From contig NC_026481.1 in NCBI RefSeq assembly GCF_000328475.2, positions 563,315 through 627,314 of the forward strand: a DNA stretch of 64,000 nucleotides, given 5' to 3'. The notes below the pieces were generated by a model, which had not been told where the DNA came from, did no database searches, and saw nothing but the letters and a program-made list of their open reading frames with translations. Each line of letters opens with the position of its first letter. Within the stretch, counting starts at the first letter, position 1. Made by a program: the position numbers and the translations under genes. Positions 1 through 64,000 of the stretch are shown one piece after another. Origin of the DNA: Mycosarcoma maydis. Taxonomy: Eukaryota; Basidiomycota; Ustilaginomycetes; Ustilaginales.

Positions 1-166
1 CTAATCTCCGATGGGGCCGCGGTAGCTAGAGCTCTAAGGAGTTTCCCGCAATTTGGATGTGTCGCCTGATTCGCATCAGACTAGCCATTATTTCAAATAG
101 GAACACGCACCGACCCTTTCAGGCGGCTTTTTGGAGCAGAGACACTGCGGCTAGCTGTGAAAGTTT
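1..166 (-). other. Group I intron in 18S rRNA gene (5' part only)
   Basis: The conserved 18S stretch ending CACCAGGAGT stops at 167. The sequence that follows on the minus strand (AAACTTTCACAGC...) is not 18S. The last exon base is U, as group I 5' splice sites require. About 115 nt into the insert is AATTGCGGGAAACTCC, which matches the P-element core of fungal nuclear group IC1 introns. By alignment to E. coli numbering the insertion point is S943, a common fungal intron site. Group I introns in smut SSU rDNA are established knowledge (reported for Ustilago maydis). The Q, R and S elements and the 3' splice site lie beyond the window, so self-splicing ability and the presence of a homing endonuclease cannot be judged. 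Confidence 0.85.
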
Positions 167-194
167 ACTCCTGGTGGTGCCCTTCCGTCAATTT

Positions 195-228
<34 letters not shown>

Positions 229-742
229 AGAACCCAAAAACTTTGATTTCTCGTACCGCGCCGATCGAGCCAGTGAAATGAGCATCGACCGATTCGGAGT
301 CGGCATAGTTTACTGTTAAGACTACAACGGTATCTAATCGTTTTCGATACCCTAACCTTCGTTCTTGATTAATGAAAACATTCTTGGCAAATGCTTTCGC
401 AGTAGGAAGTCTTTGCACAATCCAAGAATTTCACCTCTAGCGTGCAAATACTAATGCCCCCGGCTGTCCCTTTTAATCATTACGGCAGTTCTAGAAACCA
501 ACAAAATAGAACCGCACGTCCTATTCTGTTATTCCATGCTAATATATTCGGGCCTATGGCCTGCTTTGAACACTCTAATTTTTTCAAAGTAATAGTCCTG
601 GTTCCGGACCACCCGAGGGCGGCCGTTCACCAAGAAGGAAGTCTCGGACCGTCAAGTACATGCAATTAAGCAGACCCAGCGTCCGAGACCAAACTTCAAC
701 TACGAGCTTTTTAACTGCAACAACTTTAATATACGCTATTGG
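167..742 (-). rRNA. 18S rRNA, middle segment (between LINE insertion and group I intron)
   Basis: Reading right to left, this matches conserved 18S blocks: the helix after the 530 loop, AGAGGTGAAATTCTTGG, ACTGCGAAAGCATTTGCC, the AGATACCGT region, TTTTTGGGTTCTGGGGGGAGTATGG, and ACTTAAAGAAATTGACGGAAGGGCACC just before the intron. The segment is interrupted at its 5' side by the retrotransposon and at its 3' side by the group I intron. A few normally invariant positions differ, including one base in the universal NS4 primer site near 189-194, while one variable helix (TTTGCAC paired with GTGCAAA) is compensated. As it stands the gene copy cannot give intact 18S RNA unless the LINE is absent from the transcript. 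Confidence 0.93.
722..742. repeat. Target-site duplication, left copy (21 bp)
   Basis: The 21 bases beginning AACTTTAATATACG and ending TATTGG are 18S sequence. They recur exactly at 6737-6757, on the other side of the element. This is the expected footprint of target-primed reverse transcription. Confidence 0.95.
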
Positions 743-914
743 ATCGAGATTTCCAGAATTTTTTATACAGGGGTGGGGCACGCAACCATGCCGACCCATC
801 AGGGAATCGAACCCTTCTGCCTGTGCCCTGTTGAACATTTGCCGACAAGATCCTTTGTGGTGGAGTGTTATAGGGTACCTCGACCAGGATAGCTTGTCCC
901 CAGTTTTGGACATT

Positions 915-3900
915 TTAGGAGGTAGGTGGCAGAATTTCCATGACGGAAATAGCAGCCCTAGCGGTAGAGGGGGGTTGTCCCCAAGTGAGTTTGAAGGCTT
1001 CCACATTGTAGGTCTTATTCGTGTAGAGCGAATTAAGTGACAACAAGCGGTCCTCTTGAAATCGGTTGCGCAACAGCGTTAGGAAGAGCGCACGGATTGA
1101 AGCTGGGAATAGGGCTGTTAGATCTTCACTATAGCTCCAGCGGAGATAGGAAATCCAGATTGACCACACGGCCGTTCCGAAAAGTACTTTCCAGCGGCGA
1201 GCGTGGAAGCGGTCAGATACGGGCGCGAGTGCCAGCCAGCAGGCTAGGTCATGTCGGGATTCAATTTGGGGGAAGGCCGGTTTCGCTGTATTCGGATCAG
1301 TGATATCCCAGGCCTTGTCCCATATGGTTCGTACCAGACACCAAAGGTGTTGTGCCGCAGGGCACTCTATCCAGAGGTGTTCGATGGAAGAGGGTATAAT
1401 ACAATTAGGGCAGATCTGAGACTCACGAGGGAGCCAGTGGAGGTCTTGCCCGATTTTTACCTTGGCGTGCAGGAGTCTCCAGAGGAGATCGCCCTGCTTT
1501 GGGGTCAGGAACTCATGCCTGGCTGCTCGCCAGATCATAGCTAAATTTCCCCGTTTACCGGTATGGTTCGTGTAAATTTGGAGGATTGGTTGAACCCGAG
1601 CATCGTAGTTCACTTCCTTGGTTTTTTGGCTCACTAATTGGCGATAGATTTCACGGAAGCGAAATTTATGTAGTGGGGCCATCTTTTTATGATCCCCGCT
1701 CCCCAGCGACAGGCAGAGCTGGTCGCTTGTGGAGGAGGTATATAACGAGGTATCATTTAGCAGTTCTAGCCAAGGCGCAGGAAGGTCACGAATCAGATTC
1801 GTAATCGCCTGTGTCATGGCTTGAGTTTTGGAGGCAGGGAGGGTAGCCGGCAGTATAACTGTCCTTGTCCCTGGATCCCAGACCTCTCCGATTGAGGAGA
1901 TACCTAGCTCCGCCAAAAATCGAAACGAGAAATTGGAGAAGCGACGCGCGCCTTGTCCAGGGCGGACTGTGAGATCGCGGTGGTACCAGAAGTTAATATT
2001 CAGCACGTCCTGCTTGGTCTTAGGTGGACCAATGGAGATCGTATCCGAATCAGATTTAAGAAGGCGGAGCCAAGGAATCCACATATGACGGATGCCCGAG
2101 GGAAGTTCGCTCATCTTGAGATCACGGCTCGAGACCCGCTGAACCCACGGTCGGGTTATGACAGAGAGGATTTCGCCCCGTGTGCGGGTGTGGAGTTTCG
2201 CCAACAGCCTTCGTTGGATTTGCACCCAAGGTAAGTCGTCGCGAGATTCAAGTTTTGCTACTGCCTCGGCACTGAGTGCCTCGATCACACAACTGAGGTC
2301 AAAACTGCCAATGCCACCCTTTTCCGGTGGGAGAAGGGCGTGGAGGTCGTGTATTTTATGTAGCCATTTTTGGTCCCAAATAAAGTCATAATATATTTTC
2401 ACAAGCGACGAAAGCGTCTGTGGACTAATTGGGATAAATTTCAGGTGGTATCTAGGGATGGAGAACATGAGGCTATTCGCCACCATGATTCGTCCTTTGA
2501 GCGAGAGGTGAGCCTTGGACCATCGAGTGGCAATGGTCTCAAAGGTCAGGCGTACGCTATCCCAGAGGTTTTGTATTTGCACTTCGGTATTCGTCCCTAT
2601 AGGAACGCCTAAGTGGAAGTACGGGTTATCAGGAGATACGAAGGAGACCTCAGGTATAGTAATTGGTGGGGGATTCCCGACCTTGAGGATACTCGATTTA
2701 TTCCAGTTAATTTGTGCGCCGGTGCCTTCGCAGAAATCCTGCAGAATACTACGGGCGAGATCCACCTCAGTCTGGTTTTTAAGGACCAGCACGGTGTCAT
2801 CCGCATAGCAGACAGCTTTTATGGGCGCGGAGTTTGGGATGGTGATTCCTTCAATTTCGGAGGTTTGTATTTTCCGGATAAGTGGTTCTAGGAAGAGGAC
2901 ATAGAGAATACAGCTGAGGGGGTCTCCCTGCCGTACTCCACTTCGGACCGGAAAAGGTTTGCTGGCGAACCCATTAACCATGACTTTTAATTTGACATTG
3001 GCATACAGGGCTTTGATGGCGTGTCGAATAGGTTCGGGGAGCCCAACCTGTTTCAGCAGCCGCCAGAGGAATTTGTGGTCAACCCGATCATATGCTTTCT
3101 CTTGGTCAATGAAGAGAAGGTAGACACCTTCAGTTTCAGAGCCTTGGTTTTCGTCAATGATGGATTGGACCAGTCGAATATTGTCATCAATTAGCCTTCC
3201 TGGCAAGAAGGCGTATTGGTGCGGACCAACGACCCCGTTGAGTGCAGAACAGAGCCGTTTGGCTAAGATACCAGTGAACAGCTTGTAATCCGAATTCGCT
3301 ACTGTGAGGGGTCGATAATTTTTAAGGTCCTGTGGGGAGCCTTTGTTTTTGTACAGGATGGAGAGAACTCCAACCGAAAAAGATTCGTCCGCTCGTTCCC
3401 CCTGTAGAAGGGAGTTAAAGAGCTGGGCCAAACCTTCGCACAGGGTTTCTGCATTATCCGAAGAAGACTGGAAAACTTCTTTAAAAAGCTCAACTGGCAA
3501 ACCATCTGGTCCAGGCGACTTACCCGTAGCCGCCCCTTTAAGTACAGCTTTCACCTCAGTGGAGGTTATGGGAACAGATGTGGATTCGCTCAGAGCCCTC
3601 GGGAGTTTCGGCATGAGGTCGATGAAGTTGCGACCCTTGCTGGGATTTGTGAGACGTACCGCGAAGAGAGACTTGTAAAAGTCAGCTGCAACAGCCGGGA
3701 GATCCTGAGGATTTTCCACTAGCGTGTTGGTGCGGCTCGATTTTAGTGCTGAGACATTCGAGAGTGAGGAGGCGGAGCAGCGAGAGTAAAACCACTTGGT
3801 GGGTTTTTCCCCAAGTAGGCGGTTCTTGGCCATTGCACTATAAGCAAAAGCTTTGGTTGCATACTCGTTCAGCTGACTTTCTCTCACTGTGGCAGCAGCA

Positions 3901-4979
3901 AGTTTTCGCTCAAGCGAGGGATTCGGAGAGGCGCGGCGTCGAAGTAACAGTCGTGTGCGGCGACGTTTGGCCCGTAAGCGGGCACTCGTCAAGGCTTGGG
4001 ACTTGGTACGGACGATGGCTGAAAGCGTACTCTCAAGCTCATTTTTAAGGAGGGTCCAGCGAGCAGGGGTCACTGGGCTCTCCTTTAGTTTGTTTACAAG
4101 CACGGTTAGGCGTGCCTGTACAGGTTGCGACTTCAAGAGGTTGCATTTAAACCGGAATCGGCCAGGGCCGCGCTTAGTGGGGCTATAAGGCTTGATTCTG
4201 GCTGTAACCATGAGGTGGTCAAGATTGAGGGATTTTGGCAACACGTGGGTATCCCACTCGCAGCTGCGGTAGGAAATAGCAGGCGTTACGTAGATTCGGT
4301 CAAGACGGGCAGCGCTATTTGGACCCGTATGGGTGTACATAATAGAATCCGGGAAGTGTTCCCGGTAGCCATCTATGAGGTCAGTTTCGTCATTTAGATA
4401 GGAGAGGAACGTTAACAAACGATGCCTTTCTTGGAGATTAGGTCTTCTGGTCGAGGTGTGGTCCTGGATATGTGTAACCATATTCCAGTCGCCACCTACT
4501 ATGTCACATAGGAGGCGACCCTCAAGCGAGACCAAGAGATCTGTTGTGTTTTCCAGCCAAGCAGAGCGCTCAGTGCTATCAGCTGGGACATATACACACG
4601 CGATATTCAATTGTTGGCCAGAACAATTTAGGCGAGCAACAAGGAGGCGCCCAGCAGCATCATAGAGGAAATTCTCAGAAGAATAGTCTCCCATGACATT
4701 GGGTAGTTCTGCATCATTTAGTCTCACCGTATTCGGATTGATCATGATTGCAACTCCACCAGGGCGTTCACCATTGTTTGGGTTAATTAGCAGCCGCATG
4801 CCTGGGAATGTAGCATTTAGGCGGTCAGCTCGAGTTTGGGAGAGGCGGGCTTCCTGGATACAAAGGATGTCCAATTTCAACATTTTGAAGAAGTGGAGTA
4901 TCTCTCGGAAGCGGTGTTCATTTATTAGCGATCTGACATTCACAGATGCAATAAAAATAAAATTCGGAATATTCGGCAT
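915..4979 (-). CDS. LINE ORF2: AP endonuclease / reverse transcriptase polyprotein
   Basis: This 1354-residue protein nicks target DNA and copies element RNA at the nick. The endonuclease motifs run in order: SVNVRSL (12-18), CIQEARL (40-46), GGDWN (162-166), SAARLDRIY (222-230) and the LDHLMV histidine (253-258). The reverse transcriptase follows: SPGPDG (488-493), LKNYRPL (552-558), FIDQEKAYD (623-631), GVRQGDPLS (681-689) and the catalytic YADD (725-728). A C-x2-C-x7-H-x4-C cluster (CPNC...H...C) lies near residue 1170, as in zf-RVT ends of plant and L1-type elements. No RNase H domain is recognisable in the remaining C-terminus. The start is two bases past the ORF1 stop (UAAAAAUG on the RNA), suggesting termination-reinitiation. 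All key catalytic residues are present. Confidence 0.96.
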   Translation of the reverse strand: MPNIPNFIFIASVNVRSLINEHRFREILHFFKMLKLDILCIQEARLSQTRADRLNATFPGMRLLINPNNGERPGGVAIMINPNTVRLNDAELPNVMGDYSSENFLYDAAGRLLVARLNCSGQQLNIACVYVPADSTERSAWLENTTDLLVSLEGRLLCDIVGGDWNMVTHIQDHTSTRRPNLQERHRLLTFLSYLNDETDLIDGYREHFPDSIMYTHTGPNSAARLDRIYVTPAISYRSCEWDTHVLPKSLNLDHLMVTARIKPYSPTKRGPGRFRFKCNLLKSQPVQARLTVLVNKLKESPVTPARWTLLKNELESTLSAIVRTKSQALTSARLRAKRRRTRLLLRRRASPNPSLERKLAAATVRESQLNEYATKAFAYSAMAKNRLLGEKPTKWFYSRCSASSLSNVSALKSSRTNTLVENPQDLPAVAADFYKSLFAVRLTNPSKGRNFIDLMPKLPRALSESTSVPITSTEVKAVLKGAATGKSPGPDGLPVELFKEVFQSSSDNAETLCEGLAQLFNSLLQGERADESFSVGVLSILYKNKGSPQDLKNYRPLTVANSDYKLFTGILAKRLCSALNGVVGPHQYAFLPGRLIDDNIRLVQSIIDENQGSETEGVYLLFIDQEKAYDRVDHKFLWRLLKQVGLPEPIRHAIKALYANVKLKVMVNGFASKPFPVRSGVRQGDPLSCILYVLFLEPLIRKIQTSEIEGITIPNSAPIKAVCYADDTVLVLKNQTEVDLARSILQDFCEGTGAQINWNKSSILKVGNPPPITIPEVSFVSPDNPYFHLGVPIGTNTEVQIQNLWDSVRLTFETIATRWSKAHLSLKGRIMVANSLMFSIPRYHLKFIPISPQTLSSLVKIYYDFIWDQKWLHKIHDLHALLPPEKGGIGSFDLSCVIEALSAEAVAKLESRDDLPWVQIQRRLLAKLHTRTRGEILSVITRPWVQRVSSRDLKMSELPSGIRHMWIPWLRLLKSDSDTISIGPPKTKQDVLNINFWYHRDLTVRPGQGARRFSNFSFRFLAELGISSIGEVWDPGTRTVILPATLPASKTQAMTQAITNLIRDLPAPWLELLNDTSLYTSSTSDQLCLSLGSGDHKKMAPLHKFRFREIYRQLVSQKTKEVNYDARVQPILQIYTNHTGKRGNLAMIWRAARHEFLTPKQGDLLWRLLHAKVKIGQDLHWLPRESQICPNCIIPSSIEHLWIECPAAQHLWCLVRTIWDKAWDITDPNTAKPAFPQIESRHDLACWLALAPVSDRFHARRWKVLFGTAVWSIWISYLRWSYSEDLTALFPASIRALFLTLLRNRFQEDRLLSLNSLYTNKTYNVEAFKLTWGQPPSTARAAISVMEILPPTS

Positions 4980-4981
4980 TT

Positions 4982-6532
4982 TTACGCGATCGAGTTACTA
5001 TAGTAGCTATCAGCATCAGGCGGGCTAGGTACAGGAACTAAACAAGGACAACTAATCGGGCTGTGTGCCTCCTCGCAAATAGCGCAGGGGGGCAACTGAC
5101 CGACCGGGGTGAACGCGACAGTGAACTCGGCATTTTTAAAGATGAGAGAGATGCGTGCAAAAGTCTGCGGTTGCGCAAATATCAGAAGACATTTATCGCC
5201 GCCACATCCACATATCTCCTCCCCTTTCAGTTTGAATTGGGCATTTGGGGCATATTCATGGACGCTCTTGATCAGATCATTCCATGTGATGAACCCCTTA
5301 GTTTTGCAGAGGAAGTATCGTGGACCCTCACTATAGAAGGGAGTGAGGGTCACCCTTATGTCCCGAAGGATGAAGGGCTTCTTTACGGCTTTCTCCGCGT
5401 CCGAAACTGAGGGGAATTGAATCAGCCACTTAAGAGTGGCACCCAGGTTCTTAGCGTGGATGGGCATAAGCCCCACAGCTCGCATTGCCAGCACGATTTC
5501 CCGAACGGTGAACCCTTTTTCCAAGGGTTTACCTTTGTGCCATAAGGGTGAGAAACTGGGGAGGTTCAGGTAGCAATGTGTGCCATCCTGGAACTCGGGG
5601 GGGACTTTCTTGGGCGCAGAAGAACGCCCAGCGATGGCTCTCACCGTAACGTCATCATTGATCGCTACGTTGGAGATCCTCCCCTTACCCTTTCCAGGGC
5701 CTCCTTTGTGACTCGAGTTCTCGACCTCATCTCGTTTGTGTTTGCCGGCGGACGAGGTCTTAGTTCGGGCTGCCGCCTGTTCAGGGGCAGTGGCGAGTTC
5801 TGGCGGGCAAGGCGTTTGTTCCCAGTGAAGGGTTTTACAACGAAGACACTGTCGCGGCGGAGGCTTTCCAGCCAGTCGGTCCGCTTCGAGTGCTGCCAAT
5901 TTGGCCGCCTTAAGTTGTAACGCCTTTTCTTTTCGCATGGCTTTTCTGGCCTTGGCTCGGGAGATCTTCGCTTCCGCAATAGATACTTCCTCGGCCCAGT
6001 CCTCCTGCTCGATGATCGTTAGGTCATTCGAGGGCAGGGCACCATTCGGCGTAGAGCTTGATGACGCGCGAGTCGAAGGTTTGGTCGAAGGTTGGTCTAC
6101 AGCCATATCGTCCCGAACCATAAGACTGGTCGTCGATTTTGAGAGGTTGTCGATCGAAGTCGTCAGTTCAGCTTCAGGGATTGAGCCGTCGGAGGGTTCA
6201 TACTCAGCATCGGGGTTGGAAGACGGGTCTTCCTCAGCATCGGAGGAGGCGATAGCAAGGATTGCAGGCCGTTCGCTTTGTGCAAGCGGATCAGCACTGG
6301 GTGTTCCTGTACCCTCTTGGCCTGAGGCCCCCCCTTCCGGTGCAACTCCAGCTTTCGTTTGCACCCTTCTTCTTCGGGCCCTAGTTGCGATCGACCCGGA
6401 GGCAGTCGAGCTCTCTGGTCCTAAAACCAGTCTGTTCGAGTTTGCCACCCCCGGAATAATCAAGGTAGGAGCAGCTTTCGCCGCTTTGGTAGTTTTAGGG
6501 GTCATCTTGAGACTTGGGGGTTTTAGGCCCAA
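4982..6532 (-). CDS. LINE ORF1: Gag-like RNA-binding protein
   Basis: This 516-residue protein is expected to coat element RNA. The first ~170 residues are low-complexity (Ser, Thr, Ala, Pro, acidic). A basic, coiled stretch (AEAKISRAKARKAMRKEKALQ) follows. Next come a short Cys/His cluster (CLRCKTLHWEQTPC) and two globular segments that look like the RRM-type folds of LINE ORF1 proteins (around GTHCYLNLPSFSPLW and IRVTLTPFYSEGPRYFL). The protein ends with a second knuckle, CAICEEAHSPISC (C-x2-C-x3-H-x4-C). Lysine-rich patches could serve nuclear or nucleolar import. Function is inferred from position and knuckles; sequence outside them is not recognisable. Confidence 0.88.
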   Translation of the reverse strand: MGLKPPSLKMTPKTTKAAKAAPTLIIPGVANSNRLVLGPESSTASGSIATRARRRRVQTKAGVAPEGGASGQEGTGTPSADPLAQSERPAILAIASSDAEEDPSSNPDAEYEPSDGSIPEAELTTSIDNLSKSTTSLMVRDDMAVDQPSTKPSTRASSSSTPNGALPSNDLTIIEQEDWAEEVSIAEAKISRAKARKAMRKEKALQLKAAKLAALEADRLAGKPPPRQCLRCKTLHWEQTPCPPELATAPEQAAARTKTSSAGKHKRDEVENSSHKGGPGKGKGRISNVAINDDVTVRAIAGRSSAPKKVPPEFQDGTHCYLNLPSFSPLWHKGKPLEKGFTVREIVLAMRAVGLMPIHAKNLGATLKWLIQFPSVSDAEKAVKKPFILRDIRVTLTPFYSEGPRYFLCKTKGFITWNDLIKSVHEYAPNAQFKLKGEEICGCGGDKCLLIFAQPQTFARISLIFKNAEFTVAFTPVGQLPPCAICEEAHSPISCPCLVPVPSPPDADSYYSNSIA

Positions 6533-6736
6533 GTTAAAAGAGGCTCCCTTTGGGTAGGTTACAGCTTTTATGACCTCTTAGCGGCCGATCTTTAAATCGT
6601 GCTCGGGCCCCTCGACCACGACAAGGTGGGTCTGTTTCACGTTTAGCTCGTTTGAAAAATAAAGTCTGAACGCTTTAGGGCAATGCCCTCCTGAGTTAAT
6701 AAACTGTAAACAAAAATATACTCAGGCCCCGAGGGG

Positions 6737-6757
6737 AACTTTAATATACGCTATTGG
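6737..6757. repeat. Target-site duplication, right copy (21 bp)
   Basis: This is an exact second copy of the 18S sequence at 722-742. Uninterrupted 18S is rebuilt by joining 742 to 6758. The next base, 6758, is g where the conserved 18S has a (CAGCTCCAATAG on the sense strand), so the junction carries one substitution. Confidence 0.95.
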
Positions 6758-7341
6758 GGCTGGAATTACCGCGGCTGCTGGCACCAGACTTGCTCCTCCA
6801 ATCGTTCCTCGTTAAGGGATTTAAATTGTACTCATTCCAATTACAAGACCCAAAAGGGCCCTGCATTGTTATTTATTGTCACTACCTCCCCGTGTCGGGA
6901 TTGGGTAATTTGCGCGCCTGCTGCCTTCCTTGGATGTGGTAGCCGTTTCTCAGGCTCCCTCTCCGGAATCGAACCCTTATTCCCCGTTACCCGTTGCAAC
7001 CATGGTAGGCCTCTATCCTACCATCGACAGTTGATAGGGCAGATATTTGAATGAAGCATCGCCAGCACAAGGCCGTGCGATTCGAGAAGTTATTATGAAT
7101 CACCAAACTCCGAGGAGGATGGTTTTTATCTAATAAATACACCCCTTCCAGAAGTCGGGGCTTTTTACGCATGTATTAGCTCTAGAATTACCACAGTTAT
7201 CCATGTAGCAAGAAACATCAAATAAACTATAACTGATTTAATGAGCCATTCGCAGTTTCACAGTATAATTTGCGTATACTTAGACATGCATGGCTTAATC
7301 TTTGAGACAAGCATATGACTACTGGCAGAATCAACCAGGTA
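6758..7341 (-). rRNA. 18S rRNA, 5' segment
   Basis: The gene start is clear: TACCTGGTTGATTCTGCC read from 7341 downward, then AGTAGTCATATGCTTGTCTC and the CATGCATGTCTAAGTATA block. The universal NS1 and NS2/NS3 primer sites (GTAGTCATATGCTTGTCTC; GCAAGTCTGGTGCCAGCAGCC near 6774-6794) are perfect. The segment ends in the 530-loop region where the LINE is inserted. Together with the TSD it supplies the first ~605 nt of the SSU rRNA. Unlike the 167-742 segment, it shows almost no unexpected changes. Confidence 0.97.
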
Positions 7342-8990
7342 ACTAAGTCTTTCCGACCTCTCTCCACCCCCCTGCCTGCAAAGCAGAGCAGAGCAGCTTC
7401 GAACGGCCGAATCGATGTTGCGCCTCCCCCTCTTCCAAGAAAAGGGCAAGACGTTCCATCGACCGTGTTTTTCAACAAAAGCGTTTAGCAGTCACTGCGT
7501 TATGGAAATAAACGCAGAGAAAGCTGGATCAGCGCTTCACTGGCTGGCCTGACTGGCCCTGCGCACAAGGCGAAGGACTGCCAAGCCAAAGATCCAAACG
7601 TTGCCCTCCTATCTCTCCGATCCCACTTTGCTCTGGAGTGAAGAACCAAGCATACGTGTTTGCAAGCCTTCGAAGCAAGAATCTCTTCTTGCTCAAAGGT
7701 GTTTGCAAAACGTAGCTTAGGCCACCCCTCGGTGGAGGCTAGATGCGATGGAGCTAGTTCCGAGAAAAAAGCGCCAAAGCGTCCGCACCTCCGTGTGAAG
7801 TTGGTGGAAGCATAAATGCGTTAGGACTAGCCATCGGCAAGGATGTTCACCTCATTCGCCATTGCGAGAACCCACAGGGGCTCCCGACATTAGAATTTTC
7901 GCAGCGGCCCCCGTCCTGTCGAAACAGATCAGAAGCCGCGCCGCGTGGATCCACCTGTATGGCTTGGTGCAGTCATTCCGTGAGGAAGAGCACACAAACC
8001 ACAAAGATGAGGTTCCAGGTAGTATGGATGGGTTTTTTGTTCCCCTCGCGCCTATAAACCGGAGTTCAATGCCAGAACCACCGCAATCCGCGAGCAAGGC
8101 TCAAGCGGATGCGATGGCACAGCGTGGCTCAACAGCAAGTGCGTCAGAGACTTCCCACACCGAGTATGATCCTTTCCCCACTCCGAGAGTCCACCCGCGC
8201 AAGCGTGGGTGAAGTAGTCGAAGCAAACAAAACACCATTTCTGTGTGAGGCGCCACACGAGCGATCGGACATCTCACGTTGAAGGGACAGACAAAGAAAG
8301 AGTAAACTCGATTTGCCTGCCCCCTACCGTGGAGTCTCAATTATACCGCTCGGACTATTGGGACTCACACGTCGCAACCTGAGCTGGAAATCGTGTTTGC
8401 ACACGCGTTCGTCGCCCAAGCTGTTCTTTGCTCGCCCCCTTTCATATATCCCAGGGTATAGGAGTCTGCCAAACCGGATCAAAAAGAGTGCCATCCCTTC
8501 ATACCCGCCAGAAGGTGGGGCGCTCACGCTTCATGTTTTTTTTTTCTCTTCATGATAGTCACGAGTAGTGAAGGGTGGAGAAAACATGAGCATTCACGAT
8601 TCGCGACTGTCTCCTCAGCATCATGACCAAACCACTTCAAACAAAAATGTCAGGCAGCACGGCCCACCGGCCGAGACGTCGTTCGGACCCACTCATGCAT
8701 CATGGACAAGCAGGGGTGGAGTTTTTCGTGCAACACATTGCCCCTCTATTTGACCTACCTGCCTTCCGCCTGTATCGACTCTTGACCTCCCCATAAGCCT
8801 CTTTAGGCTTGGGTCGGTGTATGAAAACAGAAAGAAAAAAGTCTCCTCAGCACCGTGCACCACGCACAACTTGGCATCCTGTAATTTCTTTCCTTTTTCG
8901 CAATCATCAGCGCCTGGCGCGCCACTGATTGCTCTTTAGCCTGTAGTTAGCCTCTAAGCCTCCTCCCTTTCCTCAACTCCAGCTGTTACC
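7342..8990 (-). other. Probable rDNA 5' external transcribed spacer / intergenic spacer
   Basis: This sequence lies immediately upstream of the 18S start and has no credible coding frame. It is GC-mixed with short pyrimidine runs. No 5S rRNA gene is recognisable. The point where rDNA spacer gives way to unique chromosomal DNA cannot be fixed from sequence alone; the right limit given is a guess. The TTCACGA heptamer typical of intergenic DNA elsewhere in this window occurs once near 8595 and becomes frequent after about 9700, which loosely supports a border between about 8.6 and 9.7 kb. Confidence 0.5.
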
Positions 8991-11379
8991 TTCTTAGTCA
9001 TCTTGCCTTGGGCGTACGGGTGCGACACACATCAAATCACACGATAGCATGCAGATTTCTGTTGTCGACAGTGGCACTTTTTACCTGTGTAAGTCCCTGC
9101 TATCCATTGACAACGACAGTTGAAAGTACGACATGCCCCTGAAGCGTTGTCACGACAACCAAACGTGTGATATGGGCCGTATAGAGAGATGATTCAGTCG
9201 CGACGATGAGTTGTATCAATGTCGGTGTTTGAGACGTTGCTCGGCCCGCTGCGGCGGAGTCAGCCGGAAGAGTCATTCTCAGCGGTGACAGTACAGGCGT
9301 GCTCTGAGCGGCTGACAAGAGCACAATATATTTCTTGCTTCTTAGCCGGAGCTGCGCAGAGAGCCTCGTATTCGGCTCCTATTATAAGATAAAGATATCG
9401 GAGATCGCTGGCTTCAGTTGCTGGTTTGTTGATGAACGTGATCTATCTCTTGATGTCGCCAGGCAATTCGAGTGCGTTTAACTTTTTCGTGAAAGCAAAG
9501 ATCATGATGCCGTTCTTGCTTGTGAATGAGGGCTATGCAGAGGGTCCTAAATTCGACCCCTATGTCAGCTTGCAATTTTGCTGAGAACGTCGGATTCCAA
9601 TGTCCTGACCGATATACCATAGTGATATGTGTGGTTTCGAAACTCGGAGATCAGACGTCCATAGCTGCAGTGGCCAGGTCGTCGATGTAATTGATGCATC
9701 TTTGTTGTCGTTGTGCAGGAGTTCAGCCTCAGGGAATTCACGATATTCACGATTTCCGGGTTTTCCCATAGTTTGTTGCACGTAAACCTTTTTTTGCCTA
9801 TGAGCGTGTGTGTAAATCGTGAATGTGACCAGTGCCGTCTCCTTTCAGCCACATGCGTGATGTTACAGCAGACAATCGTGAATGTCAATGCCCACCGGCC
9901 AAGCGCCATCATCAGGCTTTGATTTTTCCGTCAACATGCTTGCTGACCAGACAATGGCAGCTCAACAGCCAACTCGACGACACCAAGATGCACGGCATTA
10001 ATGTCCATAAACTCGTTACGGACATCCGATCGAAACTGAAAGCGAGAGCGAATTTTTTGGCATCTCACAATTGACAACTGCTTGTACATCGCTACAACTC
10101 TCCAGAGATGCACGATCCGACATACCGGTATAAGATAGTTACAACACGCGATATCGGTACTTTCGACAAACTAGCCGATGCAGTCATCAACGAGCAGAGA
10201 ATGATCGAAAATCACATTATTGAGAAGCTCGACGCACAGCCGGCACAAGCCAAGGTCACCAGCAAGGGTGAGAGCGATGAGAGCAACGAACCGTCAGGCA
10301 AGTCCGCAAGCGCCAAGACCTCAGGCAAGAAGGGAAAATCCAGGTATTCCCTTCTGCAAATGGCTCGGTCACCGAATCAAAGATTTGCGAGGCCAAGATT
10401 ATTATCCCCGGAAATTCCATCTACGACAAACCCAGAAGTGAAGACGCCAAGTCCGAAAAGGACGTTTGGTGCTCCTTCTCCCCGAATTGGAGACCATTAC
10501 CAGGACTCACTTGATCAGAACACGGGATCCTTGAATTGAGGGATAGCTTTCACAGGATCAACGACCACAGCATGCCCATCTGCCCTGAAACATGCACTAA
10601 GCGGATCTTGGCCCCTGCTAGTCAACTGTTGTAAGCTAGCGCAACCGGCGGTCTCTGCATATCAACTGATGAGGAAGACCTAGTTGTTATCCTGCCTGGC
10701 TACAAGGCTCCAATCTAGTGACCCGACATGCGGTGCGACCGATCTTGTATGTCAACTGGAACAAAGCACGAAGGGTTTGGGAGCCGTCCGCCCTTATGGC
10801 GAGCGGTGTGCTTAGCATTGTTGTCCTTGGCAAGACTTTCAATGTCCATGTCGTCTCCCTGTTCTTTACAACCTTTTCATTTATTGCTACCAGGGCAGTG
10901 TCGTATTCGATCGTGGACGCTATTGGCTATTATGTATCACTACAATTCCTGTGCACATGCTTGCGGTTGTGTGGCCCGGAAGATCTCGAGGACGGATACG
11001 TCATACTTATTTCGGCTGGTTTTTTCTGTGAAGAGGTCAGTCAAGGCTGCATTGATGCGCACCAGGCCGGAGCTTCTCTGAATGTGTGAAGCGTGACAGC
11101 CTTCCTGACACTGCACCGTGGCTGATGGCTGAGTCAGCAAGGAGCAACATCTATGTGTCGCGTACAGATCACTGCACGAGGCAGTACAGTATGTGTGAAC
11201 GTTGGTATACCCATCTTGCCTCTGGTGATGTACGTTTAACGTTGGTTGAGCTTAGCTTCTTCCGGATGTTGGTCATGGTGTAACAATTCAATTGTCGAAT
11301 CCGTCGAAGGATGCTTCGTGAAAATTGTCAAAGATGACGCCGAGGTCTTAGGAGCATCCATGTGATACTCGACGAAAAA
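8991..11379. other. Gene-free interval between rDNA and first host gene
   Basis: Apart from the decayed gag-like piece there is no supportable gene. Frames at 10718-11089 and 10728-11081 overlap each other, lack family signals and are probably chance. Copies of the TTCACGA/TCGTGAA heptamer occur near 9737, 9748, 9815 and 9874. Confidence 0.55.
9930..10540 (+). pseudogene. Decayed LTR-retrotransposon gag fragment (tentative)
   Basis: Open but broken frames read like a Copia-type Gag. One reads QLNSQLDDTKMHGINVHKL, then a stop near 10072. The next is MHDPTYRYKIVTTRDIGTF with EEQ-like helix text (INEQRMIENHIIEKL), from 10108. After a +1 frame change, FCKWLGHRIKDLRGQ appears near 10351-10395. 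The last resembles a CCHC knuckle (C..C...GH....C) that has lost cysteines. A stop and a frameshift separate the pieces, and no protease, integrase or reverse transcriptase is seen. It could instead be an unrelated degenerate gene. Confidence 0.4.
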
Positions 11380-13317
11380 CTAATTGGACCGCCCAGATAC
11401 CCTTTTGATGCCGTCCAGCAAAGGTCGTCTCTCTCCACTTTCATCGTTCTCGGCAGCGTCATCGTTAATAAAGTCACCGTTGCGAATATCATTGGCAGAC
11501 TGATGTTGGTGCCTTTCGTCTTCTTTTCTGGCTCGCTCTTCTGCACCAGGATATTCTTGGATGTCGGATATCCTGACGATGTGAGGTGTACGATCCTGAC
11601 TGCCGACCTCGACAATAAAAGGTTCTGAGTAGGAGTTCTGAACGCTGCCGGAAGTTTGGTTGCTGAGCGCAGCACGATGCAAATCTTGATAGTTGAGACC
11701 GTCCACGGACGTGGCGACGGAAGAGGTGCTCTCGCGCCGCATGGGAGTATTTGGCTCGTATGAGCCGGAGGCTTTGCGAGAGATGCTGGCAAACGAATTA
11801 GGTGATCCTGGTCGCTTAATGGCCACTTTGTCGACGGCACGAACTTTGCTGTTGGGTAGTCCGTACTTTGCGTCGTTTCTGGCGCCGAGATCGTTGTCCA
11901 TGATGCCAATGGTGCCGTAGCTGCTGCGGAGGGGTGCCTTCATAGGACCGCCGAGCTTTCGACGTCGCTCAATGATACCGCGAATGAGGGGCTGCCAGTT
12001 CTGACCGGCACTATTGGCAGCCTGACGATTTCGGACGACCTTGATCTTGTTGTGTACGTCAACATAGATGTCAGTTTCGTCAACGATTTCTTCTCCAATC
12101 ATCTCTTCGATGACATCCTCGAGCGTGACAACGCCGAGCGCACCGCGCGACTCGCCAGGGTGAGTCGAGACGAGAATCATGTGACTGCGACCTTGCTGGA
12201 AGTAGTTGAGACAGTCGAGGAGCGTGAGATCGCAACTGGCCTCGGGAAGCGGAGTGAGATGGAAGCTCGACACGGCTAGAGCGTCCTCAGGATCATACTG
12301 GATGAGGTTTTTGACCAATAGCATACCGACAATGGCATCCTTCTTGCCCGGTTCGTGCACGGGTACACGCGAATAGCCGGATCGAACCAGTTTGGCTACG
12401 CCTTCCTCGTCAAGGATGGTATCGCTCGACATGATATAGACATCTTCGATTGGGGTCATGACGTCGCGAACGGTCTTATCGTTGAGCTCGAGTACAGCGC
12501 GGATAATGGTGACTTCGTCTTCGTGCAAGTGCTCGGTTCCTATCTGCTGGTGAAGTGATACAAAAGTCTTGAGCTCGGCTTTGCGGTAGGTGGTGCCGTG
12601 CTCTTCGCCGAGACACCAGTCAAGGAACTTGGCAGTTGGCCAGGCGATGGGAGCGAGGATGAGCATGGTGGCATGAACCATGGGTGCGCAAAAGGCGCCG
12701 ATAGCGAGACCGTAACGTGCGCAGATGCTTTGCGGGACGATTTCTCCAAAGATGACGATGAGCAAGGTGGAAGAGAGTACGGCTGCGAGACCACCGCCAA
12801 AGTCGGAAAGAAAGACGGGCAGGGTCTCGTTGACGATGACGTTTCCGAGAAGCAAGACGACGAGCACCCAGTGACGACCTTTTTCAAGAAGCTTGAGCAC
12901 CTTTGTGGCGTGCTTGCGTTCCTTGTCAGAGCCAGAGGAGGCTAATACCTGAAGATTGACCATGTCAAGGCCCATGAGCCCAAGAGTGAGGCCTGCAAAG
13001 ATACCACCGAGCACGACAAGCGCAGCGATGGTGAGAATGTCGATGGTAAGTTTGAGCGGATCGTCGCTGACAGGATCGTCGCCATCGTGATGGGGATGTG
13101 AAGCTCCCGACGCATCGGATGCGGTTGAAAGATACGGTGTTGCGAAGGAGAAGGGAGCTGAGAGTACCGGTGCGATGAGATGCACCAAAGCCGTCAACGC
13201 AACAATGGCAAGTTTGACAAAAGGCTGTGCGCGATACTGCATTGAGCTAGCAGTAACAACATGCCGAGACGAGCCGATCCGCGCTGAGCCGGCGGTACGA
13301 GCCGCCACCAAGTCCAT
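11380..13317 (-). CDS. MAM3: Mam3/CNNM-family membrane protein (DUF21 plus CBS pair)
   Basis: This protein is predicted to act in divalent-cation (Mg/Mn/Co) handling at the vacuole or plasma membrane, as yeast Mam3 and animal CNNM proteins do. With the start at 13317 it has 645 residues. A signal-like hydrophobic stretch lies at ~33-54. The DUF21 transmembrane domain spans ~89-255 (GGIFAGLTLGLMGLD, LLGNVIVNETLPV, IFGEIVPQSI are hallmark motifs). A CBS pair lies at ~283-417 (VRDVMTPIEDV ... LGVVTLEDVIEEMIGEEIVDE), followed by a disordered Ser-rich tail. The frame is open back to 13476, but that extra stretch contains the TTCGTGA-type motif characteristic of non-coding DNA here, so Met at 13317 (or 13242, directly before the hydrophobic segment) is preferred. 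No intron is needed. Confidence 0.93.
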   Translation of the reverse strand: MDLVAARTAGSARIGSSRHVVTASSMQYRAQPFVKLAIVALTALVHLIAPVLSAPFSFATPYLSTASDASGASHPHHDGDDPVSDDPLKLTIDILTIAALVVLGGIFAGLTLGLMGLDMVNLQVLASSGSDKERKHATKVLKLLEKGRHWVLVVLLLGNVIVNETLPVFLSDFGGGLAAVLSSTLLIVIFGEIVPQSICARYGLAIGAFCAPMVHATMLILAPIAWPTAKFLDWCLGEEHGTTYRKAELKTFVSLHQQIGTEHLHEDEVTIIRAVLELNDKTVRDVMTPIEDVYIMSSDTILDEEGVAKLVRSGYSRVPVHEPGKKDAIVGMLLVKNLIQYDPEDALAVSSFHLTPLPEASCDLTLLDCLNYFQQGRSHMILVSTHPGESRGALGVVTLEDVIEEMIGEEIVDETDIYVDVHNKIKVVRNRQAANSAGQNWQPLIRGIIERRRKLGGPMKAPLRSSYGTIGIMDNDLGARNDAKYGLPNSKVRAVDKVAIKRPGSPNSFASISRKASGSYEPNTPMRRESTSSVATSVDGLNYQDLHRAALSNQTSGSVQNSYSEPFIVEVGSQDRTPHIVRISDIQEYPGAEERARKEDERHQHQSANDIRNGDFINDDAAENDESGERRPLLDGIKRVSGRSN

Positions 13318-14229
13318 ATCGAAAGGCCGAGTTGGACGTCGAGCTTGATATGTGAACCGTGAACGGAAGGCGAAAGAGGAGGGATGGTGACAAGGCAAGA
13401 AAGAACCAAGAAGTGTAATCAAACACGAAATCAATCGTGAATCGCTGACGGAAGCGCTTTGGGAGATCCAAGTCACAAAGTCGCGAGTAAGAAAACGTGC
13501 ACCTTCACGCTACAAGTTGTAGCTTTCTTGGATTTGTCGTCTTTGACTGCGCCAAATCATCACTCAGCGTCTCTAAGCTTTCCACACTTGGCCTTGACCC
13601 AATGAATCGTGAAATAAATATTACGTATAACTAGTTATATATTATATTTAAATCATGCGCATATTTATTCGTGATTGTTTAGTGTTGAGTGTATTGAAAC
13701 GCTGCCTGGTTTTGGTTTCCTTTTCCATGGTTGTGCGTTGTGCGTCGTGCCATAGAGACTCGTGACTGATTCTGGATTCACGATTGCTTTGCCGCATACA
13801 GCAGGTGCATCGTGCAGCAAACGTGACATTTGTGACGTGATTCGCGTTCCACAATTTACGTTTCGTAATATTCGTGATTGTGTGATATTCACGATTGTGA
13901 TTTTCTGTTGAAGAATCGCGAGACCAAATTGCGTCACATCGGTGATGAATCGGGAGATTCGTGGCATTCAGGACGAGTCTCACACTCTGTGACTCTTTAT
14001 TGGCAACACGCACGACGCACGCGGCCAAGGCAGGCATGTGCACGCTCCAACGCTCCAACGCACTTGATCGTGAATGACGAATGCATGTATATTGACAACC
14101 CTCGTGGCTCATGAGCTCGTGACTTACTCTATGAGTCGCCGCCTCTCGTCTGTACACCCACACGATCACATTGGCAATTCGCAGATCGCTGCAGCTTGAC
14201 GGCAAACCGCATGCTTTCTCTATTTCACC
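13318..14229. other. Divergent intergenic region with TTCACGA/TCGTGAA heptamers
   Basis: This is the shared upstream region of the Mam3-like gene (minus) and the coiled-coil gene (plus). It holds an AT-rich stretch near 13610-13665 and several heptamer copies (near 13604, 13668, 13775, 13870, 13889). No gene is visible. Confidence 0.6.
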
Positions 14230-17200
14230 ATGACGGACGATGAGCCGCGCCAGCTCTTACCCGAGGCTGAGTCGCACCAAAACCTATCCAACAAACTTGG
14301 CGCTTCTCGACCCCTTCCACCCAGAAACCGTAGTAACAGAGCAACAGCATCGCTCGCCAGGCCATCATTGCCAATGTCCGAAGCAGCTGCTGCTGCGAAC
14401 ACGGCCAGCATTGCTCCTCGCCAACCGAGGGGTACCAAAGACGAGCTGGAAAGTTCGCACGACTCACAGGCGACTGCAAACAGCCACAATGACGATCGAG
14501 CACATCTTGAAGCCTGTGGAACTGCATCTCCTGAAAAGATGGCAGTACAGAGAACAGTCTCGGGCACTTCGGTGCGCAGCGTTCGCTCCATTGGCGCTAC
14601 AGCAGACATCCCCAAGGAGGAGATCGAAAGAGCGCTCGAGGGTTTAGATCGGGATGACCTCGTTGTTGCTCTTGGACGCGCAAAGGTGCAAATGGATGAG
14701 ATCGAGGCTCAGCTCGACAGCCAAGTACTCCAGAATGAGACCTTGCACGATTCTGCCACTTGCTTGACTCAGCAATTGGCCAAGGCCGAATCTCAGGTAA
14801 ACTCACTGCAGTTGCTTGTCAAGCAGAGGGAGGAGAGGATCGACGAGGTCATGGCCGACCAGGAGCGCATGGAGGGCGAAGTCTATTCCACCATGCAGAT
14901 CATCGAGCGCCTCCGCAAACAGCTCTCCGAGACCGAAAAAAGTCGCAACGATGCCGAGAGACGCTACCTCGATCAAACAGCCACCATGGACAAGGAGCGT
15001 CAATACTACCAAGACACTGAGGCACTCCTCAAATCGCAAAAAGCCACACAAGCCTCAGCCTACGACAAGCTTCTCTCCAGTCATAACGAACTGCTTCGCG
15101 AGCACGAGCGCATCACTAATCGCCTCGCGTCCATCAAGGCCAGCACAGGCATACCAGGCCTCGAGTCGCCCCTTACAACCACGCGAGAGCTGACTTCCGA
15201 TACACGGCTCAATGGCCAGGATACGTCATCACAGGAAGCCGTAGACTACGAGCAGAGCGCACCTAGCCACATTAGCCAATCGCAAATGTCTGCTGGTGTC
15301 GGTTCTGCCAGACTTGCCTCCTTCGCCGAGGAGCGAGACATGGCTGCCCTTCTCGAGGAACTTTCTACGCTTCAAAGGTCCCACTCATCGCTTTCAGAGA
15401 CCATGGCTACCCTGCAGGCTGAGCTCAAGGATGTTCGAGCCGAGAACGCTACCTTGCGCGACCAGAATGAGACCTTTATGGACATTCTCCAAGAGAAGAC
15501 GTTCAGTGGTGCACTGCTCAACGAGAGTGCGATGCTTCGTGGCATTCGACGAGCCTCGAATCGACGTTTCCGCGCGCAGGACGGTCTTGAAGATCCCTAC
15601 GACGATGACTACATCACTGAGACTGGCTCTTTGGGCACCGATGACACCGATGATGATGACCAGTCCGGCAGCACTTCCATCTCACCCGGCACCATCCCCG
15701 AGGAGGACGAAGACGACGTCGATGATGTTCCCGACACACCAAAGGCTCCGTCCACTCGAATTCAAAGCTCTCGTCGAAGGCGCGCCGGTTCCGGCACCCT
15801 CTTACCAGCAACCAATTTGGCATCCGAACTCGAAGATACATCCAGCGACTCCGTGGCTGCCAGTCCCAGCGGCGATCAATTGGCACGAGAGAAGCGCACT
15901 AGTCAACGAGTCGGTGCTGTATCGGACAGCATCAACGAGTTGCAGCAAGAGGTTCGCGAGCTGCGCGAAGCCAATCAGGCTCTCACCCTCTATATCTCCA
16001 AGATCATTGATCGCATCATCGCACGCGAAGGCTACGAAAACATTCTTGCTGTCGAGAATCGTGGTACCGTTCGAGGTCCACGCCACAAGGTTTCCCGTGC
16101 CAAGCTCGGTCAGAGTCCAGAACGTAATAAAGGAGCCAGCACAGAAAATCTAGCTGAGTTGCGCAATGTGTCGAGCACGCGCGCTTCCAGTCAAGGTGGC
16201 GGGCTCTTTGGCTATGGGGCTAGCTCGGGCGGTTCTCGCACAAAGGCTCCGCCAAAGAGCAAACGCACGTCCTCGATCGATTGGCGCTGCTTGCCCTTCC
16301 TTGGCGGCGGTGCAAGCAGCGCCAACGATGCGCCAGATTCCACTTCGAATTTGCGATCTTTGGCTCTGCAGTCTGATAATCTGCTGATACCAGCTCGCGA
16401 TGGGTCTGCTCGCAAGCTGCGAACCAGCGAGGAGATTGAAGATGAGCAAGATGTAGCCGAACGTGAGCGCATCCGACAAGAGCTGCTTATGCGTGGCATT
16501 CAACCGCCCAAGCATCAGCTCGTGCAGAGCCCTACCGGACCGCGAGGACCGCGAGAGCGACGTCGTCAGAGTGTCCCGGCGACGCCTGGTGCTGGAGGTT
16601 TCGCAGCCTTCTTCTCGCGCGTCGTGGGCGGCGCAAGCTCGAATCCAGTTTTGAGTCCGTCTAGATCCGATTCCCAGTCGCAGGCGTCGACGACTCCAGG
16701 CAGAAGCTCCGACACTGCGTTTGAGCGTGCCATTTCGTCGACACCAGCTGATCGCGATGAAGAACGCTCTCGTGCCGTCCAGCTGTCGGCAGGAAGCGGC
16801 TCAAGCCTGACTAAACTCAACGGTGGGCAAGGCATTGCTTCGAGAGCTCGACAGCAGCGAGCCGAAAAACTTCAACAGACGCTCGAGCTTGCCGCGGAAA
16901 GCAGCTCGGGTCACCCATTCCCCTCGTCTTTGCACAGCAGCTCCTCGAACAGTCGCACCACCAGTGGGACCAGTAGTCACGCTGACAGCTCTATCCTCGA
17001 GAACTCAGTTGCGGGCGACGAAAGCTACTCTTTACCAGCTCCACCGGCAGGCTCGACACATTTGCCCTCGGATGCAGGTCGGATCGACTCGCCCTTGACC
17101 GGCTACGGTAGTGCTCTTCCGCCGCTGCCGCACGAGACCACGGGTGACGAAGATCCTGAGTCGTTCCGATCGCCGACGTGGTTGCAAAACGAGCCGATGC

Positions 17201-17382
17201 CGCCACAGACCAGCCAGGATCAAGGGTGGAAGCGCGCTTTTCGGAGGATCAGCCTCCTCGGCACCAACTCGCACGACGCCAACGAGCAGCACACCGTGAC
17301 TAGCGCCTCGACAAGCGACGATCAGCGTAGCCCGGAATCGGCTCCGGCATTGTTACCGTTTTCGACCGAAGAGCGCTCGTGA
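14230..17382 (+). CDS. Large coiled-coil protein, function unknown
   Basis: The protein has 1050 residues and no intron. A disordered N-terminus (1-135) precedes long heptad-rich coiled coils at ~137-300 (EEIERALEGLDRDDLVVALG, EAQLDSQVLQNETL) and ~375-425 (LLEELSTLQRSHSSLSETM, LKDVRAENATLRDQNETF). An acidic Asp-rich stretch follows at ~455-505. A conserved-looking short coil lies at ~560-605 (INELQQEVRELREANQALTL then YISKIIDRIIAREGYENIL). The C-terminal 440 residues are Ser/Arg-rich and disordered. The LTLYISKIIDRI block resembles a motif I recall from fungal proteins annotated only as M-protein-repeat or coiled-coil proteins. A scaffold role at membrane or cytoskeleton is possible but not shown. 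The convergent neighbour ends 248 bp away. Confidence 0.85.
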   Translation: MTDDEPRQLLPEAESHQNLSNKLGASRPLPPRNRSNRATASLARPSLPMSEAAAAANTASIAPRQPRGTKDELESSHDSQATANSHNDDRAHLEACGTASPEKMAVQRTVSGTSVRSVRSIGATADIPKEEIERALEGLDRDDLVVALGRAKVQMDEIEAQLDSQVLQNETLHDSATCLTQQLAKAESQVNSLQLLVKQREERIDEVMADQERMEGEVYSTMQIIERLRKQLSETEKSRNDAERRYLDQTATMDKERQYYQDTEALLKSQKATQASAYDKLLSSHNELLREHERITNRLASIKASTGIPGLESPLTTTRELTSDTRLNGQDTSSQEAVDYEQSAPSHISQSQMSAGVGSARLASFAEERDMAALLEELSTLQRSHSSLSETMATLQAELKDVRAENATLRDQNETFMDILQEKTFSGALLNESAMLRGIRRASNRRFRAQDGLEDPYDDDYITETGSLGTDDTDDDDQSGSTSISPGTIPEEDEDDVDDVPDTPKAPSTRIQSSRRRRAGSGTLLPATNLASELEDTSSDSVAASPSGDQLAREKRTSQRVGAVSDSINELQQEVRELREANQALTLYISKIIDRIIAREGYENILAVENRGTVRGPRHKVSRAKLGQSPERNKGASTENLAELRNVSSTRASSQGGGLFGYGASSGGSRTKAPPKSKRTSSIDWRCLPFLGGGASSANDAPDSTSNLRSLALQSDNLLIPARDGSARKLRTSEEIEDEQDVAERERIRQELLMRGIQPPKHQLVQSPTGPRGPRERRRQSVPATPGAGGFAAFFSRVVGGASSNPVLSPSRSDSQSQASTTPGRSSDTAFERAISSTPADRDEERSRAVQLSAGSGSSLTKLNGGQGIASRARQQRAEKLQQTLELAAESSSGHPFPSSLHSSSSNSRTTSGTSSHADSSILENSVAGDESYSLPAPPAGSTHLPSDAGRIDSPLTGYGSALPPLPHETTGDEDPESFRSPTWLQNEPMPPQTSQDQGWKRAFRRISLLGTNSHDANEQHTVTSASTSDDQRSPESAPALLPFSTEERS

Positions 17383-17629
17383 TAGGGATACATCCAGGTC
17401 ACGGCTCTCGCTTTCGATCGACAAGATCTCTGCGCTGCCCACGTTGCTCATTGTTACCATTCACTTGATTTGATACCCCTGATCCCAACGATTGATATTC
17501 ACGATTCTCACTTATGTCTCGGATCGTTTGTCTCATGCCACCGTCCTGAAGCATCTGTGGTACCGCTGTGTATGGGTTTGTGACGTGATCTATGGAAATG
17601 TCGTCTCGGTTGGGAACATTTCACCAGCA

Positions 17630-19378
17630 TCAATGGGTGGCTCCACCAAAGAGCACGCCTCCATCGCCGGAAGAGGTGCGCTGCATATACATGAGGTATT
17701 TCCAAGCTGCGGTGAGCGCAGCAGCGACAAGAAAGGCGGTGTCGAAGAGACTGCCAAAGACTACTTGAAAGCTAGGCAGGGTAGCGAGCAGAGGACGAGA
17801 CGCGTCATGATCTGGTAGAGCGCTCGTAGAGAGCGGCGTCGAGACGGAAACCGGCAGGGACGATCGCAGCTGGATCAAAGTGGCGAGTAGATAGATGGTC
17901 ATGATCTCGGCGAGGAAGAGCACGAGGAAGGAGCTGGAAACGCCGGTGCCAGCTGCACGGAATGCTGAGCCAAGATAGCCAAGCACGCTGCCGATGCGGC
18001 CCCAGATGAGCACACCAACAAAGAGAAGCGAGACTTGCTTTGTCCACGCAGCGACGTCGAGATTGACATCGAAGATGCGAATCAGATAGGCTACCGAGAG
18101 CGAGATGAAGTCGGGCGGAGCCGTGTCCTTGTAACCAAGGACGAGCAGATTGAGTATCGATAGCGCAATGCGAAACGCACAGTACGCCGCCCACACCCAG
18201 CCAACAAGGATCCAGAGCTTGCCGACCACGGTGGCATTTAGGCGTTCCTTGTTCTGCAATCCAGTCATGCGATCCAGATCGTCGCGCATAGCGGCTGCGA
18301 CCGAGGAGAGACCAAAAATCTCGGACTTGAGCGACTTGATGTCTTTGGACCGACTGTCACCGCCCCAAAGTTTCGAGACATTCCAGCCAGATGAGCTGCG
18401 ATCAGGCGTTTCGCTTTCAAGGCGTGCCAGATCCGCCTTTCTTGATGCCAGGTCAGAGCACGTTTTCTGAAACGATTCTTGTGCGAAACGAATGTCGCTG
18501 TGCGAGGGTGGACGTTGCTGCGTTCCTCGGACATGCTCAGCGGCCTCCCATGCGGACTGAAGCGCTGCAGAGCCAGAAAGGATGGCGATGATCGTGACAC
18601 CGATTACAGCTGTCCTTGCCATGAGAGCGTCAAGGATGCCTGCGCCGGTGCGCTTATCCAGAAGGGCAGCGGGAAGAGGCACGTTGAAGAAGAGCACGAG
18701 CCAGGGCAGAAAGGGAACAAGAAGATACACAATACGACGAGGCAGAGGCGTGGAAGCGTTGCTGCGATATGTCAAGAGCAAGCAGACTGCAAGCGGAATG
18801 AAAACTATAGCAAGAGCCTGAACAGCAGCCAAATCGAAGCGCCATACTTTTCGTAACATGGTCGCATTGCCGGCTGCAAAGCCGGCGGTCTCGAGCAAGA
18901 CCGCGACGAAGAGAGAAGCGGACTCGGCAAACGCCAACGAGAAGAGGAGCGCTGACACACTGGCAAGGTCCAAGCTACCCTGAGAGTTGCGGACGCGCAC
19001 GGGAGTAAGCATGGAAGCTTTCAACTGAGTCCAAGACGGCAGCGCTGATCCCCTGTTGATCGTCAAGAACGGAGACCTGTCGGCTGCATTGCGGCCGAAG
19101 TGATCGCCGCTGCCGCCGTCGTCGCCATCATCGTGTATCGAGTTGGATTGAAATGCAGCAATACTCGAAGAGCAAGTTGCGGTTACAGGCTGCGGCAGGG
19201 ATGTAGAGACTTTTGCACTGACATCGAGCGAGGCATGCCGTGCTTGACCGAAGAGGAAGGGGAGTGCGGCTCGAGCCGAGAGGTAGAGCGCTAGCTTGAT
19301 AGCCAGTATGAGGGCAAGATCGATCATGACGATACTGGCAATGTTGCCATTGTGTCTGTGCCAGGCGCAAGGTGTCAA
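17630..19378 (-). CDS. GPHR / GTG-type multi-spanning membrane protein
   Basis: The 582-residue membrane protein has about nine hydrophobic segments: ~15-40, 138-165, 185-205, 215-240, 250-275, 385-410, 455-475, 490-510, 545-565. The order is N-terminal helices, a long charged loop with a coiled coil (~285-375, SDLASRKADLARLESE and SLKSEIFGLSSVAAAMRDDL), then GKLWILVGWVWAAYCAFRI at ~385. That is the layout of the Golgi pH regulator family (GPHR_N plus ABA_GPCR domains), proposed Golgi anion channels in animals and GTG proteins in plants. Met at 19327 lies directly before the first helix and is an equally good start. No intron is seen. Confidence 0.85.
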   Translation of the reverse strand: MTPCAWHRHNGNIASIVMIDLALILAIKLALYLSARAALPFLFGQARHASLDVSAKVSTSLPQPVTATCSSSIAAFQSNSIHDDGDDGGSGDHFGRNAADRSPFLTINRGSALPSWTQLKASMLTPVRVRNSQGSLDLASVSALLFSLAFAESASLFVAVLLETAGFAAGNATMLRKVWRFDLAAVQALAIVFIPLAVCLLLTYRSNASTPLPRRIVYLLVPFLPWLVLFFNVPLPAALLDKRTGAGILDALMARTAVIGVTIIAILSGSAALQSAWEAAEHVRGTQQRPPSHSDIRFAQESFQKTCSDLASRKADLARLESETPDRSSSGWNVSKLWGGDSRSKDIKSLKSEIFGLSSVAAAMRDDLDRMTGLQNKERLNATVVGKLWILVGWVWAAYCAFRIALSILNLLVLGYKDTAPPDFISLSVAYLIRIFDVNLDVAAWTKQVSLLFVGVLIWGRIGSVLGYLGSAFRAAGTGVSSSFLVLFLAEIMTIYLLATLIQLRSSLPVSVSTPLSTSALPDHDASRPLLATLPSFQVVFGSLFDTAFLVAAALTAAWKYLMYMQRTSSGDGGVLFGGATH

Positions 19379-20014
19379 ACGACGGGCTCTTCCGGAAGCT
19401 CTTCACGATTCGTGATTCACAGATTGATGGACGTGGATTGTTGCGCGTAGAGGAGGTGTGTGCACAGAGCAGCGCCTCAAGAGTGCAACCTCCACCTGAG
19501 AAAAGTTACGAGTGGGAGCACAGCTTGCGTATGGCGTCGAGCGTGCGACAGCGCACGCAATGTTAGAGTCTAAACAACCTCACATTTTTGGCGCATGGGC
19601 ATGAGGATTTCTCGACGCGTCGGAACATGGGCAAATCGCCGACCAAATCGTGAATCACGAATCACGAATGTGAAGCGTGGCAGAGGAAAGGAGCGCGAGT
19701 TGCGAGTGTTGACTCGAAGCAACACGCACGCGCCGCGTAGACGTGAGTAAGAATTCACGATTCGTGATTGAGATTCACGATTTGTTTTGTTTCAAGTGCG
19801 CGCGCGCGCTCTGCTGCTGCCTGTTGTTCTGCTCCGAAGATTAACACTCGTGACTTGAATTTTTGACCAACGATCTCGTGTTGGATGGCATGCAAGAGCG
19901 AGATCGGGCCAAAGAAACATGTCCAACGATCGTCCATCATGAATGATACCACGACCATCATCATCATCATCACACCTTGCTTACTTGTGCCTCTCTCACC
20001 CTGTCTTGCTCAAC
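19379..20014. other. Divergent intergenic region (GPHR gene and DUO1), heptamer-rich
   Basis: It contains several clustered heptamer copies in both orientations, for example 19403-19425, 19646-19675 and 19752-19785, some forming overlapping inverted repeats (TTCACGATTCGTGA). A short ATC repeat at 19953-19973 lies just before the DUO1 start. Confidence 0.6.
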
Positions 20015-21385
20015 ATGCCAACATTACCCACCACGCCAAGACCCACCAATCCAGATGGGGCCGACTCATCCTGGTTGCTTGACCAACAGTTGTCGCCGAC
20101 ACTTGCGCAGAGCTCCTTGCGTGATCTCGACATCTCAGATTCACCTCTACACGGCCCTCTTCGTTTAGCGACAACCACCCATGTGCCGGGAGTAAAAAAG
20201 CCTATCAAGAGTCGTCCTTCTTGGGGATCCGCTGCGGTGCTCGACTCGAACAGCTCAGTCAAAGACATGTCCAAGATGCGACTTCTCGCAGGTCTCGACA
20301 TCAATGATGAGAACAAGCCGCCCGTATCCAGAAGAGGCCCTACCTCATCATCATCAGGTGGTGGTCGACCCCGCTTCTCTCTGTTCGCCAAGCCAGGCGT
20401 GCCGACTAATTTGATACCGAACAAGGCGCGCGACCAGTCACAGCCAGAAGACGAAGAGGATGACCACGACGACCACGATGACGACGATACCATTGCCGGC
20501 CTACCCGTTGCATCAGCGCTTGCTTCGTCATCGTCCATGCTGGGCTTGGACTCTTCAGTTGCCGAGGTTGATGACGAGTATATCCGCGAAGCCTTGCTCG
20601 GAAAACGAGCCTCAGCACGCCAGTCCACTGGTGGTCCCACTCCTAGCGAGAGCAAAGAGTCGCAGGAACAGGCTGCACGTCAACTCACCGAGCTTCGCCG
20701 CATGAACGACGTCTTTGAAGCTTTCGAGAGGATGCTCCGAGGCAGCGCCGGCCAGATCAATGCGTTTGCTCGGCGTGTACACGAGACCGACGACCTTCTC
20801 AACATGTACATTGGCTTGCTACGACAGACCGAAAAGACGCAGCAGCTGCTTCAGGATCAGGATTGGAAGGGTTCAAGCGAGGATGCTACTGCGCATGCTC
20901 TGTCGGTTGCTCTGGCAGAACGAGAGACGCAACGGCTTCAGGCCGAGGCGGTAGCACGAGAGCTAGAGGCTCAACGAGCTGCACAGCAGGCTGCTCTGCA
21001 AGCCGAAGAGGATCAGCGTCGGCGTCACGAGGAAGCACGCCGTGCAGCTCCTGCAGGCGCACGAGGTCGCGGTCGTACTGTATCCACATCCACCAGAGGT
21101 ACCGCAAGAGGCGGCGGCGCCGCTCGAGGAGCAACGACCACCGCTGCTCGCGGGCGTGTCGTTAGCTCTCGCACTGCATCCAACACAACAGACAGCTCAG
21201 CTGCCTCGACTCGCACCTCATCATCAACAAGAGGCGCATCGGTTCCTACGCGTGGTCGCTCCGCTTCGACCGTCGCACGGGGTACAGCTCGTCCGTCTGG
21301 TATTCCCACCCGTACCGTCTCGGGCAGCGCCGGTCTTGGCGGCCAATACGCAAATGTCAAGAGTTCCGGCTATGGCCCCAGATGA
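20015..21385 (+). CDS. DUO1: DASH/DAM1 complex subunit Duo1
   Basis: This is a kinetochore ring-complex subunit that couples chromosomes to spindle microtubules. With Met at 20015 it has 456 residues. The Duo1 core is at ~228-300: ELRRMNDVFEAFERMLRGSA, INAFARRVHETDDLLNMYIG, LRQTEKTQQLLQDQDWKGSSED. The KTQQLL...W.G spacing is typical of the family. A charged alpha-helical segment (AERETQRLQAEAVARELEAQ) and an Arg/Gly/Ser/Thr-rich basic tail (RGRGRTVSTSTRG-type repeats) follow, plausible for microtubule contact. The open frame extends to a Met at 19943, but that extension reads through an ATC repeat and is doubtful. No intron is needed. Confidence 0.88.
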   Translation: MPTLPTTPRPTNPDGADSSWLLDQQLSPTLAQSSLRDLDISDSPLHGPLRLATTTHVPGVKKPIKSRPSWGSAAVLDSNSSVKDMSKMRLLAGLDINDENKPPVSRRGPTSSSSGGGRPRFSLFAKPGVPTNLIPNKARDQSQPEDEEDDHDDHDDDDTIAGLPVASALASSSSMLGLDSSVAEVDDEYIREALLGKRASARQSTGGPTPSESKESQEQAARQLTELRRMNDVFEAFERMLRGSAGQINAFARRVHETDDLLNMYIGLLRQTEKTQQLLQDQDWKGSSEDATAHALSVALAERETQRLQAEAVARELEAQRAAQQAALQAEEDQRRRHEEARRAAPAGARGRGRTVSTSTRGTARGGGAARGATTTAARGRVVSSRTASNTTDSSAASTRTSSSTRGASVPTRGRSASTVARGTARPSGIPTRTVSGSAGLGGQYANVKSSGYGPR

Positions 21386-22417
21386 TTGTGATGTCGCTCA
21401 GCAATCCCTGTCCCTATCGTGTACTATACCATTTGCTCTGCTCCAATGTACAACTTGGCTCGAATTTCGCAGCACACTCACGACCCTCTTTGTGATTCGT
21501 GATTCGTGATTTGTGATTGCGACCATCGTGAATTGTGAATGTGAATTCGGCCATCTTGGATGCACGAGACGGCGGGGTCTTGTACAAGCTTGTTTTGGAC
21601 CGGCACTTTGCTCATTCAAGACGACGAATTGATAGAAGCAGCTCTTGTTGGGCAGTGCAGTCCACCTCGATTCGTCCGACATCTCACAAGCGTGGCACCT
21701 TACTGGGAATAGGCTGTGGGACGCCGTCTTGAAAGCGCATCTCGCGTTTCTGGTGTGAGCCGTTGGAACTCGGCAGCACGACAAGAAACTGTCGTACAGG
21801 GAATAGCGAGGCTGTACCGCTCCATTGCGTCATCAATGTTCCGCAAGCTAAGGTAAACGACAAAAAACACTGGCTAGTGTGATAGTGTGGCGCACACGGT
21901 TGAGGACAGAGGACAAGGAAATTGAGAGACTCACGATGCTCTGCACCTGACCCACGACTGCACCCACTGGACAGTTGAGTCATGTAAAGCCAGCGCGCTG
22001 AACAAGGATTCGCAAGTCTGGACGAGTCTTACTCTGCGCCTCTCTCAGGCTGTCGGGACGTATGAAGTGTGTTTGTGGGGCCAGTTACTGTCCGTGCCAG
22101 TGAAATCTTAAACAGGAGCGCGACGTCTGGTCGGCCGGCGCGCTGGGTCGCAATTAGAACGCTGGGCCAAGGCGGAGCAGAAATCTAGTGAGCATATGCA
22201 TCCGGCATGGCTCGGTGGCAGGCCGCAGGTCCAAGCACAACTGTACTCAAGCAGGCACATCCGACATCCGCAGCTGAAACACCATGCGCAACAAGAGGCC
22301 ATACAGCAGCCTCGGAATAGGCAAACAGTCGCCGGTCGCTCGGCGTGGATTCACAAAGCATGTTGTTGCATCATCACTGTTTATATTGTGTAAAATGCAC
22401 CATCGGACAATACACTC
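21386..22417. other. Intergenic region, no gene seen
   Basis: This is a roughly 1-kb spacer between convergent DUO1 and the complex I subunit gene. Heptamer-like copies sit near 21497-21545 (GTGATTCGTGATTCGTGATTTG and TCGTGAATTGTGAATGTGAA, overlapping). The short frames in it lack any recognisable family. Confidence 0.5.
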
Positions 22418-23132
22418 TAGGCGTAGTTCTCACTGTGATTTCAAAGGGGAGAAGAGGATCAAGGCAAGCAAGTCAGCGAATGAGACGGGACGAGAAACGT
22501 AAAGACAAGCGCGCGAGTTGCAGAGCGGAAGGGCTAAACACTTACGCAGGGTAGTATGCGTGAGGGTCGTGCGGAACAGCACCCTTTTGCAGCTTGAGGA
22601 TGTGGTGAGGCTGCTTGAAAGGAGGGCGCGGTGGAAGGTTGGAAGCCGAGTAGAAGCCGGTCGACGAGGCATCCGACGCCTTGTGCACTTGGGCGAGCAC
22701 GTCAGTAAAAGCGGTGGGCGATTCCAGATCAGCCGGACGCGTGAGAGCGGTGGTGTTCGAAGCGTCCTCGGGCGCCTGCAGGCTTCGGGTGCCATCCTCG
22801 TTGGGCGAAGACAGAAGGAGCATGGTGAGGTCCTTCTGCGTGATCATCTCGAGCTTGGGGTATTTTCGTCGGAAGTCTCGGTTGTGGTACAAGTTGCCCG
22901 CAGGATCAGAGGCGGCGCTCGGAGGTGTCGCAGAGCGCTCCGGTCGAGATCCCGGTTGAGGCCATCGGTTCAACTCGATCGACGGGATGCCGGATGAGAT
23001 CTCCGCGTTGGCCGAAAAGACCTGACGGAATTTGCGCCAGAAGGGAGTCTTGCCCTCGATGTACGTATAGCTGTGAGACGAAGCGTAGTTCTTGGCCTCG
23101 TTCAAAACAGTTCGGCTAGCTCGAAGAGACAT
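22418..23132 (-). CDS. Mitochondrial complex I accessory subunit, NUZM / 21.3-kDa type (two exons)
   Basis: Exon 1 is 23132-22546, the intron is 22545-22434 (112 nt) and exon 2 is 22433-22418. The product has 200 residues. The apparent stop after ...HAYYPA is inside a perfect donor, GTAAGT. The intron has a GCTGAC branch site and ends CACAG. Splicing gives CCT GC|T GAG AAC TAC GCC TAG, so the protein ends PAENYA. Features recalled from Neurospora and Yarrowia homologues are an N-terminal YTYIEGKTPFWRKFRQVF, then GIPSIELNRWPQPGS, then AGNLYHNRDFRRKYPKLEMI followed by a short LL segment. The role would be structural in NADH:ubiquinone oxidoreductase. An upstream Met at 23225 exists, but Met at 23132 fits the family start. 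Confidence 0.72.
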
Positions 23133-23710
23133 GATGCGCAATGTCAGCTCGATGGCGGTGCAGGCGATGGTGGTGTGCGATAGATATTGACGACTGAAAC
23201 CGTACAAGCACGTTTTCTGTTGCACTCACAGACTCACGACTGCCGATGATGGAATTCATGATTCCACAATCACGAATCATCTTCAACCTCGAGTTTGCAC
23301 GTGAGGCTATCTCCCGTGCGGCATTACAAATCACGAATCACGAATCAAGCGGTTGATTTTCAAACACGAATAGAATTGCATTCTTTTCGGTCTCACAATC
23401 CAAAAAAACCCTCCACGGCGCTCGTGCCTTGTCCTCTGAAACACACGTGACAGCTTCACGCTTCTGTAGCTCGCCTCTTTCCCTGGCTCAAGTTCTGTTT
23501 CTCGTGTCTCCGGAACAACCACCAAGTTCAGGTGGCCGAGCCCTTGAAGCAATGAGAACAGCTATATGAACGTGCTGTCGACGTCTATTACATATTTACG
23601 GATGATCGTAACTTACTGCTTACAGGCATAAAGTGTGATATCGGATATTCGGCAAGAAGGCGGAACAAAGATGTTGGCCATCAAGATCCAAATCGCGGTC
23701 CTGTTTTGGC

Positions 23711-25879
23711 TTAGGACCATACATCGAGAAGCAGCCTCGAGCGTTCCTTGAGCAACTTGATCTCCTTCTTGGCCTCTTCTGCCGAACCCTTTGCCTCCTC
23801 GAGGATCTTGCCAAAGATGGCCTCGACATCGTGCGCCATACCCTTTGCTTCACCGCAAATGTAAATGTACGCCTTGCGCTCCAGAATGTCCTCGGCAATC
23901 TGCTTGCGTCGCTCCCAGATCAAGTCCTGCACGTAAAGCTTGGAGCCGTCAGGCTTGAACTTTTCGCGCGAAAGCGAGGTTTCCATGATGAACTTGCCGC
24001 CGAGCTTCTGTGCGTATTGCGGCCACTCGTCACGGTAAAGGAAATCTTCGTCGGCCTTCCTGCAGCCGTAGAAGAGCCAGAGATTGCCCCAGTCCTTGAG
24101 CGCCTCCTGAGCCGACTTGCCGTTGGACTTCTCGAGTGCCTTTTCGGCGCTGCAAACGCGATCTTGCACAAAAGAGCGGAAAGGCGCAACGCCAGTACCG
24201 GGACCGACCATGATGACAGGAATCTTGGGCGAGGTGGGTAGACGAAAGTTGGAGCGTCGAATGTGGATGGGAGCACGGAATGCGCCGTCCTTTGTGTAAG
24301 CGCCTCGCGGACCGTCCAGCAAATACTTTGGGGTGCCATAGCGCGGGTCGGAGGGACCAGTTGGCTGCTCGCCATTCTTGGCCATCTTGATGGAGCTAAT
24401 CAAGTTGGTGGCAAGACCGTGCACCCAGGGGGCGGACTTGTTGGCCTGGTATCGGAGCACGACAGCCGTGATGTGGACCGACTTGGGGTGCATCTTGGGG
24501 CTGGACGAGATCGAGTAGAAGCGAGGACCAACACGAGGAAGATCCGAGATTACACGATCAAAGGGTACGTTCCAGGGTTTTATGGAGCTGACGTCAGCCT
24601 GAAGATCGTCGCCGGCGATCCACTGCATGGCCTCTGTGGTCTTGAGCAAGCGACTGCCGATTTCGGCCTGAAAAATGTCCTTGTTGGCACAGACCTTTTC
24701 CAGCTTGGCTTGGATATCGGGCGAAGGGGCAAACTTGGCAAAGCTGTTGAGCGTTTGTCTTGAGGCATGGCTGGTGATGTCAATGTAGTGTCGGAAGACG
24801 GCTTCGTACGTGGTGGGGACGGGGAAGGGCACCTTTGCAAGGGTGGGGTCAAGCGATTCGACGTCGATCACGGTGGTGCGCTTGTCGAGGAGACCAAATA
24901 CGGCGAGAACACGGTCAACCTCTGGCTCGGGGTTGTGTGCCCACACGGCAATGTGGTCGCCGTGCTGGTACGAGATTCCGGAGCCATCAATGTCGAATTC
25001 GATGTGGACGCAAGTACGATCGGCGGTGCCTTGGACAAACAGCTCGCGAGCCTCCTTGACGACGGCGTTGTACGGGTTCTTGGCGTCGTGAATGCCCTTG
25101 GTGCCAAGCAGCGCACGAGCGGAAAGCTCGCCGTGGTAGACCTTGTCATCGGGGTGGTTGGCAAGTTCGGTGACCTTGAAATCGGGCACATCACCTCCAC
25201 CGCCCTCTTCAAAGTTGAGCGAAGTGGCAAGTGCCTCGAACATGGAGTCCTTCCAGGCCAAGTAGTCTTCCTCCATGCTCTTGTCGTCGTCACCTTCGCC
25301 TCGCTCGCCAATGCGCTTGGCGCCGAGAGACTGAAGACGCGCATCGAGCTTGCGGGCAACAGCGTTGAAATGCTCGTAGGTCCGATTTCCAAGGCCAAAG
25401 ATGACGTAGTTGAGGTTCTCGAGACGCTCACTGCCGTTGGAGAATTCGGGCGACTCGTTTTCGATGAACTCCATGAGGCCAACGGCATTGTCCGTGGGCT
25501 CACCCTCGCCGTAAGTTGCCATGACAAAGACGGCAACGGTGTCTTGGGGCATCTGGTCAAGTTTGTCGAACTCGTACTCCTCGGGATCGAGGACGAGAGA
25601 AGAGGTGCCAAAACGGGCTTTGGCCTCCTTGGCGAGCTTGGTGGCGTATTCTTCGGCGGTACCGGTTTGGGAGCCGTAGAAGATGGCGATGCGCTTGTTT
25701 TGGGACTTGAGCTTCGAGACAAAGTCGGCGCCACCTTGGTCGGTAGCAGCGAGAGGGGCGCCATTGGCAAGCTTGGAACCAGTGTCCTTGGCACCGCCGA
25801 ACAAGCTGTCACGGAACAGATAAAGGACGGCTAGCAAGCCTCCGAGACCGAGAACGAACAAGTCGAGTTGCGAAGCCAT
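23711..25879 (-). CDS. NCP1: NADPH-cytochrome P450 reductase
   Basis: The 722-residue ER enzyme passes electrons from NADPH through FAD and FMN to cytochrome P450s (sterol and xenobiotic metabolism). The N-terminal anchor is at ~5-22 (LDLFVLGLGGLLAVLYLF). The FMN-binding flavodoxin domain has YGSQTGTAEEYA (~69-80), ATYGEGEPTDNA and FGLGNRTYEHFN. The FAD domain has RFYSISSSP, followed by GLATNLI. The NADPH domain has GPGTGVAPFRSFVQ, FYGCRKADEDFLY and YICGEAKGMAHDV, and the C-terminus ends LLLDVWS with the family's penultimate aromatic Trp. Length and all cofactor motifs are canonical. It is intronless, and the start is the first Met followed by the anchor. Confidence 0.97.
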   Translation of the reverse strand: MASQLDLFVLGLGGLLAVLYLFRDSLFGGAKDTGSKLANGAPLAATDQGGADFVSKLKSQNKRIAIFYGSQTGTAEEYATKLAKEAKARFGTSSLVLDPEEYEFDKLDQMPQDTVAVFVMATYGEGEPTDNAVGLMEFIENESPEFSNGSERLENLNYVIFGLGNRTYEHFNAVARKLDARLQSLGAKRIGERGEGDDDKSMEEDYLAWKDSMFEALATSLNFEEGGGGDVPDFKVTELANHPDDKVYHGELSARALLGTKGIHDAKNPYNAVVKEARELFVQGTADRTCVHIEFDIDGSGISYQHGDHIAVWAHNPEPEVDRVLAVFGLLDKRTTVIDVESLDPTLAKVPFPVPTTYEAVFRHYIDITSHASRQTLNSFAKFAPSPDIQAKLEKVCANKDIFQAEIGSRLLKTTEAMQWIAGDDLQADVSSIKPWNVPFDRVISDLPRVGPRFYSISSSPKMHPKSVHITAVVLRYQANKSAPWVHGLATNLISSIKMAKNGEQPTGPSDPRYGTPKYLLDGPRGAYTKDGAFRAPIHIRRSNFRLPTSPKIPVIMVGPGTGVAPFRSFVQDRVCSAEKALEKSNGKSAQEALKDWGNLWLFYGCRKADEDFLYRDEWPQYAQKLGGKFIMETSLSREKFKPDGSKLYVQDLIWERRKQIAEDILERKAYIYICGEAKGMAHDVEAIFGKILEEAKGSAEEAKKEIKLLKERSRLLLDVWS

Positions 25880-26093
25880 CGTGCGATGATGCTCTACTTG
25901 AAAAGGAGCGAGAGGACCGAAGGATGGAGTCGTGAGGATGCGACAAGGATGGGGGAGGGAGGCGGAGTGGCAAGAGGCTGGTTGAGCGAAGAGGGCAGGG
26001 ACGAACGAGGAACGACGCAGTCAGTCGTGCAACCTTGTGACCGGCCAGGCGATCGGTCGGAATAACCGATGAGATGCACTGAACCAAAGGAAC

Positions 26094-26114
26094 AATCACG
26101 AATCACGAATCACG
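26094..26114. repeat. Tandem AATCACG heptamer, 3 copies
   Basis: Three perfect head-to-tail copies of AATCACG occur upstream of the P450 reductase gene. It is the same 7-bp word family (TTCACGA/TCGTGAA phase) that is dispersed through the window's non-coding DNA. Confidence 0.85.
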
Positions 26115-27129
26115 AATAATATGAAAAAGTGATTAGACAGAGACAGGCAGATGCGTTACAGAGGCGTGTGCGTAGTCTTTTTTAGTCGAGAAGAAAGAAG
26201 CATCTTTTGTTGACGTGGGGCAGAGCACAAAGGCTGAGCGCGATATGCTCGTCAAGGAATTTGAGCGCTAAAAGGGCACCACCTCAGTCTCTTGGTCATG
26301 AGTGGGAGCGAGTCTTGGCTAAGCTTTGGACACGTAACGTATGTAGGTTGCTGAAAGCGAGCCACACGTGAATTTGGCCGCTGGCGGGCACCCAAACCCA
26401 AAATCGCGAATGGTTGGTTCGCTTTCAGGTCATCGCCGCACAAACCTTGATGCAGCGTTACACGGTGCCGCCATGTGCAGAGCGACGAGCATCCATGGGT
26501 AAGTCACAGTGGTGCATACCTTTTCTTTGTGCATTCTCCACGCTTCGCCGTCGAGGGTGAGTGATGCCATGTTGGTCCTAGTTTGGGGTTTGTCTTGTGG
26601 CTATCGCGGCGGCTGGCACGATGGTGCGCAACTCGTCCAAGCTCCGTCTCGGCATTCACGGCCTCAATCGTGTACTGTCAACCGTGAGTATTCTGGTATG
26701 TGCACGCGACGAGAGACGAGCGGATCGTTGAACAGATGACACAGTCGAACCTCGTCAGCCAGGCTGTAGAAACAAAAAAAAAAGAAAAAACAGGAAATAT
26801 CTTCCGCGAGTAAATCGTGAATCCTTCGAGGTGAGGTAACGCGCGGGCGGAATTGTTGGTGATTCACACGCCTGAACGAAGAATCGTGAATGCGCCTGAC
26901 AATGTGCTTTTCAAACCAGTCTCACCTGCGCATGTCATACGATGATGATGCCTAATTGAGCCTCACGCTTCAGTCACTTGGTTATCAGATCTGCTGGAAT
27001 CTCAATGAATCGAGAATCAACAATAATATCGTGATTAGCACCAAATATCGCTCGCTCCTAAATCAGACCAACAAAAGAAGGTCTTTAAATGCATCAACAT
27101 CAAGATGGACGTTGCCGCCAAAAACATCA

Positions 27130-27134
27130 AAAAG
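27130..27134 (-). terminator. Pol III terminator of the tRNA gene
   Basis: TTTTT on the minus strand begins one base after the discriminator's flanking C, at the expected distance from the tRNA 3' end. Confidence 0.75.
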
Positions 27135-27135
27135 A

Positions 27136-27237
27136 TGCGACTAGCGGGGTTCGAACCCGCGGCCTCCTCTTTGCACCTGCCATCCATCCATGACAAAACG
27201 TGGGAAAGAGATATGATAACCACTTCACCATAGACGC
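27136..27237 (-). tRNA. tRNA-Gly (anticodon CCC), with intron
   Basis: The D stem is GTGA/TCAT and the anticodon stem TCTCT/AGAGG with loop TTCCCA-A. The variable loop is AGGCC and the T arm GCGGG-TTCGAAC-CCCGC, with a discriminator A at 27136. Exon 1 is 27237-27201 and exon 2 27171-27136. A 29-nt intron at 27200-27172 follows position 37, the standard tRNA intron site. The mature length is 73 nt. The acceptor stem GCGTCTA/TAGTCGC has one T-T mismatch at pair 4-69. A Pol III terminator of five T's follows at 27134-27130. A different anticodon register is unlikely because only this one closes the anticodon stem. Confidence 0.82.
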
Positions 27238-27941
27238 ATGCTGAGCATCTTCACTTGCAACACGGTTTATGTATCTATTCAAGACTGCAGTTTTACTCGT
27301 GATTGTCTTTCACGAGTCAAGCCAAGTCAAGCCACATGCATGTACGCCTGAACCCTGGACGCAACAGTGATACACAGAGTCGTGATTCACGAATTCACGA
27401 TCGCTCGTGCACAGCGTGAATCAGTCATGAGGGTAAATGACCGATACTCGTGACTGTACGAAGATCATGCTGGCTGAAACAGGCGGACAGCCACGTTTGC
27501 ACGCTGCGCCAACTACAGCTAACTTAGCTCACTTTACACTCAGACTCGTGACAATTGTGAATCTTGGTCAGCTCACTCGGAACAAGTCGTGGTACACAAT
27601 GCCATTTTTTTTCCTTTTCTCATCCAGCTTGTGCTGCTGCCGAGCCAACAACACTCACAACTTGGAAGGCGGCTGTATCGATAAGACAAAGCCTGACACA
27701 TTCATGACACCATCAACAGCGCCGCGGTCAGTCCCACTCTCCCTCCCTTGTCTCTACACGTCTGCTCTGCTCTTCGACACCACCTCATGCGCAGCAATTA
27801 AGACCTCTTTCGCCTTCGCATCCTCGTAACTGCGTCTCGCTCGTGGTGGTTGCAGGCGGCGCTTGTCTTGATACCCTCTCGTCATATAGCAGCGAATCGT
27901 GCGCACATCTACCGCTTTCAGCACGCACATATCAGTCTATC

Positions 27942-30900
27942 ATGATCGATCACCTCCTCGGTCGACCCTCGACCAAGCTCAAGAGAGTTCAGATCTTTTC
28001 GGTCATCCTCTTTTGGCTCTGTTTTCTCGCCACCGGCAGTCGCGATGGTCCTAGTCCGCTCGTACGCAAGATCAATGCCAAGCTTAAACGCTTTTCGCCA
28101 TGGCAGATCATCGTGTTCAGCTCCGTCGGCATTTACACTATCCGTCACCTCGACTCGCTCCTCGGCTTTGGCGCTCCCGAGCCGCTCGCTCGCATGTACT
28201 CGCGTAACTTTTACCGCACCACCTGGATCGTCACTGCCCTCGATGCCGGTTTTGCGTCCGCCATGAACATCAAGCCAAAGTGGTTGAGGGACCTGATGAG
28301 CATCGTCTTTTCCGCCTACTACATTGTCTATGCCAACGAGGCCGACGAGAAGCTCCGAAAGTACAGAGCCTTCTGCACTGTCGAGATGATGCGTTATACC
28401 TGGGAAAAGACTACCAACCCTTACGTTCGCTTGGCCACCTGCTTCCACCGTCCCTCGCTACCCATCGCACGTCCCCTCCTCATTGCGAGGCCACAAGTCG
28501 GCGCCCACCACACCCGACCCAGCAAAGCATGGCTTTTTTACGCAAAGAGCGAACGGCAGCTTCGCATGGAGGAGGAGCTTGTCCTCGACTTTTGCGGCGG
28601 CGGTTACATCTGCATGAACCCACAGCATCACGAGGAGCGTCTTCGTCAACTCGCCAAACAGATGCAGAAGCCTGTCCTCTGCGTAGACTACTGCAAGGCG
28701 CCCGAGTATCCCTACCCCTTTGCTCTCGAGGAGTGCTTTGACCTCTATCGCACGCTCCACGAGACTGCAGGAAAGGTGATTGGCATGTCAGGATCGCCCA
28801 ACTTCCGCATCCTTCTCACCGGCGACAGTGCCGGCGGCAACCTGGCCACCGGCGTCGTGCTCAAAATCATTCAGTATCCTCAGCCTCGCATTCAACTCGC
28901 GTACTCGTCGCTCATCTCCAGCGGCGGTGCTCAAGCTCAACGACCACCTCCGTTGCCCAAACCCATCGGCATGGTGCTCAGCTACCCGAGTCTCAACTTT
29001 GGCTTCTCCAGCTGGATGAAGCCAGAACACCTGCGCCTTTTGCGCCAACAAAGCGAGGTCAACCTCGACAACCTGGCGCAACACCAGTCCGCCATCGCGG
29101 CTTCCTCCTCTTCCTCCTCCCTCAGATCCTCCAGGCGCAGGTCGGTGGCAAATCTGGCCACTACGGGTAGCGCCTTGGACCGCAAACGTGCCGAGGCCAA
29201 GCGCTCTAGGAGCAAGGATCGACCAAAAGACTCTCGCTCCTACCAGTCTCTTACCCGTACCGCCGAGCTCCATCTCGACGAGCGTGCTCGTTACGCAGAG
29301 GTCGATCCTACGTCGGACGAAAACGGCACTTCCACGCCTTCCGATTCGCTACTTGAAAATGTTTGGGCTGACACCGCCTGGACGCCTACCTGGGAGAAGG
29401 GCGGTCTGCCTTGGAGCCAAGTTGCACGACAGGCCATGCTCGACGAAATTGCAGATCGAGAAGAGAAGCGAGCGCAGGCTCGATTCGAACAGGAACAGAG
29501 AGTGCTCCAGGAGGCAGCCGAGGCTGCTGATAGCAGGAACAGGGATCAGAAGCGGGCGCCCTTCAATACACGCCTCACTGTCACCTCGATGGCTGGCTAT
29601 TTTCAGGACAGGATCATTACCCAAGGCATGCTCCGTGCCATGGCCATCCTCTATGTCGGCCCCAAGCGTCAACCAGATCTCGATAACGACTACTACCTTT
29701 CGCCTGTGGTGGCGCCGGCACATCTGCTGGCCGAGTTCCCGCCCGTCTTGTTTATTTGCGGAGAAAAAGATCCTCTATGCGACGACACTGTCATCATGGC
29801 TGGTCGCATTCGGGAGGCCAAGCTAGCCAAGAAGGCGGATTTGGAACGACGCAGGGCCATGGCCTCGGCTCGATTCGGCGAAGGTCTGCGCACCACACCC
29901 ATCTCGTCAACAAGCCATACCAAGCTACCCATCGATCCAATCGAGCTCGAATCGGCAGAGGATTGGGTGCAGATGAGGATCATCGAGGGCTGGAGTCACG
30001 GCTTTTTGCAAATGTCGGCCTTGATGCCAGAGGCCAAGCAGGTGATCGGTTTCTTGGGTACTTGGATGTCGTTGGTGTTCGAGGAGTTCCGGGACAAGTT
30101 GGACGATGAGAGGGAAAACGCCGAGGCAGAAGCAAGGCAGAAGGTGATCGAGAGTCGCGTGCGTGCAGCAGCAAGCAGGGACGGGTCGCCCTTGATCGGT
30201 ACGCGTGCCACGCTGGGCAACGATCAAGCCTTCGCCGCCCGAAGCCAGGAAACAGGTTCTCTGGCCGGCCAGAGCAAGGTCAACGAGAGCGACAGCGGCC
30301 GCCATGTGATTGAGCCGGCTACCGGCGCGACCCAGGCTGTACAGGAGGACGCAGATGATGAAGCCGAAGGTCAGGATGAGGATGATGACGGACCGATCAT
30401 GGTGATCCCCAAGAAGCATCGACCGGTCGCCTCGCATGCTTCTCCGTGCAACCGTTCATCGCATCAGCTTGCGCATGCTCAGGCTGCGTCTCCACACACG
30501 GATTTCAAGGAGCCTGGGTCTGCTTTGAAGCCAGCGTCTGAGCATCTGACTCTTCCGCAGGTCGCCTCTCTGCGCTCAGAGGATGACCGCGACGGCCGAG
30601 CGCACAGCGATGGCGAAACGTCTCGTGCATCCGGCACCTTGGCGCGTCAGGCGCACCTAGCTGCTGTCAATCGCGCCGAGAGCGAAAGCAACCTGCTCGC
30701 GGAAGCCACTGCACGCTCTGGCTTCGCAGGCAACGGAAGCAGCACGACAGCGCGGAGAGGCAGTAAGAACGGCGCTTCGTCGCGTATCGACGAAAGGTAC
30801 CGAAGCATGTTGGTCGAAGAGGCGAGTTTGTTGGCCAGGAGAAGGGACGATGTCTTGTTTGGTCTCGAGGGCAATTCGGCGATTGTGGGGGATGAGGATG

Positions 30901-31025
30901 ACGATATCATCGCCGACGCTCTTCGTGGCGGAAGGTCGGGGCTGAGTAGGGAGATTGGCGCAGCCGAATCGGGTCAAGTGGACGTGTCGAGCAATCGTGG
31001 CGGTGGTGCTGACTATGTCGAGTGA
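27942..31025 (+). CDS. Membrane-anchored HSL-type alpha/beta hydrolase with large insertion and tail
   Basis: With Met at 27942 the protein has 1027 residues. An N-terminal hydrophobic helix (VQIFSVILFWLCFLATGS, ~14-31) and a second one (~48-62) anchor it, probably at the ER or a lipid droplet. The hydrolase core shows the oxyanion motif FCGGGYICMN (~215) in place of HGGG, the nucleophile elbow GDSAGG (Ser ~296), the acid in FICGEKDPLCDD (Asp ~610) and the His in GWSHGFLQ (~686). These are the hormone-sensitive-lipase family landmarks (esterase/lipase, sterol or acylglycerol deacylation). A charged, Ser/Arg-rich insertion of roughly 230 residues splits the fold between the strand after the nucleophile and the acid, and about 330 disordered residues follow the core. 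An upstream in-frame Met at 27843 is less likely. Substrate unknown. Confidence 0.88.
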   Translation: MIDHLLGRPSTKLKRVQIFSVILFWLCFLATGSRDGPSPLVRKINAKLKRFSPWQIIVFSSVGIYTIRHLDSLLGFGAPEPLARMYSRNFYRTTWIVTALDAGFASAMNIKPKWLRDLMSIVFSAYYIVYANEADEKLRKYRAFCTVEMMRYTWEKTTNPYVRLATCFHRPSLPIARPLLIARPQVGAHHTRPSKAWLFYAKSERQLRMEEELVLDFCGGGYICMNPQHHEERLRQLAKQMQKPVLCVDYCKAPEYPYPFALEECFDLYRTLHETAGKVIGMSGSPNFRILLTGDSAGGNLATGVVLKIIQYPQPRIQLAYSSLISSGGAQAQRPPPLPKPIGMVLSYPSLNFGFSSWMKPEHLRLLRQQSEVNLDNLAQHQSAIAASSSSSSLRSSRRRSVANLATTGSALDRKRAEAKRSRSKDRPKDSRSYQSLTRTAELHLDERARYAEVDPTSDENGTSTPSDSLLENVWADTAWTPTWEKGGLPWSQVARQAMLDEIADREEKRAQARFEQEQRVLQEAAEAADSRNRDQKRAPFNTRLTVTSMAGYFQDRIITQGMLRAMAILYVGPKRQPDLDNDYYLSPVVAPAHLLAEFPPVLFICGEKDPLCDDTVIMAGRIREAKLAKKADLERRRAMASARFGEGLRTTPISSTSHTKLPIDPIELESAEDWVQMRIIEGWSHGFLQMSALMPEAKQVIGFLGTWMSLVFEEFRDKLDDERENAEAEARQKVIESRVRAAASRDGSPLIGTRATLGNDQAFAARSQETGSLAGQSKVNESDSGRHVIEPATGATQAVQEDADDEAEGQDEDDDGPIMVIPKKHRPVASHASPCNRSSHQLAHAQAASPHTDFKEPGSALKPASEHLTLPQVASLRSEDDRDGRAHSDGETSRASGTLARQAHLAAVNRAESESNLLAEATARSGFAGNGSSTTARRGSKNGASSRIDERYRSMLVEEASLLARRRDDVLFGLEGNSAIVGDEDDDIIADALRGGRSGLSREIGAAESGQVDVSSNRGGGADYVE

Positions 31026-31380
31026 TTGCTGTTTCCCTTGGACCGTCGTATAGAGTACCGTAGCATTTACTCTGAGTTCACCTCACACAGCGTCTGTGCT
31101 CACCGCGTGCGTTTGTGCACCTCCGTGGAGTTGATGAGGCACGGCTGGGATGATTGTGCTCGGGCATCTCAAACAAGTCGGGGGCTGCGACGCTCGCTGC
31201 GCCTGTGTGGCGTGGGAATGCGCACGAAGAACGACACTATCACGGACATGGGCACGGTCTATACGACTCGACTTGGGTTTCAATTTTGACCGACACGCAT
31301 GTCTTGCGCAAAGCTGAGCAAAGCTGAGCAAAGCTGATTGGATGTACGAGAAACACACACTCAGGTCGGCGGTGCGAGGT

Positions 31381-32698
31381 TCACTTGAAGTCGCCCCAGA
31401 TATCAGCGAACGCATCATCCTTGGGCTTGCTTGGTAGGGTGGCCGACGTGCGAGCTGAGCCCCAGACGTCTTGAGTGTCAAACAGCGCTCCGGCACCGTT
31501 CTTGGATGGAGGATGGGAGGGTGTAGTGTTGGACGACCAGGGGTTGCTGCCAGTGCCAACGAACGCGGCGCTGTTCGAGGCGCGGGTCGCGGACGAAGAA
31601 AGATCCAGCGAGCCAAACGACGAGTTGAGTCCTGCGATTCCCGTCGCAGCACCAGCACCAGCACTGCCAATAGATGGCGAGGCCAAGGATGCAAACTCTC
31701 CGAATCCGGTGTTGCCGGATACGCGCAGAGCGGGAGCGGAAGAAGCAGCAGCAGGTTTCGCAGCAAACAGCGACATGATGTCGTTCTTGTCCTTGGCGCT
31801 TGAACTCGTGGTTGCACTCGTGGTTGCACTCGTGGTTGCACTCGTGGTTGCACTCGTGGTTGCACTCGTGGCAGGTGTGGACGCTGAGGGTTCGTGCCAG
31901 TCCAGCTCGAAAATTCCTCCTCCTCCTCCAACTGAAGCCTTGGTTGGCGCAGTGGCTGCTGCTGCTGAAGGTTGCTTGGTTGTTGATGCTACTGGCGCTA
32001 CCGGTGCTGCTGGTGCTGCTGGTGCTGGTGAGGGAGATGGGTCGTCGAGCAGATCTATTGCCGGAACGGGCTTCTTGGCCGCACTTGCCGAATTGGCACT
32101 CGCAGCTGATCTGGCAGCTGCCAACGAAGAGGTGCTAGCCGCGGCAACAGCAGATGGTGCAGCTTCCGCACCGCCATCCAAAACGCTAGGGTCGCTCGGT
32201 GGCGGACCATCTTTGGCCCATCTTCTCGACTCGTACTTGCTCCTAATGAACGATTCGATTTTGTGATCCGCAGGGACATGACCAGCTTTCAAATGCGCTT
32301 CCCAGTACAAGTTGCATCGACGATTGCCCCATTTCTGTACCGAGTCCATCTGCTCCGGTGTCCAGATGTCGAGGTCGATGCTCTTGACTGCCAGCGTCAT
32401 TCACAATTAGATTGAAACAGAAATCAGCTGAGGTGTCAATAGGGTATGCTAGCACAGCCGCAGCATACGATCGAGACTAGCAAGAGAGAAAAGACATACC
32501 TTTGGAGATGTGTGTGCCCATGGATCGATGAATGCCCGAGCACCGAATACAGAGGAAACAGCCTAGATTCCAACTGGCCCATCGTGGGTCGTTCTTTTTG
32601 CAGTCGACGCAGACCTTGTTATCGGCAGACTTGACCAAAGCACGGAGTATCTTGGCATTCGCCTCGGTCTGCTGTCTTGATTGTGTGACGCGCGACAT
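31381..32698 (-). CDS. ArfGAP (Age2/SMAP-like), two exons
   Basis: Exon 1 is 32698-32500, the intron is 32499-32388 (GTATGT...GGCAG, 112 nt) and exon 2 is 32387-31381. The junction codon is AAA G|TC, giving [11 protein letters not shown]. The product has 401 residues. The ArfGAP zinc finger is C-x2-C-x16-C-x2-C at ~27-50 (CVDC ... [11 protein letters not shown]), with the arginine finger in CSGIHR and LDIWTPEQM following. The protein should stimulate GTP hydrolysis on Arf GTPases in vesicle traffic. The C-terminal half is low-complexity Ala/Ser/Thr/Pro with an IDLLDD sequence that could be a clathrin box and a TSAT repeat encoded by a 12-bp minisatellite. Reading exon 2 alone from its own ATG (32400) would lose the finger. 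Confidence 0.92.
31804..31871. repeat. 12-bp minisatellite in the ArfGAP coding region
   Basis: Five perfect copies of ACTCGTGGTTGC plus a partial sixth encode Thr-Ser-Ala-Thr repeats on the minus strand. Copy-number change here would keep the reading frame. Confidence 0.92.
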
Positions 32699-33445
32699 GG
32701 CGGACAAGCGACGGCGACAGCGGGGGGCGGGAGCAGGAGCACAAGGACGAGGACAGCTTGTGCGTGGCAGAAGCAAGAAAGGGGTCGCTGGTGGGTTGCG
32801 TGATAGCAATCGCCGTGGATCCGAACACGGACGCAGCGTGCGGGAAGCGGGAAGCGCGATGTGTTATTCTGAACGCCGCCCACGACACTCAGACTCACGA
32901 CTCACACCCGACTCGCAGCCACAAATCTTACCGGCCGAAATACCCTGTCGCCGAGGCGCTTTTCTCGTTGACCATGACTAATGTTGCCGTCGACACTCAA
33001 GACCTCACTCACACATCATGGTCCGATACTCGAGCGCGCTGCATGCTTGCTAGAGTCCAGGCTGCCACATCTTCACCAAGCTCAACTGAATTTGTCTACT
33101 TATCGACACCGTGTGCGCCCCCGTTGGAGCGGAGGATGGATGAGTTATCGTTTGGAGTTCATGGGCAAAAGGATTGCACGCTTCCTCTGTACTGTGCCCA
33201 GTTCACCTTTCTCGCTTGTACGCAGCATGTTATGGTACCACTCTCGCACATCGTCTCTTGCCTGTACAGCCAAGGTGCAGAGAGCAGACGTTGGCGAGTC
33301 GGCGTGGACGATAGTTGAAAATCAAGATAGCTGCAAATGAGTGTGGATAGATGGAATGAGTGATTAAGTGTACAAATACAATGTAGTATGGATGAAGCAC
33401 GATAAAGACGAGGTTGAGGATGCTGCTGAAATGAGCAAGAGCTGC
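32699..33445. other. Intergenic region, no gene seen
   Basis: The upstream region of the ArfGAP gene and downstream region of the next minus-strand gene. There are open frames on both strands (for example 32758-33318 plus), but none carries a recognisable domain, and they overlap in conflicting frames. Confidence 0.45.
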
Positions 33446-34315
33446 TCAGGCCACGTTGTTGGTATTGACAAGCGCATCAATGAGGATTCGGTCGCAGCTG
33501 CAACCGTTCTTGATGTTTTCGAGCAAGCTCAGCTCGGGGGATGTTTTGAAGCTGCCGTCAGCGGTGCTGTCGATCATGGACTGATGAATCTGGTGCAAGG
33601 AGCCCGAGAGGGTTTTCCAGTTGCTTTGCCTTTCGCGCAGTGCCTGCAAGCTCAAGTTGGACTCTGGCAAAATAGTTGAGAGCGACGAGGATGCAGATGG
33701 GGCTGATGGAGTGGTGGTATGCAGAGGTTGAAGCTTGAAAGTGGTGCCACCTGGAAGACCGGCGATGTCAGTAAACGCTTCGAGCAGCGAGAGATTGTGT
33801 CCACGGCCGGCTGAACCTGCCCTACCAGATAAACGCGCGTCGGGGCCGACGGGAGGGGTGATTGGCGACAACTGCGCTTGGCGCAGGTATCGCACAACGC
33901 TGCGGAGCGAGTACTGTACTTCGTTGAGGATCGAGAACCACTGTTGTGCCTTGTCCTCGAACGCCTTGGCACCGTGAGCTGGCGTGCTGTCGGCGGCGGG
34001 CGAAGCAGGTGTGGTCACGCTAGGATCTGTATGAGCAACGGGAGGCAAGAGCGCACGCATAGAATCGGCAGCTTGCGAGAGGAGCGCGGCGAGTCGTTCG
34101 TCGGCTTGCATGAGCAGCAGGATCTGCTGGTCGGTCTGTTGGTTGCGTGTACGCTGCTTGGCTTCGTGCAGTACGGTACGTGCGTCCTGACGCTGTTGCT
34201 TGATCTGCGCAAACTTTTCCTCCATGATGGTGTTCTGTAGCTCGGCAGGAAGCACATCAAGGCTAGCCTGTGCGCGATGTTCGGCTAATGAGCCAGTCGC
34301 TACGGCACTAGACAT
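33446..34315 (-). CDS. Possible Mediator subunit 11-like protein
   Basis: With Met at 34315 this protein has 289 residues. An N-terminal helical, Gln/Lys-rich region (EEKFAQIKQQRQDARTVLHE) leads to QADERLAALLSQAADSMRAL (~75-95). FEDKAQQWFSILNEVQYSLR and SVVRYLRQAQ follow. A leucine-rich helix pair then amphipathic helix, ending in a YLRQA segment, is how Med11 family proteins look, but the match is weak. The frame stays open to 34645; that 110-residue extension is compositionally odd (His, Tyr, Ser, Arg-rich) and is probably 5' UTR. If correct, the protein would act in the Mediator head module; otherwise it is a small helical protein of unknown function. Confidence 0.5.
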   Translation of the reverse strand: MSSAVATGSLAEHRAQASLDVLPAELQNTIMEEKFAQIKQQRQDARTVLHEAKQRTRNQQTDQQILLLMQADERLAALLSQAADSMRALLPPVAHTDPSVTTPASPAADSTPAHGAKAFEDKAQQWFSILNEVQYSLRSVVRYLRQAQLSPITPPVGPDARLSGRAGSAGRGHNLSLLEAFTDIAGLPGGTTFKLQPLHTTTPSAPSASSSLSTILPESNLSLQALRERQSNWKTLSGSLHQIHQSMIDSTADGSFKTSPELSLLENIKNGCSCDRILIDALVNTNNVA

Positions 34316-36279
34316 GTTGGTAGAGGGTTGAGCCTGTTTGGATGCGGTTGATGGGTTAGGTACTGGATTCGGTTTTGAATATGCGCCAGAGGTGAAATAG
34401 GCTTCGAGGGGGAAATGAGGAACAAGATGGGGTGACAACGGCAACGAATCGTGTATGGAGCTGATGTCTGGAGTCAAGCGATGAGCGGAACGACGGCGAT
34501 AAGGAAGGAGACTGTGACGAAAACGACAAATTTGAGTAGAATAGTGCAAACGATGGTGGACGGAAGGCAAGGCAAAGGAGGAGGGTAGGACATGAATTGA
34601 GCCAGAGAGAGGCTGACGAAGGAGGTACAGCGAATGTACATGCATATGCGGAGGAAGCGGAGATCGTACCAGTAGCGCGTGATCGAAGCAGGAGCAAGCA
34701 GCCCGATGCTTAATCTGGCTCGGTTAAGCTGAAGCAAGACTTGTGACTGAAGAGCTGCAGCTTGGGCAGAGGCAGCATAGGTTTAGAATACGAGAGGGGC
34801 AGGATCGCAATTAAGTTAAGTTTACCTCCATCACGAGAAATCACGCGGATCACAATCACAATATTATCACGAATCACGAATCAAGAATGGAACGCGGGCT
34901 GTAAGCAGCTGCTCCGCCTCGATGCGAATTCCAGAAGGTCCTTCACGCTTCAAAAGTGCCTTGAAATGAGCCTTGCGAGGGGCGGTGGCGGCACCTTCAC
35001 GCTGGTGAATTTTTAATTTTAATCTACGACGAACTGATTCACGATTCTATTTTCTCTCGCATTGCTTTGTTTCACTTTGCCTCATTCACATTTTTAGTGG
35101 TACGGTGTAGTGTACAGTACAGTACAATCACGAATCGTGAACACAAAAGACAACATACTTGGCACAGATCGGCAGCTCTGACGTTCAACGGATTGCAAAG
35201 CGTTGGTCACGCATTGTATGAGCCGATCTCCTGCTGCCGCAATCGGATCATTGATTGATATTAGCATCGCTCCGTGCGCCTTTGCTGTTCAGCGGCATCA
35301 AGTGACTGCATAGCAACGATGCGCTTGCACCGTAGAATGTGCTTTTTGAGAAAACAATACTGTACATAAGTGTGAGAGGGCATACGACGGATGTCATGCA
35401 GGAGTTTAGGGTGATGTCGACCGAGTCATCAAAATCTAAGGGCCCAAGCAAGAATCCAAGACGAGAATCGATCGTGGAACGTGATTTACGAATCAAAAAT
35501 GCAGCAAACCCGTCTGGGTTGTTACTCGACACAAGTTACTCAGACATTCGAATCGCAACTCGAATGCCAGCAGTCAGAGTCGCGAGTGTATTTTTTATAT
35601 TCGTGATCCTTCACGATTGTTGACAAACATCCGATCAGAAGGACCGAGCATCGGCCGCTGCGGCGGTACACGTACAGCTGAACTCAACGTGGAAGGGTGA
35701 GACAATCGTGAATCGTGAATCCGCGCCATGACGTGATAGCACTTTTACCAGCCTCGGCGCGTCTCAGACCTTGTTGCAGACTTTTTCCGTGATCTATTCA
35801 CGATTGGATGAAACTCAGACAAGATACTGTACACGAGCTGGAACGTTTCCACAGCAGTTGTGTATCTAGTGTTGACTTAGCTAACTGTCGGCCATGCAGC
35901 GGAGCTTTTAAGCACGAAACTAAGCGCAGCGCTCATCCGATCAAGCATGGGTTGACCGACTCACTGAAGGGCAGTCCTCGGATTAGAGCCGCGGCTTGAG
36001 TCACGAACAACACTCGTGACTAGTGACTGAGATTCGCGCTTTCCTTTCGATCTGATATGCATACCTAAAAGCCTTGTTCCTTCTACGTACTCAATGATGG
36101 CCTGCGTTGCATTCTTTCTTCAGCTCTCACAACGTCGCCGTGTGGCTCCACTGGAGCAGTATTCTTTTGTAGCATCGTTTTCTCAGTGTATTTAGTTTTC
36201 CACCCCGATCGCGCGCATCTTTAATTCCTACATCGATCATCGACCCTATTCCTGATCCCATTAGGAATACGCAGCAACA

Positions 36280-36311
<32 letters not shown>

Positions 36312-36804
36312 TGCTGCTGCTGCTGCTGCTGACATTCATGCAACATGGCTCGTCATCGCATAGCCAACCCACTTTACGTGGTGGTATTCCACTTTGCCTG
36401 ATCTGGATTACGCGCGATGTGGTCGAGCGAGCCGAGACGCAATCGGATCGTCTGTGCCGAATCCGTCGTGAGTTGAATCCAAGCCTTAAAATCACGAAAA
36501 ATGTGCAACGACGCTGCGCCGCAAATCGTGAATCGTGAATGTAGTGCACTGCACGTGATCACGGCATGAGAGAAAAGTAGTGTTAGGCTTTTCTTCATAT
36601 TTCCGTCTTCCATTGCATATCTGCCGATCGACGCTACCCGATCTGATCTCGAAGAAAGGGTCCAAGATGGCGAATGTGACTGTAACTGTACAAGTCAAGG
36701 CCAAAAGCTGAGGGACGTGGCAGCTTCCATCTGGCAACACTGAATCCTGCTGCTCATCATCCTTGTTGCACTCCTTCAACTCGTCTCGAATAACACCAAA
36801 CAAC
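34316..36804. other. 2.5-kb gene-free interval, heptamer-rich
   Basis: It has many heptamer copies (near 34870-34884, 35038, 35130-35140, 35601-35620, 35704-35718, 35796, 36524-36538) and a GCC/GCT trinucleotide block at 36286-36330. No frame has protein-family signals. The block 35885-35960 was compared with 5S rRNA and does not match. Confidence 0.5.
36286..36330. repeat. Trinucleotide repeat (GCC)8(GCT)7
   Basis: Eight GCC units run directly into seven GCT units. It lies in DNA with no supported gene, about 470 bp upstream of the SPC3 start. It may be part of a long 5' leader or be purely intergenic. Confidence 0.9.
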
Positions 36805-37585
36805 ATGCACAGCACGCTCTCACGACTCAACGCCGTGTCTGCGCTCGCCACCACCATCATCCTGGTGCTGGTGGTCCTCATCGATGTTACCCGTTCCAAC
36901 TCGCACAAGCCCACGGGTCAAGTGGTGATCAACCAACTCGAACTGGTTCGTGGCAAGGCGGCGTGGCATATGGATCGAAGCATTCAAGACTTTGTCCAAG
37001 TGGATTTCAACATCGATGCCGACTTTGCGCCGTTGTTCGACTGGAATACCAAGCAGGTCTTTGTCAGTCTCAGCGCTAGCTACGATTCGGCCAAACATGT
37101 GAGTTGATGCGTTTACACGAGCCTCGGTNNNNNNNNNNNNNNNNNNNNNNNNNNNNNNNNNNNNNNNNNNNNNNNNNNNNNNNNNNNNNNNNNNNNNNNN
37201 NNNNNNNNNNNNNNNNNNNNNNNNNNNNACGAGGTCGTCATCTGGGATCGCATCCTGCGCAGCAAGCAAGACGCTCACGTCGCTCTCAATACAGCCAAAA
37301 ACAAGTACGGCTTTCGCGAAGTCAGCCGCAGCTTCAAGTGAGTCCTCTTCACCTCGCAACCTTCTGGCCTGCTGCTCCTTTGCTCACCGTCGTCATCTCG
37401 ACTCCGAATCTGCACAATCCTACAGAGACATCACCAACACCACTTTTACCCTCAAATACAACATCATGCCCAAAGTGGGTCTGCTCCATTACGCCGACGA
37501 ATTCACCTCCCAATCCATCCCGATCCCGCCCAAACAGCTGCTCCCCAACGGCCAACAACCTAAGATCCAGAGATTGTACTACTGA
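36805..37585 (+). CDS. SPC3: Signal peptidase complex subunit Spc3 (three exons, one partly in a gap)
   Basis: Exon 1 is 36805-37098, then a GTGAGT donor. The 100-N gap (37129-37228) hides the acceptor and the first bases of exon 2 (visible 37229-37337). The second intron is 37338-37425 (GTGAGT...CTACAG). Exon 3 is 37426-37585. Joined text reads RSFK|DITNTTFTL, with EVVIWDRILRSK at the start of visible exon 2, both matching the Spc3/SPCS3 family. An N-terminal membrane anchor (VSALATTIILVLVVLIDV, ~10-27) is followed by a lumenal domain (VRGKAAWHMDRSIQDFVQVDF). The protein is an essential, non-catalytic subunit that stabilises ER signal peptidase. Only a handful of residues should be missing, judging by family spacing. 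Met at 36763 is a possible but less likely start. Confidence 0.9.
37129..37228. other. Assembly gap (100 N) inside SPC3
   Basis: Exactly 100 N, a placeholder of unknown true length. It covers the end of intron 1 and the start of exon 2. The two flanks share no obvious overlap. Confidence 0.97.
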
Positions 37586-37819
37586 AGCACACTTTATAAT
37601 TGCTCTCTCAACATTCCACCATGCCAGTACGCCATTCACGATTGCCACGCGCACTCATTTTCGTGTTCCCCGTTCAACCGCCCATTCGTATCCACTTGCT
37701 AACAGAAAACGGACACTCAAGCACAACACACGGCGCTGCAGATGATACAGACCAGTTTTTCATTGACCTCATGCCCATCACTGTACACAGAATTCGCAGG
37801 GCCGACATGCGGATCAAGA

Positions 37820-40800
37820 TCAGCCAAAAACGTCAAACAGGTTTTTGCGCTTCTTGGCGGCCGCTGGCTTGGACGCCGGAGCGGCGCCCAAACGTTTGCC
37901 GGCTCGTTTGGCGGGCGTCGATGCAGCAACACCGATCTTCGCCCTTGACGCCTTGGCGCGGCTTCTCGGCGCTTCGTCCTCGGACGAAGAGGATGATGAA
38001 GAATCACTCTCCACGTCATCGTCGTCATCGGAAGCGACTGAACGAGTCGCTGCTACAGGTGTTTGAGCGGCCGATACTGCTGGCGTGTCTGTGGCGCTGC
38101 CGCTATCGTTGCCATTTCCGTTGAGCGCTGGCTGACTGGCGAAGAACGGTGTCTGGCTGGACATGCTCTTCGGTGTCGATCCACCAGTACTCAACGGCGA
38201 TCCTGGCTGCGACAGGTTCTGACGCAGAATTGCAGGCTTGAGCTCCGACAGTCTTGTGAATGGCGTCGACTTTTGACTGTTGTTGCCCGTCCCATTGCTT
38301 GGTCGCGACGAGATCGGCGTCAGCCCACGTAGAAAGGGATTGTCCGGCGTAGGCAGACGTTGCGATGCTTTGGTTGCGCTGGGCGTCTTGAGCTTGCCAG
38401 TCGCATTCTTGGCGCGCGAAGCGCTCTTTTTCGAGACATCCGGCTCGGACTCGGTCTCTGAGTCTGTTGATGAAGTGTCCGAATCGGACGAAGACGCTTG
38501 CTTGTCCGCTGATGTGGTAGATGGCTTGCTCAAGGTGGACTTGGCTTGCTTGGCAGAATCGCGTCGACTTGATTTGGTCGTCATCGGCTCAGCATCGCTC
38601 TGACGATCCGAGTCATCACCGCTGCTATGGCCATCACCCGAAGAGTCTGAACTTGTAATGGATCCAGATCTTGACCTCGAGTTTGAGCCCGAAGTACGCT
38701 CGTCAGCGCCAGCGCTTGTGGCTTGCTCTGCTAGCTTGATCTTGCGCTTCCTCTCTTCCAGTTGCTGTGCTGCAGTGCTGTGCTGTGAGCAAGTGTGCGA
38801 GAGCATCTCGTCGACATCCATGTCGTCGTTGGCACGCGGCACAGCCGAAAGCATCGGACTAGTCGCAAGCTCAGCCTCAGAGGTTTCTGAAGGCGCTCTA
38901 AGCCCGATGTCAGACGCTGGTGGAGACTGGAACGAGTCCGGATGAGCCGGCGAAGACGGCGTCAGCGCAATCTTGGGCTCAGCATCCCGCTTTGTCGCGC
39001 TCGTTTTGGTCGACTTGGTATCGGACGCAGCTACGGCCTTGTCGTTCTGACTGCTCCGTGTCGCGCGGATTGCCGGCTTGGCACGCGAAGCTGCAACCGC
39101 TGGCGCTGCGTGGCTAGACGACGCTTCGACTCCCGAGGGTGGCGGCAATTCAGGCTCCGGCGTTAAATGGGCCAAGACGACAGCTTCCGCCGACGATCTC
39201 TTGCTGGCAGTGGTCTTGGACTGCGCGTGTTTGCTCGCAGCCATCGCGGACCCCGCCTCCTTCTCTTTGTTCGCTGCCAGTTGAGTTGGGTCGATCTGGT
39301 TGGCGACACCGTTGAAATCTCCAGAAGCACCCTGACCTGTGTTTGGAGCGACACTGGATTGCTGTGAATTTTTCGTGATATCTTGGCTCTGAGAAAAGTC
39401 AATGGTGGGCGCCCCAAACTGTTTGGCGAGCCAATCAGTCAGGACCCGGGAGAGCTCTTTGTCCTTCTGACTCTTGGGTTTCCTATTACGGATCAAAGCT
39501 AGGAGGTCGAGGATTGTTTGTGAGCCACCTTGCCAGATCGGGCAGTCTTGACTTTCGTGCGCCGGAGTAGCGCCACAGGCGATACACGTGTCAGCCGCCA
39601 CGGGCACGGCGGTAGATTTGGTTTCAGCGTTTGAAGCACGCGGTTTGGAAGCCGGTTGTTTGTAGACGGCTGGTTGCGAAGCTGAGACTGTCTCTGGTTG
39701 AGTCGTCTGAAGAGCAGACACGGCCGAGCCTGCCGAGCTGGCAGAGCTGCTCGGCATTGGCGCGTCCGCGACATGGTCGGCAGCGGCACAAGTGGCAGCC
39801 TCGTCCTTGTCAGATTGCGAAGAATCTGGGTGGTTCAAGTCACTACTTGTCATGGATCCTGGTGGTGGTGCCTGAGCCTGCTGTTCGACTGCGAGTTCAT
39901 TCGTCGCCTCCGCCTGAGCCACACCGATGGTCCCGGAGGCAGCGGCAGCAGCCGCAGCGGCGTCCGCCTTAGCCTGTGCCTCGGCAGCCTTTGCAGCCTT
40001 AGTTGGACGGCCGAGCTTCTTCTTTGGCGGTAAAGGCGCTGCTTTGGGGGCGTCGCTTGTGTCCGCTGAAACGATGGATCCGTGTGCTTGTGCGCTGGAT
40101 GCAGGCATATCGATGGCTTGCGAGAGACTAGCATTCTCGGCAGCAGCTTCCGCAATCGGTTGCGCAGCCTTGGATGGCCGACCAAGCTTCTTCTTCGGTG
40201 GCGCAGGTGCAACTGGTGCAACTTCTGAGACAACAGGCGCAGCATCGGTAGAAGATGTCGGCACGCGAGCAGCTGGAATGGTCTCGGTATCAGCAGCTGT
40301 AGTTGGCTTGCAAGCTTTTGTCCCGCGAGCCTTCTTCGCTGGAGAAGCTCGAGCGTCTAAGGCCTTTGGAGCCTCTTCAGCAGATGCTGGCGTGGCGCTG
40401 GTTGCACCATCTTGTGACGCTTCGAGCGATGGCGCGGCAGTCTCTGCTTCTGCGCTTGCCTTTTTAGATGGGCGTCCTCGTGGCTTGCTAGTCACGGTCG
40501 ACTTTGCAGCTTTCGTCGGCCCAATAACGGTACTCTCTGACTGCTCTGGCAGCGTGGATGCAGCATGCCCGTTGAGCTCAGGCGGCCTCACCGCAGTGTC
40601 AGTGGACTCTGTTGCTGAGGCTGCTGGTGTTGCCACGTTGTCACCAGACGCCGCATCTATGGACGCGACGGTTTGCTGCGAAGGTGCCATTGGTGTGTCA
40701 GCCTCGGCCGCTGCAGATGTACNNNNNNNNNNNNNNNNNNNNNNNNNNNNNNNNNNNNNNNNNNNNNNNNNNNNNNNNNNNNNNNNNNNNNNNNNNNNNN

Positions 40801-42229
40801 NNNNNNNNNNNNNNNNNNNNNNTCCTTGATCGGCCGCTGGATCCTGAGTGGTTTTCCGCGTGGTTGAGACAGCGCTCTTCTGTGCAAGACCGCGTCTTGG
40901 CGTTTCTGGTGAGGCTTGAGTCTGACTAGCGGCTGCATCCTGAGTAGCTCCAACAGATGTCGAGGCTAGGCTCTTGCTCGCACGGCTGCGTTTCGGCGTT
41001 TCAGCACGGCCTTGCGTATCCTGATCAAGTTGCAAAGCTGGCGGCGCAAGCGTGTCTGGAGCCGAGACCTCGAATACCGAAGCTGCAGGAGCGCGTACGC
41101 TCTGCGATTGATCCACGCCCGGCTCAAAGCCTGCAGGTGCATTTGAAGCTGCTGCAGGTGCAACCGATATGCTCGCTGCTCGGCCACGTGGCTTCTTGGC
41201 GACCGGTCGATTCGGAGAGGCGAGCGATTTCTCGGGCGGCGAGTTGTCAGTGCGCTTGCGCTTGGCAACTGGCTTCTTGACAGCAGGTGGAGATGCGTGC
41301 GATGCTGCGGGCATTCCAGCAGGCTCGCGATTTGCAACGGCCTCTGCCGGGTGTCCGGGCGACTTGGATGGCATTGGCGACGCCAGATCCGGCAGAAGGC
41401 GCGCAACGATGGATGCGGCATCCTCGCGATCCTCCCACCGAGTCTTATTCATGGTGACATCAGAGGCGAGCGCTGGTTGCGGAGGAGCCGCTTTGATGGA
41501 GCTCTTACGGCGCGACCTGGCGCGTGGTGCTCCGTTCACCGAATCGGGTTTGGCATGAGTAGGAGTCGGAGCGTCAGAACGTGCTAATGCTGCCGATTGG
41601 TTGGGTGTAGCAATTTGCAAAGGATGGATAAGGGCTTGCGTGGCTGCACCATTTGTCAGCGGGTGCGGTGGCGGTGTGGCGGACTGTGTCGGGGATACGA
41701 AAGGTTCATGTGTGTGTGTCAAGGGAATCACACGGACCTCGAGCTTGGGGGTGAGGTTTGCATGCGCCTCAAAGGCTCTGAGGTCGTGCTCGTCGTCCAG
41801 ATCGCAGACGACGCCGTCAGGATTGACGTAGCTCATCTCGATGCTAGCCGAAGGTGCGAATTTGAACTTGGATCTTGCCATGCTCTTGAGAAGTGTCAGG
41901 TCGCGTGGGAACGAATCATCGTGAAGTCGCTCAAAGCCACGATGCGCTGGACCGCTGAAAAGGATCACTGCAGGTGAGAAAACATGATCTGTCCGGGGCG
42001 AGGCTTGCGAAGATCGAAACGTAAACGGCGAGACGGTGCCAAGCTGCGAACGGGCTGTCGTGCGATCGATGGGCGTGGAGGGCAGCCTATCGTCATTGTC
42101 ATTGTCGTGGGCGTTGGCGTTGAGGCTGAAGCTTACATTGGAAGTCCTTCCGCCTCGTCTCCTCTTTCGAATCTTGGCCATATTCGAGTTGGCAGCGGCT
42201 TGCGCCGCATGGTGGCTTGGCGAATCCAT
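37820..42229 (-). CDS. Large AT-hook nuclear protein, function unknown
   Basis: With Met at 42229 there are about 1469 residues, including the 100-N gap. The N-terminus has a basic KIRKRRRGGR patch and a compact segment at ~100-175 (FSPAVILFSGPAHRGFERLH, SKFKFAPSASIEMSYVNPDG, VVCDLDDEHDLRAF). That segment resembles a ubiquitin/PB1-like fold. Much of the rest is disordered Ala/Ser/Pro. AT-hook-like cores are at ~585 (RGRPSKK), ~676 (PPKKKLGRPSKAA) and ~740 (PPKKKLGRPTKAA). A small CCHC cluster, CIACGATPAHESQDC, is near ~880. The tail is acidic/Ser-rich then strongly basic (KRAGKRLGAAP, AAAKKRKNLFDVFG). DNA or chromatin binding, possibly nucleolar (Dnt1/Net1-like N-terminus), is an inference. 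The frame extends to 42391 through an Ala/Asp/Tyr repeat that is probably not translated. Confidence 0.82.
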   Translation of the reverse strand: MDSPSHHAAQAAANSNMAKIRKRRRGGRTSNVSFSLNANAHDNDNDDRLPSTPIDRTTARSQLGTVSPFTFRSSQASPRTDHVFSPAVILFSGPAHRGFERLHDDSFPRDLTLLKSMARSKFKFAPSASIEMSYVNPDGVVCDLDDEHDLRAFEAHANLTPKLEVRVIPLTHTHEPFVSPTQSATPPPHPLTNGAATQALIHPLQIATPNQSAALARSDAPTPTHAKPDSVNGAPRARSRRKSSIKAAPPQPALASDVTMNKTRWEDREDAASIVARLLPDLASPMPSKSPGHPAEAVANREPAGMPAASHASPPAVKKPVAKRKRTDNSPPEKSLASPNRPVAKKPRGRAASISVAPAAASNAPAGFEPGVDQSQSVRAPAASVFEVSAPDTLAPPALQLDQDTQGRAETPKRSRASKSLASTSVGATQDAAASQTQASPETPRRGLAQKSAVSTTRKTTQDPAADQGXXXXXXXXXXXXXXXXXXXXXXXXXXXXXXXXXXTSAAAEADTPMAPSQQTVASIDAASGDNVATPAASATESTDTAVRPPELNGHAASTLPEQSESTVIGPTKAAKSTVTSKPRGRPSKKASAEAETAAPSLEASQDGATSATPASAEEAPKALDARASPAKKARGTKACKPTTAADTETIPAARVPTSSTDAAPVVSEVAPVAPAPPKKKLGRPSKAAQPIAEAAAENASLSQAIDMPASSAQAHGSIVSADTSDAPKAAPLPPKKKLGRPTKAAKAAEAQAKADAAAAAAAASGTIGVAQAEATNELAVEQQAQAPPPGSMTSSDLNHPDSSQSDKDEAATCAAADHVADAPMPSSSASSAGSAVSALQTTQPETVSASQPAVYKQPASKPRASNAETKSTAVPVAADTCIACGATPAHESQDCPIWQGGSQTILDLLALIRNRKPKSQKDKELSRVLTDWLAKQFGAPTIDFSQSQDITKNSQQSSVAPNTGQGASGDFNGVANQIDPTQLAANKEKEAGSAMAASKHAQSKTTASKRSSAEAVVLAHLTPEPELPPPSGVEASSSHAAPAVAASRAKPAIRATRSSQNDKAVAASDTKSTKTSATKRDAEPKIALTPSSPAHPDSFQSPPASDIGLRAPSETSEAELATSPMLSAVPRANDDMDVDEMLSHTCSQHSTAAQQLEERKRKIKLAEQATSAGADERTSGSNSRSRSGSITSSDSSGDGHSSGDDSDRQSDAEPMTTKSSRRDSAKQAKSTLSKPSTTSADKQASSSDSDTSSTDSETESEPDVSKKSASRAKNATGKLKTPSATKASQRLPTPDNPFLRGLTPISSRPSNGTGNNSQKSTPFTRLSELKPAILRQNLSQPGSPLSTGGSTPKSMSSQTPFFASQPALNGNGNDSGSATDTPAVSAAQTPVAATRSVASDDDDDVESDSSSSSSSEDEAPRSRAKASRAKIGVAASTPAKRAGKRLGAAPASKPAAAKKRKNLFDVFG
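40723..40822. other. Assembly gap (100 N) inside the AT-hook gene
   Basis: Exactly 100 N. The frame is open on both sides only if the true length is 1 modulo 3. The upstream flank encodes at least two diverged copies of a ~30-residue unit (ETPKRSRASKSLASTSV..., ETPRRGLAQKSAVSTTR...), so a repeat array probably broke the assembly. Confidence 0.95.
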
Positions 42230-42875
42230 GTCGGTACTGATATAGCGGTGTTGGACCACTACGGCTCTTGCATCAGCATACGCATCGGCATCAGCATAAG
42301 CATGACAGTAAGCGCACCGCGTTTCTTGATGTGCGGCTCGGCTGTTCGTTCCAAGAAGAACGGCAGGAGGACGACAAGCTAGTTTAAGCACCTGGATGGA
42401 ACCACGGAAGGAGCATCATGTACGTGCGATGGCCCGACTAGAGTCACGAGCGTGAGTTGTTAGTAACTTTTAGCAGACCGAAAAAACCACAAACAAGTTC
42501 TCGAGCCTCGAAAAATTTCGTAATTCGTCATTCGCGATTTACGACTCACGATTTACGATTCGTTTTCTCGTGTCTCGTTGCTCAGCCTTGCACAAGTCTC
42601 GATCTCACAAGACTTTTAAAAACTAACAAACACACACGTGACGACGTGACGAAGTGCAAGTCATGAATGCAACTTGTCCGGTCACAGATGATCCTTCGGA
42701 TCAATCACTCACGGGTCGTCGTTGGGATGGGCTGCGCCTCGATCGAAAACAAACTCAGGGTGAACGACAAATGATCGAGACGGGTTGCATTGGTGTTGCG
42801 GGTATGACGCTGATCTGAGTCGACTCGATGACAAATACAGTAACTACATGGGATAATCCAGGAAGAGCGATGCGA
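42230..42875. other. Intergenic region, no gene seen
   Basis: It lies upstream of the AT-hook gene and downstream of the Zn2Cys6 gene. It contains a CATCAGCATACG-type imperfect repeat (42271-42303) and heptamer variants near 42530-42565 (CGCGATTTACGACTCACGAT). Confidence 0.5.
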
Positions 42876-44968
42876 TCAGCACAGAATGCCGTCGCGAGTA
42901 GAAGTGCCGTTGCGTGGTCGATCTGAAAGCGTGCTTCGTACGACGGGAGGCGAGGAGCAACCGGTAGGCTTGGAAGTGTTGTACAACTTGTTTGTGCCGG
43001 GAGATGCACCTCTGTGAGAAGAAGAAGAGAATGCACCACAAGACGATGATGCTTCGTCCTGCTCCATCTCGGCGCTGCTGCGTTTGATGCCGCCACGTGA
43101 ATTCTCCTGGCGCACAAAGTCGATGGCCGCCATAGCCGACTGTGGCGGTGATGGATTTGTACGTGCATTACTGTCTAAATGTGCAGGACGCTGATGCATC
43201 GATCCGGAGCTATGACGCTGGTGTGCATGCTGTTCGGTATCGATCGTTGCCCGTGCAGCGGGTGCTGGTTGCCCAGACGGTGTTCGGAAGTCAGCACCTT
43301 TGCTGGTATCGTGCGAGTAGGGTGAGCGCAAGATGGCCGGGTCCGGATGCACAGCGTCATTGCCCAGTTTGAGCAGGCTGGCAACAATGTAGGCGCGGTC
43401 GAGCGTTTCCCTGCGGTACAGATCTACGCCAAAGCCGCCGCCCAAATGCAGTCGGACGCTGTAGAAGTCGTACATGCCATTGCGCTGCCTGAGACGCACG
43501 TCTTCCTGCACAAAGATGGTGCCTGCTGCTGGCGTCATGAGACGAGCTGCTGGCGTGCTCATCACCACTTCGGCAGCAGCTGGGACTGCCTGCGGGATTA
43601 CACCGACCGGATCGATGAGCGAGCTCCAGATCTCTTGCAGTCGACCCGTCTCGGAGGGGTGGACGAGTTCGAACAAGGAACGCTCGTTGAGCTCGCTTGG
43701 CTGGTAACCTAACAAAGCAGTGCACTCTTCCGAGATGCGAGCGCACTGCAGGTTGGTCGAGCAGATCATGGTGACCACCGCCGAGATGACGCCCTCGGAT
43801 GTGTCAGCCGCCGAACCTGTCATGTGCGGGCTAGCAGAAGACTGCGAGGCATGGTGGGAGCCGTTGGCGTGAGGCTGATGTTGCTGGTAAGGGCTGTATG
43901 GTTGATGCTGATACGGCTGAAACTGCTGCTCGTACGAGACAGAGTGCGAATGATGTCGCCCGGGCATCTGATGCGAAGGTGCGAGCGCACGTGAGCCGTC
44001 CTGTTGGTAAAAGGATGAGGATGAGGATGAGGACGAGGGGGGACCTGCTGCGTACGCGCTCGAGATGTCCATGGGGTGGCGGACATGGTCAGGTCGCGAG
44101 TAAGGGTAGCTGGAAGCAGAGACCGAGTTGGACGCACTGCGCGGATGCGCTGCTGAGCCGTGCGTACGACCCGAGACGTGCATGACGGTGCTCGAGGAGA
44201 GCAGCGGCGGCGACATGAGCTGGTTGTTGCGCGAGGGGGAGCGAAAAACCCCTGATTCGGAGGTGGGTGACTGGCGAGCGTACGAGGCGGAAGCGGGCGA
44301 ACCGGAAATGTCGCTCTTGGCTTCGATCGTCTGCAAAGTGGTGACGCCTGCTTGAGATGAAGGACGATCCTTGAGACGAGGTCGACCCCGCTTCTTGTGC
44401 TGTACATCGACGCAAGTGCTGCTCTTACCTAGGTTGACACAGCGACGGCATGGTCTGCCGACGTCGCAGGCCAGATGCGCGCGTTTGCAGTTGAGGCACG
44501 CCGAGGGCACATGCGCCTTTGCTTGCTTGCGCCCGGATGGAGACGGATCGTCCATGGCGGCGGAATGGAGACCAGAAGGAGAATGATCGGTCTTGAGAGG
44601 TCTGCTGGAGCCAGCTAGGTCGCCGATCTGAGCAGAGAGTGAAAGCGGCTTAGCTTCTTGACCCGATCTGCGCGGCTCGTCTTTCGAAGCTCGAAAGGAC
44701 GAGACTTGCGCATTTTGACCAGCTTGGTATTGTGTGGGACGTCCGTGCCAGGATGTTGGGGATGGCAGACTTGCAGATAAGGAAGGCAGTTGGAACAAGC
44801 TGTTGCTCGAGCCTGAGCTTGACAGAGGCGGGAGGATGCGCGAAAAGGAGGAGGATCCGGCACCATCGGACGGTCCTTGTTCGAGCGGAGGTGAGCGAGG
44901 CGCATTCCAGAATGAAGCAGCGGGTTTCCGGCTGTGATCGAAACAGCTACTGCTGCTAGCATTGCTGC

Positions 44969-45020
<52 letters not shown>

Positions 45021-45371
45021 GCTGCTGCTGCTGCTACTGTTGTTGTTGAGATTGTTGCTGCTACTGTTGATGATGTTGTTGCTGTTGTGGTCGTTGTTGT
45101 TGTTGTTGTTGTTGTTGTTGTTGCTGCTACTGCTAGATGCGTATGATGCTGCAATGGGGTGATGGTAAGAGTGAAGCCGAGAAAGAAAAGGTGGTGGCAG
45201 AGAAGTCACTGATGATGAGCCAGCTGAAATTGAAGGAAGCATGGGCGGCGAGAGCGGTTGTCGTGGCAGATTCGACGACGGGAGGGAATCATTCAATTCG
45301 CGGGACAGAGACGGGCTCAAGGGTGGAAGTCTGGGTTCGCGTGAAGCGCGGCGGTTGTCCGAGTCTGTCAT
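42876..45371 (-). CDS. Zn2Cys6 transcription factor with AT-hook-like segment and PAS domain
   Basis: With Met at 45371 the protein has 831 residues. The binuclear zinc cluster CX2CX6CX5CX2CX8C (CLNCKRAHLACDVGRPCRRC...C) lies at ~293-321, followed at once by HKKRGRPRLKD, an AT-hook-like basic linker. A PAS-type segment occurs at ~535-680 (GVISAVVTMICSTNLQCARI, ECTALLGYQPSELNERSLFE, LVHPSETGRLQEIW). This cluster-plus-PAS layout occurs in fungal regulators of carbon or nitrogen use; the specific target is unknown. The N-terminal ~150 residues hold two poly-Asn runs (10 and 17) and Ser runs, and the C-terminus is Ser/His/Gln-rich. The frame is open to 45536, but MTDSDNRRASREPRL at 45371 is a more natural start. 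Confidence 0.9.
44970..45122. repeat. (GTT)n trinucleotide arrays encoding poly-Asn
   Basis: Two TTG/GTT arrays (about 44970-45020 and 45091-45122), separated by interrupted Ser/Asn codons, encode 17 and 10 consecutive asparagines on the minus strand. Nearly pure AAC codon use points to recent slippage. Confidence 0.92.
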
Positions 45372-45801
45372 GGTGGCGCTGTGAAGAGGCCGGAGCAGAG
45401 GAGGAAGCGCAAGCGAACCAGCAAAATCGCGAAATCGATTCAAGGCCACAGATGAAACGCGCAGGAAAGGCGAAGCCCGGATCTGTCGACCCGGGAGCTG
45501 CTTGTGGTTGCTCGCAGCCGCCGAGTGCAAGCGCAAGTGGCAAGCTAGTTTGGATGCTTGGTGGTGTTAGGCTAGGTGAATAGCTGGACAATGCTGGACG
45601 GATGAGGGCAGCGAGGCAACAAACGTTGAGCTACAGTCAAAGTATCGTTGGTGAGGTTTTGTTGCTGTGAGAGGGAAGATGCTGCGTTTTGATTAGCCGT
45701 AGCAAAGTGGAACGGATGGTACGACCAATGAAAAGGGATGGTGGCAACAGGCAGACGATGGTGTTTGTTGTCAAGAAGCTACCAGGGACAGAGACACAGA
45801 G

Positions 45802-45864
45802 AGCAGGAGGAGCAGGAGGAGCAGGAGGAGCAGGAGGAGCAGGAGGAGCAGGAGGAGCAGGAGG
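45802..45864. repeat. 9-bp tandem array AGCAGGAGG x7
   Basis: Seven perfect 9-bp units lie in the upstream region of the Zn2Cys6 gene. The array is purine-only apart from one C per unit, and runs toward further GGA-rich sequence that ends in an assembly gap. Confidence 0.92.
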
Positions 45865-46011
45865 GAGCCGAGAGAAACAGAAACGACGGTAGCAAACCAA
45901 AACAGGCGAATAGCAGGGAGCAGCCAAGGCGGGAGGAAAGGAAACAAGGTTGGGAGGATTTCAGTCGAGGGGCCAGAGAAGGGCGAAGGGGGAGGAGGGA
46001 GGAGGGAGGAG

Positions 46012-46111
46012 NNNNNNNNNNNNNNNNNNNNNNNNNNNNNNNNNNNNNNNNNNNNNNNNNNNNNNNNNNNNNNNNNNNNNNNNNNNNNNNNNNNNNNNNN
46101 NNNNNNNNNNN
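46012..46111. other. Assembly gap (100 N) in GGA-rich DNA
   Basis: Exactly 100 N. The left flank is GGGAGGAGGGAGGAG and the right flank is GAGAG-rich, so low complexity is the likely cause of the break. Confidence 0.95.
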
Positions 46112-46487
46112 GAGTCAAGTGAGAGCGAGAGAAAGAGGAGAGAGAGAAGCCCAAGCTGGACGCTTGATTGGTCGATGGATAGCACAGACAGTACGACATG
46201 GCATAGACAGACAACTCACGTCCTGTGACTGTGTTGGCGGCAATTGTTCCTCTCTGACTTGGCGGACGCCCACGAGCGTGGATTATGCAAAGTTCAACGT
46301 AGGACAAAGCGGGGCAGCAGCAGGAAAAGCCGAAATCAAGGACGTGGGGTCGTGGGTTGTGGTGCATCCCCGCAGCAAACAACTCACACTCTCACTCACA
46401 CTCACACTTATGCTTGTTGACCAAATCATCCAATTCGTGAATCTAAACTGACGACTCACCACAACGACTCACGACTTGAGTCGAGCT

Positions 46488-46564
46488 GATTCACGATTCA
46501 CGATTCACGATTCACGATTCACGATTCACAACACACGACTCACGACTCACGACTCACGACTCAC
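46488..46564. repeat. Two adjacent heptamer arrays: GATTCAC x6 and GACTCAC x4
   Basis: 46488-46529 is six perfect GATTCAC units. After a 7-bp spacer, 46537-46564 is four perfect GACTCAC units. The two words differ by one base (T/C), so one array seems to have expanded from a mutated copy of the other. It is the longest run in the window of the heptamer that is otherwise dispersed. Confidence 0.95.
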
Positions 46565-49369
46565 GATTTACAATTCGAGGCTGCTCTGGGGCACACGGAA
46601 GCCGAAACACAGATTTGGCTAGCAGTCAGGCAAAAGCAGGAGCATGGGCGCAGCTCATGCCTGCTAGCGTGGCTCCAAGCTTGCTTGACAACTCTGCGGA
46701 GAAATTAACAAACTTACGCGAGACCACCGAGAGCGGGGAGAAAATTCTGACTCACAGACTCACGACTTGGCTGATAAGTTAAGTCAAGTTTATTACTAAT
46801 AATACCCGCGAGGCCAAATCGTGAATAGCAAGCACAACAGCACAACAGCACAACAGCAAAAAAAGCACAAAATGAAAATAACCTAGCGTTCGTCGTGCGT
46901 TGCCACGCCGCTGAGACGGACCGAACCGATCAAGAAAGAGTTTGTGAGTACGTCTCGGGTGGTCACTTCGGTCAACTCGACCTTACTTAGACCCCATCTA
47001 CTGCACAGTGCGGGTGAGGACCTCTCTGGAGCGTACGATACCTTTTTCGGCGCTCGTCCGGTTCATCCCATCCATCACAGATAACGATTCTCTCGGCCAA
47101 AGGCGACAAATTTGCCCGACCGACCGAAACACCACCGAGTACAGCAGGGGACACGCCTGATGCGTTGTACGTATGGCTTGTGTGGTTGCAAGGCAGCACA
47201 GTGGCGCAGGATGTGCAGATCTACCTTGCCCCTGGTTTCTGAGCGCTTCTCATTTCGATGTGACGGGCGACGGACGATGAGCGAGGAGTGTTTCGGGTCA
47301 TTTCTCTCATCTGTTCGTTCCCAATTCGTACATTTGTGCTCAATTTCGCGGGGGGCGGAAGATTCCTTCTGCTTTGGATTCCTTTTACTCCTACCCAAAA
47401 TCGTGAATGAGATCGGGGAAAAAAAGGACCAGACGGAAAAGGGAGGAAAAAAAAAGAAGAAAAACCAAGGAGAGCGAATTTCACCAGCGCAGTTGAATCC
47501 GTTTGGCTGCACCCTTGCTCTTGTCAGTCTTAACCACGAATGGCACGCACGGAGCTGAGAGGGCCGACGTGGTGCTTGGCATCAGTCTATTCGTGATTCA
47601 CGATTCGTATGCACTCGTGAGTGGTAAATCTCAAAGATCAGTTGACCTTGCCGCCCCGCTTGATCGCTCAGATCTGGCCATTGCACTGTTGATACGTTGG
47701 CGTCCGTCGAGATACAGACTCCGCCTCGCAACTATCAACTGGGTGTGTGACTCGCGACTCGTGACTGCGCCGAGAGAGGCGGATGTTCCCCCACGTCGAG
47801 AGGGGAGTGGCTCCCTTGGCCTAATGAGGTACTTCCCTGAGCACAGAAGGATTGAGCGCATTTCTTTTGCGTTTGCGTGTGTGCTTAACCGCGTATCCTC
47901 TACATCGGCTTTTTTGACATTTGTGTTCCGAAGTTGCCGAAAAGCGGGAATGCACAGTGCACCAAGGCACCAGCATGGAGGGCACCAAGCACCAAGGCGA
48001 GGAATGTCGTGTTAGACTTGTGTCTGCCACTTCCAATTCACGATTCATTTCTCTCGGTGTCTCGCACGTTCGTGGTTGGTTCGAGCTGCGAGTAAGAGGG
48101 GCGTGGACTCATCTCTGCTCTGAAACCAGCTTATCTGGAAAAAAAAAAAAAAAGGCAGATTCAAATTGAGGTGTTAAAATGGGGCGGCTGGAGCGGCAAG
48201 ATTCACGAGGTCAGCTGTCAGCTGTCACCTGTGATTACAGTGATAAACGGCCGAGTCGAGTGTTGATGCCAGCTGTAGTCATCGGCGATGCGAAAGGCTA
48301 CGATGCAGTCCCTCGTGTCGAGCGACGGAAGGTCACCCTTGCAACGGTGCAGTGCCAGACACCAAGTGGCAAGTTTATGATCCATTCTTGCACTCTCGAG
48401 GCGAGTGTGCGAGGCCAATTCACGATTGAGCATGTACGGAGCAAACATGGAGGGTGACACCTCAATGGTGCTGCTTGTACTGCGCTGAGGGCATAGACGT
48501 ATCGAGTGGCTGCGGTTTGGCGAATCGGTGAATCGGCCAATTGAGTTGCACGATCGATCAGCGATGAACACAGCGATCGAATTGTGATATTCACGCACGA
48601 ATCGTGAAATTAATTTGGGTTTAGATTCAAGGACAAGCTTTATTTCGGCATGGCTCGCTGACTTGTTTGCCACTCACTCACGACTCATGACTAGGTTACC
48701 TCACGCATCGAACCCTTTGGTGCTTGTGATCAACAAAGATAGAATAACTAATTGTTTCTTTCGTAAAAAACAATCAAACTGAAAAAAGGGTCTCTTTACT
48801 CACTGAGTTACGACTCGCGTCTGACATTCAAGATTCACCCACTGACCAACTCACGTTTCTCATGTCTGCCTGTTGACAAGTTAGTCGCTTTCGCCAGATG
48901 ATGATTCTATTCAAGATGCACTCACGACTCGTCATGTGTCTTCAGTGGATCGGCTGACGACTCACGACTGGTCGGAAGAAGCATATCACCCAGCCTATGT
49001 TTACGATAAATGGTTCCATCTTTGTGATTCGTGACTGGAGCTGGCGTGAGGCTTGATCAGGGTTTCTCTTCCGAGTTTTAGTTCGCTTTTTCCGCGAGCT
49101 GAGCCAGAGTGACAGAACGCCAAACCAACCAGTCAGCCAACCTCCAAGAGCCGATCCGCCGCGCCTCGTCTCGCCTCGCCTCACCTCGCCTCACCTTGGC
49201 TTGACTCGACTCGCCTAAACGGCGAGGATCAATCTAAAATCACAGAATCGTCAATCGAACGCACACACGCACACACGCACACACTCACATGGTTCACCTC
49301 AGCTCCCGTAAACAGCAGCACAAATCACGAGTGGCAGAAGCGTGACTGTGCCATTGCGACAGTCACTGA

Positions 49370-49427
49370 GACTGTGACTGTAACTGTGATTGTGATTGTG
49401 ACTGTGACTGTGACTGTGACTGTGACT
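49370..49427. repeat. Hexamer array (ACTGTG/ATTGTG)n
   Basis: An imperfect 6-bp tandem array upstream of the CSL gene, in non-coding DNA. Confidence 0.85.
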
Positions 49428-49588
49428 TGGGCTCCCTTGCTGGATTCTACAAATCTCGGCTTTGCGTTCTCGAGCGGCGGCGCATTGGACGGCGTCGGCA
49501 GACTTTCATAGTTTAAAGTATCATTCACGTTACCCTTTCGTGTTTTCTGGCCGCTTCTTCCGCTCGGCGCTGTCTCCGTCCGCTCGTC

Positions 49589-49695
49589 GTCACCGTCACC
49601 GTCATCGTCACCGTCATCGTCACCGTCACCGTCACCGTCACCGTCACCGTCACCGTCACCGTCATCGTCACCGTCACCGTCACCGTCACCGTCAC
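49589..49695. repeat. Hexamer array (CGTCAC/CGTCAT)n
   Basis: About 17 hexamer units mix CAC and CAT. Translated it gives only Arg-His repeats, so the apparent reading frame across it is not credible as a gene. Confidence 0.9.
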
Positions 49696-50762
49696 TTTTA
49701 TCATCATCATCGTCGTCGTCTTCGCTCGGTCACTCTCAGTAGGATCAAATCACCGTCTTCATCTGATCTGTTGCACTTTACTACGCACGTAGCGTCGGAT
49801 ATATCGATTCTCACACACGCCATCACACTTTCTCAGCGCCGTGGCGTCGGTCGCTCAAACTCACCCCTCACCCGCAGTCTCGCGGCCACTCATCCATTGC
49901 ATTGGCCGCTCGCTTCCTCCATCTCGACACCTTTTCCGGCCGCACTTCATCTCGCGCTCGTAAGGTTGTGGGAGCGCGAACGTCCACCTACACGCCGCCG
50001 CTTTCAGGCGCCTCGGCCGCTCAGGCACGCTTTCTGAGCCTAGCCATCACCGCTTGTCCGCCTTGGCGTTCTGACAGAGCTGCAGCTGGCTGGCTGGCGT
50101 GCATCCTCGTTATAGCTCGATCCATCCTTGGCAACAGCCCGACTCTCTCTTTGCTCGCATTCGACTTCGGCTTGCACCACATCTCGGCTTGCACTTCATT
50201 CTTCGCACGCTCCAACCAGGCAAGCCGTTGCTTGCCTTTGATTGCCCTCGTTTGCTTCTTGCAGCTTGCTTCATCTCACACCGCCCGTCCCCACTCGGAA
50301 CCTCATCGCTCCTGCTGCCGCTGCCGCCGCTCCCCCGGCAGCCGCCTCGTCCTTCTTCACACTATCCTCGATCACACCCCAAACTTGCAACCGCTCAAGC
50401 GCCCTCAAGCGCCCTGGAGCAGCGTCTTCAACAACTTACACCTAAACCCAGCCCCAGCACCGCCACCCCTCCTTGCCTCTCACCCCAATCAATCCGACCT
50501 CTCTCTGTGCGTGGTGTAGATGGCCTCCTCTAGACCGCCTTTGCCCTTCTCCCAGTGCCAAATTGGCTTACAGTAGCGCTCCAACCCGTCTCACCCGCCA
50601 GCTAAGCCAGCAGATCCGGTCGGCAGTCGTCGTTGCATCTTCTCGCCTATCCTCCATCTCGCTGCGTTCAACTCCCTCGCTTGCTCGACATTACCGGCCA
50701 CACATCTACGGCTTCAGATACTCCTGCAGTGCAAAAGCCTCACATCGGCCATTTCATCAGGC

Positions 50763-53700
50763 ATGTTTCAGCCGACCTGGTCCCAAGAGGCCCACGCACA
50801 ACCGCCGCACCAACTTCATCCCCAAGAAGGCTCCTCGCTTCCCAAAGACATGCAACTTCCCCAGCAGATCCAGTACGACCCTTCCCAAATCTCACACCAG
50901 GCACCAGTCCACCAGCTCTCCGAGTACGATGCCTCAATATCCCAACTCCCCAATGCAGCACCACCAGATCCTTCCGCCTATCCCTTTTCCATCCAACCGC
51001 AACAGCATCGCGATACACACCTGGCTCATAACGATCCCCCCTATTCAATAGCTCAGCAGCACAACCGCTTTGACGACCCGATGTCAGCCTCGGCAGATTT
51101 GTCCGCCGCCCGTCCTGATTCCATGCAATCCGTCGCCTCTCTCTACCTCGATGGACAGACCATGTCGGTCGACAACGCCAGCTTGGACCTAGGTACTTCT
51201 CATCACTCCAACGACTATCTCGCCCAGCATGATGACCCGTCTCGTTCGCGACCACCAACAGGCTCCGAACAAAATTGGTCACACCATACCCTCCCCTCCA
51301 ACCAAGCTCATCACGATGCATCTGCCACAGGCGCTCTAGCAGGTCCACACAGAGCCGCTCGCCCTGCAGCGCTCAAGATCGATATGCCTTCCGTCGTGTC
51401 CAGAGGCGTGCACGACACGACTGCATCAACAGGCACCGATCCCGTCTCAGCCGAGCCTGGCAGTGCAACCACTCCACATGCGCTCCAAACGCGTTTTGCT
51501 CCTCTGCCGCAGCTTCCACCATCCATGTACGACAACCAGCCCATGTTGCAGCAGCATTCGGATTCCGCCAACTCTACCACCATGCACGATGCCCCCGCCT
51601 CATCTGGATCCGCTCTCATGCCCGCGTTTGGTACTGAATCGGCCTACTTTGCTCAAGCTTCGGCTTTGGGGAGCCCGGCCCTAGCTCATCAAGCCCCGGA
51701 CCACATTCTCAACAGTCCTCGTCTCCACCAAGCTGAAAGTCTCGCTGGCGTGCCCGGCGTTCCAGAGAGGCTAGGCCCATCCGCCGCCCATCTCGGCGTG
51801 GCCGTGTCTCCAAGCTCCCCCATGATGTCCCAGCTCAGCGCCGGACACTACAGTCCCACCTCCACACTCTCTGGCGCGTTCTCATCGCGTCCTGGCAGTC
51901 GACCCGCCAGCCGTGGTCTCAAGTCCGTCGCCAGCTTCACCTCGTCTGCTGGTACTGGCACTGGCACTGGCACCGCCTCTGGTAGCGAGGCGCATGCCAC
52001 CGGTCGTCCGCGCTCGAGTTCGGGCAGCGGAGTTGCACCTCGTCCCATATCGGCCTTGACGAGGACCACGAGCATGCAGAGCGACATCGCCTCTTTCCAG
52101 GCCGCTTCCCCACAACCCGCTTTGACGCAAAGCCGTAGCGTGCAAAACTTTGGTCAGATGCAACACCCTTCAATGCCAGGTCCTCTCTCCAGCCCACGTC
52201 CTCCAGCCGCCGCAGGTGGCACAGAACCATGGAGCCCTGCTCACTCTCACATGGCTCAGTCACATAGCTTCCGTGGTCCTTATTCCGGCCCAGGCTTTCA
52301 GACGCCACAGATGCAGCAGTTCAGCCCGACACTCACATCGCCAGCTCAGTCTCAGTATTCACCCCATACACACTTTGGCTCAAACTCGTCAGGTATGATA
52401 CCCTTCTTCTCGCCGTCGATGGACACCATGCAGCACTTTCAAGCGTCGACTGGTCACCCCGCCGAGAGTTTCGACATTGCTGGTTTCAGCGAACAGCGAC
52501 TGTCGTCTGCCTTGGCCAACAGCGCTTCTATCAGTGGCGCTCCTCCCTCAGCGACAACACATCAGCGCGAGGGTCACAGCACACCGACGATTGTGGAAGA
52601 GGAGGAAGATGTACCGCAGAGACAAACCCGAGCGACGGTGTTGAGAACCGCACACACAGACGTCCGCATCGAGCCTGGCTTTCAATCGCATCCTGCCGCG
52701 CACCAACTTCAGCATCACCATCCGAATTTGCAGCAGCTCCAGCATCCACATTCGATGCGCCAGCACCAGCCGCCTCACCCGCTGCCGCAGCTCTTGCCGG
52801 GCCACCTTCCGCCCGCTTTGCATCGATCGCATTCGGATCAGCTATCAGGTCTATGCATGGATGCGCCACCCACGTTTCGCAACCAGATGTCGTACCCACC
52901 GCACATGCGACCCAGCCTGTATCAGCAAGTCTCGATGGCCGAAATGGATCAGTTGCGTCAAATTCACGGCCTTGGTGTTACCGAGCGCAACTTTGGCGAT
53001 TGCTCAGCTTTTATCCAAGATTATGTACGTCAGTACATCTCGACATCTAGTCGACTCGGCCTCGGAGAGAGAAATGTGCTCATCATGACCACAAGGGTTG
53101 CACAGAAGAGCTACGGCGCCGAAAAGCGATTCTTGTGCCCGCCACCTCTCGTCATACTGATCGGAAGTAGCTGGTGGAACGTGTGCCCGGCTTCGACACG
53201 TCCCTCGCCGTTTGCACCTGCTGGCGCTGCCGATCCCGATCAAGCCGCACCCACTGTACTCTCACCGCCTCGTGTCACCATCAATATCAGCGGCGAACCG
53301 GGCGTGCAGGATGGTGCGCTCGAATGGGCTTCCAGCAGCGGTCGTCTCATTGACGTGGGCAACCCGTCATCCGAGATGGCCATTTCGGGCCGATGCATAG
53401 GGAAACAGCTCTACATCTCCGATGTGGATGAGAAGAGGCGTCACGTCGAGGCGCTCGTCGCCATATCCGTGCCTGGTTCCTCGCCCATGGATCGACGTCT
53501 GCTCGGCACTTTCCCGAGTCGGCCGATCAAGGTGATCAGCAAGCCGAGCAAGAAGCGACAGTCGTCCCGCAACACGGAACTCTGCGTCAACCACGGCTCT
53601 GTTATCTCACTGTTTCATCGACTTCGATCCCAGACCGTGTCGACGCGCTATCTGTGCGTCTCGGGTGCACCGTCTTGGTTCAAGGGCTCGGACAACCAGC

Positions 53701-55211
53701 CTTTCCTCAACATGAACCCTCGCGACCAGAAAGGGTCCGAGCCGCCGAGCTGCTTCGTTGCCAAAATGTCGAGCTGGGACCCTTTCATCATCTATCTGGT
53801 CGATCCAAAGAAGCGAGCCGATGCAACACCGTCCGAGCCTGTGCAGCCACCTGTCAAGGGCTATCCTCCGCCGCCTCCCAACGCTCTACCCACGACCGGC
53901 TTGACCAGCTCGCAGATGACGATCCACTACAACCAGCCTATCGTGCTCCAGTGCCTTAACACGGCTGTCGTCAGCCCCGTCATGGTGGTGCGCAAGGTGG
54001 AGAAGGGCACCACGGTGCTGGGTGGTGCCTCGGCAGGACCATCAGAGTCGATCGCCCGCGAAGCGTTCGGCGACCCGGTCTCACAGCTTCACAAGATTGC
54101 CCTCGAAGTGCTCGAAGATCCGGCGGCGTCGGTCCCTCGACCTACTGGCGACTCGGGAGAGTCCAATTGGCCTGGCAACAGCGGGCCTTTCTTAGCCTGT
54201 CTTAACGAGTCGGTTGGCATGCACAGACCGAGCGAACCCAGGAGATGGGTGGGTAACACTAGCTTCAGCGTTCCTTCGACTCCGACAACACCCGTTACAT
54301 CGATGAATCTAGCCGCTATGGAGGGGATAGACCCCACCGGTGGCTATCTCTCTATGAGCCCGACCAGTGCGGCAGCCTACGCGGCAGCGCAAACCCGCTA
54401 CTCGTTGAGTGCCGGCAGGGCAGGTGCTACAATGATGTCGCCGTCAGCCTCGACAGGTTCGCACGATGTCTCTGCGATGGAGCCACCGCCTTCGTCGGAC
54501 GGAGGCAAAGTGAAGCGACCACGTCGAGTCTCTTCCTCGGTGGTGGTGCAGAAGGAAAGAGCTGCTGCAGCTGCTGCGGCTAGCAAGAGTCGCCGACGTG
54601 GACAATCGCTCTCGATGGTCGGCATTCAAAACCAGGGCCTCTCCGAGGTCGAGGTACTGCGTCGCAACGGATCGTATGCAAATTCGATGACGTCGGACTC
54701 GTCGGCAGCAGGCAGCATAGCGCCCGGTGCTATGTGGTCGGTCGAAGTTGCCGACTCGGACATCTGGACGGTGGTTGGTACCGACATCGCACGTCATTCG
54801 TTCTATGTGCCACCACAGATCGTCGGTGGCTCACAGCCGCAGACCAACATCACCGACAGCAACATTGCGCATTTGATTACAGTGCCCGCTCCAGCACAGC
54901 CGATCACACCGATCCCCATCATCAGCAACATGGTAGCGCCACAGCGAGATGCCAGGTCACAACCCATGTCAGCGCAGGCGGGCGAGCAAAGTCCCGGTCT
55001 CGTGACCATACTTGGCGAAAACTTTCATCCGAATCTATTCATCTTTTTCGGCGACTGGAAGAGCACGCACGTTGACGTTCGGACACGCCAGACGATCGTC
55101 TGCGCCGCTCCTCCCAGCTTCGACCAGGGTCTTCCGCGCGGTCGGGTTCCGATCCTCATTGTGAGGCATGACGGTGTTATCTTCCCGACCGACTTTCATT
55201 ATCAGTGTTGA
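50763..55211 (+). CDS. CSL (Su(H)/CBF1/LAG-1)-family transcription factor
   Basis: The 1482-residue protein has no intron. The first ~730 residues are disordered (Gln, Pro, Ser, His-rich). The LAG1/Rel-homology-like DNA-binding region begins near 745 (TERNFGDCSAFIQDYVRQYI) with the hallmark RVAQKSYGAEKRFLCPPP at ~777, which contacts DNA in the family. The beta-trefoil follows (GRCIGKQLYISDVDEKRRHV, FPSRPIKVISKPSKKRQSSR, RYLCVSGAPSWFKGS, DPFIIYLVD). A ~190-residue linker precedes the C-terminal TIG/IPT domain at ~1410-1482 (VTILGENFHPNLFIFFGDW). This matches the long fungal CSL class known from S. pombe Cbf11/Cbf12, which control adhesion and cell-cycle genes. Fungi lack Notch, so partner and targets are unknown. 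Start chosen as the first Met of the open frame. Confidence 0.95.
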   Translation: MFQPTWSQEAHAQPPHQLHPQEGSSLPKDMQLPQQIQYDPSQISHQAPVHQLSEYDASISQLPNAAPPDPSAYPFSIQPQQHRDTHLAHNDPPYSIAQQHNRFDDPMSASADLSAARPDSMQSVASLYLDGQTMSVDNASLDLGTSHHSNDYLAQHDDPSRSRPPTGSEQNWSHHTLPSNQAHHDASATGALAGPHRAARPAALKIDMPSVVSRGVHDTTASTGTDPVSAEPGSATTPHALQTRFAPLPQLPPSMYDNQPMLQQHSDSANSTTMHDAPASSGSALMPAFGTESAYFAQASALGSPALAHQAPDHILNSPRLHQAESLAGVPGVPERLGPSAAHLGVAVSPSSPMMSQLSAGHYSPTSTLSGAFSSRPGSRPASRGLKSVASFTSSAGTGTGTGTASGSEAHATGRPRSSSGSGVAPRPISALTRTTSMQSDIASFQAASPQPALTQSRSVQNFGQMQHPSMPGPLSSPRPPAAAGGTEPWSPAHSHMAQSHSFRGPYSGPGFQTPQMQQFSPTLTSPAQSQYSPHTHFGSNSSGMIPFFSPSMDTMQHFQASTGHPAESFDIAGFSEQRLSSALANSASISGAPPSATTHQREGHSTPTIVEEEEDVPQRQTRATVLRTAHTDVRIEPGFQSHPAAHQLQHHHPNLQQLQHPHSMRQHQPPHPLPQLLPGHLPPALHRSHSDQLSGLCMDAPPTFRNQMSYPPHMRPSLYQQVSMAEMDQLRQIHGLGVTERNFGDCSAFIQDYVRQYISTSSRLGLGERNVLIMTTRVAQKSYGAEKRFLCPPPLVILIGSSWWNVCPASTRPSPFAPAGAADPDQAAPTVLSPPRVTINISGEPGVQDGALEWASSSGRLIDVGNPSSEMAISGRCIGKQLYISDVDEKRRHVEALVAISVPGSSPMDRRLLGTFPSRPIKVISKPSKKRQSSRNTELCVNHGSVISLFHRLRSQTVSTRYLCVSGAPSWFKGSDNQPFLNMNPRDQKGSEPPSCFVAKMSSWDPFIIYLVDPKKRADATPSEPVQPPVKGYPPPPPNALPTTGLTSSQMTIHYNQPIVLQCLNTAVVSPVMVVRKVEKGTTVLGGASAGPSESIAREAFGDPVSQLHKIALEVLEDPAASVPRPTGDSGESNWPGNSGPFLACLNESVGMHRPSEPRRWVGNTSFSVPSTPTTPVTSMNLAAMEGIDPTGGYLSMSPTSAAAYAAAQTRYSLSAGRAGATMMSPSASTGSHDVSAMEPPPSSDGGKVKRPRRVSSSVVVQKERAAAAAAASKSRRRGQSLSMVGIQNQGLSEVEVLRRNGSYANSMTSDSSAAGSIAPGAMWSVEVADSDIWTVVGTDIARHSFYVPPQIVGGSQPQTNITDSNIAHLITVPAPAQPITPIPIISNMVAPQRDARSQPMSAQAGEQSPGLVTILGENFHPNLFIFFGDWKSTHVDVRTRQTIVCAAPPSFDQGLPRGRVPILIVRHDGVIFPTDFHYQC

Positions 55212-55778
55212 TAGCATCGTAGCGATGCGACTCGTTCACGATTTGGTCCCTTTTGGTCCCTTCTATTTTATATTTTTTCTTATTGGTTTTTGGAGCCAGG
55301 GTTTCCACGTCAATGGCAAAACACGTGACAAGTGATCTAATGTCACATGTCGAGTCGTCAGTGTGAGTGTCGCGTGGAAAGGATGTGTGAGTCTGAGATG
55401 TTTACCGGCCGATAAAGACTCCAGCGGTGAATTAGAGCCAAATTCAAGCGGCTAACTTATCGGAAAGCGACGGTTCGCAAGCGCAGGCGCGCTTGTCTTG
55501 GAGCGTGTCTTGGGCGGTCGGTTGACGATCTCGGTCACTTCTACGCCTTTGGACTCATTCTTGTGCTAGCCGTAGTCGTGAGTCTCGAATCTTGAATCCT
55601 TGCGTCCTTTGCTTACGTCAGATAGAACGTCGATGTTGACCAACAACGTCAGCATCAGCAGTGGGAAAGCCTTAAATAGTCGCCTCTTCTGTCGCCGCTC
55701 TTGATTGACTGGACGGACTCTGTCTTAGCGTTCCAATCATCGCAACCGTTCCAAACATCGCCACCGAATTTGTTCAAG
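55212..55778. other. Intergenic region upstream of the FSH-MAPR gene
   Basis: A ~570-bp tandem spacer without a gene. A TTTTATATTTTTTC stretch at 55264-55278 lies just after the CSL stop and may be part of its 3' processing region. Confidence 0.45.
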
Positions 55779-57759
55779 ATGACGACGGCAGGTGCGACTC
55801 GCAAGCTCAAAGTGCTCATGGCGCACGGCTACACGAGCAATCAATTCCAATTCTTCAAGCGATCCGGCGCGATTCGAAAGGCATGTCGAGACGTTGTCGA
55901 TTTTACATTCATCAACGGTCCGTTGCTGGTCCAGCCCATCACGTCGGCTGGCGATTTGGATGCTCCGGATGTCGAAGATGGCAAGGTCGTAGACGAGACC
56001 ACTCCGATCGAGGAGCAGCCACGAGCGTGGTGGAGGGCCGACGATGATGGCAACTACCTCGACTGGGATAAGTCGGTCGACTACATCAACGACGTGCTGG
56101 CCAAGGAGGGACCCTTTGACGGCATTGTAGGCTTTTCGCAGGGCGGCTGTCTGGCCGGTATCCTCGCTAGTGCTTTCGAGAAGCCGGACCGTATGCCTGG
56201 ACTTCGACTGCCGAAAGGCCAGGGAGCCTTGAAATTTGCTGTGGCTGTGTCAGGATTCCGCAGTCGAGACCGGCTCCATCAGAAGCTGTTCGAGAAACCC
56301 ATCGAGACGCCTGTTCTGCACGTGCTAGGACGTGCCGATCAGATCGTGGACCTGGAACGCTCGCAAACTCTCGTGGACGTTTGCAAGAACTCCCGAGTCG
56401 AGCTCCATGATGGCGGACATTCGCTGCCTTCCCAGTGAGTCGACAAAGACAGGCCAACAGGTTGAGCAGCAACGAGCATCCATCAACTGACCCCGAACTT
56501 TTTGCGTTTCTGATTCCGATTGTTCGATAGGGCTCCATGGCGAAACTTTTTCCGTGACTTTTTTGCCACGTTCACGTCGGACCCCTACGTCCCCAACGAC
56601 CAATGGAAGACCATTCCAGGACCATCCGAGCGACCGCGCGGCGAAACGCCTGTGGGATCGGGAACGGTGACGCCGACGCCTGATGCAACTGAGGCGGCTA
56701 CCACGGCGTCGTCAACGTCTGCGACAGGTGAGCGTGACATCGATCCATCCAACCCTCTGCGATCGGTCCCTAAGAAAAAAGCCAATTCGCCCTTTCTGGT
56801 GCATCAGAAGTGGAAGCAGGAACAGGAGCTAAGAAGAAGAAAAGCAGCCGAACAAGACTCTAGCAGCAGCAGCAAAGGCGGAAAGGAATCGCGCAGAAAG
56901 CAGCACGATGGCCAACACGTGACGACGGACCTCACCAGTCCACTGAAGTTGATTGTCAAGCTGCTTCGTTTCGCCATTATGGCGACGGCGGTGGCAATGG
57001 TCTCTGGCTTCTTTGTCGCTGGCGATCCGCTTTGGGGCTATCGTGGCAAGTATACAAAGCTGAGGACGTACTTGCCCGTAAGTTGCTCAGAGATAAGCCC
57101 TGATTTTCAGCATCAGTGGTTCGCGATACATGAAAGCTGACACTACATTCTTTTCGTCGTCGTTGTCGATCTTTGCGCAATACACAGTACCGAGAAAAGA
57201 TTTTTTCGCTTCCAGAACTGGCCATGTACAACGGTCGTGATCCGAACAAGCCCATCTATGTTGCCATCCTCGGTGATGTTTACGACGTCACTGAAGGACG
57301 ACGCATTTATGGGCCTGGTGGGTACTATTCCTTTTTCAGCGGAAGAGATGCTAGCCGTGCGTACGTGACGGGCTGCTTCAAGACGCATTTGACGCACGAC
57401 GTACGTGATTTCGACGACAAGCAGATGAATGTAAGTGCTGGCGCGTTCCATGGATTGTGGCAATCTGGATCTCGATCTTTCTGCGCCACATAGAGCAAAG
57501 ATTCGGCGAAATCGCGTCGAATTGCTGCCAAGAAATCACGAATGGGGACACAGGAGGGAAAAAAGAACCAAGCTGACTCTGGTTTCAAATTCTCTTGTCT
57601 TGCAAATCGAATGGTGGTGAACAGGATCTGATGACGTGGAAAGACTTCTATGACAGCCACGAACGGTACTTTAAAGTCGGTCGTGTGGTTTTACCTCGGA
57701 TCGATCCGAGCATCCCTGTTCCTGAACCCTGTGAGGATGCGTCTGCCCAAAAGGCCTGA
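55779..57759 (+). CDS. FSH1-type serine hydrolase fused to membrane-anchored cytochrome b5/MAPR domain
   Basis: Four exons are 55779-56434, 56531-57077, 57188-57430 and 57625-57759. Introns have GTGAGT, GTAAGT, GTAAGT donors and AG acceptors; joined length is 526 residues. Residues 1-~235 form an FSH1 alpha/beta hydrolase: LMAHGYTSNQFQFFK at the start, nucleophile GFSQGG (Ser120), GRADQ (Asp187), GGHSLPS (His214). Exon 2 completes the FSH end (QAPWRNFFRDFFATF) and, without a stop, runs through a disordered linker (240-355) and one membrane helix (~358-382). It joins a MAPR/CYB5D-type heme-binding domain at 402-~500 (SLPELAMYNGRDPNKPIYVA, GDVYDVTEGRRIYGPGGYYS). Exons 3-4 complete it (DLMTWKDFY...YFKVGRVV). 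Each half normally exists alone. A separate MAPR gene would have to start at Met369, cutting the helix. Met at 55701 is an alternative upstream start. Confidence 0.82.
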
Positions 57760-58520
57760 TCGGAGTACTATGCAATGCATGTTGTTCGAGCGAGGGGCTG
57801 TCTGAGAATGGATGCGATCGGGCTTGTTCTTGGTTGAGTCAATGTGGTATCTGGATGGTATCTGGATAGTGTGCTGGAACTTAGCTGGCTGCTATTTGTC
57901 TGCAAGCTGCACGGACTGGTAGAGCTTTTACATTGGAGCGGAGCCAAGCCTGCACTTTTTTGCACCGGGTGCCAAAAGGTTGGTGATTAACCAGCGTTTG
58001 CAAGCCATTCAAGATTGGTGAATGAGACGACGCTGTCGACTCTGGGATGATGGGTATGCCAGACGGCCAGAGCGTGTGGTTGCTTGACGTGTAGCAAGAT
58101 GAACGAGACGCATACGTCTGATAGCGCAGTATGGCAGATCAGTCGACCAAACCGAAGAATGCACGCGTAGATCCATGCGTTAAACGCAGCAGAACGCGAA
58201 CGTTCCCGATGCAGCGTCCTTACTCAGCTCGCCGCTTACTTTGCGCTCAGACTCGAGTCGGAGTTGGATACGAGCATCGGTTAAGTTAGCTGTGCTATCA
58301 TGATTTCAGCGTCAGTTGGCTCAACTTGCAAACACACAGGGCGACACCCCTACCGCGTCCGCTCACCAAAAGCCTGAATGTCGAAACCAGAATAGGTCAG
58401 ATCTGCAAGACGGTTCATTTCAGACATGACGAGTTTCGCGCTTGCGGCCGCAGAGACACCAACAAGGTGCATCGATAGCGTATTCGTGATCGACCGCCAG
58501 CTAGGGTTCTCGCAATACTA

Positions 58521-58555
58521 TCGTGAATCGTGAATCGTGAATCGTGAATCATGAA
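58521..58555. repeat. Tandem TCGTGAA heptamer, 4 perfect copies plus one variant
   Basis: Four perfect TCGTGAA units are followed by TCATGAA. This is the reverse complement of the TTCACGA word tandemly repeated at 46488. Confidence 0.93.
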
Positions 58556-61500
58556 TGCTGCGACAATTCACAATTTGCTCGGCGAGATGAGGCGGGACCG
58601 CATCTTGGCATCGACGTGGGCAAGTTGCTGAAATTGTGGCTGACCGCTGCGCAGTTGTGCCGCGCGTACAAAACTGCACATGCTAACAACCGTGAACGGG
58701 AAGCTTCAATTTCCAACACCGCCAAAATCTCAAACTTGGTGAGATCCACGTTTTTTCTGGTAAGAAACTAAGACGTAAAATTCGACAAATGCAAGAGCCA
58801 CGAGTCAAGCAGAGCAACGAGGAAATCGTGTTCGAAGGCTGTTTCTGCTCCAAACCGGTGGAATCGTGAACAGAACCGAGCGCGACCAAAGGCAAACTGT
58901 CGTGAGTAATTGCAAGTACTTTCCGGGTTGGCGTTCGCGAGTAAGCTCGCTCCACTCACACGGTGCGGCGCTATGTTATTCGTTATTCGTGCTTCAATAA
59001 TTCGAACAAAGTTTATTTTGGGCACTCAGGATATGCGAGACATTTCAACGCCTTAGAGCTAACCAGGCATGTGCGGTGAGCCAGAGCCAAACCTGCGACC
59101 CAAGCGAGAAGCGAGAGAGGCAAACAGACTCGGCTGTTCTCTTTGGCAGCCTCTGATAGAGGGGCTTGTACTTTGCTCTTGTACCACCATCTCAGACGTG
59201 GTCGGATTAAGAGTGCAGGTTTAGAAAGCCAAGTCGGCGCGATGCTGCACCCACACGCAACGAGCAAAGCACAGTCCGGATCGATCACCAGTCTGCTTGA
59301 GCACCCAAGAAAGCCAGAATGCCTGGCTGTTTGTCTCACAACTCGCCGTCTGACACGGAGGAGGAAGGACAAGGACAAGGACGACGACATTGATCTTGAG
59401 CCCTCGACTCACGACGTGGGTTTTGCGATGAGTAGCGACGAGTTTTGCAACCGTGAAAGCGTTGCTCGAAAATCGACAGTGAGAATCACGAATCGGAGAG
59501 CGGGTACCTGAGCCTGTCAACCATACCCACGTTCAGCGTTTGCACCAAACCTCACCACGATTCAATATTATCAATTAAACACGAGAAAATAGAAGTGAGA
59601 CAGTTACCTCCAGGAGCGGGAACGGCATGCGTTGTTCGATGTGCTGTCATCTCACCTCGATCCAGACCCTGTTTTATTTTCTTCTTCTTCTAACGTTGGT
59701 TTGGGTTTCTCTCTCGTTTTCTTCGTGTTGCTCTGCTGAGTTCCAGATCTCGTGGCCCGGCAGGAAATTCTTAATATTTGGGCTACTTTTATCGGCGGAG
59801 TTGAACATGTGCCGTTGCACGTTGCAGCTTTACCCTGCGCACTGAGAACAGTCGTGACTTACGAATGAATTCAAGGCCTGGTTTGGTCATGGAAAGACGC
59901 TCAGACACCACCATGTCGTCACTTGCTGCATACAGCGTGATGGGTGTTGCTCCGGTTGCAAGACACATGGCAGTGCACGCCAAGTCAAGGCTGCTTTGGC
60001 TATGCTCAGTCTGAAATCCACACCGCTTCCATGGCTTCTTTAATTACAGCTTCCCTCTCAATGAGCCAGAATACTTGACCCGTAAAGTCAACGCAGACCA
60101 CACCTAGGCACACAGAGCGAGGTCAAGACGGGCGAGGAACCAGAGGAACCACCCAATCCGATGGTGTCTGCTTCGGGGTGCGCGCGCGCCGTTCACATGT
60201 AAACAGAGATCCCTCTGCCAAGATCGAGGTCAGACCAAGTACAATTCCACGCCGCTTGTCTACTCCCTTCCCAAACTGACCACGGTATCGATTTCGTCTT
60301 TCATGCTTGCACTCGGCTAAGCGCAAGACGTTCCAGATACCACTCAAATCTGATACCAAGAGCTCTGCTTGTCTCGACTCATCGATGGAGTTGCGCGTGC
60401 GTCCCCGAGTGCGAGGAGCCAGCATCGGCTGCAAGCACCCGAGAGTTCTCGGGTCGCCTTGCTCGCCCAAAGTCTGTATGCTTGTCTTACTCTTATTTTT
60501 TTTTTCTTTTTCCGCGCCTGCTCCGCGTTACTACTTGACCTCCCATCGTGCAGCTCAAGTGTCTCGCAGCTTGGTCGCCAAAGTTTACCCACTCTATCTT
60601 CAATCCTCGCTCCTCTTGGCCACATGTCAATTCCAACCCCGCCTGTCCTTGTCACATAGGCTCATGCAGCAAACGCTGATAGTGGTCCTGTGCATCTTTA
60701 CCCACGCGCGACTGACATATACAGTACTGTAATTGTTCGCACACATCTATGAATCGCTGACCAAACTTCAGCGCCGCCTGTGCCCGTCTGCGTTTGCGTT
60801 TGCGTTTGCGTCCGGACAGCTCATCATGTCACCCCAATCGCCCCATTGCTTGTGCTTCCGGTTTCCGAGATTTTCTGGCCTGCCGAACCACTGCTAAACT
60901 CCTTTTCACGATTGCATTCACTCCGCCCACGGACACCTAGGCGTGCTCGCGGAGCGTCTCTTCCCATGGCACGATTGCCTCGTTCATGCGCCACGAATCG
61001 TGAATGTTTGTTAGACACTCAGTCCTTGTGAGCTGTCCTTGAGCGCTGACCTTGAGAGCTGTCTTCGAATTCTGTTCCATCCTTCAATTCCGATGGCATT
61101 GCCTCGCATTGCCTCGACTGTTCCATAGACACCACATCAGCCCGAGGTGGTGTTGTACTTGGCTCGAATTCTCATCCGTGTTGCTTGTTCAGCTGCAGAA
61201 TGAGCTTGCTTCTGTATAGCTTTCTCGCCGTCATCGCCACCGCAGCCATAGCCTTGGTCCGAAACTGCTCCGATCCTGGGCGCTGGTCCCGGCCAACCCA
61301 TATCGCTTTCAAGAGCGAGATCGAGGAAGACGAGTGTATCGTGCTATCTCAACTTTACCCGCTCCGTTGCTCCGGTGTGCTTGCCATTGTCTACCATTTC
61401 CATCAGCCTGCCTTCTGTCGAGCAAAAGTCTCGCGACCATCTTCCATCTTACCACGCCGCCCGCTCCCATTCTTACCTCTTTGCTCCCCTAGATTCTCGC

Positions 61501-61768
61501 GATCGTCTCCGATACTCGTTTGTCGTCTACCAATATACTCCCCGTTCCGCATCCGCATCCGCATCCCGCTCACAGTCTGGCAGTGGTATCACACCTCAGC
61601 GCCCCTTTTGGTCCGAGTGTTCACCCTCACGAACCTCTCTTGCGGCTTGCTTTCCCGTCTTACACTCACTTAGTTCCGTCTCTGTATATCCCCACGGTTA
61701 GAAGGGTAATCGATCCACTCCCTGCTCCTGGTCTTCTCTATCTGGCGCCGACAGCTCTCACTTGCTTC

Positions 61769-61868
61769 NNNNNNNNNNNNNNNNNNNNNNNNNNNNNNNN
61801 NNNNNNNNNNNNNNNNNNNNNNNNNNNNNNNNNNNNNNNNNNNNNNNNNNNNNNNNNNNNNNNNNNNN
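61769..61868. other. Assembly gap (100 N) flanked by near-identical sequence
   Basis: Exactly 100 N. About 35 bp at the left edge (61735-61768, TATCTGGCGCCGACAGCTCT...) recur shortly after the right edge (61911-61944) with single-base length differences. The cause is either a tandem duplication or a failed contig overlap. Confidence 0.95.
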
Positions 61869-62304
61869 ACCCGGAAGCGTCCGTGGAGAACACCTCCTGG
61901 TGGGTCTTTCTCCTATCTGGCGCCGACAAGCTCTCACTTGCTTCCGACGTGTTGACGATCTTGCAAACCATCGCTGACTGCAACGATTCGCCTTACGCGC
62001 CTGCAGTGAAGCGCCAACAAAAACGCCGATAGCTCATTGTACAAGTCCGCTCGAATCAATCGTAGACGTCCTTCTCAGATTTGCTTGGCTTCACATGGCT
62101 ATGTAGCGGCGTCGCTTGTTTGCCTTTGATTCCTCGTCACCATCCTTGCATCTCTGCTTTGAGCATCGTAGTCTCGACTTCCCGCTCATCGTCACTCGTT
62201 TGTCATCGTTCGCCGTCCCTGCCGTCGCTGCCGTCCCCGCCGTCCTAGTCACAAGATCAAAGTCACGACACATGCTCACTTTCTTTGGAGCTGCCTTCAT
62301 CTAG

Positions 62305-64000
62305 ATGATAGACACGAGCTTCCCTGATCGGAACCCGCCACCAGAGCATACTTCAGATAGATTTCAAAACAGAGAGCATTCATCTACGATCGACCAGTTC
62401 GTCACCACAGATCCCAACCGGCCACAGCATCTTCAGCGCTATCCAAGACCGACAGCATCGCCATCATTCAACCAGCACCAGCCACACCACTCTTCAACGC
62501 TGTCTCCGCACATACAGACAAGTGGTGGAGCAGCGCATTTACCACCCATGTATCAAACTCATCACCAGAGTAGGTTGCAGGCGCATCATGCCAGCCTGTG
62601 CGTTGTGCAAGGGCAGCAGCCACAACCACCGCAGCAGGCGCAGTATCATGCTGGTCATCTGCAACAGCAACAGCAGCAGCAGCCGCTGCCGCCACCACCG
62701 CCGTACCCACAGCAGTCGGCACAGCAGCAGCATCAGCAACAGCATACACAGCACCAGCAACAGCATGGAATGCAGCGTGGTGCTAATCAAGGCTTCAGCA
62801 TACCTCGGACTGTTTCCACGCCTACGTGGATGTCGAGCGCGAACCCGGCGGTACACATGCACTCGCATCCGTCCAGCATCAATGCTGCTGTTGCCACGGC
62901 TGCGACGGCTGCGACTGCGGGTCCATCGGCGCCTTCCTCTTCGTCGTCGTCCGGATCGCTGCTGTCGTACTGGGACCAGGGCGCGACGAGCGACAGCGAG
63001 CTTACCATGACATCGGCCATGACGCCGGGCGATGCGCATCATCACTCCATGTCAGAGATGCCAAGCAGCGGTGGTGCTCACCATCGATATGCTTCAACGG
63101 CTTCGTTGCCAGCTATCTCACCGACCGGTATGGCTAGTGGTGCGCATTCGTCTTCGTCGCACGTGAGTAGCGCAGGTAGTTCGTACGCGTACATGGCGGT
63201 GGGTGGATCCGACTACCATGCGTATGGTGTGCGGCCTGCGTCCATGTCCATGTCGGCAACTCAGCCGCAGCAGTACGGCTACCACTCGACGCATCAACAC
63301 GCTCCATCGTCGGGCATGACTGGCGGTCTGGCCTACTCTTCCTCGGTCTCCACTCCGCTGCCATCGTCCGGCTTGATGTACGCATCGTCCAACTCCTCTG
63401 CCTCGCTTGGCGCAGCTGCCAACTATGACAGCTACGCACAGCCATCACTCTCTTCGCAATACGTCTCGTACTTGCCGCCCGCTCTGCATGATTCGCGCTT
63501 CTACCCTCTCAACCCGTTCGAGATCAAGCATCGACGACGTACCACAAAGACGCAATTCCGAGTGCTCGAATCAACGTTTCGAGAGATTCCGAAACCCAAT
63601 GCGACACTGAGGAAGCAAATCAGCGCTCAGCTCGACATGCCGGTCCGAGCGGTACAGATCTGGTTTCAGAACCGAAGGGCCAAGGCGAAAGCGATGGAGA
63701 AGAAGAGGCAGGATGCGTCAGGGGGTGTAGCACAGAGTGGTGGCGGAGGTGGGAACACGAGTAGTAGCAGTGGCGACGTCGGTAGTGGTGTGGCGGCAGA
63801 AAGGGGGAGGGTGCAATCTGGAGGGATGGCGGGTGGATCTCATGCGTACGGTGAAGCTGGAGAGCACAAGTACGAAGATTTGCGCAGCGCGGGGCAACAG
63901 ACCGACTTACCGTTCGGGCACAGCATGCTTCGTCCCGGAAGCAGATCGATGGATCTTCCTCCGCTCCGCATGGGCATGGACCATCTGCGTGGAGACAGCT
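62305..64000 (+). CDS. Homeodomain transcription factor (5' part, continues past the window)
   Basis: The frame opens at Met 62305, right after an in-frame TAG (62302-62304), and stays open to the edge (565 codons). The N-terminus is Gln/His/Pro-rich with poly-Gln runs (~115-155), then Ser/Ala-rich. The homeodomain is at ~405-467: KHRRRTTKTQFRVLESTF, PNATLRKQISAQLDMPVRAV, QIWFQNRRAKAK. The spacing between helices 1 and 2 is typical rather than the three-residue-longer TALE type, so it is not a bE/bW-like mating-type homeodomain by that criterion. Gly/Ser-rich sequence follows the domain. It should bind TAAT-like sites as a nuclear regulator; specific role unknown. The C-terminus is cut off by the window. 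Confidence 0.93.
   Translation, partial: MIDTSFPDRNPPPEHTSDRFQNREHSSTIDQFVTTDPNRPQHLQRYPRPTASPSFNQHQPHHSSTLSPHIQTSGGAAHLPPMYQTHHQSRLQAHHASLCVVQGQQPQPPQQAQYHAGHLQQQQQQQPLPPPPPYPQQSAQQQHQQQHTQHQQQHGMQRGANQGFSIPRTVSTPTWMSSANPAVHMHSHPSSINAAVATAATAATAGPSAPSSSSSSGSLLSYWDQGATSDSELTMTSAMTPGDAHHHSMSEMPSSGGAHHRYASTASLPAISPTGMASGAHSSSSHVSSAGSSYAYMAVGGSDYHAYGVRPASMSMSATQPQQYGYHSTHQHAPSSGMTGGLAYSSSVSTPLPSSGLMYASSNSSASLGAAANYDSYAQPSLSSQYVSYLPPALHDSRFYPLNPFEIKHRRRTTKTQFRVLESTFREIPKPNATLRKQISAQLDMPVRAVQIWFQNRRAKAKAMEKKRQDASGGVAQSGGGGGNTSSSSGDVGSGVAAERGRVQSGGMAGGSHAYGEAGEHKYEDLRSAGQQTDLPFGHSMLRPGSRSMDLPPLRMGMDHLRGDS

What the first reader, a model, noticed from the sequence alone, without database searches (positions are those of the whole stretch)
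722..6757. Intact two-ORF LINE inserted inside an 18S rRNA gene with a 21-bp target duplication
Direct reading shows 18S sequence on both sides, an exact 21-bp duplication, and both element ORFs open with complete endonuclease and RT motifs. Known rDNA-specific LINEs (R1, R2 in 28S; R7, R8 in 18S) are from animals. A fungal element resident in 18S, beside the 530 loop, would be a new site-specific lineage if other copies sit at the same position. With one copy, chance insertion is not excluded. The missing poly(A) tail fits rDNA-specialised elements, but that is inference.
Basis: partly seen in the sequence, partly recalled or inferred. Interest (0 to 1): 0.8.

Follow-up and report, generated by a model that had tools for sequence, protein, structure and literature searches.

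The report
Intact LINE inside smut 18S gene
A complete jumping gene of the LINE type sits inside a small-subunit ribosomal RNA gene of what appears to be a smut fungus; it is the only copy found in the assembly and may belong to a lineage that lives in ribosomal DNA, as some animal elements do, but that specialisation is not yet proven.

Summary
A 5,994-bp element (743-6736, minus strand, same sense as 18S) interrupts an 18S gene between exact 21-bp duplications. ORF1 (507 aa from ATG) and ORF2 (1,354 aa; endonuclease, RT, weak C-terminal zinc motif) are open, two bases apart. There is no poly(A). ORF2 matches L1 far better than R2. Searches of the 19.66-Mb assembly found no other copy; the 18S is the only one found apart from three short fragments. 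An ORF1 variant lies on contigs of at most 6,053 bp; 6,054 is predicted for an insertion whose flanks also exist empty, so an assembly chimera is unlikely. Homologues occur in Ustilago hordei and Melanopsichium, but their insertion sites could not be seen. Best reading: an L1-like LINE inserted by target-primed reverse transcription, probably of an rDNA-specialised smut lineage (0.55). Main rival: one chance insertion preserved in rDNA (0.3). Recurrence at the site, the defining test, could not be made.

The parts
1..721 (-). 18S rRNA gene, part 3' of the insertion, cut at the window start, which adjoins an N run in the contig
   Evidence: Rfam RF01960; N run C4:559476-563314
722..742 (-). 3' copy of the 21-bp target site duplication
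743..6736 (-). LINE element, 5,994 bp, apparently full length, same sense as the 18S gene
743..914 (-). 3' UTR, 172 nt, no poly(A); contains a small predicted hairpin (AGGG-UUCGAUU-CCCU) that resembles a tRNA T-arm (my reading)
   Evidence: the UTR as a whole folds no better than shuffles (z -0.03)
915..4979 (-). ORF2, 1,354 aa: endonuclease (Pfam 12-245), RT (548-765, with YADD), weak C-terminal zinc motif (1139-1213)
4980..4981 (-). 2-nt gap between ORF1 stop and ORF2 ATG; suggests translation of ORF2 by stop-restart (inference)
   Evidence: sequence
4982..6505 (-). ORF1, 507 aa from ATG: zinc-knuckle-like C-x2-C-x3-H-x5-C and, near the C-terminus, C-x2-C-x3-H-x4-C (motifs by my reading of the alignment), and a predicted long helix 170-211
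   Evidence: structure model poor (mean pLDDT 37.4, only about residues 168-236 above 50)
6506..6736 (-). 5' UTR, 231 nt; no HDV-like ribozyme recognised
   Evidence: fold z -1.10 for 6506-6757
6737..6757 (-). 5' copy of the 21-bp target site duplication
6758..7341 (-). 18S rRNA gene, part 5' of the insertion; the duplication is 18S nt 585-605 counted from 7341

Best explanation
This is a full-length, probably recently inserted LINE of an L1-like lineage found in smut fungi. Its endonuclease nicked the antisense strand of an 18S gene just past the 530-loop sequence (between 18S nt 584 and 585). The free 3' end primed reverse transcription from the end of the element RNA, and the sense strand was cut 21 nt further on, which made the duplication (target-primed reverse transcription). 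The family probably keeps itself inside the rDNA array, where one interrupted unit among many intact ones costs little, and it may be expressed as part of the rRNA transcript because it lies in the same sense. Shown: anatomy, duplication, open ORFs, no second copy or relic found in the assembly. Inferred: nicking order, co-transcription, recent insertion (from the exact duplication and open ORFs), rDNA specialisation.
For: Exact 21-bp duplication, sense orientation, open ORFs. ORF2 matches human L1 ORF2p at E=7.7e-54 against 4.3e-23 for the best R2. Part of that gap comes from the longer L1 alignment (residues 7-874), but an L1-type chain (named RNA-directed DNA polymerase) aligned only over 409-874 still has E=2.8e-45. 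Endonuclease part alone: of 14 PDB sequences listed at E<=10, 9 are L1 endonuclease, L1 ORF2p or the LR1/LTX chains (best 4.7e-8) and 5 are exodeoxyribonucleases; no R1- or TRAS1-type endonuclease is listed (that such structures are in the PDB is recall). No second copy found in 19.66 Mb by whole-element DNA, 3' end, ORF2 or ORF1, although the assembly keeps fragmentary pieces of other LINE-like RTs (L015, L017). The k=31 assembly-graph contig predicted for an insertion whose flanks also exist empty is 6,054 bp; the longest contig listed for the 99%-identical ORF1 is 6,053 bp (2 contigs) and for ORF2 5,969 bp (4 contigs). The source 'lgn' is read by me as Logan, whose contigs hold distinct 31-mers by construction (PMC12424806, passages). 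The cluster representatives differ from the window by 9 of 1,354 and 6 of 507 residues, so at least one other allele exists.
Against: Only one insertion is visible, so recurrence at the site is not shown. The absence of other copies rests on one assembly, from searches whose tool calls repeat counts lower bounds and says that DNA search skips very common words. Relatives lie on contigs of 665,961 bp (U. hordei P0063) and 923,001 bp (Melanopsichium), so they may sit outside rDNA; another U. hordei copy (P0002) is on a 7,113-bp contig. The two U. hordei proteins are only 83% alike where they align and look incomplete. The 7 other 18S sequences found are all empty at this site; they come from records titled as bacteria and say little about smuts. 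No HDV-like ribozyme, which R2 elements use to free their 5' end, was recognised.
Confidence: 0.55

Rival explanations
1. A LINE without strict target preference landed once in this rDNA unit by chance and survived there because an interrupted 18S copy is tolerated.
For: One copy only; related ORFs in two smuts on very long contigs; the unit appears to lie at the array's border, where I would expect weak selection and homogenisation (inference).
Against: No copy or relic found elsewhere in the assembly, although other LINE-like relics persist; no poly(A) tail.
Confidence: 0.3
2. The lineage prefers rDNA, or a short motif found in it, but is not strictly specific to this 18S site.
For: The relatives' long contigs would be compatible with copies in and outside rDNA.
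Against: No copy outside rDNA found in this assembly.
Confidence: 0.11
3. Assembly chimera joining an unrelated LINE contig to 18S ends.
For: The unit adjoins an N run, and rDNA is hard to assemble (general knowledge).
Against: A chimera does not create an exact 21-bp duplication on both sides. The longest contig listed for a variant ORF1 is within 1 bp of the length expected for an 18S-flanked copy.
Confidence: 0.03
4. A mobile group I or group II intron or homing element in 18S.
For: 18S commonly hosts such introns in fungi (general knowledge).
Against: No intron family matched at Rfam gathering score in the window; LINE ORFs and a target duplication are present.
Confidence: 0.01

Closest known systems
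L1 (LINE-1) superfamily elements
   Same: Two ORFs; apurinic-type endonuclease and RT in ORF2; ORF2p of human L1 is the best solved-structure match
   Different: No poly(A) end; ORF1 shows no relation to solved proteins or Pfam; sits in 18S; in the RT tree it lies in a different well-supported group from human L1 and the frog and lizard proteins
Tx1-clade target-specific LINEs
   Same: Target-specific LINEs with an apurinic-type endonuclease (PMC4640811, passage); kinship of their RT to L1 is recall
   Different: No labelled Tx1 RT was available to compare; membership untested
R1-clade rDNA elements (R1, R7)
   Same: Apurinic-type endonuclease (PMC4640811, passage); rDNA insertion, R7 in 18S (from the finding and recall)
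   Different: Endonuclease matched L1 and no R1-type structure; no R1-clade RT was at hand for the tree
R2/R8 rDNA elements
   Same: Insertion in rDNA; R8 of hydra in 18S (PMC5035012, passage)
   Different: R2-type elements have a restriction-like endonuclease (PMC4640811, passage) and one ORF (recall); this one has two ORFs and an apurinic-type endonuclease
Homologous smut elements: U. hordei (P0002, P0063) and Melanopsichium pennsylvanicum (P0062, P0004)
   Same: ORF2 63-66% identical over 34-79% of the query; ORF1 of Melanopsichium 44% over 100%
   Different: Incomplete ORF2 protein records (P0002 and P0063 lack the YADD stretch); insertion sites unknown

Membership tests
LINE (non-LTR retrotransposon, apurinic-endonuclease type) | Endonuclease plus RT in one ORF and target site duplication | tested here: met
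L1-like lineage | ORF2 closest to L1 among solved proteins | tested here: met
   L1 ahead of R2 by about 30 orders of magnitude in E-value, partly through a longer alignment
L1-like lineage | RT groups with L1 in a tree that holds labelled Tx1, R1 and Tad members | not tested
   The tree of 62 RTs had only human L1 as a clade-labelled reference; smut group supported, its position among clades unresolved
rDNA-specific (R-type) element | Inserted in a rRNA gene | tested here: met
rDNA-specific (R-type) element | Several copies at the same rRNA position | tested here: inconclusive
   One copy found in the assembly, one 18S apart from three short fragments; contig lengths are only indirect
rDNA-specific (R-type) element | No or few copies outside rDNA | tested here: met
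   for this one assembly; not testable for the relatives
R2/R8 clade | Restriction-like endonuclease | tested here: not met
   Exo_endo_phos at the N-terminus; L1 endonuclease match
R2/R8 clade | HDV-like ribozyme at the 5' end | tested here: inconclusive
   One weak Rfam match, 13 bits, E=8.2, about 90 nt inside the element; a simple topology scan gave 0 hits, but no positive control was run

The most novel reading that the evidence does not exclude
A fungal, L1-like LINE specialised on one position of the 18S rRNA gene (sense-strand cut between 18S nt 605 and 606 as counted here), shared across smut fungi: an independent origin of rDNA targeting outside animals by a lineage that is neither R1 nor R2.
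Probability: 0.4. Interest if true: 0.75.

Novelty: new variant of a known kind. Interest (0 to 1): 0.6.

Why it matters
The rRNA-gene-specific LINEs named in the passages I read are from animals (R2, R8, R9 and planarian LIN families), and R1 and R7 are animal elements by recall. A fungal L1-like element at an 18S sequence that looks highly conserved would suggest that rDNA targeting arose again. It would offer a genetically tractable host for testing how an L1-type endonuclease picks a site, and perhaps an enzyme for insertion at a sequence shared by many eukaryotes. (Seven other 18S sequences carry the same 21 bp, but they were found by searching for it.)

Tried and rejected
HDV-like ribozyme at the 5' end: one Rfam match at E=8.2 inside the 5' UTR and 0 hits in a simple topology scan of my own (controls mean 0.1 and 0.05 hits in 20 shuffles each, no positive control); not supported, not excluded. 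Structured or tRNA-derived 3' end: a 4-bp T-arm-like hairpin, but the 172-nt UTR folds no better than shuffles, and Rfam matches there at E<=10 were far below gathering scores; unproven.

Decay of the interrupted 18S copy: 18 of 549 conserved columns differ, but the same count for the seven other sequences ran from 0 to 102 and the alignment was poor (identities 42-88%); dropped as uninformative.

Related loci: in viral contigs 52 pattern stretches, 0 confirmed; in bacterial and archaeal contigs 87 stretches, 0 confirmed. 18S target site: 0 in viral contigs, 7 in genome contigs, all 7 empty. ORF1 structure prediction was poor, and a profile search of solved structures gave 0 matches at E<=1. 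A search for 28S in the assembly did not complete; the 5.8S search gave 0 matches, with 39 of 937 candidates scored.

Papers: searches (open-licence PMC library only; listings capped at 25 of 51, 15 of 20, 15 of 30; 0 papers) listed no title or abstract start that describes a fungal 18S-inserted LINE. The one paper (PMC9410150) was not opened. I read passages only, of PMC4640811, PMC5035012, PMC4081816 (nothing used) and PMC12424806.

From the RT tree, 8 of 70 sequences offered were dropped for short RT coverage: P0055, P0064, P0065, P0066, P0067, P0069, P0070, P0071. The tool flagged several long branches and an unusual make-up of 8 rows, human L1 among them.

Full report
Observation. The window (G000 contig C4:563315-627314; assembly of 19,664,356 bases in 27 contigs) begins right after an N run (C4:559476-563314; an assembly gap or a withheld stretch, I cannot tell) inside an 18S gene read on the minus strand. 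Rfam places 18S at 1-751 and 6697-7341. Between them lie 5,994 bases bounded by a perfect 21-bp duplication.

Anatomy. In element sense: 5' UTR 231 nt, ORF1 507 aa, 2 nt, ORF2 1,354 aa, 3' UTR 172 nt, no poly(A). ORF2 has Exo_endo_phos, RVT_1 and a zf-RVT match below its cut-off. In the alignment of 8 ORF2 sequences the rows that cover them keep GDWN and DH of the endonuclease, and GKSPG.DG, QEKA.D.V and RQGDP.SC of the RT. Departures: P0005 has Asp for the endonuclease Glu, P0002 reads LDQIYV and P0007 IDRLYV for LDRIYV, P0007 has FADD, and P0002 lacks the YADD stretch; P0004 covers none of the endonuclease. ORF1 has two zinc-knuckle-like motifs by my reading and a predicted helix, but no Pfam or solved-structure relation. 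Protein clusters of 28 members (ORF2) and 23 members (ORF1), with representatives 99% identical to the window, show that the element has been assembled from other data. The representatives differ from it by 9 of 1,354 and 6 of 507 residues.

Copy number and place. Searches of the whole assembly with the element DNA, ORF1, ORF2 and the 3' end each find only this copy; the tool calls its repeat counts lower bounds and skips very common words. A search with the 5' part of 18S finds this gene and three fragments of about 75-100 bp, 79-87% identical, near contig ends; the 3' part is found only here. No rRNA reached gathering score in the 28 kb fetched on the far side, of which 3,839 bases are N; the last stretch before the N run reads to me like a degenerate LTR retrotransposon (a family search was not completed). 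On the near side the first listed ORF of at least 250 aa, 11380-13476, matches CNNM. So this is probably the outermost unit of an array whose remainder is not in the assembly (inference). Six RVT_1 matches exist in the assembly. Besides this element, L015 and L017 resemble other LINE-type proteins and are fragmentary; by my reading L013 is LTR-type and L014 telomerase-like; L016 was not classed.

Is the junction real? A chimera would not create the duplication. In addition, for an insertion whose flanks also occur uninterrupted, a 31-mer graph predicts one contig of 6,054 bp. The longest contig listed for the 99%-identical ORF1 is 6,053 bp (2 contigs), and for ORF2 5,969 bp (4 contigs). A copy in unique DNA would normally run on into its flanks. 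This is indirect: the contig sequences were not seen, the comparison was made after the fact, and it does not tell how many rDNA units are interrupted.

Relationship. The best solved relatives are L1 ORF2p (E=7.7e-54), with R2 at 4.3e-23; the endonuclease alone matches L1 endonuclease and no R1-type enzyme is listed. In the RT tree of 62 sequences the window groups with P0001, then U. hordei (P0002, P0063), Melanopsichium (P0004) and P0003 (100/99 for these six), then P0005/P0006 (97/76), with P0007 outside them (100/97 for the group of nine). Human L1 lies in another group with the named frog and lizard proteins and two unnamed ones (99/96). Without labelled Tx1, R1 or Tad members the clade name stays open.

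Mechanism. The element RNA was probably reverse transcribed from a nick in the 18S antisense strand at the upstream edge of the duplication, and the sense strand was cut 21 nt downstream. Lying in sense inside 18S, the element could be transcribed with rRNA. No HDV-like ribozyme was recognised to free its 5' end. The 2-nt spacing of the ORFs suggests stop-restart translation. These steps are inferred.

Verdict. A real, intact, target-primed LINE insertion in an 18S gene. That it represents a site-specific rDNA lineage is slightly more likely than not in my judgement, because no copy or relic was found elsewhere in the assembly and the tail is not poly(A). Recurrence at the site, the defining feature, could not be tested. 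The searches of the open-licence library (some listings capped) listed no paper on it; subscription papers and Repbase were not searchable.

Noticed in passing
L003, L004, L005 (C23:11343-11442, C13:605441-605515, C21:470320-470419): Three 18S-like fragments of about 75-100 bp (79-87% identical) near contig ends, matching 18S at window 6778-6872, just upstream of the insertion site but not including it.
   Followed up: partly
window 803-816 and 6965-6978: The element's 3' UTR shares an exact 14-mer (GGAATCGAACCCTT) with 18S in the same orientation; 0 of 300 shuffles of the UTR gave such a match. It also resembles a tRNA T-arm/B-box (recall).
   Followed up: partly
window 6758 (18S base before the duplication): C in 18S sense here, T in 7 of 7 other 18S sequences found: either native to this species, or a mutation in the interrupted unit that would make the duplication 22 bp.
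   Followed up: partly
C4:559476-563314, just before the window: N run of 3,839 between this 18S and a stretch that reads like a degenerate LTR retrotransposon; the four N runs inside the window are each 100 long.
   Followed up: partly
L015 (C17:103837-104172), L017 (C14:3142-3366): Fragmentary LINE-like RT pieces similar to P0058/P0069, not to this family.
   Followed up: no
P0062/P0004 contig (923,001 bp): The Melanopsichium homologue sits on a contig about as long as this window's contig C4 (884,984 bp); synteny next to rDNA is possible but untested.
   Followed up: no
window 27136-27237, minus strand: Rfam tRNA match spanning 102 nt (48.7 bits), longer than a plain tRNA, so possibly intron-containing.
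   Followed up: no
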